A stretch of 43,368 bases of DNA, from NCBI GenBank assembly GCA_024280775.1, contig JAJRPM010000001.1, positions 1 to 43,368 on the forward strand, read 5' to 3'. Position 1 is the stretch's first letter. Every line of letters starts with the position of its first letter. The position numbers were made by a program, and so were the translations under genes. This document shows positions 1 through 43,368 of this stretch, piece by piece. The notes beneath the pieces are model-generated. The model was not told the DNA's origin. It ran no database searches and saw only the letters and a list, made by a program, of their open reading frames with translations. The stretch is from Candidatus Zixiibacteriota bacterium. Lineage in GTDB: Bacteria > Zixibacteria > MSB-5A5 > GN15 > JACZUZ01.

Positions 1-133
1 CTCAGATACCGTCCGGCTTTTGGCGCTCGTTGTAATGGGCTGGGAGAACTAATCTACGTTTCAGGCTCAAAGGCCTCAGGTCGAAAACAGCCTCTCCCAG
101 TCCCTTACTATATAACTCCAATTCCAAGATACA

Positions 134-239
134 AGGTCGGGTTCCGGAGTCTCATTTATGTGACGTAGAAACCCGACATTCTCCCGGGTATGCAATTGTC
201 GGGTTTTTCTCGCGCTGAAGCGCTTTCGGAACCCGACCT
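134..239. repeat. Nested palindromic array of four alternating GTCGGGTT octamers
   Basis: The octamer GTCGGGTT occurs at 136-143 and 198-205 on the + strand, and its complement AACCCGAC at 170-177 and 230-237. The orientation therefore alternates + - + -. The outer arms (134-146 and 227-239) are a perfect 13-bp inverted repeat. The inner arms (169-178 and 197-206) are a perfect 10-bp inverted repeat followed by a short T run, so the inner hairpin resembles an intrinsic terminator. A palindrome AAGCGCTT lies at 218-225. The right end touches the putative recG -35 box. This could be an extragenic palindromic repeat family, a small non-autonomous element, or a terminator for the gene upstream of the window. 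No other copy was seen in the window. Confidence 0.7.
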
Positions 240-242
240 ACG

Positions 243-271
243 TTGACAACCACGCCCACCTGCGCTAGTTT
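243..271 (+). promoter_or_regulatory. Candidate recG promoter, possibly leaderless
   Basis: A perfect TTGACA (243-248) is followed after 17 bases by TAGTTT (266-271), a weak -10 match. A start site 6-9 bases downstream would fall at or just before the recG ATG at 281, and no Shine-Dalgarno site is visible there. The -35 box abuts the right arm of the palindromic array. This is a prediction from consensus only. Confidence 0.35.
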
Positions 272-280
272 GCTTGCACT

Positions 281-2398
281 ATGGCGCTCTCATTAGACTC
301 TCCTGTTCAATTTGTTAAAGGCATCGGGCCGCGCAAAGGCTCGGTCTTGCAGTCGCATGGTATTGTGACTGTGTTGGATTTGCTGGGGCATTATCCGCGC
401 GGGTATCTTGACAGGTCAAACACGATTCCTATCGGCAAAGTCGCCAAAGATGCGGCTGTCACTGTGCTGGGTCGGGTGATGGCGCAGGGGACTATGTATG
501 GCGGCAAGAACAAGCGCTTTGAGATTATTATCGGCGATGATTCCGGTCACATTTCTTTGCTGTGGTTCGCCGGACATAAATATCTACAGAACCGTTTCAA
601 AAAGGGTGATTTGCTGGCGGCAACCGGAGTCGTCGGGTTTTACAATGGCTACCAATTAGCGCACCCGGAAATTGAACCATTGGAGGACGAGCAAGCCGAG
701 GGAGTGCACACCGGGCGCATAGTGCCGCTCTATCCCTCAAGCGCGGACCTCACCAAAGTCGGAATGCAAAGTCGCGGCTTCCGCAAAGCTATCAAATACG
801 CGCTCGATAATTGCGCCGAGGAAATCAACGACCATCTCCCGTCAACCAAACGCGAAGAGCTAGGCCTGCCGGACCTGACAACCACCATTCGGCAAATACA
901 TTTCCCCGATAACGATGAAAGCCGCGAAGCAGCGCGCCGCAGGCTCTCCTTTGAAGAGTTGGCGGAATTACAGTTCTTGATTATTCGTCACCGTGCGCAT
1001 ATCAAAGAAATCAAGAAAACTCAACCGCTGGCAAAACACGGCGCCTTAGTGAAGCGCTTTGCCGAGTCACTTCCGTTTCAACTGACACCCGGGCAACGCG
1101 AGGCTCTGAAAATCATCTATCAGGATATGGCAGGTGATACACCGATGAACCGCCTGCTTCAAGGCGATGTAGGATGCGGCAAAACAGTAGTGGCGATGGC
1201 CGGAGCGGTGTATGCCGCAGAAAACCAGCGCCAAAGCGCATTCATGGCCCCGACAGAATTACTAGCCGAGCAACACTATCACAACTGGAAAGACTCGCTG
1301 GCTGAAATAGGAATCTCCTGCGTCCTGCTGACCGGCTCACTAAAGACCGCACAAAGAAATCTAATCGCCTCGCGCATTTCGACCGGCGAAACACAAATTG
1401 TTTTCGGCACCCATGCGCTATTCTCAGCAACCGTAAAGTTCAAGCGCCTGGGGCTGGTTATCATCGATGAACAGCATCGTTTTGGTGTGTCACAACGCGC
1501 GCAGTTAATCGAAAAAGGTGAGTCACCTGACGTGCTGGTGATGAGCGCAACTCCGATTCCGCGAACCTTGGCGCTGACGCTCTATGGCGATCTGGATTTC
1601 GCAACGATCAAAGGCCTGCCACCGGGGCGCAAGCCAGTAAAAAGTGTCTGGCGCACAGCCGCCGACAGGCAGAAGATATACAAATTCATCGCCGAACGAG
1701 TGGCCAATTCCGAACAGGTGTTCATAATCTATCCGTTGGTGCAACGCTCAGAGAATATCGATCTACTGGCCGCTGAAGAGGCGCATCGTGATCTCAGCGA
1801 GACAGTGTTTCCGAATCTCAAAATCGGGTTGGTGCATGGCCAGATGAAAGTCACCCAACAGGAAAAAGCCATCGCCGAATTCCGGGCCGCGCTGACAGAT
1901 ATTCTGGTAGCCACAACTGTAGTCGAAGTCGGGGTGGATATTCCGCGAGCCACTGTAATGGTAATCGAGCACGGAGAGCGATTCGGATTGGCGCAATTAC
2001 ATCAATTACGAGGACGCATTGGCCGGGGAGACAAACCGGGTTACTGTGTGGCAGTGGCGACACCGCCGATATCCAATCTGGTTCGCAAGCGCCTGAATTA
2101 TTTTGTGTCTCACACCGATGGCTTTGAACTGGCCGAAGCTGACCTGAAGCTACGAGGCCCCGGCGAGATGTTCGGAACCAAGCAAAGCGGCTCGCTTAAT
2201 TTCCGTATGGTGAATCTCAGCGCAGATCAGGATTTGCTGGAGGCCACTCGTTCGCTGATGGAGACCTTATTAGAGGCCAAACCTGCCGCTTCCAAGAGAA
2301 AAAAAACTGCTGATTTGCCTAGCCGAACAACTCCGGATTTGGTACAATACTATGAGGAGCGCTCATCTTTGCGCGAAAAAATCGCACAAATAGCCTGA
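281..2398 (+). CDS. recG: ATP-dependent DNA helicase RecG
   Basis: RecG is a superfamily 2 helicase that reverses stalled replication forks and branch-migrates Holliday junctions in the cytoplasm. The 705-residue length is typical. An N-terminal OB-fold wedge domain (about residues 60-130) precedes the helicase core. Walker A is GDVGCGKT near residue 295, motif II is DEQHRFG near 396, SATPIPRT follows, and the C-terminal part carries QLHQLRGRIGRG. The ATG at 281 gives a normal N-terminus (FVKGIGPRKG), although no ribosome binding site is visible. The next gene starts 33 bases downstream, and recG probably heads an operon with the DUF1844 gene and murB. Family assignment is secure. Confidence 0.97.
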   Translation: MALSLDSPVQFVKGIGPRKGSVLQSHGIVTVLDLLGHYPRGYLDRSNTIPIGKVAKDAAVTVLGRVMAQGTMYGGKNKRFEIIIGDDSGHISLLWFAGHKYLQNRFKKGDLLAATGVVGFYNGYQLAHPEIEPLEDEQAEGVHTGRIVPLYPSSADLTKVGMQSRGFRKAIKYALDNCAEEINDHLPSTKREELGLPDLTTTIRQIHFPDNDESREAARRRLSFEELAELQFLIIRHRAHIKEIKKTQPLAKHGALVKRFAESLPFQLTPGQREALKIIYQDMAGDTPMNRLLQGDVGCGKTVVAMAGAVYAAENQRQSAFMAPTELLAEQHYHNWKDSLAEIGISCVLLTGSLKTAQRNLIASRISTGETQIVFGTHALFSATVKFKRLGLVIIDEQHRFGVSQRAQLIEKGESPDVLVMSATPIPRTLALTLYGDLDFATIKGLPPGRKPVKSVWRTAADRQKIYKFIAERVANSEQVFIIYPLVQRSENIDLLAAEEAHRDLSETVFPNLKIGLVHGQMKVTQQEKAIAEFRAALTDILVATTVVEVGVDIPRATVMVIEHGERFGLAQLHQLRGRIGRGDKPGYCVAVATPPISNLVRKRLNYFVSHTDGFELAEADLKLRGPGEMFGTKQSGSLNFRMVNLSADQDLLEATRSLMETLLEAKPAASKRKKTADLPSRTTPDLVQYYEERSSLREKIAQIA

Positions 2399-2431
2399 GC
2401 GAATATCTGATAAACCAGAAGGAAAAACATC

Positions 2432-2851
2432 ATGACCGATACAGAAAACGGAACCAATCCACCAGAAGTAGACGGCGCAGAAAGCCACGGCGCAACATTC
2501 GACGCCCTCAGTGAAGAGGAGCGGCACAGTCATTTGTTGTTGCAGTTGGTGACTTCCATGCACATGGGAGCTATGTACCAACTTGGCAAAGTCGCATCAC
2601 CAATGACCGGCAAAGTTGAACGTGACCTCAAGCAGGCGCAATACACGATTGACTTAATTGCAATGCTGGTGGCGCGCACCAAAGGGAATCTTACCAAAGA
2701 CGAAGAGACTTTCATCACGCGCACACTCTCCGAATTGCAAATGAACTTCCTCGATGAAGCGGGCAAACCGGATACACCGGAAGCCGAAGAAAGCGATGCG
2801 GTAGAGGATTTGGCGCCTCCGGTGGACAGTGAGAAGCAGGCTGACGCTTAG
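2432..2851 (+). CDS. DUF1844 family protein
   Basis: This small acidic cytoplasmic protein of 139 residues has the DUF1844 signature in its central part. Residues about 30-110 are helical and contain HLLLQLVTSMHMGAMYQLGK, then an Asp-rich turn and a second helix TIDLIAMLVARTKGNL. The function of this family is unknown. It is found in many bacterial phyla, usually as a single small gene. The tail after about residue 110 is rich in Glu, Asp and Pro and probably disordered. An AAGGA ribosome binding site sits about 8 bases before the ATG. It lies between recG and murB with short gaps on both sides, so it is probably co-transcribed with them. Confidence 0.85.
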   Translation: MTDTENGTNPPEVDGAESHGATFDALSEEERHSHLLLQLVTSMHMGAMYQLGKVASPMTGKVERDLKQAQYTIDLIAMLVARTKGNLTKDEETFITRTLSELQMNFLDEAGKPDTPEAEESDAVEDLAPPVDSEKQADA

Positions 2852-2874
2852 GTTGCTGAGGTTTGACTGATTCA

Positions 2875-3837
2875 ATGAATCTCACACCACATTCCAGTCT
2901 TTATAGCAGTGATCCGGTTAGCGCCTACAATCGATTAAAAGAAGCCTTTCCAAGGCTAATCGAAACGCAAGTCTCACTGGCAGAACATTCCAGTTTCGGT
3001 GTGGGTGGTCCGGCGGACTTGTTTGTTCGAGTTCGGACAACTGGTCAACTTTGTGAGTTGATAAAAGCGGCGAATGAGCTTGGTGTGCCATTTGAAGTAA
3101 TTGGCGCTGGTACAAACCTATTGGTGGCTGACAGGGGTTGCCGTGGATTAGTGATTTGCAACTGCATTATGGGGCTGGAGGTTTCAGGACGTCGAATCAC
3201 CATCGCCGCCGGTGAAGACTATATGGCCTTGGTGAATGCCGCATCGGTTGTAGGTTTGACCGGCATGGAATTTGCGGCGGGTATTTGGGGCACTGTCGGT
3301 GGAGCAGTGGTTGGCAATGCCGGGGCCTATGGCTCGGAGATTTGCGATGTCATGGTGGAGGCCGAAATAGTAGATCGCAAAGGCGATATCCGCACCGAGA
3401 AAACTCCATATTTCGAGTTCGACTACCGAAGTTCCAAACTCAAGAAGACCAGGGAAATAGTGGTTTCGGCCACTGTTGAGCTCAAACCTGGCGAAAAAGA
3501 GCAAATATCCTCAAGAGTACAGGAAATCCTGACGATTCGTGGAGAAAAGCATCCACGCATTCCAAACTCGGCTGGTTCGTTTTTTAAGAACATAGTAGAC
3601 CCCACTCAGCCATATGGTAAGCTACCAGCTGGCAAGCTGTTAGACGAAGTAGGGGCTAAAGAGTTGAGTCATGGCGGCGCCCGGGTATACGAGAAACACG
3701 CCAATATATTGATCAATTCTGGTACAGCGACCGCGCAAGATATTCGGGAATTAGCCGATATTTTGAGGGAGCGAACGCTCGAAAAACATGGTATAAGACT
3801 TGAAGAAGAAGTTGTGTCTATCGGAGAATTTGATTAA
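2875..3837 (+). CDS. murB: UDP-N-acetylenolpyruvoylglucosamine reductase MurB
   Basis: MurB is the FAD-dependent cytoplasmic enzyme that reduces UDP-GlcNAc-enolpyruvate to UDP-MurNAc in peptidoglycan synthesis. The N-terminal FAD domain shows SSFGVGGPADLFV and the pyrophosphate-binding IGAGTNLLVADRG. The catalytic serine lies in NSAGSFFKN, and the conserved C-terminal glutamate is in GIRLEEEVV. The YRSSKLK stretch fits the family's Tyr loop. The reading frame also opens at TTG 2863, but that codon lies one base after the TGAGG ribosome binding site (2857-2861). ATG 2875, 13 bases after it, is the better start. The gene is third in the recG-DUF1844-murB cluster. Confidence 0.95.
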   Translation: MNLTPHSSLYSSDPVSAYNRLKEAFPRLIETQVSLAEHSSFGVGGPADLFVRVRTTGQLCELIKAANELGVPFEVIGAGTNLLVADRGCRGLVICNCIMGLEVSGRRITIAAGEDYMALVNAASVVGLTGMEFAAGIWGTVGGAVVGNAGAYGSEICDVMVEAEIVDRKGDIRTEKTPYFEFDYRSSKLKKTREIVVSATVELKPGEKEQISSRVQEILTIRGEKHPRIPNSAGSFFKNIVDPTQPYGKLPAGKLLDEVGAKELSHGGARVYEKHANILINSGTATAQDIRELADILRERTLEKHGIRLEEEVVSIGEFD

Positions 3838-4012
3838 CTTAGTTGTTATGGGAGAATGACTTGAATGGTCGTCTCACCAAGCGATTCATCTGAGATTTCA
3901 TGAGGCGCTGAAAATTAAAATTCTTCTCATTTACCACAATTCAAGAGGATAACTTATCGCCCATTTTTAATAACCGAATTACAACTTCCTCAGCAAATTC
4001 AGGGCGGAAGTT

Positions 4013-4090
4013 ACGCGTAACAAACACTCACATTCTGTTTTACCAAAGCGACTAGCGTTACTCGCAATCGTTGTTCTAGGCCTGTGCCCA
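4013..4090 (+). other. Probable N-terminal extension of SprA (signal peptide) without canonical start codon
   Basis: The sprA frame stays open upstream of TTG 4091 back to a stop at 3971-3973. Codons just before 4091 encode a convincing signal peptide: basic KRLA, then a hydrophobic LLAIVVLGLC core, then GRVAISG. There is no ATG, GTG or TTG in this frame between 3974 and 4090. ACG at 4013 is one base from ATG. It follows a purine-rich AGGGCGGAAG (4001-4010) and would give an N-terminus of normal signal-peptide length. A rare ACG start, a frameshift or a sequence error could explain this. The exact start is uncertain. Confidence 0.6.
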
Positions 4091-7000
4091 TTGGGACGAG
4101 TGGCTATTTCTGGAGAGCCGGGAATATATCCGGTCTTTGACTATCAACTTACCGAGATTGCCCAGGCTCCACAGCCGCTTCCGCAGGTTACTCTGTCAAT
4201 TTCTCCGTCCCACACAGTTCTTCCATCTTTACGTCGAACCAGACGTCGGCAGGCAAAGATAGTTGCCGCTAGCTGGCAGAATAGAACTATCACTGTCGGC
4301 CAAAGTTATTACAAGAATCAAAGCTATGTTCCGGCTACATATGACAGTTATGCGTTCCTTGATTGGCGGCGCAATCTTGAAATGAGGCGCGAGCTTCGTA
4401 AAGGTTCATTTGATCAGATTCGCGCCAGCCAAAAGTCAGGGCCCGGTGGTCTGCGTGTCTCAATTCCTATCAAGTCCAAGACCTTTGAGTCACTCTTCGG
4501 TGAGGGTGGCGCGGGGTTGCAAGTCTCTGGTTCAAGGAGAATCTCATTCGCCGGAAACTCGAACTGGAGTGATGGTGTCACAACCATCGGTCGCGCGCAG
4601 AGCCGTTTTCCAACCCTTCGGATGGATCAGTCTTTCCAATTCGATATTGTGGGAACAATTGGTAGCAAGATTTTTGTAAAGGTTAATCAGGATTCCCGAG
4701 TAAACATTCCGCTGGCTAATCGGTTGGAGATTCGCTTCAAAGGCAGTGAAGACGATGTGATTCGTTCAATCGAAGCCGGTAACACGACCTTGTCGTTGCC
4801 CGGGGCTTCTTTGTTGCGCTATTCTTCAAGCGTCAGAGGGTTGTTTGGCATCAAGACCGAAGCCCAAATCGGTCCTTTCAATTTTGTAGGTATCGCCTCA
4901 CAGGAGAAAGCAAATACCGAACGTGCGTCAATTACCTCAGGCTCAAGCGCTCGTGGTGACACACTGCGCGACTATCGTTACCTGCGAAACAAGATGTTTG
5001 ATCTCGGGCCCAAAGATCTTTACGACAGCCCTGATGATTCGATTATTGATTTTGAGGTATACAAGAGCAAAATAGGTTCGACCAACCTCCAGGTCTTTGA
5101 CAGCGCCAGGATGTTTCTTGATCCACGCCTGGATGCAAATGGAATAGTGCGGGATAGCACAGTGAACAATGGTGGGGCGCCAGAGGGTGTTGAGATAATA
5201 CCAAAGGAAAACTACACTATTTTTAGTCGCCAACGCACTATTATCTTTGAAAGGACCCTTCCGGCGTTGGCGGACAATGTTGGCATATGGCTGAAATTGC
5301 GACGCGCTAATCCCAACGATCCCAGGGGAGCCACATACGAAATCGGCAATATTGATAGCGTGACAGTGCGTCTACTCTATATCAAAGAAAACAGGCCAAA
5401 CAACTCTTCCCCAATTGACAAGTACGAACACCGCAATATCTATCCACTATCCAACAGGCTGGGTGTAGATTGGGATAACCCCGATATCAATGCCATCGAC
5501 ATAAAAATATACCAGGGAAATGACAAAGACGAAAACGCCACCACCAGCTTGTCGAATCAGGGTAATCGCGAATACATACAATTGGTGGGGCTTGATCAGA
5601 TTAGCTCCTCGGACGCCACGCCCGACGGCAAGGCGGATTTCACCAGTAGTCTGTTCGATTTTCAGCGAAGGATAATGATTCTGCCGGCCCGGGAGCCATT
5701 CAATAGTGATACCTCATACAGCGATGAACCGGGTGACACTCTCAATACAAGAGTGCCGGGAATCTATGACGTTGAAAGAAGCATCCAGGATTGGCAGGAT
5801 GACTCTAAGTATTTCTTCGTGTTTGAATCTCGAGTGCGTTCGAACACTATTCAGCTTACCGGAGCCAATATTGTTGATGGGGGAATAGTTGTAAGAAACG
5901 GTTCGCAAGTGCTGGTTGCCGGAACTGACTATAACGTCGTGGGAAATTCAGTCCAGTTGATTTCTGACAATGCCACAGATCCTGCCGCAGATATTACCGT
6001 CGACTATGAGGTCGCGCCCCTCTTTACAGTCGAAAAGAAAACACTACTTGGAACTCGCATTGAATATCAAGGCTCTAAAAATCTCCAGGTAGGTCTAACT
6101 GCCTTGTTCAAGACTGACAAGGCTACAACCAGGAAACCTAAGGTCGGACAGGAAACCTCGAAGATGGTCGCTTATGATTTGAGCGCCGCGACGAGATTCA
6201 ATATCAATCCTCTTACGTCACTTTTTAGTTTTATCCCGGGTCTTAGTGTGAAAGGCAACTCGGCATTGTCATTGCAGGGCGAGATCGCGCGCTCTATACC
6301 GAACCCAAACGTCGACGGTGAAGCGTTTATTGATGATTTCGAAGGTTCGCGACAAAAGATTAGTCTGGGCGTCAGGCGTCGGCGCTGGTTGAGCTCTTCA
6401 CGGCCGGTTCAGATTGATCCGATGGCTACTACTCGCGCTAATCTCTACTGGTACACAACTAGTAACGGTATCCCGACGCAGCAGGTATTCAACCAGCAAG
6501 TAACAGGCTCAACTAATAGAATAAATCCGCTAAATATCGTCTACATGCCGACCACGCTGAAGGTTGATACGATTGTAGTTGACAGTTTCTTCGATACAAC
6601 CTTCGCTCCCACTGACCCTCTAATGGACACGCCGATTATTACCCTTGATAGTGTAGTGGAGCAACCTTACCACCTGGCTTCAATTGCCGCACGTAGCAAT
6701 GACAGCAAATTCAGAATGGTTGCAGTAGATACGATGCGTCCGATTGATAACTGGTCTGGAATAACCAACGGACTCCAGAAAGCAGTGTGGAACCAAACCA
6801 ATGCCGAATTACTTGAGATTCGCATGCGAGTCCGGCGAAATCCACTTCGGCCCACAGGTAACATACATTTCGATTTCGGAGAAGTCTCTGAAGACGTCAT
6901 TACAAATCGTCGCAAGGATCAGGAGGGTGAGGACAACGTATATGACCCGAACTTTGAGGATGATATTGGAATTGACAGACGCAATGACGCCGCAGAGAAA

Positions 7001-10000
7001 GTGTGGTATAAGGATGTTTTGAGTTTTCTGCCAGACACTCTAGATCCGCAAGGTGACAATTTCCCATTCGGGACTGACTCTACTAATGCTAACGAGGCTC
7101 GTGACCTGGTTGATACGAGTGGAAACGTCCGAGACGACTTGGCAAATAGCTCATTGCAAAGACTAAAGAAGATAAATGGCACTGAGAACAACCAGTCTGA
7201 CGGGACAATAAACTCTGTTGACGCTGAAATTGATCTACTCCAGTCAGTGTCCATAAACTTGAATAACAATTACTTCAGTTTCAAAGCCAGCCTTGATACC
7301 GGAGCCTTGGAGAATAACTTTTTCGTCAAGGGCTCTGAGAGGTCTGGCTGGGTGACCATGCGAATCCCGGTGCAGGACTTGAGAGTAGTTGACACTATCA
7401 TCGGCGATCCCAGCTGGACAGATATCAATCAGGTAAGAATCTGGTTTGATTCTCTGGTTGACACGACGATGATTGAAATCGCAACCATCGACCTTGTTAG
7501 TTCAAACTGGCGGGACACACTCTTGATAATGCCGGATTCTGTTAGATTAAAAATTGATTCGAACGCTGTACTCCCCACTAGAGAATCAGTTTTCAACCTA
7601 TCAGTTATCAATACTTCAGAAGATAGTGTCTACACCCCGCCGGATGGTGTAACAGGTAGCTTTGATCAAATCAATCAAATCGCAGAGCCTGAACAGTCAT
7701 TAAGGCTTAGATATGAAAACTTTATCTTTGGAGATACCGGTAAAATCACCAAACCGCAAACTGCGGTGAACTACATGGGGTATCGTGAGCTACGCATGTT
7801 CGTGCATGGTGATGCCAGTCTGGGAGCCAATCACAAGATAAATTACTATTTCCGTCTTGGAACTGATTCACTCAATTACTATGAATTCCGCACACTATTG
7901 GAGCCGGGCTGGAGCTTAAACAATGAAGTTGTGATGGACTTCAATGAAATAACAGCCCTTAAAGACAGAGGGCTCAAAGACAGCTTGATTGATCCTACTA
8001 CCGGAAGATTGAACACAGGAGATCTAAATCCACATCTTAGAGTCGTTGGCCTTCCAACAGTGCGCTCAATTCGCTACATGTCCTCCGGTGTTGTCAATGC
8101 CGATTCAACAGATATCACTGCCGGTGCGACAGGGGAAGTGTGGATTGATGAATTACGCCTGACGAATGTGAGACGAGACGCCGGAACAGCTCTCAGATTG
8201 TCTGCCAGTGGTAACATAGGTGACTTTATTTCATCCTACGGCGCCAGCGTTTCGTTTACAGACGCCTTCTATCGAGACATAGCCAGAGGAACTCGCAGAG
8301 GAAATGGCGTGTCACTCGGTAGCGGTAGCTCAGACTTGCGCTATTCATTCAATGTCAATTTCCAAATGGCGAAGTTTCTGCCCCCGAGTATGAAGGCCAG
8401 TATTCCTATTCGCCTTACTTTCAATAAATCAATACGCACCCCTCTGCTAGTGACTGCGGGGAATAGTGATATTATATTGCCTCAGGAGCGGCGCATTGAG
8501 GAGCGCACTATAAGTGAATCAAAAGGTTTCTCCATAAGAGAGAGTTTCAAGAAGAACACTAAAAATCCGCTATTTACACTGTTGCTAAACAGAGTAAGCA
8601 CAAGTTTCGACTACAATCGGTCAGAGAGCACTTCGCCGACAATTCCACGCAGTTTGACCGAGCGCTATTCGGCGAGTTTCGCCTACGATGTCCAGAAATT
8701 TCCAGAGGCTCCACCACTACCCATATTTTTCATGTTCTCGAAAGCGCCGATAATCAAACGTCTGGCGGAAACTCGCCTTCGATTATCACCAACGAATTTC
8801 CGGCTAAGAAGTAATTTTGCGCGAAGCTTGTCAGTGCGCACCCAAAACAAAGAGGGAGCAATAACTTCAAGTCATACACGCACCCTAACGACCGATATTC
8901 AAACCGGCGCCCGTTGGCTTACTATCCTAACCTCCCGGCTATCGGTTAATTTGCAAAGTGACTTACGTAACCCCGAATGGTTCAGTCTTTCCCCAAGTAA
9001 CATTCGTTTAGGGAAAATCACCCGGTTGCAACAGAGTTTCAGTCATGAATTCTCACCGACGATATTTCCGTTCCTGACTCACAAATTTTCTTTCAGTTCC
9101 GGCTATACCGAAAACCGACAGCGCGCGTCACTTACACGTGACTATCTAGTGGCTAATCCGACTGACAGTTTGCTGGAGCCCTTTGATGTTTCGCAAAATT
9201 TACGTTTCTCTGTTAGTGGAAACTTTGATTTGAAGAAATTCCTTGGCGAACCCGGCAGCGCTAGAACAACAAGCGTTGCAAGCGACAATCGGCGCCGACT
9301 AGCCGAGCGCGCCAAACAACTTCGCGAAGAACGCAGACGTCGTGCGGCGGGTGATACCTTGACTGTTGATAGCCTAAAGCAAGAGGAGAACAAAGAGCCC
9401 AAGGATGTGGGGCCTGGAGGCCCTTGGATAGGCGCCAAGCTCTCTCGCTATGGGAGACTCGGCCTGAAGAAACTGACAGGATTCATAGACCCGGTAACCG
9501 CAAGTTTCGATAAGAGCCAGAGTTTACAGCGGAATGGTTTGCGTTACCGTCCGGGAGCGAAATTCCGTTTTGGGTTTTCTGATAATCTGGAAGTGCCGGT
9601 AGTGGGGGTCAATCGCCAGACAAACAACATGTCCGAGTCTGAAGGATGGCGACTAGGATCTGGAACTCGTCTATTTGGTGGCGGTATCACTACGCGTGTC
9701 GATATTTCGGAAACACGAGCTACTACTAGCCCTTCCACCGGCGCTGGTAACATCTCAATAGACAGAAGCTGGCCGAGGCTGACGATTACAATTCGTGAAT
9801 TCCGCACCTTCAATAATATATGGGGACTGCGCTTCTTACAGGGGCAACTCAACGCCTTGATTCGCCGGTTCGGGCCGCAGACTTCTTATGCGCGTCGCAC
9901 CACCGAGAGAATTGATCGTGCAACAGGGTTCGCAACATCTCGCACCGAATCAATCGACCGTGGTCCTTTTCTTGGCGTGACAATCCCTATCAGGCGTTCG

Positions 10001-10420
10001 TTGAACATTACCGCCAGGCTTGAAAAAAGTAAGTCCCTACGTGAATCGTTCCTCAAGACTGGCGCTCTGTCAAACTCAAGTCGCGACAATAACAGCACCT
10101 TGCGGCTTTCTACACAATATAGTTTCCGCTCGCCGAATGGTATCTGGTTGCCCATTTTTGGAAAAGTTAAACTCAACTCAACGGTGTCAATGAAGGTGGA
10201 TGTGCTGAAGCGAGTCAATGAGACCGAAGTGGCCGGCTCCGATGGAGAATTTTCACCTAGCTCTAAACGTGAGACTTTTACCGTGAGCACTACCATAAAC
10301 TACTCTTTCTCGACACAAGTGAGAGGTGGAATGACTGGAACCTGGACAGACACCAAGAGCCGGTCACGGCCGGGAACCCACACTAGAGAACTAAGAATTT
10401 TTGCAGAGATGCGCTTCTAG
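4091..10420 (+). CDS. sprA: SprA family outer-membrane translocon protein (type IX secretion-like)
   Basis: SprA forms the giant outer-membrane barrel through which type IX secretion substrates pass in Bacteroidota, and relatives occur across the FCB group. The 2109 residues from the first canonical codon (TTG) are near the usual 2300-2500. Family hallmarks include FIDDFEGSRQKISLG near residue 745, beta-rich repeats with alternating polar and aromatic residues, long Asp/Asn-rich plug regions, and a C-terminal strand ending in an aromatic residue (LRIFAEMRF). A charged Arg/Lys/Glu-rich segment lies at about residues 1735-1775. The true start is probably upstream because the signal peptide precedes 4091. 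No other type IX genes (gldKLMN, porV, sov accessories) lie in the window. Assignment to the family is firm, but its role in this organism is inferred. Confidence 0.9.
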   Translation: MGRVAISGEPGIYPVFDYQLTEIAQAPQPLPQVTLSISPSHTVLPSLRRTRRRQAKIVAASWQNRTITVGQSYYKNQSYVPATYDSYAFLDWRRNLEMRRELRKGSFDQIRASQKSGPGGLRVSIPIKSKTFESLFGEGGAGLQVSGSRRISFAGNSNWSDGVTTIGRAQSRFPTLRMDQSFQFDIVGTIGSKIFVKVNQDSRVNIPLANRLEIRFKGSEDDVIRSIEAGNTTLSLPGASLLRYSSSVRGLFGIKTEAQIGPFNFVGIASQEKANTERASITSGSSARGDTLRDYRYLRNKMFDLGPKDLYDSPDDSIIDFEVYKSKIGSTNLQVFDSARMFLDPRLDANGIVRDSTVNNGGAPEGVEIIPKENYTIFSRQRTIIFERTLPALADNVGIWLKLRRANPNDPRGATYEIGNIDSVTVRLLYIKENRPNNSSPIDKYEHRNIYPLSNRLGVDWDNPDINAIDIKIYQGNDKDENATTSLSNQGNREYIQLVGLDQISSSDATPDGKADFTSSLFDFQRRIMILPAREPFNSDTSYSDEPGDTLNTRVPGIYDVERSIQDWQDDSKYFFVFESRVRSNTIQLTGANIVDGGIVVRNGSQVLVAGTDYNVVGNSVQLISDNATDPAADITVDYEVAPLFTVEKKTLLGTRIEYQGSKNLQVGLTALFKTDKATTRKPKVGQETSKMVAYDLSAATRFNINPLTSLFSFIPGLSVKGNSALSLQGEIARSIPNPNVDGEAFIDDFEGSRQKISLGVRRRRWLSSSRPVQIDPMATTRANLYWYTTSNGIPTQQVFNQQVTGSTNRINPLNIVYMPTTLKVDTIVVDSFFDTTFAPTDPLMDTPIITLDSVVEQPYHLASIAARSNDSKFRMVAVDTMRPIDNWSGITNGLQKAVWNQTNAELLEIRMRVRRNPLRPTGNIHFDFGEVSEDVITNRRKDQEGEDNVYDPNFEDDIGIDRRNDAAEKVWYKDVLSFLPDTLDPQGDNFPFGTDSTNANEARDLVDTSGNVRDDLANSSLQRLKKINGTENNQSDGTINSVDAEIDLLQSVSINLNNNYFSFKASLDTGALENNFFVKGSERSGWVTMRIPVQDLRVVDTIIGDPSWTDINQVRIWFDSLVDTTMIEIATIDLVSSNWRDTLLIMPDSVRLKIDSNAVLPTRESVFNLSVINTSEDSVYTPPDGVTGSFDQINQIAEPEQSLRLRYENFIFGDTGKITKPQTAVNYMGYRELRMFVHGDASLGANHKINYYFRLGTDSLNYYEFRTLLEPGWSLNNEVVMDFNEITALKDRGLKDSLIDPTTGRLNTGDLNPHLRVVGLPTVRSIRYMSSGVVNADSTDITAGATGEVWIDELRLTNVRRDAGTALRLSASGNIGDFISSYGASVSFTDAFYRDIARGTRRGNGVSLGSGSSDLRYSFNVNFQMAKFLPPSMKASIPIRLTFNKSIRTPLLVTAGNSDIILPQERRIEERTISESKGFSIRESFKKNTKNPLFTLLLNRVSTSFDYNRSESTSPTIPRSLTERYSASFAYDVQKFPEAPPLPIFFMFSKAPIIKRLAETRLRLSPTNFRLRSNFARSLSVRTQNKEGAITSSHTRTLTTDIQTGARWLTILTSRLSVNLQSDLRNPEWFSLSPSNIRLGKITRLQQSFSHEFSPTIFPFLTHKFSFSSGYTENRQRASLTRDYLVANPTDSLLEPFDVSQNLRFSVSGNFDLKKFLGEPGSARTTSVASDNRRRLAERAKQLREERRRRAAGDTLTVDSLKQEENKEPKDVGPGGPWIGAKLSRYGRLGLKKLTGFIDPVTASFDKSQSLQRNGLRYRPGAKFRFGFSDNLEVPVVGVNRQTNNMSESEGWRLGSGTRLFGGGITTRVDISETRATTSPSTGAGNISIDRSWPRLTITIREFRTFNNIWGLRFLQGQLNALIRRFGPQTSYARRTTERIDRATGFATSRTESIDRGPFLGVTIPIRRSLNITARLEKSKSLRESFLKTGALSNSSRDNNSTLRLSTQYSFRSPNGIWLPIFGKVKLNSTVSMKVDVLKRVNETEVAGSDGEFSPSSKRETFTVSTTINYSFSTQVRGGMTGTWTDTKSRSRPGTHTRELRIFAEMRF

Positions 10421-10476
10421 CGAATCGCGCTTCAGTTAGTTGCCTTTTCAAACTAGTTTACTATCTTAGGAAGCCT

Positions 10477-11448
10477 ATGAGACACAATATACCTATTGGC
10501 GTTAAACTACGAAAAGCAATGCTAATTATTTTGGTATTGTCATTGCTCGGCTCTGTGGCGCTAACTTCGGGGTGCGCAGATTCGACAACTAATACTGTGC
10601 CGGCGGCGAAATTCAATGCAAAGCGAGCGCTGAGGTTCATCGAAGAGCAAGTCGCTTTCGGGCCTCGTGTCCCCGGGTCACTGGCCTGGGCGCAGTGCAA
10701 AAACTATCTTATTGCATATTTTGATTCATTGGGCTATGCCGTTGAGCAGAGTGATTTCATGCATGTCGATTATTTGACAGGTCAAACAATTCCATTGACT
10801 AATTTGACTATTACTCAGAAAGAGCCGCCTTCGGGAGCTGGAGGTTCGGCAGTTTTGTTTTGCGCGCATTGGGATAGTCGGCCTCGTTGTGAGCAAGACC
10901 CTGATCCTGCGCGAAGAGCCGATTCACTACCTGCAGCAAATGACGGAGCCTCTGGGGTGGCGATGTTGATGGAGTTAGCGGCGATGTTCAAGGAGTCTCC
11001 GCCTCGCGCTCCGGTTAGTTTTGCGCTTTTCGATGGTGAAGACTGGGGACAGGAGGGTGATGTAAATCAATACAGCCTGGGAGCCAAAGAATTTGCGCGT
11101 CACTTGGGCGCTGAGTCGTACCGATATGCTGTACTCTTTGATATAATCGCTCACCCAAACGCAAGATTCTATCGAGAGCAGTTTTCTGACAAGTTCGCAG
11201 GCGATGTGACTAAAAAAATCTGGTCTGCGGCTAAGAAAATGGGAGTCACACGATTCATTGACACTGTGGGACAAGGAGTCATTGATGACCATTTGCCATT
11301 GCTCAATGCAGGGTTGCCGACAGCAGATATTATTGACATGAAATACAAGTACTGGCACACCACAGCTGACACACCGGATAAGTGTGACAGCGCCGCGCTT
11401 TATGATGTTGGCTCGGTAGTTGCGTGGGTGATGTACCAGGAGAAATAG
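10477..11448 (+). CDS. M28 family zinc peptidase / glutaminyl-peptide cyclotransferase-like lipoprotein
   Basis: The protein has a type II signal peptide with lipobox LTSGC (Cys33), so it is probably a lipid-anchored envelope protein. The M28 fold follows, with HWDSRP (His131), AANDGASG (Asp156) and EDWG (Glu188-Asp189). These are the zinc and catalytic positions seen in glutaminyl cyclases and M28 aminopeptidases. The EDWGQ and FGPRVPGS motifs are closer to glutaminyl cyclase, which makes N-terminal pyroglutamate on exported proteins, than to classic aminopeptidases. A ribosome binding site AGGAAG lies just before the ATG. selA begins 18 bases after the stop, so co-transcription is possible. 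Substrate class is inferred. Confidence 0.85.
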   Translation: MRHNIPIGVKLRKAMLIILVLSLLGSVALTSGCADSTTNTVPAAKFNAKRALRFIEEQVAFGPRVPGSLAWAQCKNYLIAYFDSLGYAVEQSDFMHVDYLTGQTIPLTNLTITQKEPPSGAGGSAVLFCAHWDSRPRCEQDPDPARRADSLPAANDGASGVAMLMELAAMFKESPPRAPVSFALFDGEDWGQEGDVNQYSLGAKEFARHLGAESYRYAVLFDIIAHPNARFYREQFSDKFAGDVTKKIWSAAKKMGVTRFIDTVGQGVIDDHLPLLNAGLPTADIIDMKYKYWHTTADTPDKCDSAALYDVGSVVAWVMYQEK

Positions 11449-11466
11449 TTCGAGGCTTATTAGGCT

Positions 11467-12936
11467 ATGTCTACCTCAGCAAAAAAAGAACGTCCGCTTG
11501 ACCAGCGAATCAACTCACCACGTGATTTGCCCGCTCTTGATGAGTTCCTTTCCGATGCGCGCATTGATTTGGCTCTAGACAGTGTCTCACGCAGGACACT
11601 CGCTGAGATAGCTCGGGGCGTTTTCTCAAAAGCTCGTGAGGAGCTTGCCGACTTGGGCAAAGATGGTAAGAGCAAAGACGACAAAAGCAAAGACGACAAG
11701 AGCAAAGTGACCTATGGATCGCTTGTCCGCAGGACTCTTAGGGAAGCCGAGAAGGGCGGCCGGGGTTCTCTAACAATCGTCATAAACTGCACCGGTGTTA
11801 TTGCGCATACAAATCTCGGACGAGCTCCGCTCTCGGAAAAAAATCTGGCAGAAGTTCAAGGAATCATAGCCGGTTATCAGACACTTGAATTCGATTTGGG
11901 TTCGGGAGCGCGAGGGAAGCGTGGCCTTAATGTTGAATCAGACCTGTGTGCGCTAACTGGCGCTGAATCTGCGCTGATAGTAAACAATTGCGCCGGGGCC
12001 TTGTTCTTACTACTAAACACAATATCGAATCGCAAGGAGACTATTCTCAGCAGGGGAGAGCTGGTGCAAATTGGCGGAGGTTTCCGCGTACCGGATGTTA
12101 TGCGTCGTTCCGGCGCCAAACTCATCGAGGTTGGAACCACCAATATCACTAGCGCCGACGACTATCAACAAGCAATAAGTAAGAAAACGGCGCTTCTGTT
12201 GAAAGTAAGTCGTAGCAACTTTTCACAACATGGTTTTACAGGTGAGGCTACAATTAAAGAGTTAGCGGCTCTAGGAGCTTCAGGGGAGTTACCTTTAGTG
12301 TATGATCTTGGTTCAGGATTGGTTGTTAATCCTGCTGACGTGAATCTGGCGGGCTACCCATCGGTGATTGGCGCTTTGCGTGATGGCGCAGATGCAGTTT
12401 GTTTTTCCGGCGACAAGTTATTTGGCTCAACCCAAGCAGGATTGATTGTCGGAAAAGAAGGTATTATTGGGAAATTAAGGAAGAGCCCACTATATCGAGC
12501 GCTTCGTCCCGACAAAACTACACTGGCCCTTTTGGCGCAGACATTGAAAAGTTATCTGGATGACACTTGGCGCGAAGAGATACCGCTATGGAAGATGGCC
12601 CTGCGAGCGGATTCAGAGCTCTACCAATTGGGAAGAGAAATACTTTCAAGTGTGACTGATTCTAGCGTAGCTGGAGATACGGTTATGACATTGGTCGCGA
12701 GTACCGCCAGGTATGGAGCCGGTTCAGTACCTGATGCCGAGATTCCGTCATGCGCAATTAGTCTAAAGACAAAGAGCACAGCCAAGTCCGTTGCCAAATT
12801 GTTCCGTGAACAAGCCACGCCAATAATCGGGCGCATCGAAGATGAAACCTTCCTGCTGGATTTGCGAACAGTTTCCACCGATGACAAAGAGCTGCTGATT
12901 TCTGCGCTTAAAGATGTGTTGCAACGCATACACTAA
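11467..12936 (+). CDS. selA: L-seryl-tRNA(Sec) selenium transferase SelA
   Basis: SelA is a PLP enzyme that converts Ser-tRNA(Sec) to Sec-tRNA(Sec) using selenophosphate. The 489 residues include the conserved NCTGVIAHTNLGRAPLS near residue 103, the active-site loop SGDKLFGSTQAG with the PLP lysine at about 317, and the usual ALRPDKTTLALLAQTL region. Residues about 64-80 hold a Lys/Asp-rich insert made of a 15-bp tandem repeat, placed between the N-terminal domain and the core. selB starts 18 bases after the stop, giving the classic selA-selB order. The tRNA(Sec) gene and selD were not found in the window. Confidence 0.96.
   Translation: MSTSAKKERPLDQRINSPRDLPALDEFLSDARIDLALDSVSRRTLAEIARGVFSKAREELADLGKDGKSKDDKSKDDKSKVTYGSLVRRTLREAEKGGRGSLTIVINCTGVIAHTNLGRAPLSEKNLAEVQGIIAGYQTLEFDLGSGARGKRGLNVESDLCALTGAESALIVNNCAGALFLLLNTISNRKETILSRGELVQIGGGFRVPDVMRRSGAKLIEVGTTNITSADDYQQAISKKTALLLKVSRSNFSQHGFTGEATIKELAALGASGELPLVYDLGSGLVVNPADVNLAGYPSVIGALRDGADAVCFSGDKLFGSTQAGLIVGKEGIIGKLRKSPLYRALRPDKTTLALLAQTLKSYLDDTWREEIPLWKMALRADSELYQLGREILSSVTDSSVAGDTVMTLVASTARYGAGSVPDAEIPSCAISLKTKSTAKSVAKLFREQATPIIGRIEDETFLLDLRTVSTDDKELLISALKDVLQRIH
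11671..11709 (+). repeat. 15-bp tandem repeat inside selA
   Basis: The unit AGCAAAGACGACAAR occurs twice in full (11671-11685, 11686-11700) and then partly (from 11701). It encodes SKDDK units in a charged linker of SelA. The 15-bp length keeps the frame. Confidence 0.85.
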
Positions 12937-12954
12937 TACCTGCATGAGCATACT

Positions 12955-14940
12955 GTGATTACTATCGGACTCGCCGGACATATTGATCATGGCAAAAGTT
13001 CCTTAGTGCGTCGTCTGACTGGTGTTGACCCGGACAGGTTGCCCGAGGAGAAGGCGCGCGGGATGACTATTGATTTGGGATTCGCGCATTGGACTCCCGA
13101 TGGTGAGTCCGGCGCTACCGAGGTGTCATTTGTCGATGTCCCAGGGCATGAGCGCTTTGTCCGCAATATGATAGCGGGCGCAGGCGGCATAGAAGCGGTT
13201 ATGTTGGTAGTTGCCGCTGATGATGGTTGGATGCCACAGTCACAGGAGCACTTCGATATTATTCGATTGCTCGATATTCGCAAGGGCTTGATAGTGATAA
13301 ATAAAACCGATCTTGCCGAGTCGGACTGGCTAAGTGAGGTCATCGATGATGTGCGCCAGCATGTGGCAGGTTCGTTCCTGGAAAGCGCTCCAATAATCCC
13401 TGTTAGTTCGACCACCGGAGAGGGATTCCCAGAGTTAGAGCAATGTCTAAAAGAGCTCTCGCGCGAGTTCGAAAGTCAGCAACCGGAGAGACAGGATACA
13501 ATTGCCAGTCATCACGACATTGGCAAGCCGCGATTGACTATTGACCGTTCGTTCAAGCTCCCCGGCATAGGTGGAATAGTCACTGGCTCAGCGCGCAGTG
13601 GTGCTTTCGCTGTGGGCGATGAGATTGTCATAGCGCCAGAAGGAGCCGCCGGTAAGATTCGCACATTGCACCGTCACGAACAACAAGTAGAATCTGTCTC
13701 AGCCGGGCAACGCGCGGCGCTTTCATTTTCTGGCATTGACCGCAACGCGCTACTGCGTGGAGCTTTTGTTACAACCCCGCAACTAGGAGACCCTGCGCAC
13801 AACGGAAGGGTCTTGTTGGTGAAAATTGAAGCGCTACCTGATTGTCCTGTCAAACTAACACATCACAGAAAGTTGCTGCTGTTTTTTGGAGCCGCTGAGA
13901 TTCCTTGTGAGATGCGTCTTGCCGGCGTCCGGGAATTACGCTCCGGTGAGTCAGTATTTGCCGCGCTTCGCTGTGACGAAATGCCATTCTGTTTTGCAGG
14001 TGACAGATTTATACTGCGCCTTCCTACTCCGCAGATAACTATCGGCGGTGGCATAGTTCTCGACTGGAGCGCCACTTTGCCGGAAAAAGAAGAACTCAAG
14101 CGACGGCTGAAGATTGCGGAAAATCAAATTGTCGGCGACGGCGCTGAGAATCTTCTCAGTAGCCTGTTGAAACTGCATTTGCAAATCCAATTTCCACAGA
14201 ATAAAGACGCTATTCTCCTGCGTTCGATTTTCTCGCATCGGCAAATACAAAACGCAATTGAGTCTCTAAAAAGCAATGACGAGATAGCCGAGCATGACTC
14301 TCTGCTTTTCCCGGCTGAGAGTTTGAAGAACCTGTTATCAGTCTTCGTTGCAAATGTGAAAGAGCGCTTTACAGAAGCGTCACACCTGAAGGGCCTGAGT
14401 CAGCAAGAGATACTGCGATTGTTTCCAGGCGCCTATTCAAACGCGGTTGCCAATGGCCCCGCGATTCTGGATATAGCGGCGAGCCGTGAATTGCTGATTG
14501 CAGAAAAAGGGCTTTACAAATTACCGGGTCAGAAACTGACTGTTTCGGGAGCGGTGCGCAAAGAGTCCGAACGAATCCTGGCCGAACTGACAGCAAATCC
14601 ATTCGCTCCTCCTCTGATAGCGAAACTGGTGATTAACGGAAAAGTATCCAAAGAGGCGTTGGGGTTTCTGCTGAACACTGGTGAGGCCTTCAAGGTAAAC
14701 TCCGAACTTGTATTGAGCGCTAAGAGCTGGCGTATTGCGCTCAATAGAATACATGTGTTACTTGAAAGCGGTGGAGAGCTGAATGTGGCCTGGTTGCGGT
14801 CTGATCTGGAAACCAGCCGTAAATACGCTCTGCCAATGCTGGAGGCGTTGGATAAGTTAGAAGTTACCGAGCGTATCGGCGACAATCGCGTGCGCGGTAG
14901 AAAATTCTCTGTGTTCTTCGAAGAGCTTGCAAACGTATGA
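12955..14940 (+). CDS. selB: Selenocysteine-specific elongation factor SelB
   Basis: SelB is the GTPase that delivers Sec-tRNA(Sec) to UGA codons next to a SECIS hairpin. It starts with GTG 12955. The G1 motif is GHIDHGKSS (residues 7-15), the switch region is GMTIDLGFA, G3 is DVPGHE (about 62-67) and G4 is NKTD (about 121-124). EF-Tu-like beta-barrel domains follow, then winged-helix domains in the last 250 residues that bind the SECIS RNA. The 661-residue length fits the family. No Shine-Dalgarno site is obvious before the GTG, so translation may be coupled to selA 18 bases upstream. The organism should therefore make selenoproteins, but none was identified here. Confidence 0.96.
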   Translation: MITIGLAGHIDHGKSSLVRRLTGVDPDRLPEEKARGMTIDLGFAHWTPDGESGATEVSFVDVPGHERFVRNMIAGAGGIEAVMLVVAADDGWMPQSQEHFDIIRLLDIRKGLIVINKTDLAESDWLSEVIDDVRQHVAGSFLESAPIIPVSSTTGEGFPELEQCLKELSREFESQQPERQDTIASHHDIGKPRLTIDRSFKLPGIGGIVTGSARSGAFAVGDEIVIAPEGAAGKIRTLHRHEQQVESVSAGQRAALSFSGIDRNALLRGAFVTTPQLGDPAHNGRVLLVKIEALPDCPVKLTHHRKLLLFFGAAEIPCEMRLAGVRELRSGESVFAALRCDEMPFCFAGDRFILRLPTPQITIGGGIVLDWSATLPEKEELKRRLKIAENQIVGDGAENLLSSLLKLHLQIQFPQNKDAILLRSIFSHRQIQNAIESLKSNDEIAEHDSLLFPAESLKNLLSVFVANVKERFTEASHLKGLSQQEILRLFPGAYSNAVANGPAILDIAASRELLIAEKGLYKLPGQKLTVSGAVRKESERILAELTANPFAPPLIAKLVINGKVSKEALGFLLNTGEAFKVNSELVLSAKSWRIALNRIHVLLESGGELNVAWLRSDLETSRKYALPMLEALDKLEVTERIGDNRVRGRKFSVFFEELANV

Positions 14941-14974
14941 CCACGTTGCCAGCGTATGGCGCAGCTCAGCGCAT

Positions 14975-14988
14975 GAGGAAAACCCATC
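14975..14988 (+). promoter_or_regulatory. Ribosome binding site that points to an ATC start for the amidohydrolase
   Basis: GAGGA (14975-14979) lies 6 bases before ATC (14986-14988). ATC is in frame with the amidohydrolase and opens its natural N-terminus. The first ATG (15031) is 51 bases beyond this site and has no ribosome binding site of its own. Confidence 0.6.
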
Positions 14989-15030
14989 AAAACTTCTAGT
15001 CTCCTACTCTATAACGGTGTCATTGAAACC
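14986..15030 (+). other. Probable N-terminal extension of the amidohydrolase, starting at ATC
   Basis: The codons from 14986 encode IKTSSLLLYNGVIET directly before the first ATG. LLLYNGVIET is the usual first beta strand of amidohydrolases of this family, followed by the expected GAIAAVG strand. The frame is closed by a TGA at 14974-14976, and no ATG, GTG or TTG lies between. ATC is therefore the best candidate start unless the base call is wrong. Confidence 0.6.
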
Positions 15031-16593
15031 ATGGTCGACGGTGACTCCAAGTGTGATTCTCTTGCTATCAGGAGAGGCGCTATCGCGGCAGTAGGGAGAA
15101 GGCTGGAACATGACACCGAATTCAAATCCTATCCGAGAATCAATCTGCAAGGCGCAACTGTTTACCCCGGTTTTGTAGATGCGCATACTCACTTCTATTA
15201 TTTCGCGTTATCACTAGGCAAGGCCAACCTGACAGGTTGTGCCACCTTAGAGTCGGCGCTCGACAGGCTCACAAAACACGCCGATACTCTTAAGTCCGAC
15301 CAATGGCTTCTCGGTGAGGGATTGTTCATAGACGAGACGACCCAACCTGGATGGAATGCGGCGGCGGTTTTAGATTCAAGAGTCGGGTCCCGGCCTATTG
15401 CGATATATACACGTGATCAGCACACTCTCTGGGCCAACAGCGCCGCCTTGAAAAAAGCCGGTATCACACGAAAGACAATTGACCCGCCCGCTGGAAAAAT
15501 TGAACGACTTTCAAGTGGTGATCCGTCCGGGATATTGCGGGAAAACTCCGCCATTGGCTTGGTACTTGGTTGTGCTCCGAGAATATCCAATCGACGTGAA
15601 AATCAGTTGTATGCAGAGGCATTGGAAATCGCATATCGTCAAGGTGTCACTGGTGTCCATTCGTTCGATTCATCACATGCCTTTGAATTCTTTCACAACA
15701 AAGCCCAGAGAAACGAGCTGGGCCTGCGAATCTCATACTACGTCCAGCCTCCAAATCTGGAGAGAGTTCAGGAAATCACAAGTGGCGCTCTAGGCTTTGG
15801 GTGGGGTGATGAATGGCTACGAATTGCCGGTATAAAGATTTTCGCCGACGGAGCGCTAGGCTCTCGAACAGCGCTTACTCATCAGCCTTACAACGAATCC
15901 AACGGAAACGCCGGCTTAGAGGTTACTTCGCCTAAAGAATTGCGGAAACTCATAGTCCTGGCGCAACAATACGGCCTCCCGAGCGCCATTCACGCGATAG
16001 GTGATAGGGCGGTAACCAACTGTATTGAAGCGCTGGCCAAGTTCCCTCCCGATGAGCGCTATGCCAAAGCGCGTCATCGCATTGAGCATCTGCAAATGAT
16101 TAGACGCAAGGACCTACCGCTTCTCAAACGCGCAGGGATAGTTGCCTCTATGCAACCGTCACATTTGCCCGATGATGTAGCTGATATACAATCCTGTTGG
16201 GGTGTACGTGCGAAGAATTGCTACATACACAAATCACTAATTGATCTGGGTGTTCCATTGGCGTTTGGCTCTGATGTTCCGATAGTCGAGTTGAATCCAT
16301 TAGCTGGTATCAGAGATGCAATTCGTAGACGTTCATCAGACGGCAAGACGATTCTGAACTCGCCCGAGCGAATAACAGCCCATCAAGCCGCAATGTGTTT
16401 CACTCGTGGCGCTGCCTATGCCGCAGGAGAAGAGGACTACTCCGGTTCAATTCTCCCGGGATATCGTGCGGATTTGACCATATTGTCACAGAACCTACGG
16501 AAAGTGAATCTTACCAGCGTGGCTGATATCTCAGTTGTCGCTACCATTGTAGACGGTAAAGTAGTATACTCAGATAGTAGTTTTGATATCTGA
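15031..16593 (+). CDS. YtcJ-like metal-dependent amidohydrolase (Amidohydro_3)
   Basis: This is a TIM-barrel amidohydrolase of the YtcJ/Amidohydro_3 type. The metal-binding VDAHTHF motif (His52, His54 from the ATG) follows the N-terminal beta sandwich. The GIKIFADGALGSRTA strand carries the bridging lysine position. SAIHAIGD and RHRIEHLQ give further histidines, and FGSDVPI gives the catalytic aspartate. Members hydrolyse C-N bonds in diverse or unknown substrates, so the substrate here cannot be named. No signal peptide is seen, which suggests a cytoplasmic enzyme. It follows selB by 45 bases from the proposed ATC start. The coordinates given use the first canonical ATG, but the real protein is probably 15 residues longer. 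Confidence 0.9.
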   Translation: MVDGDSKCDSLAIRRGAIAAVGRRLEHDTEFKSYPRINLQGATVYPGFVDAHTHFYYFALSLGKANLTGCATLESALDRLTKHADTLKSDQWLLGEGLFIDETTQPGWNAAAVLDSRVGSRPIAIYTRDQHTLWANSAALKKAGITRKTIDPPAGKIERLSSGDPSGILRENSAIGLVLGCAPRISNRRENQLYAEALEIAYRQGVTGVHSFDSSHAFEFFHNKAQRNELGLRISYYVQPPNLERVQEITSGALGFGWGDEWLRIAGIKIFADGALGSRTALTHQPYNESNGNAGLEVTSPKELRKLIVLAQQYGLPSAIHAIGDRAVTNCIEALAKFPPDERYAKARHRIEHLQMIRRKDLPLLKRAGIVASMQPSHLPDDVADIQSCWGVRAKNCYIHKSLIDLGVPLAFGSDVPIVELNPLAGIRDAIRRRSSDGKTILNSPERITAHQAAMCFTRGAAYAAGEEDYSGSILPGYRADLTILSQNLRKVNLTSVADISVVATIVDGKVVYSDSSFDI

Positions 16594-16631
16594 ACGCCTA
16601 TTAGGGTAACAGATCTGAAAAGGAGGCAAAT

Positions 16632-18035
16632 GTGGGGAAAATGACCTGGCGAAAGACGCTACGGGCTAATCCTATGACTACGCCAAAGATTCTCTCTTCA
16701 TCAAGCTTGCGCTTGATGATTTGGCTCTTAGCGTTATCGCTGGGAGCGATGTCCAGCTTGCTACGCGCTGATGATGCTAAAACAGATACCATTGACGCTG
16801 TAGTTAGCAGTACAGAAACAGCAGGTAGACTTGTCTACATACTCGATATTGATGGCGCGATTGGCACCATTACTGCAAAACGTGTAACTGAAGCAATTGA
16901 GAAAGCCGAAGCAGATGACGCTGAGGCGCTGATTATTCAGTTGGATACACCCGGCGGCTTTACCAAAGCCACCTGGGCTATTGATAAAGCTATTCTCAAT
17001 AGTCACGTTCCTGTCGTAGTATTCATTGGCCCGGCTGGAGCTCGCGCAGGTTCTGCGGGAGTGTACATCACCTATGCCGCACATATTGCCGCGATGGCCT
17101 ACGGAACCAATATCGGTTCGGCGCATCCGGTAAGCGGGCAGGGGAAAGACATAGATTCGACCATGAACGAAAAAGTGACCAATGATGCGGTCGCTTCAAT
17201 TCGCACCATGGCCGACAAACATGGCCGTAACGCCGACTGGGCAGAGAGAGCTGTTCGTGAATCTGTTAACATCACCGATAGCGAAGCCGACTCTCTGGGT
17301 GTAATAGATGTGCGCGCGAAGTCTATTCCCGAATTGCTTTCAACTATCGACGGTCGCACAGTTGAAACTCCCGTCGGTGAAAAGAAACTGAAAACCAAAG
17401 ACGCCAAGACTGTCACTTTGGTAATCAGTTTGATAGAGTCAATCCTGCGCATCATCACCTCACCGGACATCGCATTTCTGTTATTCTCAATTGGTGGCTT
17501 GGGCATAATTCTTGAACTGTACCACCCTGGCGCGATTTTCCCGGGAGTCATTGGCGGTATTTCGCTTATTCTATCATTCTATGCTTTCCAAACTTTACCA
17601 ATCAACACTGCTGGTTTGCTGTTGATAATACTGGCCCTTGTGCTGTTTATGGTAGAGATAAAAGTTACTAGTTATGGCTTACTGACAGTAGGGGGTATAT
17701 TATCGATGTCACTAGGTGGAATGATGCTAATAGACTCTTCAAATACTGCGCTACAGGTCAGCAAGAGTATTATTTTCTCTGTAGCCCTCAGTTTAGGCCT
17801 GTTACTGGCATTTGTCGGATACATGGTTGCACGGTCATATCGTCGCCAAGTTTCGACTGGGGCCGAAGGAATGATTGGTGAGTTAGGTGAGGCGCGATCT
17901 GAGATAAACCTGACAGGTTCGGTTTTCGCCTATGGAGAACTTTGGAAAGCCACCAGCGTCGAGCCAATTGAAAAAGGCGCAGAAGTGATTATTGAAAAGA
18001 TTGAAGGGATTCATTTGCAAGTGCGTAAGAAATGA
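16632..18035 (+). CDS. NfeD family membrane-bound serine protease (long form)
   Basis: Long NfeD proteins join a ClpP-like serine protease domain to a membrane domain and a C-terminal OB fold, and usually pair with a slipin or flotillin. After a signal peptide (about residues 26-46) comes the protease domain. It has LIIQLDTPGG, then ARAGSAGVYI with the candidate catalytic Ser near 140, and GSAHPV. Four to five membrane helices span about 275-400, with the motif ELYHPGAIFPG. The last 60 residues match the NfeD OB fold. A strong AGGAGG (16621-16626) lies 5 bases before GTG 16632, favouring it over ATG 16641. The slipin gene follows after 66 bases, the classic arrangement. Confidence 0.92.
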   Translation: MGKMTWRKTLRANPMTTPKILSSSSLRLMIWLLALSLGAMSSLLRADDAKTDTIDAVVSSTETAGRLVYILDIDGAIGTITAKRVTEAIEKAEADDAEALIIQLDTPGGFTKATWAIDKAILNSHVPVVVFIGPAGARAGSAGVYITYAAHIAAMAYGTNIGSAHPVSGQGKDIDSTMNEKVTNDAVASIRTMADKHGRNADWAERAVRESVNITDSEADSLGVIDVRAKSIPELLSTIDGRTVETPVGEKKLKTKDAKTVTLVISLIESILRIITSPDIAFLLFSIGGLGIILELYHPGAIFPGVIGGISLILSFYAFQTLPINTAGLLLIILALVLFMVEIKVTSYGLLTVGGILSMSLGGMMLIDSSNTALQVSKSIIFSVALSLGLLLAFVGYMVARSYRRQVSTGAEGMIGELGEARSEINLTGSVFAYGELWKATSVEPIEKGAEVIIEKIEGIHLQVRKK

Positions 18036-18101
18036 TTTGCGCGCTAAGTTATCAGGATTATCGGCAAGAAAAAAACGAGTCACAACCTAAGGAGTTACGA
18101 T

Positions 18102-18866
18102 ATGCCGGGAGTAATGGGTTTAGGAGTAATAGTATTTATCTTCTTGTTCTTCTTGATGAACGCGCTTCGTGTTTTGCGAGAATACGAACGAGGTGTGGTT
18201 TTTCGTCTCGGACGTTTGATAGGCATCAAAGGGCCGGGTCTGATTGTTTTGATACCGATTGTAGATAAACTCATCAAAGTTGATTTAAGGACAATCACTT
18301 TTGATGTGCAACCGCAAGATATTATTACCAAGGACAACGTCTCTGTAAAAGTCAATGCTGTGTTATATTTCCGGGTGCTGGACCCGCAAAAAGCGATTGT
18401 CAATGTAGAGAACTTCTTTGAAGCAACGAATCAAATAGCGCAAACGACACTACGGTCTATTTTAGGACAGTTTGAATTAGATGAATTACTTTCGAATCGT
18501 GATACCATCAATGAGAGATTGCAGTCAGTGATTGACGAGCAAACCGAGCCTTGGGGTATCAAGGTCTCCGTGGTAGAGGTTAAGAATGTTGATCTACCCG
18601 CTGAAATGACACGAGCTATTGCCAAGCAGGCCGAGGCAGAAAGGGAACGCCGCGCAAAAATAATCCACGCCGAAGGTGAATTCCAGGCCTCGCAGAAACT
18701 AAGCGACGCCGCGGCGATAATCAGCAAACATCCTGAGGCTCTACAGCTACGATACTTGCAGACTCTGACCGAAATCTCAGTGACAAATAGCAGTACTGTT
18801 ATATTCCCGCTACCAATCGATATTATCAGGCCTCTGCTGGATATGAAATCAGGGAAGAGTGATTAG
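18102..18866 (+). CDS. Slipin / stomatin-like SPFH protein
   Basis: The 254-residue protein has one N-terminal membrane helix (about 5-22) and an SPFH domain starting with [15 protein letters not shown], then [28 protein letters not shown] helical region rich in Ala, Glu and Arg follows ([16 protein letters not shown]), typical for oligomerisation. Slipins form membrane rings, and their NfeD partner can cleave their C-terminus in some archaea and bacteria. AAGGAG lies ahead of the ATG. The adjacent upstream NfeD gene supports a shared membrane quality-control role, a known pairing. The function in this organism is inferred. Confidence 0.94.
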
Positions 18867-18998
18867 CTGGTCTTGATGGACTGAAATAGTTGAACTTCTT
18901 GCTGGGATTCGGTGTATATTGTTATAGATAGTTGTTGAGCGGCAGGTTAACCGCTCGTAGTGCGACTAACCCGAGTCTAATACTCAAAGGAGGGCAAT

Positions 18999-19565
18999 AT
19001 GAGGTTCAGCTATTTTTCAAGAGCAAGGGGCAAGGTGTCTGTAGCGTTGAGTGTGGGAATCTCAATGTTAGTGATATTCAGCTTGTCGGGCTGTAGCAAT
19101 TCAATGTCTCCATCGATGATGTCAAACCCTTCTTTGAAGGTGGTTAGAAGTGTAATTCCGGCGGATGGCGCTACCGGCGTGCCATTGCAATCAAGTATTG
19201 CTATAAGCTTCAAGCAGTCTATGGACACCGGAGCGGTTCGTGAGAACTTTCACTTGCTGGGTGGAGCGGACATGAGAGAGTGGATGAATTCTACTAACCA
19301 TGAGCAAGGTTTTGGTCACATGTCCGACAATCAATTCACCAATATGATGCGTCAGCTAGACTCTCGCGAAATATCGGGAGACTTTGTGTGGAGCCCGGGC
19401 CTAAAGGATTGCGAGTTTAACGCTGATTCAGCCTTTGCGCCACAAGAAGAATATATGCTGGTAATGTACGAAGATGGTATGATGAATCGGTTCATGCACT
19501 CGATGGGGGTGATGGGCGGCGATAAGAATGTTCTGATGTATCACTTTGGAACGCGCGGTCGGTAG
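18999..19565 (+). CDS. Small lipoprotein with a Big_5-like Ig domain
   Basis: This is a 188-residue lipoprotein with lipobox LSGC (Cys32) and a good ribosome binding site (AGGAGGG). Residues about 48-85 read VIPADGATGVPLQSSIAISFKQSM, the typical opening of bacterial Ig-like Big_5 domains, and the second half of the fold is visible around FVWSPGL and EEYMLVMYEDGMM. Between these halves lies an insert rich in Met, Asn and His (about 90-115), and more Met residues follow near the C-terminus. That composition could mean metal binding, but this is only a suggestion. The function is unknown. A TATATT (18915-18920) upstream may be part of its promoter. Confidence 0.75.
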   Translation: MRFSYFSRARGKVSVALSVGISMLVIFSLSGCSNSMSPSMMSNPSLKVVRSVIPADGATGVPLQSSIAISFKQSMDTGAVRENFHLLGGADMREWMNSTNHEQGFGHMSDNQFTNMMRQLDSREISGDFVWSPGLKDCEFNADSAFAPQEEYMLVMYEDGMMNRFMHSMGVMGGDKNVLMYHFGTRGR

Positions 19566-19721
19566 TGAAGTGTCACCTTGACTTCATGGCGGTTATTCCG
19601 ATATAGAGCACAGTAGCGTATCTTTTTCAGGTTGGCCGGACTTGTTTTTGCGCCAGTCGTGCTTGAGATGTATTCGCAGTAGATGAGAAACCACAAGAAG
19701 TTGTTATATGAGGAAGTATTG

Positions 19722-20891
19722 ATGTCACACGACGTCGAATTAAACTCTACCTTGAATTCGAAAACTGTCTCACACGGCAATAGATCTGGCGTATCGGATA
19801 GAGAGATGGCTCCGACAGAGTCGGTTAGCTTTTTCCTGCGCGAGAAAGCCTCTATGATTATAGGGGCTTTGTTGTTTGTCATTACCGTCGGGCACTACAT
19901 CGCCCCCGAGGGGCATCATATTCTCCACAATATCTTACAGCGGCTCTACTATATCCCGATTATTTGGGCCGCCTATAGTTATGGTATGCGCGGTGGATTA
20001 TTGGTTTCGATATTGAGCGGACTGTTATATCTGCCACACATAATTCTTGCCTGGCAATCACATCCAGTCTATCAAGTGACACAGATAATCGAAATCATAT
20101 TGTTTCCAGTTGCTGGTGTAGCAACTGGATTTCTCTTTGAGCAGAAACTCCAAAAACAACGTCAACTGCAATCGTATGAGAAAATGGCGCTGTTCGGCAC
20201 ATTGTCACGATCAATAATTCGTTCCCTAAAACGCCCATTGAAATCGCTTAGGGGAATGCTCATAGCGGTTGAGCCAATGGCGCAACGCGATCAGGGGCTG
20301 AACTCGCTATTGGATGTCATGCGGCAGGAAGTTGAAACTATTGAGAAGGTCCGAGGCGAGCTTATCTCCCTGGTAGAGCGCAAGCGATTGAGACTCAAGA
20401 AGCACAGCCTCACCACTACACTATTTGAATTCGCTTCACAGATGGAAATACATCTAAAACTACGAAATGTCAAAATCAATAAATCCGTCAAAGATTTGAA
20501 ACTGATGGCGCATTTGAATCACAAGGCGATAAACGAGATCCTTCAACAATTAGTAGAAACCATGCTTCAAAACACCAATGGTGTCTCTGAAATCACCCTT
20601 TACGCCGACCAGTCTTCAACTTTTGTGTGGCTTGGGGCAACTTCTGATAACATTCAACTTGATAGCTACTTTCAAAGTGACTTGGCGACCCGGCAATCTG
20701 ATTATCCTCATGACTACGAATTGATTTCGGTAATCAATGTGATGAACAATCATTTCGGGGATGTTAGAGTTCGAAAAGAAGAAGCGGGAGTCATAGAATT
20801 TCTGCTGGTTTTCCCCAAGAAGCTCAACTTGCCCTGGCATCTCAAGGACGCCGCATCGGCTACCAGTCCGCAATCTCAGCCAGCTAAGTAA
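19722..20891 (+). CDS. Membrane protein resembling a sensor histidine kinase that lacks catalytic residues
   Basis: The N-terminal membrane region contains LQRLYYIPIIWAAYSYGMRG and two more hydrophobic helices (up to about residue 135). This matches a sensor domain common in histidine kinases. The part after residue 145 aligns by eye with a DHp helix (MALFGTLSRSIIRSLKRPL) and an ATPase domain ending FGDVRVRKEEAGVIEFLLVFP. The phospho-acceptor His is replaced by Arg (about residue 167), the next Glu by Ser, the N box has no Asn, and no DxGxG or GxGxG loop is present. It is therefore a pseudokinase candidate, not an active kinase. Its frame also opens at ATG 19683, but AGGAAG (19711-19716) five bases ahead of 19722 decides the start. 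A Ser/Thr kinase gene follows. Confidence 0.75.
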   Translation: MSHDVELNSTLNSKTVSHGNRSGVSDREMAPTESVSFFLREKASMIIGALLFVITVGHYIAPEGHHILHNILQRLYYIPIIWAAYSYGMRGGLLVSILSGLLYLPHIILAWQSHPVYQVTQIIEIILFPVAGVATGFLFEQKLQKQRQLQSYEKMALFGTLSRSIIRSLKRPLKSLRGMLIAVEPMAQRDQGLNSLLDVMRQEVETIEKVRGELISLVERKRLRLKKHSLTTTLFEFASQMEIHLKLRNVKINKSVKDLKLMAHLNHKAINEILQQLVETMLQNTNGVSEITLYADQSSTFVWLGATSDNIQLDSYFQSDLATRQSDYPHDYELISVINVMNNHFGDVRVRKEEAGVIEFLLVFPKKLNLPWHLKDAASATSPQSQPAK

Positions 20892-21055
20892 TTACTTGCT
20901 TTGAAAATACGCGCGCCTGTCTTGCAGATTCAAGACTTGCGCAGTCCTGTTTATTTGAACATCTTAGCGCCGATGTAAATCCGGTTTTCTTGCTTATTCC
21001 ACTGCAACCCGTGAATCAGTAAGAGTTCTTTTTCACTAAAACTACAGGTAATTCC

Positions 21056-23719
21056 ATGGCGCTGACAGTAGGGCAGAAACTTGGCCCGTATGAAATCGAA
21101 TCTCCGGCAGGCGCTGGAGGGATGGGCGAGGTTTACAAGGCGCGCGACACCCGGCTTGATAGAACTGTTGCGATAAAAGTCCTGCCTGAGAGCACCGCAC
21201 AGAATCCGGATCTTCGGGCACGATTCGAGCGCGAGGCCAAGGCGATTTCCAGCCTGAATCACCCGCACATTTGCACTCTCCACGATATTGGCCATCAGGA
21301 CGGCGTTGACTACCTGGTGATGGAATACATTGAAGGCGAGACCCTCGCCGAGCGTCTCAAAAAGGGGCCAATGGATATTCCTGAAGCTCTCGGTATTGCC
21401 ATTGAAGCCGCCGACGCGCTGGATTCGGCGCATCGGCAGGGACTGATACATCGTGATCTAAAACCCGGCAACATCATGCTCACCAAAGACGGCGCAAAGT
21501 TGCTGGACTTTGGTCTGGCCAAAACCCAAATAGGCGCAGGTGAAGGTGATAGTTTCTCGGCAATCACCCAAACCACCCCGCTTACCGGAGTTGGCACGTT
21601 AATCGGCACAATTCAATACATGGCTCCCGAACAGCTAGAGGGCGCCGAGGCAGAAAAGCGTAGTGACATATTTGCCTTTGGCGTAGTTCTCTATGAAATG
21701 ATAGCTGGCCAATCCGCGTTCGCTGGCAAGAGTCAGGCGAGTCTAATCGCCGCAATTATCGAACGCACTCCGACTCCCATAACGACACTGAAACCAATGG
21801 CCCCTCCAGGTCTGGACCGTCTTATTCAAAAGTGTCTCGCCAAAGACCCGGAGGCTCGCTGGCAGTCAATTCGTGATTTGGCCGATGAGCTACGCTGGAT
21901 AGCGCAATCAGGTTCACAGGCTGGAATCGCGGCGCCATTGTCGGCGCGCAGAAGATTCCGTTTCAGATTAGCATGGGGAGTTGCGGCGCTGGCGTTATTG
22001 TCTACCGCCGCGCTGGCTTTTGTAATTCTCACGCAAAAAGACGCTCCTGATAGAGTCAGGCGTTACACTATTCGGCCTCAGCCGGATCTTCAGAGTATGT
22101 TCTGGCCGGTAATCTCACCCGATGGTAGTAAGCTCGCTTTTCAAGGGGTAGATACTTCCATGACGCAATCAATTTGGATTCGTTCATTGAATTCGCTGGA
22201 GTCACATCGTCTTCCGGGAACTGAAGGAGCGGGGCGTCCTTTCTGGTCGCCTGATAGCCGATATTTGGCTTTCGTTATTAACAATAAGCAGATCAAGAAA
22301 ATACTTGTGGCCGGCGGGCCCCCTCAACTTATTGGCGAAGCTGAATTCGTCGCAGATGGTACATGGGGAACATCAGGAAATATGCTGCTTGACGGTCGCA
22401 AAATTGATTCAATTCTACAGATTTCCGCCTCCGGGGGACTGACAAGGCCGGTTGAAACTATCTACTCTATCGACAGCAAGAACAACAATTATGCGTGGCC
22501 GTACTTTTTGCCAGATGGCAAGAGCTTCTTGTTCACGCGACATAGGGATACGAGAGGCTTTTCAAACGATTTTGAGCTCATGGTTGGTTCTGTTGAATCC
22601 AAAGAAACTCGCGCACTAGTAACCGCGGACTCTAGAGTAGTATATACAACCAACGGTTACCTTCTCTATGTGCAAGAAAACGTATTGCTCGCCTATGCAT
22701 TCGATGCAAGTAGTTGGGAGTTAAAGGGTGAGCCAATTCCTGTCGCGGAGAATGTTCCATCAGGTGTCTTCGGCAGGGCGGGGTTTAGTGTTTCCGATGA
22801 AGGGACTCTGATTCTTGATAATTCCAGTTCAGGTGACCAAACAGAGCTAGTTTGGGTTGATAGAAGCGGCGAGATAATTTCCAAAGTCGGAAACCCCAAT
22901 ATATATGATGACATAGCGCTGTCACCTGACGGTAAGTCCTTGGCGTATATAGTATCCAATTCAAGTGATGAATCCAGGGATCTTTGGGTGCACGATCTCA
23001 AGCGCGACATTGCCTCAAAGTTGACTTTTGGCGCTGAAAGAATATGGAGTCCGATATGGTCTCGCGACGCCGAGCGGTTGTATTTTACTCGTATGACATC
23101 TGGCAAATATCTTCTCTGGTCTAAGGCTTCAAATGGGGCCGGGGCTGAGAATGAGCTTTTTGATTCGGGAGTCAATGAAGGGGTAATCACGGATGTTTCC
23201 AGTGATGGTAAGACAGTTTGCTATACTTCTGTTGCGCCAAGATTTGATGTCTGGTTACGCTCTCTCTCTGGTGGAGATTCTGCAAGACGAGTAACTAATT
23301 CCGATTTCACTGAATTCGGAGGCAAGATTTCACCGAATGGGAGGTTTGTTGCCTATAGCTCCAATGAGTCAGGAGATTTTAAGACTTATGTCCGTCAAGT
23401 GGATGGGGGGGGCGGGAAGTGGCAAATATCCAAAGATGTAGGTTTGTACCCTATCTGGCGAGCTGATGGTAAGGAACTCTATTACCTTGCCGCTGGCAGG
23501 CAAGTGATGGCGGTCGAAGTCGACATTGAGGGCGCTCTTGTAATTGGAGCGGTGGAACATCTCTTTGAAAGGGAAGTTAAGATAGGAGATTTCAGGATGT
23601 CGCCCTATCAGGTCAGCGCTGATGGTCAACGATTTTTGCTGAATGCGCTAATGAGCAAAAAAGAAGAAAGAGGATTTGTCGTAATTCAGGATTGGTACAA
23701 AGAGTTACTAGATAGGTGA
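21056..23719 (+). CDS. Ser/Thr protein kinase with C-terminal WD40-like (PD40/TolB) propeller
   Basis: The 887-residue protein has a cytoplasmic Hanks-type kinase domain (about 12-275) with [11 protein letters not shown], Lys41 in [13 protein letters not shown] (His132, Asp134), DFGLAK and [10 protein letters not shown]. All catalytic motifs are present. A membrane helix follows at about 304-325, then an extracytoplasmic beta propeller of PD40/TolB repeats (for example [44 protein letters not shown]). Such kinases are common in Acidobacteriota, Planctomycetota and related bacteria, and the propeller is thought to sense or bind ligands. Targets are unknown. It follows the kinase-like membrane protein by 164 bases, which may link them. 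Confidence 0.93.
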
Positions 23720-23757
23720 CGCCCCAATCGCCTCAAATAATAACCTTCTACCCCGAT

Positions 23758-23785
23758 TTGCTGAAACATCTTACTTCCTTATATT
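23758..23785 (+). promoter_or_regulatory. Candidate promoter of the efflux adaptor gene
   Basis: TTGCTG (23758-23763) and TATATT (23780-23785) are separated by 16 bases, about 45 bases before the ATG at 23832. The match to the housekeeping sigma consensus is reasonable. The same TATATTG -10 form appears before the S74 gene. Confidence 0.4.
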
Positions 23786-23831
23786 GTTACCGACAGAGGG
23801 TGGCAACCATCAACGGGAAGAATTCACATAA

Positions 23832-25145
23832 ATGAGTATAAAATCAAAAATCATAACCGGCGTAATTGTTCTCGCCGGCGCATCTTTATTAGTCTTCAAG
23901 TACGGAATCAATGCCTCCACGGGCCATGATGCCGATACAGGCGAGGACAGATATAAAGAGTTCGTGGTCCAGCGTGGTACATTTAGGGTTGATGTATCGG
24001 CCAGTGGGGTAGTTAAGCCGATTGACAGAGTGGAGATAAAATCCAAAGCCAGCGGCAGAATAGATTTTCTCCCGCTTGATGAAGGCGATATCGTACGTAA
24101 GAATGAGATTATCTGCCGACTGGATAAAACCGATGTGCAAGCGGATTTCGATCAACGTCAGGCCGACCTGGACATAGCCACAGCTGAGCTAAAGCAAGTT
24201 CAGAATACATTCGCCAGACGTAAGAAACTATTTGAGAAGAAACTTATCTCAGTCGAAGAGCTGGACCAAAGCGAGTTATCGGTCGCCCAAGCCAAAGGCA
24301 AGCTAGTGCGTGCACGGGTCGCGCTGGACCAGGCACAGGTTCGCTTGGATGAAACCGAAGTGCGCTCACCTCTCGATGGAATCATGCTCAAGAAACTGGT
24401 CGAAGTCGGACAAATAATATCCTCGGGAATAAGCAATGTCAGCGGTGGCACAGCAATAGCGGCGTTGGCAAACATGAGCCGAGTTCATATCGAGGCTGGC
24501 ATAGATGAAATTGATGTTGGCAAAGTGCGTATCGGTCAGGAAGCTCAAGTTGTCGCTGAGGCCTATCCGCGCAGGAAATTCAGCGGTCAGATAATCCGTA
24601 TTGCTCCCGAGGCGACTGTTGCTCAAAACGTCACCCAATTCAATGTGATTGTCGAAGTCGAAAACGAAAGAGGCTTGCTGAAGTCAGGTATGAACGCTTC
24701 GGTAGAGATTACAATCGTAGAAGAGGATGACATGCTCCTGGCTCCAATACTGGCGCTGACTTCTACCGATGGGCAAAACTCTGAACACGGTCGAGATTCC
24801 GGCGAGGAACGCGGTTCCAGCGAGGAACGCGGTTCCAGCGAGGAACACGGTTCCAGCGAGGAACACGGTTCGGACCGCGCCAAGCTCAAAACCCGCACCG
24901 CGTTGGTAAAAGAAAACGGTGAATTTGTATCTCGCGAAGTAGAAATCGGTCGTTCAGATTTCAAGAACGCAGTAGTGATTTCAGGTCTTCAAGAAGGTGA
25001 CACACTCGGTGTGCCAATGCGCTCCAGGCTAAAGGCGGCGAATGACAGACTTGAAAAACGAATCAAGAGCTCACGTAGTTTCGGGGCAAGTTCTTCCAAA
25101 TCTTCAAAGAAATCCTCCGGGTCTAAGAAGGGCAAAGGCAAGTAA
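23832..25145 (+). CDS. MacA-like periplasmic adaptor (HlyD/RND membrane fusion family)
   Basis: Membrane-fusion adaptors link an inner-membrane pump to an outer-membrane channel. The protein has an N-terminal membrane anchor (about 7-23), a lipoyl-like barrel (VEIKSKASGRIDFLPLDEGD), a helical hairpin rich in Lys, Gln and Glu (about 100-165), the second lipoyl half (TEVRSPLDGIMLKKLVEVGQ) and a beta barrel. Two oddities follow. A linker of hexapeptide repeats (SSEERG/SSEEHG, about 322-346) interrupts the region before the last beta domain. The C-terminus is a basic Ser/Lys-rich tail. The MacB-like permease gene starts 27 bases downstream. The transported substrate is unknown. Confidence 0.9.
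   Translation: MSIKSKIITGVIVLAGASLLVFKYGINASTGHDADTGEDRYKEFVVQRGTFRVDVSASGVVKPIDRVEIKSKASGRIDFLPLDEGDIVRKNEIICRLDKTDVQADFDQRQADLDIATAELKQVQNTFARRKKLFEKKLISVEELDQSELSVAQAKGKLVRARVALDQAQVRLDETEVRSPLDGIMLKKLVEVGQIISSGISNVSGGTAIAALANMSRVHIEAGIDEIDVGKVRIGQEAQVVAEAYPRRKFSGQIIRIAPEATVAQNVTQFNVIVEVENERGLLKSGMNASVEITIVEEDDMLLAPILALTSTDGQNSEHGRDSGEERGSSEERGSSEEHGSSEEHGSDRAKLKTRTALVKENGEFVSREVEIGRSDFKNAVVISGLQEGDTLGVPMRSRLKAANDRLEKRIKSSRSFGASSSKSSKKSSGSKKGKGK
24795..24866 (+). repeat. 18-bp tandem repeat inside the adaptor gene
   Basis: Four units of 18 bp (24795, 24813, 24831, 24849), consensus GGTTCCAGCGAGGAACRC, are followed by a partial unit. The first is diverged. Each unit carries GTTCC and GGAAC arms, so each could fold as a small hairpin in DNA or mRNA. 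The frame is kept and the repeat encodes a Ser/Glu-rich hexapeptide. Confidence 0.9.
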
Positions 25146-25172
25146 GCTACTCACAAGCTACTTCATCTCTTT

Positions 25173-26372
25173 ATGGCTCTCTCAGAAAACATCGGACAGG
25201 CGACACAAAGCCTTATCAGTAACCCACTGCGTTCAATTCTAACCCTCATCGGGATAGCTGTCGGCATCACAGCGGTGTTGTATGTAGTGATACTAGGAGA
25301 ACTTACTCAACGTAGATTCAATGAGCGTATGGATGCCCTAGGTGTCAATGTGCTCTCTATTCGTCCGGGAGCTTCGTATATGCACGGACGACACACAGGT
25401 AGTAGTGTGGTGAACCTTACCTGGGATGACGCTCGCGAAATAGATTCTATTTCGTCCGTGGTGACTGCCACCGTTCCGGTGTATTCGTCTAACGGTATGT
25501 CCAAGTTCCAGGACAAAAACTGGAATACGCGTATCACCGGTACAACTCCAAACTATAGCCAGGTAGATAATAGTAAAACTGCGCTAGGAAGATTCTTCAA
25601 CGACGCGGAAATGCAGGAGCGCGCGCAAGTCTGTGTGCTGGGCGCCACAGTAAAGGACAAACTCTTTGAAAGCAATTCCGCAATAGGCAAGACTATCACC
25701 GTAAAATTCAAACGCTTCAAGGTTATTGGCGTGTTGGAATCCAAAGGTGAAAGCTGGTTTAATCCCGACGATCAGATATTTATTCCGTTGACCACTGCGC
25801 AAGAACGAATGGCTGGCAAAGACTATCTAAGTTCTATTCTAGCCCAGTTGAATGATGCTGACGATTACGAGGAAGCCCTATTTGATATCGAAAGCACCCT
25901 AAGACGCAATCATCGACTCAGACCGGACCAGGAAAACGACTTCAGAGTACGCCGTCAGGATTTCTACCTCTCAACAATCAAAGACACCAATAAAGAACTT
26001 GCAGACTTTATCATCCTAATAGCCTTGATTTCTCTAGTAGTGGGTGGAATCGGCATCGCTAACATGATGCTAGTCTCAGTAACCGAACGTACCCGCGAAA
26101 TTGGGATCCGACGCGCAGTTGGAGCCAATCGCTTGATGATAATGACCCAATTCCTGGTGGAGGCAATCACTTTGGGATTGGTTGGCGGCGTTGTAGGTAT
26201 TGCCGGAGGAATGGTAGTCAATCTCGTCGTGGTCGGAGATGAGATGGTTATGCCTTGGTTGTGGATGTTCAATTCTGTGTTGATTTGTATGGTAATCGGA
26301 ATCATGGCCGGTATGTATCCCGCCTTCCGAGCCGCCAATGTCGATGTTATCGAAGCCCTGCATCACGAATAG
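25173..26372 (+). CDS. MacB-like ABC transporter permease (FtsX domain)
   Basis: The 399-residue protein has one N-terminal membrane helix (about 19-42), a large periplasmic MacB_PCD domain (about 45-265) and three C-terminal helices of an FtsX domain. The family motif ERTREIGIRRAVGA lies between the second and third helix. It lacks an ATP-binding domain, so it needs a separate ABC ATPase. None lies in this window, because the next gene is a PLP enzyme. It starts 27 bases after the MacA-like gene with no clear ribosome binding site, which suggests translational coupling. Together they would form a MacAB/LolCDE-type export or mechanotransmission complex. Confidence 0.92.
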   Translation: MALSENIGQATQSLISNPLRSILTLIGIAVGITAVLYVVILGELTQRRFNERMDALGVNVLSIRPGASYMHGRHTGSSVVNLTWDDAREIDSISSVVTATVPVYSSNGMSKFQDKNWNTRITGTTPNYSQVDNSKTALGRFFNDAEMQERAQVCVLGATVKDKLFESNSAIGKTITVKFKRFKVIGVLESKGESWFNPDDQIFIPLTTAQERMAGKDYLSSILAQLNDADDYEEALFDIESTLRRNHRLRPDQENDFRVRRQDFYLSTIKDTNKELADFIILIALISLVVGGIGIANMMLVSVTERTREIGIRRAVGANRLMIMTQFLVEAITLGLVGGVVGIAGGMVVNLVVVGDEMVMPWLWMFNSVLICMVIGIMAGMYPAFRAANVDVIEALHHE

Positions 26373-26504
26373 AATTCAGTTTCACCTGCGCCCCCGGTAA
26401 GTCCGTTACATGCAGGCGCTTGTCTAGACCAAGAGAATCTCGTATTATTGCCATGTGTGCATGTTGCAAAACAATGATAATGATTCAAAGGATAACTTAC
26501 GAAT

Positions 26505-27926
26505 ATGACGCTTAATATGACTTCATCGAAGCCAATAATAGATACAATGCGTAATCGCATTTACGGAATTGACCGTAAGACGCCTTTGCTTGACGGAACA
26601 CTGGTTCCATATGTCAATCTGGACAACGCCGCCAGCACTCCGCCGTTGGTTTCAGTGGTGGAGAGAGCGATGGAGTTCCTGCCGTTCTATTCAAGTGTGC
26701 ATCGCGGCACCGGATTCAAGTCTCGTCTTAGCACTGTGGCCTATGACGACGCGCACGAGATTGTTGCGAGTTTCGTAGGGGCCGACACAAACATCAATAC
26801 CGTCATATTCGGCAAGAACACCACCGAGGCGGTCAATAAACTCTCTTATCGCTTTCCATTGAAGTCAGACTCAATTGTCATCACCACCCAAATGGAACAT
26901 CACTCCAACGATTTGCCCTGGCGGAATCACGCCAAAGTCGTCCATGTGAAAGTAACCAAAGAGGGACGGCTCGACGAAGAGGATTTCGATAGACTGCTGG
27001 CAAAACACAAGGGCAAAGTGGCCTTAGTGACAGTGTCAGCGGCATCGAATGTCACTGGTTTCGTACAGCCGATTCATCGACTTGCGCGCAAGGCGCATGA
27101 AGCCGGAGCTAAGATTTTGGTGGATGCCGCGCAGTTTGTCGCGCATCGTAAGCTAGATGTATACCCCGATGATCACCCCGAACATTTGGATTTCGTAGTT
27201 CTTTCAGCTCACAAAATGTACGCCCCGTTCGGCACGGGAGCGCTCGTAGGTCCCAAAGAAATCTTCCTTGCCGAAGGTCCTGAATACAGCGGTGGCGGCA
27301 CAGTAAACATTGTCACTGAAGATGAAGTCTATTGGGGCGATACTCCTGATAGAGACGAAGCGGGAAGCCCGAATGTAGTTGGCGCAGTAGCTCTGGCCGC
27401 CGCAATAGAGGCGCTGACAGAAATCGGCATGGACAATGTAGCGGCGCATGAGGAAGAGCTGATTGTATATGCTCTGGAAAAGATGAACGCAATGTCTGGA
27501 GTGACAGTCTACGGCGAATCGAATCCGCTAAAGGCCAACGAGAAAGTTGGCGTGATTCCTTTCAATCTGGACAATGTGCCACACTTCCTCACCGCGGCAA
27601 TTCTCGGCTACGAAGGAGGCATTGGTGTGCGAAGTGGTTGCTTTTGCGCGCATCCGTATGTAGTTCATTTGTTGGACATTGATGATAGCCAACAGGAATC
27701 ATGGCGCGATAGAATGCTCTCCGGTGATAAGACCGATATGCCAGGGATGGTCCGCGCGAGTTTCGGCTGTTACAACACCACCGACGATATTGACAAACTA
27801 ATCGACATGCTAGTTCGCATCCAGGGCAAGGACTATAAGGGTGACTACGAGCAAGAAACCCGCAGTGGGGAGTTTGTGCCAAAGAACTATGTCGAACCTC
27901 ACAATGAATACTTCAAGCTGAAGTAG
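26505..27926 (+). CDS. Class V aminotransferase-fold PLP enzyme, cysteine desulfurase-like
   Basis: The protein has the SufS/CsdA-type fold. Visible motifs are LDNAASTPP at the N-terminus, the cofactor-stacking TQMEHHSNDLPW, DAAQFVAH with the PLP-binding Asp, and the PLP lysine in SAHKMYAPFGTG (about Lys237). RSGCFCAHPY stands where SufS has its catalytic cysteine loop. Cysteine desulfurases move sulfur from cysteine to a persulfide for Fe-S clusters and thiolated cofactors. At 473 residues it is longer than SufS (about 406), with insertions near 385-410 and a C-terminal extension. No sufBCD or scaffold genes are nearby. The exact substrate, cysteine, selenocysteine or other, is not settled by sequence. 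Confidence 0.87.
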   Translation: MTLNMTSSKPIIDTMRNRIYGIDRKTPLLDGTLVPYVNLDNAASTPPLVSVVERAMEFLPFYSSVHRGTGFKSRLSTVAYDDAHEIVASFVGADTNINTVIFGKNTTEAVNKLSYRFPLKSDSIVITTQMEHHSNDLPWRNHAKVVHVKVTKEGRLDEEDFDRLLAKHKGKVALVTVSAASNVTGFVQPIHRLARKAHEAGAKILVDAAQFVAHRKLDVYPDDHPEHLDFVVLSAHKMYAPFGTGALVGPKEIFLAEGPEYSGGGTVNIVTEDEVYWGDTPDRDEAGSPNVVGAVALAAAIEALTEIGMDNVAAHEEELIVYALEKMNAMSGVTVYGESNPLKANEKVGVIPFNLDNVPHFLTAAILGYEGGIGVRSGCFCAHPYVVHLLDIDDSQQESWRDRMLSGDKTDMPGMVRASFGCYNTTDDIDKLIDMLVRIQGKDYKGDYEQETRSGEFVPKNYVEPHNEYFKLK

Positions 27927-28121
27927 GACTTGTCATGCCGTAACTCTTGCCTCTTAGATATTCAATCTCACTAAAATGTGATATTGGTGGCGCAAAATCT
28001 GGGCTATTGATGCAACTCTTGTGTCTGCGCAACGTTTAACCACCAACTCATAGCGGGAGTTCAGCGCTTAATCAGTGTAGCCTCCCGATTGCGTATTCAC
28101 ATCTTAACTGAGGTAAGTTGC

Positions 28122-28469
28122 ATGGCTAATCCAGTAGTTCATTTTGAAATTGGTTGTAAAGACGGCGCGAAAACCCAAGAGTTCTATTCTAAGCTCTTTG
28201 GTTGGGGTTTTCAGGAATTCGGCCCGGCTCGTATGATTGACACCGGTTCCAAAGAGGGTATTCACGGACACCTGAATTCGCTCGGCCATGAGCCACATAA
28301 CTACACCGTCGTCTATGTTCAAGTGGATGACCTGCAGGCCTATCTTGATAAAGCAGAGGGCCTTGGCGCCAAGACAGTGGTTCCTCCAACTGAAGTGCCA
28401 GAGGCTGGTCATTTTGCCTGGCTTGCTGACCCTGAGGGAACAATTGTGGGTATTTGGAAGCCGGTTTGA
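28122..28469 (+). CDS. VOC family protein (glyoxalase/dioxygenase fold)
   Basis: This 115-residue protein has one vicinal-oxygen-chelate module. It begins PVVHFEIGCKDGAKTQEFYSKLFGW and ends with EAGHFAWLADPEGTIVGIWKP, the typical paired beta-alpha-beta-beta-beta motifs of small glyoxalase-like proteins. Possible metal ligands are the early His in VHFEI and the Glu or His residues in the second half. Substrate is unknown. The frame opens at TTG 28089, but TGAGG (28109-28113) eight bases before ATG 28122 and the natural family start favour 28122. A strong terminator follows 45 bases after the stop, so it is probably a single-gene unit. Confidence 0.88.
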   Translation: MANPVVHFEIGCKDGAKTQEFYSKLFGWGFQEFGPARMIDTGSKEGIHGHLNSLGHEPHNYTVVYVQVDDLQAYLDKAEGLGAKTVVPPTEVPEAGHFAWLADPEGTIVGIWKPV

Positions 28470-28514
28470 CGGCCACCATTCGGATGTGATCTTAACAGAG
28501 ACTGTTGAGATCTC

Positions 28515-28544
28515 GAAGCCCGCCAGAGAGCGGGCTTCTTTTTT
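28515..28544 (+). terminator. Rho-independent terminator after the VOC gene
   Basis: A perfect 9-bp stem, GAAGCCCGC (28515-28523) and GCGGGCTTC (28530-28538), with a 6-base loop is followed directly by six Ts (28539-28544). It separates the VOC gene from the M42 peptidase gene. Confidence 0.93.
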
Positions 28545-28562
28545 GTTGGAATTCCAAGATAT

Positions 28563-28579
28563 TGACGTCATCAACGTCA
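28563..28579. promoter_or_regulatory. Operator-like inverted repeat upstream of the M42 peptidase
   Basis: TGACGT (28563-28568) and ACGTCA (28574-28579) form an inverted repeat with a 5-base centre, just upstream of a candidate promoter. The spacing suits a dimeric DNA-binding protein. The regulator is unknown. Confidence 0.35.
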
Positions 28580-28582
28580 GGC

Positions 28583-28611
28583 TGGAAATATCCGCTGAAA
28601 TAATGTATACT
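28583..28611 (+). promoter_or_regulatory. Candidate promoter of the M42 peptidase gene
   Basis: TGGAAA (28583-28588) and TATACT (28606-28611) are separated by 17 bases. The -10 matches 5 of 6 consensus bases. The leader before ATG 28676 would be about 58 bases. Confidence 0.4.
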
Positions 28612-28675
28612 TTCTCCCCGTGGCAGGGCGCTAATTGACGTCCGAACAATTTTGCAACTGAACCTGGAGATTCAT

Positions 28676-29770
28676 ATGCCCGTTGAAAAATCAGATTTTT
28701 CCGAAGAGTTGTTGCGTGAACTAACCAACGCCGAGGGTGTTTCCGGCTTTGAAGATGGCGCTCGTTCTGTTATGAGCCGACATCTCAAACCCTATGCCGA
28801 CAAGATAGAATTCGACAGAATTGGCTCCCTGATAGCCACACATGGCGCCGATTCCAAAGGCCCGAAAGTCTTGGTCGCCGGTCATCTCGATGAAGTCGGG
28901 TTTATGGTCAAGGAAATTACTCCTGAAGGTTACATCAAGTTTTTGCCACTTGGCGGCTGGTGGGGGCATGTCACTCTTGGTCAACGTATGCGCGTGGTCA
29001 CTTCCAAAGGGCCTATACTGGGTATCGTTGGGTCACGTCCTCCGCATTTACTAGAGGCCAAAGAGCGCCAGGTCGTGCTAGAGCCGAAAGATATGTTTAT
29101 CGACATCGGAGCCACAGAGAAATACAACGCGGCCAAAAAACTGGGTGTGCGCATCGGAGACCCGATCGTTCCTGAATCCGAGTTCACAGTGATGGCCAAC
29201 AAAAAGCTATACTTAGCCAAAGCATTCGACAATCGCGCCTCTTGTGCGATGGTCGTCGACTTGTTTCGCAAGTTCCAACGCTCTAAACATCCCAATCAGC
29301 TTGTAGGAGCCGGATGCGTTCAGGAGGAAGTCGGATTGCGTGGCGCCGCTACAGTTGCTAATTTTGTTAAGCCCGATGTCGCGATAATCTGCGATATAGG
29401 AATTGCGCAAGACACCCCGCCAACTGGTTTCTCCCGAGACGAAAAACTAGGCGCCGGACCGCTACTGTTGGCCTTCGATGCAACTATGATTCCGAACACT
29501 AAGCTTCGTGATTTGGTAATTGACACCGCCGAGAAGAAGAAAATCCCGTTTACTATGACCACCATGGACAGAGGCGGCACCGACGGTGGCCGGGTGCATA
29601 TCAGCAATATCGGCGTGCCGTCAGTGGTAATCGGTCCTCCGATTCGCTATATCCACAGCCACAATGGCATAATGGCTCGCAGTGATTACGACAATGCTGT
29701 CAAGCTGGTTTACGAAGTGGTTAAGAGGCTCGATAAGAAGACTGTGGAAGGACTATACCCAAGGGCATAA
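28676..29770 (+). CDS. M42 family metallopeptidase (TET-type aminopeptidase/endoglucanase family)
   Basis: M42 enzymes are cytoplasmic di-metal aminopeptidases that often form dodecameric shells. All ligand motifs are present: GHLDEVG (His70, Asp72), FDNRAS (Asp185), EEVGLRGA (catalytic Glu217, ligand Glu218), ICDIG (metal Asp) and YIHSHNG near residues 326-330 with the last histidine ligand. The length of 364 residues is usual. The frame opens at TTG 28652, but TGGAGA five bases ahead of ATG 28676 and the natural family start decide for 28676. Upstream are a terminator and a candidate promoter, so it is probably monocistronic. Families labelled cellulase M are the same peptidases. Confidence 0.94.
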   Translation: MPVEKSDFSEELLRELTNAEGVSGFEDGARSVMSRHLKPYADKIEFDRIGSLIATHGADSKGPKVLVAGHLDEVGFMVKEITPEGYIKFLPLGGWWGHVTLGQRMRVVTSKGPILGIVGSRPPHLLEAKERQVVLEPKDMFIDIGATEKYNAAKKLGVRIGDPIVPESEFTVMANKKLYLAKAFDNRASCAMVVDLFRKFQRSKHPNQLVGAGCVQEEVGLRGAATVANFVKPDVAIICDIGIAQDTPPTGFSRDEKLGAGPLLLAFDATMIPNTKLRDLVIDTAEKKKIPFTMTTMDRGGTDGGRVHISNIGVPSVVIGPPIRYIHSHNGIMARSDYDNAVKLVYEVVKRLDKKTVEGLYPRA

Positions 29771-29883
29771 CACCCTAGCGATAGAACAGGAGTCGAGTTA
29801 CTCAATCAAAAGCAAGTACATGCCGATTATCCAAATAATACAATCTGGTGGGTAAACTTCATTGAATTCAAGCGGAAGCAAAA

Positions 29884-31284
29884 ATGGCCTTACAATTCTT
29901 TAACACATTAGCAAATAAGAAAGAGGATTTCGTCCCAATCAAAGAGGGTGAAATCCGTCTTTATACCTGTGGCCCGACAGTCTACAATTTTGCGCATATC
30001 GGTAATTTCCGCGCATATATGTTTGAAGACCTTCTCAGACGTTTCCTGAAGTACAAAGGTCTGAAAGTTACGCAGGTAATGAACCTCACTGACATCGATG
30101 ATAAGACTATCAAGGGTTGCAAAGCGCAGGGTGTTTCGCTGGCCGAGTACACCCAGCCCTACAAGGACGGGTTCTTTGAGGACCTGGATACACTGAAGAT
30201 TGAACGCGCAGAGTTCTATCCCGAGGCCACCACCCATATCCCTGAGATGGTGGAAATAATCAAGAAGCTCATGACCAATGGTCTGGCCTATGAAATTAAG
30301 GGTAATTACTATTTCAAGATTGACGCCTTTCCAGATTATGGAAAACTTGCTCGAATCGACTTGGCCGGTCTAAAAGCCGGTGCAAGAGTTGCCTCCGATG
30401 AGTACGAAAAAGAATCTGTTTCGGATTTTGCACTTTGGAAGGCCTGGACTCCCGAGGATGGTGATGTCTTTTGGGAAACTGATTTAGGGAAGGGGCGCCC
30501 GGGATGGCATTTGGAGTGTTCGGCGATGTCAATGAAATATCTCGGCAACCATTTTGATATGCACACTGGCGGAGTTGATAACAAGTTTCCGCATCACGAA
30601 AACGAAATCGCCCAATCCGAAGGCGCCAGTGGCGAGAAGTTTGTTAACTACTGGCTACATTGCGCCCATTTGATTGTCGAAGGCAAGAAGATGTCAAAGT
30701 CCCTGGGGAATTTCTATTCGCTAAGAGAGATTCTTGAGAAAGACTATTCACCAGCGGCGATACGTTATTTGTTGCTCTCTACGCAATATCGTATGCCGCT
30801 CAATTTCACATTTGATGGGCTGGATGCTGCGGCAAAAGCACTGCGGCGCTACAACGATTTCTGGCGGAATCTAGCGGAGTTTTCAGGAGCAGGAAAGGGC
30901 GGCGCAGCTGGTGAGTTTATCGACAAGGCCGCCGCCGAGTTCGAAAAGGGTCTTGATGACGATTTGAATATCTCATACGCTCTGGCGGCTGTTTTCGATT
31001 TCATACGAGATATCAACCGTCTTCGCTCTGAGAATAACCTGACTGCCGACGAGCGCGACAGAGCCTTGCAGGTTCTGGAAAAGATTGATACGGTGCTTGG
31101 ATTTCAGGTTCAGGAAAGCTCATTGGATAATGAGAGCGAAATCGAAGATTTGGTCCAGAGGCGCACCGAAGCCAAGAAATCCCGAGATTTTGCAACCGCG
31201 GACTCAATTAGAGACCAACTGACCGCTATGGACATTGTTCTGGAGGACACTCCGCAGGGCGTAAAATGGCGGAAAAAAGTCTAA
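29884..31284 (+). CDS. cysS: Cysteinyl-tRNA synthetase
   Basis: CysS charges tRNA(Cys) in the cytoplasm. The class I signatures are AHIGN (His38-Asn41) and KMSKS (residues 269-273). The zinc site includes Cys29 in YTCGPTVYN. GWHLECSAMS and GGVDNKFPHHENEIAQSE are further family motifs with zinc ligands. The 466-residue length is normal. tRNA genes for Thr and Tyr follow, separated by a hairpin and a candidate promoter, so cysS and the tRNAs may be separate units. Confidence 0.97.
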   Translation: MALQFFNTLANKKEDFVPIKEGEIRLYTCGPTVYNFAHIGNFRAYMFEDLLRRFLKYKGLKVTQVMNLTDIDDKTIKGCKAQGVSLAEYTQPYKDGFFEDLDTLKIERAEFYPEATTHIPEMVEIIKKLMTNGLAYEIKGNYYFKIDAFPDYGKLARIDLAGLKAGARVASDEYEKESVSDFALWKAWTPEDGDVFWETDLGKGRPGWHLECSAMSMKYLGNHFDMHTGGVDNKFPHHENEIAQSEGASGEKFVNYWLHCAHLIVEGKKMSKSLGNFYSLREILEKDYSPAAIRYLLLSTQYRMPLNFTFDGLDAAAKALRRYNDFWRNLAEFSGAGKGGAAGEFIDKAAAEFEKGLDDDLNISYALAAVFDFIRDINRLRSENNLTADERDRALQVLEKIDTVLGFQVQESSLDNESEIEDLVQRRTEAKKSRDFATADSIRDQLTAMDIVLEDTPQGVKWRKKV

Positions 31285-31297
31285 CTGTCTCTAACTC

Positions 31298-31325
31298 TTG
31301 ACAGTGAGCAAAAAAACTGTATTTA
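31298..31325 (+). promoter_or_regulatory. Candidate promoter for the tRNA-Thr/tRNA-Tyr pair
   Basis: A perfect TTGACA (31298-31303) lies 16 bases before TATTTA (31320-31325), a weak -10. It sits between cysS and tRNA-Thr. The hairpin at 31331-31352 would fall at the start of such a transcript. Confidence 0.3.
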
Positions 31326-31330
31326 GTGGA

Positions 31331-31352
31331 GCCGGTTTGATGTTAAACCGGC
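31331..31352 (+). terminator. Hairpin after cysS, possible weak terminator
   Basis: GCCGGTTT (31331-31338) and AAACCGGC (31345-31352) form a perfect 8-bp stem with a 6-base loop. The following bases (CTTGATTT) are only moderately T-rich, so termination may be weak or factor-dependent. Confidence 0.45.
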
Positions 31353-31409
31353 CTTGATTTAGACGCTGATTCGACTGGCGCATCGGTTGCCAGTGAATAT
31401 CCGGAGAAC

Positions 31410-31482
31410 GCCGACGTAACTCAGCTGGTAGAGTAGCTGATTTGTAATCAGCAGGTCGGGGGTTCGAGTCCCTTCGTCGGCT
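31410..31482 (+). tRNA. tRNA-Thr (anticodon TGT)
   Basis: The acceptor stem GCCGACG pairs with CGTCGGC, the D arm carries AGCTGGTAGAG, the anticodon loop is TTTGTAA (TGT), and the T arm has GGTTCGAGTC. The discriminator base is T. The 3' CCA is not encoded. Confidence 0.96.
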
Positions 31483-31522
31483 CTGGATGTCCTGAGAGGA
31501 CGCGTTGAAAACATCTTCATTT

Positions 31523-31607
31523 GGTGGGGTTCCCGAGTGGCCAAAGGGAACAGACTGTAAATCTGTCGTCGTCGACTTCGGAGGTTCGAATCCTCCCCCC
31601 ACCACCA
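31523..31607 (+). tRNA. tRNA-Tyr (anticodon GTA), CCA encoded
   Basis: The acceptor GGTGGGG pairs with CCCCACC and the anticodon loop is CTGTAAA (GTA). A long variable arm of the class II type follows, as expected for bacterial tRNA-Tyr, and then the T arm GGTTCGAATC. The discriminator A is followed by an encoded CCA (31605-31607). It lies 40 bases after tRNA-Thr. Confidence 0.96.
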
Positions 31608-31746
31608 TTATGGCAGTCGAACCAACCAATCAGCGCAACACAATTCTACATTTTACAATAGGCAACTCTTTTCTTGGCAATAGCTTGTAGTCGCTGAGTT
31701 CGTCTCTACGTGTTGCCTCTCCAGCAATAGTTTCGTACTGTGAAGT

Positions 31747-33852
31747 ATGAACGTTGTTCGCCCTTCTTCGTCTGACAGCCCCGACAAGCTTATTCGAGTA
31801 CTGGTGCATGTCCTGTTCGCGCTGTCACTGTTTCTAGTGGCTTTACGTTTTGTGAATTTGGGCTATGATTCGCCCTTGTACTACTCCGGGTATAGCGCAT
31901 CGGAAATCTCCGATCCCTATATGTACACCAGTTTCGCTCGCAACAAGATTCTCTTTGACGAATGGGACCCTTATCATTATGCGCGCTGGGATTCCTGGAG
32001 ACTGTCCATAGTATCCGGATTCTCCTTCTTAGTGTTTCTTGTTGCCGGTGTTTCGAGAGTATCAGCGAATGTAAGCGGTTTACTTTTACAGTTGGGTGGT
32101 TTCCTATTCTTCCTCCTTGCTCTCGCGCGATACAGGCCACGCATTGAGGTGGTCTTTGCGGCGTTCCTACTACTTTCAACCAGTGGACTGTTTTTTGCTG
32201 GGCGCATACCTCTATTAGAAAACGGAATCATATTTCTAAGTGGGTTGACTGTTTGGCTACATTGTCACTATCGCGATCGGTTATGGGGAGCTGCACTGAC
32301 TGGCGCGATGGTTGTGGTAATCGCCTTAGCGGGCAAACTCATCGGCGTGGCGCTACTGGCGCCTTTGCTGATAGATACCATGCTACGAGGCTCAGGAACC
32401 CGGAGTAAGGCAGAGTCTTACAAGTTTGCAGGTTCTATGATAGCGGGATTCGTTATTTGCGGGTTCGCATACTCGCAGATTGTCTACGGGATGTCTCTTT
32501 TGGATTTGTTCGACTACTTCCGCAATCAAACCGCCGCCGTAGGGTTGACTCCCAGAATCTCAGGTGGGGGCTTTGAATTCTTAGCTTCAATCTTGCTCTA
32601 TGGTTCCAGAAACGGTCTCTTTCGTTTTCAACCTATATTCATAACCCTGACCGGAGTGGGGCTACTGCTGGTGGTCTTGAGGGTAGCATCTGGACGTCTC
32701 TTGCCAACCAACACATCTGATAGATTTCTGCTCTTCGTTAGCATCTGGTTTCTGGTAGGTTTGGTAATGCTTCTTCCGTATTCATATCGTCCCTCACGGT
32801 ATTTCATGCCCTTGATGCTTCCAGGCGCTGCGCTTTCGGCCTACGCTCTAGCGGCGGCGTTGCGTGGAGCATTCACACGAAGATTTCAAATTGCCCGCCC
32901 AACCCCCATGAGTTTGGCGCTCTTGCTTTTTTGTTCCTTTGTAATAGTCTATTTGTCAGTAGCGGCAGAATCCTCCATTCGTCAGTTTTTAATATCCGAG
33001 AACGGTGGCATGACGAAACTGAATTTGACTGGAGTGGGTACTGGACTCGGCTTATCATTTCTGCTGATTCGTGCGGTACTACGAGGGACTCGAATAAGGA
33101 AGGTACTTAGCGCAACACTTGCGATGGTTGCCATTTTCACTCTAGTTTTTTGGCAGACAAAACTGTTATACGCCGGATTGAGCGATCCTCACGATCCATT
33201 GCGCGTCCAAGTGCAAGATGTTGGCAACTTGATTGGACCTGAAGCAGTAATCGCCGGAACTTACGGACCGGCGTTCACAATAGATAATGGCTTGCGTAAC
33301 CTAATACATCCTTTCGCAGGCAAACTGTATGAAAAGGATTTCTTCACGCGCTTTCCTGTAACCCATATTGCTGTAGCGCTGTCGGAAATGAAAGTTGCAC
33401 AATCGCGATATCCAGCCTTGATCAAAGCCCATCAAGTGGCAACTGTTTGGACACGCGACGGCTCATATTTAATATACCGAGTACCGGAGGTGGATTATGT
33501 CAAGACTGACTACGAAAGTGGAATGGATTTTCTCGCTATGAAGAAGTTCGATTCGTCACTGTTCTACTTCAATCATTTTCTCAAGAAACACCCCGAAAGT
33601 TTCCGGGCTAGAATCACTGTAGCGAGAATACTCGCCTATCAAGTAAGGATTGACGCAACGCTGTGGATGCTAAGGAAGATGTCACGTGATTACGAGGATT
33701 ACTTTTATGTCCACCTTCTTGTTGGCCGAGAGTATGTGACACTCTATAGAGCCAGCAAAAGCCCCCAGTACAAAGTTCTTGCACTCGCATCGTATTCACG
33801 AGCGCTTGAGTTAAATCCATATGTAGAAATACCAAAGAGTGAGTTGCCGTAA
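31747..33852 (+). CDS. Polytopic membrane protein, GT-C glycosyltransferase-like, with helical-repeat tail
   Basis: The 701-residue protein has about a dozen hydrophobic helices from residue 17 to about 475. The first extracytoplasmic loop contains acidic residues (SEISDPYMY, Glu53, Asp56), where GT-C fold glycosyltransferases carry the catalytic acidic motif. That suggests transfer of sugar from a polyprenyl-phosphate donor, but no specific family motif is certain. The last 130 residues look like TPR-type helices, with FLAMKKFDSSLFYFNHFLKK and ALASYSRALELNPY. No ribosome binding site is clear before ATG 31747. The MATE transporter gene follows after 52 bases and may be co-transcribed. The function is a tentative assignment. 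Confidence 0.7.
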   Translation: MNVVRPSSSDSPDKLIRVLVHVLFALSLFLVALRFVNLGYDSPLYYSGYSASEISDPYMYTSFARNKILFDEWDPYHYARWDSWRLSIVSGFSFLVFLVAGVSRVSANVSGLLLQLGGFLFFLLALARYRPRIEVVFAAFLLLSTSGLFFAGRIPLLENGIIFLSGLTVWLHCHYRDRLWGAALTGAMVVVIALAGKLIGVALLAPLLIDTMLRGSGTRSKAESYKFAGSMIAGFVICGFAYSQIVYGMSLLDLFDYFRNQTAAVGLTPRISGGGFEFLASILLYGSRNGLFRFQPIFITLTGVGLLLVVLRVASGRLLPTNTSDRFLLFVSIWFLVGLVMLLPYSYRPSRYFMPLMLPGAALSAYALAAALRGAFTRRFQIARPTPMSLALLLFCSFVIVYLSVAAESSIRQFLISENGGMTKLNLTGVGTGLGLSFLLIRAVLRGTRIRKVLSATLAMVAIFTLVFWQTKLLYAGLSDPHDPLRVQVQDVGNLIGPEAVIAGTYGPAFTIDNGLRNLIHPFAGKLYEKDFFTRFPVTHIAVALSEMKVAQSRYPALIKAHQVATVWTRDGSYLIYRVPEVDYVKTDYESGMDFLAMKKFDSSLFYFNHFLKKHPESFRARITVARILAYQVRIDATLWMLRKMSRDYEDYFYVHLLVGREYVTLYRASKSPQYKVLALASYSRALELNPYVEIPKSELP

Positions 33853-33904
33853 TCCTGGCTCCTCCAACGGAAGGTTCTAGAACACGCAATCCGAGAAACC
33901 TGAT

Positions 33905-35281
33905 TTGTCACAAAGCCAAACTACACCAGCGACCACCGACTACACATCCGGCTCAATAATCAAATCCATAATCAGTATGGGCGCTCCGTCGATGCTCGGG
34001 TTTATGGCCACACATATCTACACCATGGTCGATACCTGGTGGGTCTCTCAATTGCCCGGCAGTGAATCAGCAGTCGCCGGCCTTGTTGTATTTAGCAATA
34101 TCATGTGGTTCTTTGGCTCAATCAATGTGATGGTGGGCTCCGGCTCGGTGGCCATAATCTCTCGCCGCTATGGAGAGAAACAGTTTGACCTTGTTGAGAA
34201 AGCAATCAAAGAAACATTCCTGATGAAAGCCGTAGCCGGAACAATATTCGGCGCTCTGGGCCTGTTTTTCTTAAGTGAAGTGGTGACACTAGCTGGCGCA
34301 AGAGGCGCCATGCATTCGTTTAGCGTTTCTTATGGCGCAATAATGTTTTGGGGGATGCCATTCGCTTTCGTTGCTTTTTCAAGTTTCACTGCGTTGCGAA
34401 GTATTGCAAATCCCAAAATGGCGATGATAGTGATGCTCTCATCTACCGCGCTGAACCTGGTGTTGGACCCGCTCTTGATTTTCGGTTATTGGGGCTTTCC
34501 AAAACTAGGAATTCAGGGGGCCGCCTATGCCTCGGTTATCTCCTATGTATTAGTTGTACTTGTGGGAATCTTCATTCTCTATGGAGGATTTGCAAACGTA
34601 CGCCTGCATTGGTTCTCCAAGACACGTCTGAGTATCACCACAATGTGGGAGATGTTACGAATCGGATTGCCTTCCTGGGTAGCCGCCGCGACAGACTCAG
34701 GGATGCGTTTGGCGCTAACTCCATTGGTGGCGCTCTATGGTGAACGAGTGGTGGCCGCATACGGAATCGGCTTGCAAGTCGTTGGTTTCGGCATAATGCT
34801 AGTGGTGGGAATCGGTCTTGGCCTTAGTTCGTTGATAGGGCATACGCTGGGAGTGGGGAAAATTGAGCGTGCGCGCAAAACCGGTGACCGGGCCTTGGCG
34901 CTTGCCGGAGGCATCATGACGGTATTGGCTGTATTAGTCTATGCCTTTGCCACACAATTTGCCGAACTATATTTCACCGACCCAAAAACAATTAGCGAAA
35001 CAGTGACTATCCTGCAAGTCTTTGCCTTTGGCTTTCCGATTTGGGGTATTTGGATAATGCTTGAAGGGATCTTTGGGGGCGTAGGGATGAATAAGCCCAC
35101 CATGATAGTTAGCCTGATTCAAGCTTGGGCTTTACAAATTCCAGTAGCCTTGCTGTTAGTGAAAGTCTACGATGCATCTCCCCAAGACCTGTGGATTGCA
35201 ACTGTAGCAATCGCCTATGTCTCTTCAATCGGTTTTTGGTTATACTACCGCAGAGGCACATGGCTTCACGCGAAAGTTTAA
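33905..35281 (+). CDS. MATE family efflux transporter
   Basis: This is a 458-residue polytopic protein with about 12 membrane helices. The opening IISMGAPSMLGFMATHIYTMVDTWWVSQLPG is typical of bacterial DinF/NorM-type MATE proteins, and the second half repeats the pattern with MLRIGLPSWVAAATDSG. MATE proteins export drugs or metabolites in exchange for Na+ or H+, and some relatives act as lipid flippases. The start is TTG 33905 because the frame is stopped at 33878-33880 and no upstream ATG exists. A GAGAAA lies about 6 bases ahead. The substrate is unknown. Confidence 0.93.
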   Translation: MSQSQTTPATTDYTSGSIIKSIISMGAPSMLGFMATHIYTMVDTWWVSQLPGSESAVAGLVVFSNIMWFFGSINVMVGSGSVAIISRRYGEKQFDLVEKAIKETFLMKAVAGTIFGALGLFFLSEVVTLAGARGAMHSFSVSYGAIMFWGMPFAFVAFSSFTALRSIANPKMAMIVMLSSTALNLVLDPLLIFGYWGFPKLGIQGAAYASVISYVLVVLVGIFILYGGFANVRLHWFSKTRLSITTMWEMLRIGLPSWVAAATDSGMRLALTPLVALYGERVVAAYGIGLQVVGFGIMLVVGIGLGLSSLIGHTLGVGKIERARKTGDRALALAGGIMTVLAVLVYAFATQFAELYFTDPKTISETVTILQVFAFGFPIWGIWIMLEGIFGGVGMNKPTMIVSLIQAWALQIPVALLLVKVYDASPQDLWIATVAIAYVSSIGFWLYYRRGTWLHAKV

Positions 35282-35312
35282 CTTCCTGAAGTATCACTAG
35301 AAAAAGAGAAAT

Positions 35313-37877
35313 ATGATGACCAATATCCGTAACAGAATAGTTTTGATTCTACAAATATTCGTCGCACTCATAGTATTCACCTCTTCAGGACATACGAAGC
35401 CTTCAGGCAAGGATAAAGAAAAAGCCGGAATACCGTCAGTATCCAAAAAGACCGCTGGAGTCACCAGAGTTGCCGGTTTCTTCACTTACTACTACAATGA
35501 AAGTGACGGACATATTTGGTTGCAAATTGATGACTTCAATAGCGAGTTCTTGTACGTGAGCTCTCTGCGCACTGGTCTGGGTTCCAATCCTGTAGGTCTT
35601 GACCGTGGACAATTAGGTGGCGAGCGTGTAGTCAAGTTCGTTCGTTTTGGGCCAAAGGTTTTGCTGTTACAGCCGAATTTGGACTATCGCGCGGATACCG
35701 AAAACGCATCAGAGAAGCGAGCGGTCGAAGAGTCGTTTGCGCAGTCTGTTCTGTGGGGTGGAGAGGTGATTGCCGCCAGTGGTGATACAGTGTTGGTCGA
35801 TATCACAGATTTTCTTCTTCGGGATGCTCATGACGTAATTGGCTCGTTGTCCGCTCGTGAGCAGGGCGCCTTTTCACTGGATAAAACCCGAAGCGCAATA
35901 GACCCTGACGCCTGCCGCGCATTTCCGTTGAACACAGAGTTTGAAGCTCTCCTGACATTCTCTTCGAAAAAACCAGGGCCGCATGTTCGAGAAACCACTC
36001 CGTCGCCCAATTCAGTGTCACTGCGCCAACATCACTCGTTCATCAAGTTGCCCGATGCCGATTATCAAAGGCGGAAGTTTGATACACGCTCGGGAGTCTT
36101 CGCGATTAACTACATGGACTTTGCATCGCCAATAGACAATTCGATAGTAAAAAGGTTCGTAGTACGACATCGTCTCAAAAAGAAGAATCCGAATGAAGCG
36201 CTATCGGAACCGGTAGAGCCGATTGTCTACTACATCGACCCCGGAGCGCCTGAGCCGGTTCGTAGCGCGCTATTAGAGGGAGCTTCATGGTGGGCCGAGG
36301 CGTTCAAAGCTGCGGGCTTTCTCAATGCATTCAAAGTAGAGGTTTTGCCTGATAGCGCTGATCCGCTTGATGTTCGTTACAATGTTATCCAATGGGTGCA
36401 TCGCTCAACTCGTGGCTGGTCCTATGGCGGTTCGGTGATTGATCCGCGCACAGGGGAGATAATCAAAGGTCATGTCTCTTTGGGATCACTCCGCGTTCGT
36501 CAGGACAGATTGTTAATAGAAGGTCTTGCGCCACTATTCTCAGTTGGTGGACTGTCATCAATGATGTCATCAACTGCGCCATCGACGCGGTGTGAAGTTG
36601 GACAGTCACCCGCTCCTGATGTATTTGCTCAATCCGCCTCAGGCTCAAATGCTGTAGATGTCGCACTAGCGCGCATTCGCCAACTTAGCGCTCATGAGGT
36701 AGGGCATACATTGGGTCTGGCGCATAATTTTGCCGCCAGTACTTATGGCAGAGAATCTGTAATGGACTATCCCGCCCCTCTGGCGAAAATCACAGATGAT
36801 TCTACGCTGGTTATGTCCGAAGCTTATGATGTAGGAATCGGCGAATGGGACAAGATAGCAATACGCTATGCTTATACCGAGTACCCTGATGGAGTAAATG
36901 AAGATTCCGCGCTTAGCAGGATCATTGACGAATCTATTGAGCGCAAGTTGTTATTCATTAGTGACGCTGACGCGCGCGCATCAGGTTCGGCACATCCGCT
37001 GGCGAACCTGTGGGACAATGGCGCAGACCCGGTTGCCGAATTACCCCGACTTATGCGCGTTAGAAGAATTGCTCTGGGGCAATTCGGAGAAAAGAATCTG
37101 CGACCTGGCGAGCCATTGTCGGAATTGAAGAAGATCTTTGTGCCACTGTATTTGTCGCATCGTTTTCAAATCGCGGCTACCGCAAAGTCTCTGGGCGGCG
37201 TGATGTATCACTACAAAGTTCGGGGTGATGGTCAGAGCACACACACTCCGGTAGCGCCTCAAAAACAACGTCAGGCATTGGATGCTCTATTGCAGACTAT
37301 TACTCCCGAAGCTCTAACGGTTTCAAAGAGGATTTCGAGTTTGCTGGAACCCAATTCTTTCGGATACGGAAGCTCACGTGAAGATCTACCCTCAAAGACC
37401 CAACAAACATTTGATCCACTAAGCGCCGTGGAAATCGCTTCCCGAATGACAATCAGCGCAATACTCCAACCCGAGCGCGCAGGGCGAATGCAGGGACAAC
37501 ACCAAATGGATGAGAGCCTGCCATCATTCAAAGAGGCTTTGGATTTGCTCGTTGCACATACAGAATCGAGACGGCAACTAAGCGAGCCCGGATTATCTGT
37601 GATGCGAATAGTGCAAACTGTTTTGGTAGAAGAGTTGATAAAGATTGCGGCAAATGATAGAGCGACATCCGATGTGAAAGCTATTGCAATAGCTAAGCTA
37701 CGTGAGCTGGAGCAACGACTTCAAACATCATCCCGCAAAGACTCCGATATGCTACGTGCACATAGAGGCCTCCTTTGGGATACCATCACGCGTTTCTTGT
37801 CACGTCCTCAAAAGTCTGCTACAGATTCAAAGTCGCTTACCCCGCCACCGGGAAGTCCGATTGGAGCAAATGAGTAG
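35313..37877 (+). CDS. Secreted zinc-dependent metalloprotease (DUF5117/DUF4953 type)
   Basis: The protein has an N-terminal hydrophobic signal segment (about 8-26) and is probably exported. The metzincin-like motif HEVGHTLGLAHNF (His461, Glu462, His465, His471) is complete, and a Met turn (SVMDYPAP) follows near residue 486. The region before it (YFTYYYNESDG, DYRADTENASEKRAVEESFA) matches the large DUF5117 domain, and the region after it matches DUF4953, known from Bacteroidota and other FCB genomes. The substrate is unknown. A GAAAAAGAGAAAT stretch lies before ATG 35313. Its stop overlaps the start of the next gene by 8 bases (ATGAGTAG). Confidence 0.88.
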   Translation: MMTNIRNRIVLILQIFVALIVFTSSGHTKPSGKDKEKAGIPSVSKKTAGVTRVAGFFTYYYNESDGHIWLQIDDFNSEFLYVSSLRTGLGSNPVGLDRGQLGGERVVKFVRFGPKVLLLQPNLDYRADTENASEKRAVEESFAQSVLWGGEVIAASGDTVLVDITDFLLRDAHDVIGSLSAREQGAFSLDKTRSAIDPDACRAFPLNTEFEALLTFSSKKPGPHVRETTPSPNSVSLRQHHSFIKLPDADYQRRKFDTRSGVFAINYMDFASPIDNSIVKRFVVRHRLKKKNPNEALSEPVEPIVYYIDPGAPEPVRSALLEGASWWAEAFKAAGFLNAFKVEVLPDSADPLDVRYNVIQWVHRSTRGWSYGGSVIDPRTGEIIKGHVSLGSLRVRQDRLLIEGLAPLFSVGGLSSMMSSTAPSTRCEVGQSPAPDVFAQSASGSNAVDVALARIRQLSAHEVGHTLGLAHNFAASTYGRESVMDYPAPLAKITDDSTLVMSEAYDVGIGEWDKIAIRYAYTEYPDGVNEDSALSRIIDESIERKLLFISDADARASGSAHPLANLWDNGADPVAELPRLMRVRRIALGQFGEKNLRPGEPLSELKKIFVPLYLSHRFQIAATAKSLGGVMYHYKVRGDGQSTHTPVAPQKQRQALDALLQTITPEALTVSKRISSLLEPNSFGYGSSREDLPSKTQQTFDPLSAVEIASRMTISAILQPERAGRMQGQHQMDESLPSFKEALDLLVAHTESRRQLSEPGLSVMRIVQTVLVEELIKIAANDRATSDVKAIAIAKLRELEQRLQTSSRKDSDMLRAHRGLLWDTITRFLSRPQKSATDSKSLTPPPGSPIGANE

Positions 37878-38754
37878 CGCGTATAGAAAGAACATGAAGC
37901 GCCTGCTTTTTCTTGTTACATTGGCCGCTTTCTCACCACTGGCATGTCAGTCGCCCGGTGAGTCTTCTAGTTGGGAGACTCTGGCTGAAGGACTTCAGGT
38001 GCGCTCGTTCAATGTGAAGTCAGGGGAAGCTGGTGATAGAGCTAGAATAGTAGTCCTGAGGATTGACCCTTCGCAATGGGATTTGGAGCTACGCGCGCGC
38101 TCTGAGCATGGCGGAGCCAATGACAAAAGCGCCAAACAGTGGTCATTTGCCACAGCAGAAGACGGGGCTATTGTTGCCGCGACAAACGCCGGAATGTTTA
38201 ATACGGATTACACAGCTCACATTGGATATATGAAATCCGGTGAGCACATTAACAACCCGCAGATATTGCGAAATCAATACCTATCAGCCGCCTTGTTTGG
38301 ACCGCAAGTGAGGGGGATTCCTGATTTTCGGATTGTTGATTTGGATGAGGTGGATTTGGATTCATTGAAAGACTTGTATCAATATGTTATTCAAAATCTG
38401 AGATTGATAAAATATCCCGGCGAAAATCGCTGGGAAGAGCAATCCAGAGAATGGAGTGAGTCTGCTCTGGCCGAAGACTCAGCCGGAAATGCGCTTTTCA
38501 TTTTTTCTCGCCAGCCGTTTTCAATGTTTCGATTCAATGAGACTATTCTCAAGTTGCCGCTGAATATCGTACGCGCTCAACATCTCGAAGGAGGCCCCGA
38601 GGCGCAGATGTTCTACAAGGTGGGTGAGCGTCACGAAGAATTCATTGGCGGGTTTGAGTCTGATCTTGGCAAATACAGCAATCACTCCGCATGGCCTATT
38701 CCCAATGCTATCGTCGTTAAGCAGAAGCAGGCTAGAGCGATTCCCGCCAGGTAG
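37870..38754 (+). CDS. Phosphodiester glycosidase (NAGPA-like) lipoprotein
   Basis: The protein has a lipobox SPLAC near residue 24 and is probably lipid-anchored. The NAGPA-like domain shows WSFATAEDGAIVAATNAGMFN and ends with LEGGPEAQMFYK and PIPNAIVV. These are features of phosphodiester glycosidases related to the mammalian uncovering enzyme. Bacterial relatives act on glycosyl phosphodiesters, perhaps in envelope polymers, but the substrate is not known here. The start at ATG 37870 follows TTGGAG by 3 bases and overlaps the stop of the metalloprotease gene, implying translational coupling. ATG 37894 is an alternative. The frame is also open further upstream without support. Confidence 0.83.
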   Translation: MSSAYRKNMKRLLFLVTLAAFSPLACQSPGESSSWETLAEGLQVRSFNVKSGEAGDRARIVVLRIDPSQWDLELRARSEHGGANDKSAKQWSFATAEDGAIVAATNAGMFNTDYTAHIGYMKSGEHINNPQILRNQYLSAALFGPQVRGIPDFRIVDLDEVDLDSLKDLYQYVIQNLRLIKYPGENRWEEQSREWSESALAEDSAGNALFIFSRQPFSMFRFNETILKLPLNIVRAQHLEGGPEAQMFYKVGERHEEFIGGFESDLGKYSNHSAWPIPNAIVVKQKQARAIPAR

Positions 38755-38998
38755 CTGAAGTCAATTGTCAGCTGAAATTCAGCAAGTTTGAGTATTCAGT
38801 GAGGACGTTATCCACGATTATTACTCAAAAAAATGATTTGCCTGAACCAGAACAAGTAGTATCTTGCAGTTGCGCCCATAATTACCTCACGGGGCGCCGA
38901 ACTCTAGCATTTCAACAGCTCCGTTCCGGGATGGCCAGGTGGCTTTCCCTTTAATTTGTATTCAAATCCTTTGATACATTGATAAGAAAGACAGAAAT

Positions 38999-41248
38999 AT
39001 GAACTACGGCCCAAACATAGAATCCGGTTTGAGATCAATTGGAGTGTTGCTGGCAACGGCGCTTCTAGCCGCGGGGGTTGCTACCAATGTGACCAACGCT
39101 GCCGCCAAATCGGTTAGCAAAGTCAGGGTAACTCCTGTAGAGAAAGAACACTATGCCCAGATTTATTCAGGCGAGTTTGATGTCGTAGAATTCGGTGACT
39201 CCGAGTTTGTTATTTACGCCGATGCTGACCAGCAGCTAAGACTGCAGGAGTTGGGGATTCCGTTTACCGTTGAGATTGCAGATATGCAGTCTTTCTACCG
39301 CGATCGTTTCTTGGCTGAGCAACCTCTTCAAGGTGGCGCGCAGGTTAGTACTATGGGCGGCTACGAAACATTCTCGGAAATTGTCGCTCACATGGATTCG
39401 ACTGCGGCTGCCAATCCTACAATTATGACTTCAAAGTTCAGTATTGGACAATCTGTCGAGGGACGCGATTTATGGGTCGTGAAGATTTCTGATAATCCCG
39501 GCGTGGATGAGAGCGAGCCTGAAGTGTTCTTTATCTCGTTGTGTCACGCGCGAGAGCCTGCCGGAGCCGCCGTTTCGCTCGCCACTATGGATTACCTGGT
39601 TTCCAACTACGGTACCGATCCTTTTGTGACGAACCTTGTCGATACTAGAGAAATATACATTCTCCCGGTTTATAATCCCGATGGTTACGTTTACAATGAG
39701 ACGACAAACCCGACCGGTGGCGGGTTGTGGCGGAGGAATCGTCGCCCGCACACTAATGCAGTGGATACCGGAGTTGATTTGAATCGTAACTATGGCAGTC
39801 AATGGGGTTATAACGATATAGGCAGTTCATCGGCAAGCAACTCACAAACATACCGTGGCACAGGGCCGTTCTCTGAACCTGAAACTCAAGCGGTTAGCAA
39901 TTATATTATCTCTCGCAATTTCTCTTTCATTCATAATCAGCATTCGTATTCGAATTTGGAGTTATGGCCGGTGGGTTATGATAACTTCTTTACCGTTGAT
40001 GAGGATGTCTTTCAGTTGATTGGTGATTCCTTGACTAAGGATAACGGCTATGTGGCGTCAATTGGTTGGGATTTGTATCCAACCAATGGCGAGGCTGATG
40101 ATTGGGCCTATTCGCAATTGAATATTCCTTCCTTTACTTCTGAGATTGGTAACAATGTCGACGGATTTTGGGCGGCTCCATCACGGATACCTACGCTTAT
40201 TGCTGAGAATATTCCGCCCAACCTTTTCATTATGAGCATTGCTGATAATCCTCGCCGGGTAGGCCCGCCACGCGCTCCGGTTCTTGCATCTGCGGCAGAT
40301 ACTTCGCTAACAGGCAACATAAGCTTGTCATGGGCGGACAATGACCTTTACAATCCCGGTGTGTCATATGATGTAACAGAACTGACCGGATACGCTCGAC
40401 TGACTGACGATGCAGAGGTTGATAACGGTTACTGGCAGACCGAAAAGTTTTCTTTGACCAGCGCCCGGGTGCATAGTGGTGTTTCTTCATGGACCGCCAA
40501 CAGTGTAAATCGCGGCTACCATTGGCTTACATCGATTACACCGGTTCGCGTCGTGGCCAATGACTCGTTGAAATTCTGGACCTGGTATGACATTGAGACT
40601 GATTGGGACTATTTCTATGTTCAGATTTCCACCGATGGCGGGTTGACCTATGTAAACGAGACTCATCCGACTGCAACAACCAATACCAATCCCAACGGTC
40701 AGAACCGGGGCAATGGAATCACTGGTCCTTCCGGTGGTTGGGTGGAGTTGGCGTTTGATTTGAACGCCTATGTCGGTCAGCAAATCTACTTGCGTTTAGC
40801 GTATTTTACCGATCTGGGGTTCTTGCAAGAGGGTATTTATATCGATGATATTAACCTCGTGGATTTCTATGCTTCCTCGGCGCCTGCTGCTTCAGGTGTT
40901 ACGCTTACTAATGTTGACTTAACGGGCAAAACGGCCGGTGATTATTCTTACATTGTGCAGTCTATCGACGCTGAGAATCAGACTGGTAGAAACTCCAATA
41001 TCGTTTCAGTGACTGTTGACCTGGGTTGTTGTGATACACCTGGTGACGCTACTAATGATGGCAGTTTTAATATCGCTGATGTTACTTTTGGCATTGCGCG
41101 GATATTCAATGATGGATCGGCGCCTGCTTGTCAGGATGAAGCGGATGCTAATGGGGATAATTCTTACAATATCGCGGATGTTACCTATGGTATCTCGCGG
41201 ATATTTGGAAGTGGCCCGGCGCCGATTTGTGGTACGACCGGAATGTAA
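38999..41248 (+). CDS. Secreted M14 zinc carboxypeptidase with C-terminal dockerin
   Basis: The 749-residue exported protein has a signal segment (about 12-35), a propeptide-like region and an M14 carboxypeptidase domain. Zinc ligands are His183 and Glu186 (HAREP) and His315 (NQHS), and the catalytic Glu382 lies in TSEIGN. DLNRNYG is a further family motif. A beta-sandwich region (about 455-640) with MAM-like or immune-inhibitor-like features (IYLRLAYFTD, IYIDDINLVD) follows. The C-terminus is a type I dockerin with two calcium-binding repeats, GDATNDGSFNIADVTFGI and DANGDNSYNIADVTYGI. The domain order suggests secretion and anchoring through cohesin-like partners, but no cohesin was found here. 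Confidence 0.95.
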   Translation: MNYGPNIESGLRSIGVLLATALLAAGVATNVTNAAAKSVSKVRVTPVEKEHYAQIYSGEFDVVEFGDSEFVIYADADQQLRLQELGIPFTVEIADMQSFYRDRFLAEQPLQGGAQVSTMGGYETFSEIVAHMDSTAAANPTIMTSKFSIGQSVEGRDLWVVKISDNPGVDESEPEVFFISLCHAREPAGAAVSLATMDYLVSNYGTDPFVTNLVDTREIYILPVYNPDGYVYNETTNPTGGGLWRRNRRPHTNAVDTGVDLNRNYGSQWGYNDIGSSSASNSQTYRGTGPFSEPETQAVSNYIISRNFSFIHNQHSYSNLELWPVGYDNFFTVDEDVFQLIGDSLTKDNGYVASIGWDLYPTNGEADDWAYSQLNIPSFTSEIGNNVDGFWAAPSRIPTLIAENIPPNLFIMSIADNPRRVGPPRAPVLASAADTSLTGNISLSWADNDLYNPGVSYDVTELTGYARLTDDAEVDNGYWQTEKFSLTSARVHSGVSSWTANSVNRGYHWLTSITPVRVVANDSLKFWTWYDIETDWDYFYVQISTDGGLTYVNETHPTATTNTNPNGQNRGNGITGPSGGWVELAFDLNAYVGQQIYLRLAYFTDLGFLQEGIYIDDINLVDFYASSAPAASGVTLTNVDLTGKTAGDYSYIVQSIDAENQTGRNSNIVSVTVDLGCCDTPGDATNDGSFNIADVTFGIARIFNDGSAPACQDEADANGDNSYNIADVTYGISRIFGSGPAPICGTTGM

Positions 41249-41423
41249 CGTATAGACTGGGTTGGCTTCCGGTTTTGGTCGGCATCGGCAAGGACTTGTC
41301 CCCCAACACCCCCAATTGGTTAGTTTTGGCTTAGATCCCTGTGGCGCAATCCGTTAAGCGCTTGCCTTGGTTCTTAGCTCTCCATATCCTGCTCCACCTA
41401 GCTCAACGGCAGTGATTCTTCTC

Positions 41424-41451
41424 TTGACTGGACAATAATACTCCATATATT
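41424..41451 (+). promoter_or_regulatory. Candidate promoter of the S74 fibre gene
   Basis: TTGACT (41424-41429) and TATATT (41446-41451) are separated by 16 bases, both 5 of 6 matches to consensus. The leader before ATG 41530 would be about 72 bases and ends in a strong GGAGG ribosome binding site. Confidence 0.5.
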
Positions 41452-41529
41452 GCGTCAGTACTTCCGCGCCCTTGGAGAGATCGCAAGGGTATTTAACATT
41501 TCCAATAACTTTCGTCCTGGAGGTCATCC

Positions 41530-43239
41530 ATGCGTAGAGTCGATTCCCTCTTTACACGCTGTTTCATGACAATGTGTCTCGTTAGTATTTGCGCGGCAAC
41601 TGTAAACGCTGACCCTTTTCGATTGCTACATCAGGGCCGTTTGCTGGATGATGTCGGTGTCCCTGTCGGTGGGACATATGAGCTGACCTATCGGATTTAC
41701 ACCGATTCGACTGGTGGGACTTTGCTCTGGGAAGAGGTTCAGTTAGTCACGGTCACAAATGGACTGTATAGCGCTCAACTTGGTTCTGTAGTTCCGCTTG
41801 ATTTCAGCGTGTTTGACCTTCGGCCGGATTCTCTCTGGCTGGAGATTCAAGTCAACGTTGATCCGCCGCTCTTCCCACGCACACGGCTGACAGCTACACC
41901 GCTCTCGGCAGTCTCGGCGAGTATTCGTGGAGATATACATTCCGCTGCAGGCCAGCTCTTCATTCTTGATTCGTTGGGAGATACCACAATCTACCTAGAT
42001 GGCAAAGGAATTATTACTAAGAAACCTCCGCCAGATGGCACACGAAGTATTCTTATTGGGGTAGCTGACAGCGTTAGTCTCATTAGAGTCACACACACGA
42101 ACGAAGCGTTGGGGACTGGAGTCATAGTAGATTTGGTGGCGGGACTTCCGCCAGGTGAGCCAGTCACTCGAACCATCGAGCTACCGCCGGGTCGATTGAG
42201 TATGGATAATGTCGGGGCCGGTGGAATCGATACCACAAGAATGGTTGAAGTAGTTTCATACTCAGACGGTGGGTTTGTTGCTTTGTACGATTCTCTTGGG
42301 GACACTTCTGTTTACCTTGATGGTTCAAAGGGAGGTAAGGTGTCGTTGATAGGGTTTGGTCCCTTTAGTAGGTCTCAGTTTGGCCCTGGAGGTTTGCGAA
42401 TAATCGACTCTCTAGGAGACACCACAGTCATTGTAGATGGAGCAAACGGTGGATTTATCAGACTACAGGAAAAGGTAGAGAACGGACTGGGCGAAGTGTC
42501 CACGCAAACTGTCGTATTGGACATGGAGCGTTTTGAGAGGGGGACTATTGGACCCGGCGGCTCTGTTGGCGGTTCTATTAAACTCGGGTATGACGAATTC
42601 TCATTGGTAGACACAACCGGAGACACAGTTTTTATCTGGGACGGTGACGGTAACCTTCGCTCACTTGGGAAAAAGGGTTATGACTACTACATCTCAAAAG
42701 GCGAAGTGGGAATGGTCAGCAACAGCGGAGATTCACTATGGAATGTTGATTCACTGGGGCATGTTTTTGCGAAGTCAACGATTCGTATTGGCGCCAGTTT
42801 TGATGAGACAATTGCGCTTAATGTCGCTGGAGATATTTGCTATACAGGTACAATCGGCGCCTGTTCAGACGAGCGCTATAAGAAAGACATAACGCCATTG
42901 CAAGGTGCGCTCGAAACTGTATCGAAACTTGAGGGTGTGAATTACAATTGGAGACTGGACGAGTTTCCGGAGAAGAAATTCAGCGAAAGGCGACAGATTG
43001 GCCTCATTGCGCAGGATGTTTTGACAGTAGTTCCAGAAGTGGTGAGCGCCGATAAAAGAGGGTTCTATAGTATTGATTACAGCAAACTGACACCTCTGTT
43101 GCTTGAGGCCATCAAAGAGCTTAAGTCTGAGAATGATTCCAAGGATGGGCAAATCGAGGAACTCAGAGCCAGAGTTCAGAAGCTTGAAGAGCTTGTACAA
43201 ACGGTTCTTGTTAGAGCAGATGCTGGCGTGGGACAATAA
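41530..43239 (+). CDS. Secreted fibre-like protein with repeated GDT modules and S74 chaperone domain
   Basis: The 569-residue protein begins with a signal peptide (about 1-27), followed by a beta-rich N-terminal domain (FRLLHQGRLLDDVGVPVGGTY, about 30-135) seen in secreted proteins of uncertain function. A module with core DSLGDTTxxLDG recurs at residues 147, 254, 293 and 361 with changes, suggesting a beta-helical stalk. The C-terminal S74 domain starts at SDERYKKDI with the candidate catalytic Ser446 and includes IGLIAQDV. It ends with a coiled coil (about 527-562). S74 domains trimerise and then cleave themselves from phage tail spikes and some cellular proteins. No phage genes are nearby. 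Confidence 0.88.
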   Translation: MRRVDSLFTRCFMTMCLVSICAATVNADPFRLLHQGRLLDDVGVPVGGTYELTYRIYTDSTGGTLLWEEVQLVTVTNGLYSAQLGSVVPLDFSVFDLRPDSLWLEIQVNVDPPLFPRTRLTATPLSAVSASIRGDIHSAAGQLFILDSLGDTTIYLDGKGIITKKPPPDGTRSILIGVADSVSLIRVTHTNEALGTGVIVDLVAGLPPGEPVTRTIELPPGRLSMDNVGAGGIDTTRMVEVVSYSDGGFVALYDSLGDTSVYLDGSKGGKVSLIGFGPFSRSQFGPGGLRIIDSLGDTTVIVDGANGGFIRLQEKVENGLGEVSTQTVVLDMERFERGTIGPGGSVGGSIKLGYDEFSLVDTTGDTVFIWDGDGNLRSLGKKGYDYYISKGEVGMVSNSGDSLWNVDSLGHVFAKSTIRIGASFDETIALNVAGDICYTGTIGACSDERYKKDITPLQGALETVSKLEGVNYNWRLDEFPEKKFSERRQIGLIAQDVLTVVPEVVSADKRGFYSIDYSKLTPLLLEAIKELKSENDSKDGQIEELRARVQKLEELVQTVLVRADAGVGQ

Positions 43240-43244
43240 AACAA

Positions 43245-43323
<79 letters not shown>

Positions 43324-43368
43324 ATATGCTTGTGTGTGGCGGGGCGCTCTGCCCAGCGCGAACATAAG

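Follow-up and report, generated by a model that had tools for sequence, protein, structure and literature searches.

The fibre gene at the right end of the window

The window analysed here (43,368 nucleotides) is the whole of contig C4 of a 3.17-Mb assembly that is 97% complete. Towards its right end lies a forward-strand open reading frame of 569 aa that begins with ATG at 41530 and runs through its stop codon at 43239, exactly the coordinates, strand and frame given in the initial annotation. The GC content of the gene (0.487) equals that of the window. The features of the gene and its immediate surroundings are as follows.

41519..41524, + strand: ribosome-binding site GGAGGT, 5 nt 5' of the ATG, read from the sequence
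41530..43239, + strand: fibre gene, 569 aa, from the ORF and Pfam Peptidase_S74
41530..41610, + strand: Sec signal peptide, residues 1–27, from sequence and hydropathy
41611..41949, + strand: N-terminal MAT-type beta domain, residues 28 to ~135, plus a short linker (~110 aa), from an alignment of 20 homologues and profile matches in Bdellovibrio
41950..42780, + strand: shaft, residues 141–417, lineage-specific, with a homologous shaft in 1 of 97 other relatives
41968..41985, + strand: DSLGDT motif 1, residues 147–152
42289..42306, + strand: DSLGDT motif 2, residues 254–259
42406..42423, + strand: DSLGDT motif 3, residues 293–298
42610..42627, + strand: DTTGDT, degenerate motif 4, residues 361–366
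42748..42765, + strand: DSLGHV, partial motif 5, residues 407–412
42781..42825, + strand: divergent capping-loop segment IRIGASFDETIALNV, where relatives have VGIGTxxPxxxL, from the alignment
42838..42864, + strand: Cys437-x7-Cys445, Cys445 being the final residue ahead of the scissile bond
42865..43044, + strand: Peptidase_S74 domain, with nucleophile Ser446 at 42865–42867 and Lys451 at 42880–42882, from Pfam, invariance and fold matches to 7dc3, 3gud and 3gw6
43078..43221, + strand: C-terminal helix or coiled coil, residues 517–564, from the AlphaFold model (block pLDDT 94–97 over most of it)
43228..43368, no strand: exact 141-bp overlap with the end of contig C14 (C14 read in reverse)
43244..43319, − strand: tRNA-Arg(tct), convergent with the fibre gene, from ARAGORN

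An export signal, an S74 domain and a terminal coiled coil had been proposed for this protein at the outset, and each is recovered here. The signal peptide starts with MRR, has a hydrophobic core at about residues 11–22 and is predicted to be cleaved after residue 27, between VNA and D; beyond it, hydropathy gives no further transmembrane-like segment. Pfam PF13884 (Peptidase_S74) matches residues 446–505 (E=1e-16, 61 bits against a cut-off of 22), and the remaining strong matches to the protein are to phage tail fibres, likewise aligning at its C-terminal end. The sequence SDERYK at 446–451 is the SDxxxK motif of S74, within which Ser446, Asp447 and Lys451 are invariant among 56 aligned sequences. 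An AlphaFold model of residues 404–569 that draws on these 56 aligned sequences is confident, with a mean pLDDT of 85.6, and predicts the terminal helix at 517–564, while single-sequence modelling of the full protein gave a mean pLDDT of 35.8 and no usable shaft model.

The top PDB match of the S74 model is the MYRF ICA (7dc3; E=9e-7, TM 0.77 by target); the phage chaperones 3gud and 3gw6 come next. The MYRF ICA is therefore the closest solved fold and carries the same dyad, although MYRF is a eukaryotic membrane transcription factor whose N-terminal parts are unrelated to the fibre. Ser446 and Lys451 correspond in position to S587/K592 of MYRF and S911/K916 of endoNF, Ser/Lys dyads of which both members are required for cleavage, and in MYRF cleavage depends on the trimer (PMC8326128); in the Bdellovibrio fibre Bd3182, the Ser of the SDxxxK motif was mutated (PMC10769870). 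The dyad of the window's protein is intact, and S74 autocleavage most likely takes place at Ser446. Because the dyad matches that of MYRF and cleavage of MYRF is trimer-dependent, we infer that release of the chaperone would likewise be gated by trimer formation.

Relationship to the MAT fibres of Bdellovibrio

The region that follows the signal peptide, which we will refer to as the N-domain, has no match in the PDB. However, a profile of the N-domains of this phylum finds matches in 20 of 21 genomes of the genus Bdellovibrio, with up to 13 per genome and a best E value of 1.2e-9, the similarity lying mainly across the first ~60 positions. In all 24 Bdellovibrio loci examined the matching domain directly follows a signal-peptide-like start. 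The Bdellovibrio fibre closest to that of the window (L005) has an S74 domain 39% identical to the window's and matches the solved MAT tips 8ojn and 8ond, from which it follows that the Bdellovibrio fibres bearing this N-domain are MATs. In Bdellovibrio the MAT superfamily comprises 13 members with S74 and 8 without it, and in every one of them a ~130-aa N-domain comes after the signal peptide (PMC10769870). The window's protein has the same order of parts, a signal peptide (residues 1–27) followed by a beta-rich N-domain (28–135) and, at the C-terminal end, S74 with SDxxxK.

Judged on its sequence, therefore, the fibre is MAT-like, a kind already published for Bdellovibrio. It shares with the MATs of B. 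bacteriovorus (e.g. Bd3182) the signal peptide, the homologous beta-rich N-domain, the long, presumably beta-rich shaft, the terminal S74 domain with SDxxxK and the coiled coil, and the source genome, like that of Bdellovibrio, encodes many paralogues with and without S74. It differs in its phylum, its length (569 aa against ~1000), its DSLGDT shaft and its capping loop IRIGASFDETIAL, which has no proline, a point against the assignment, whereas several relatives have VGIGTxxPxxxL and the MAT consensus is V-G-G/N-x-x-x-P-x-x-x-L.

The combination of N-domain and S74 is common in the phylum. S74 occurs in 81 of 132 genomes, with up to 12 per genome, and homologues of the N-domain and/or S74 are present in all 60 of the nearest genomes. 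The source genome encodes eight N-domain proteins, two with S74 (the window's fibre and one at C17:129.7–131.5 kb) and six without, five of which form one array on contig C15. Several of the five proteins in this array (G000 C15, L191:4601–12762) end in a common ~140-aa beta domain with the signature DEPGIA...YTFRLEG. These end domains are possibly C1q/TNF-like tips; compared with the PDB, the putative TNF-like tips of the S74-less paralogues gave nothing significant.

Taking together the architecture, the conserved dyad, the predicted S74 fold, the cellular context described below and the homology that both end domains share with Bdellovibrio fibres, we propose that this chromosomal gene very probably encodes a trimeric fibre that is exported by the Sec pathway and belongs to the MAT kind. 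The parts of this reading that we infer are trimerisation, cleavage, location at the surface, adhesion and a ligand. In this model the chain would pass the inner membrane via its signal peptide, and three chains would join at their C-terminal ends, by the S74 domain and the coiled coil, which would template an intertwined beta shaft. Once the trimer had formed, Ser446 with Lys451 would cut the Cys445–Ser446 bond, which would release a chaperone of ~14 kDa and leave a mature fibre of ~44 kDa per chain; the N-terminal domain would anchor this fibre to the envelope and the exposed tip would bind a ligand.

Alternatively, the exported S74 fibre could have a structural role, as matrix or cell-cell scaffold, or lie in the periplasm, and not be a ligand-binding adhesin of the outer surface. 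In favour of this, the protein has no recognisable ligand-binding domain other than the shaft tip, and among the ORFs of the window no gene for a secretion partner or an outer-membrane anchor adjoins it. However, MAT relatives have been detected on the predator surface and one of them binds glycans (PMC10769870), and the copy numbers and shaft diversity among genomes fit recognition. We consider the structural or periplasmic role unlikely and prefer that of a surface fibre of the MAT kind.

The shaft bears on a further proposal of the initial annotation, that the GDT repeats could be stalk turns whose number tunes the length of the fibre. The three exact and two degenerate DSLGDT motifs are not chance occurrences, because no 6-mer reached three occurrences in any of 2000 composition shuffles of the protein. 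They do not form a tandem array, however: their spacings are 107, 39, 68 and ~46 aa, no direct DNA repeats were found in the fibre gene, and TRF reports only one 18-bp doublet. Because the spacing is irregular and a DNA repeat is absent, the motifs are more likely old and diverged, and local beta-hairpin motifs (FxLxDSLGDTTIxLDG) are the better description of them. Motif number does vary between relatives (about 4–5 in the window, 3 of the strict motif in G015, 2 in the G003 gene, which is partial, and 1 in G054), but 96 of the 97 relatives have no homologous shaft, and in other members the whole shaft is replaced, with YadA-head-like IGGGxxN or SNLGSSGEDGV repeats lying between the same two ends. 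With so few, irregularly spaced motifs and such relatives, a length ruler is very unlikely, and the regular stalk turns are not upheld.

Cellular context and comparison with phage fibres

Since S74 is a hallmark of phage tails, the gene could belong to a prophage or the remains of a phage and encode its tail fibre, at a contig end and beside a tRNA gene. The tRNA-Arg gene, a common type of integration site, lies 5 bp downstream. To the left, however, there are 41 kb of cellular genes, and the fibre itself carries a signal peptide. To the right, the 141-bp identity with the end of C14 is the length expected of a k-mer overlap between adjoining contigs, so the sequence very likely continues into C14, and the order past the right edge is then very likely fibre, tRNA-Arg, DoxX, a short variable stretch, RdgB, MurI, amidase and SmpB (the last two named from their sequence and not by a tool). 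The order fibre, tRNA-Arg, DoxX, RdgB recurs in G003, a genome of the same family; in G001, of the same genus, a large dockerin-type protein occupies the fibre's place. The flanking proteins shown for both sides of the fibre gene, including those on C14, had no match to phage structural families. That no phage genes adjoin the fibre, as had been claimed for the window, thus extends past its right edge, where the C14 flank is cellular with no recognisable phage gene. Among the best 25 of 92 PHROG families in the flanks of relatives there was no capsid, portal or terminase, and the sole member of the tail category was apparently another such fibre (L045:10449–11504).

We considered whether the second copy of the tRNA-Arg gene, on C14, is a sign of integration, and rejected this, as the copy is the 141-bp assembly overlap of the two contig ends. 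A general association of fibre and tRNA genes was also rejected, since most of 21 neighbourhoods examined have no tRNA gene. In G015 (C23, L038:4877–11278) two tRNA-Ser(gct) genes 6.3 kb apart flank two fibre genes and a racemase-like gene. Between tRNA-Arg/DoxX and RdgB on C14 (L098:4979–6753) lie two genes that are candidates for defence, PDC-M36A, which a frameshift splits, and PDC-M36B, and the equivalent spot in G001 (L099:5414–7432) holds an OLD-like ATPase; together these make the stretch look like a variable defence spot.

Some other features of the surroundings may be recorded here. The neighbouring M14 peptidase carries a C-terminal dockerin-like double module (window 41003–41245), which is found at 76 places in the source genome and 65–74 in relatives of the family, but G015 has 9 matches; cohesin-domain PF00963 has 8 matches in the source genome. 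The 2109-aa protein at 4091–10420 of the window presumably resembles SprA of the type IX secretion system, and the fibre's C-terminus has no obvious type IX sorting domain. The SprA-like gene and the many dockerin-like modules point tentatively to a phylum of the FCB group, such as Zixibacteria.

The comparison of cell-encoded with viral proteins points the same way. Among 28 S74 ORFs from related genomes that are complete at the 5' end, a signal-peptide-like start is combined with the N-domain in 25, and the other three look broken or interrupted, whereas among IMG/VR viral S74 ORFs the N-domain occurs in 0 of 91 and a signal-peptide-like start in 2 of 40 (Fisher p 1e-15 and 4e-13 respectively, both sets being drawn by similarity to the window's fibre protein). 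In an S74 tree based on few columns, cell and viral sequences are largely separate (2 changes against ~29 in shuffles). Among 50,697 phage records nothing matches the N-domain, and in viral contigs, where a closer subset of sequences served as query, it was confirmed in only eight. Of these contigs, two short ones that were read are genuine phage with capsid or portal genes, and a third has no phage structural gene within the part read.

The presence of N-domain proteins in a few viral contigs that bear terminase, portal and capsid genes is a point in favour of a phage origin. In the phage contigs at L081:7932–9260 and L084:3617–5449, proteins with a signal peptide and N-domain lie beside capsid genes, each of their genes preceded by a conserved gene of ~200 aa with an IDSGGG start; these N-domain genes look like a moron borrowed from cells. 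Phage S74 proteins proper (endoNF of K1F, the T5 L-shaped fibre, T4-like distal fibres) share with the window's fibre the S74 intramolecular chaperone and the Ser/Lys dyad, but lack the signal peptide, the N-domain and the Cys pair described below. On cellular context, signal peptide and N-domain we reject the identification as a phage tail fibre, which is extremely unlikely. The initial annotation is sustained in its picture of a cell-encoded, Sec-exported protein with a phage-type S74 chaperone, an intact dyad and no phage structural genes on its flanks; its stalk turns fall away, and the reading as a sheath fibre is not borne out.

A cysteine pair at the predicted cleavage site

Relative to the scissile bond, the two cysteines of the predicted mature fibre, Cys437 and Cys445, stand at positions −9 and −1. 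Of 32 cell-encoded S74 proteins 11 have the pair, but none of 84 viral ones does (p 1.6e-7, uncorrected for relatedness), and in the S74 proteins compared, Cys at −1 is always accompanied by Cys at −9. In L005, the S74 fibre of Bdellovibrio introduced above, the pair is missing. At the DNA level, a degenerate pattern encoding C-x-T-G-x-I-G-x-C-S-D gave no match in 2.9 million viral contigs; in the phylum the pattern has 14 matches in 12 of 129 genomes, all 14 of them S74 reading frames, and its reversed control has none in the same 129 genomes. The Cys-x7-Cys pattern spans several families of the phylum, and a Cys-x7-Cys that ends exactly at the scissile bond is a new element of cell-encoded S74 fibres.

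The simplest reading is that Cys437 and Cys445 plausibly form a disulfide, within or between chains, at the mature tip; the pair may alternatively be a metal site or a chance ancestral trait. More tentatively, and with the odds somewhat against it, we suggest that the two cysteines, which bracket the last turn before the cut, act as a clasp, in which a disulfide formed after cleavage in the oxidising periplasm would lock the frayed tip of the trimer and so replace the lost chaperone. If this is true, such a disulfide would be unavailable to phage fibres, whose folding takes place in the reducing cytoplasm. The pair is a simple feature by which exported S74 fibres differ from those of phages, and one open to testing.

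MAT-like fibres, until now familiar chiefly from prey recognition by Bdellovibrio, are on this evidence a common repertoire in another phylum, in which a single N-terminal module is combined with a wide variety of shafts and tips.
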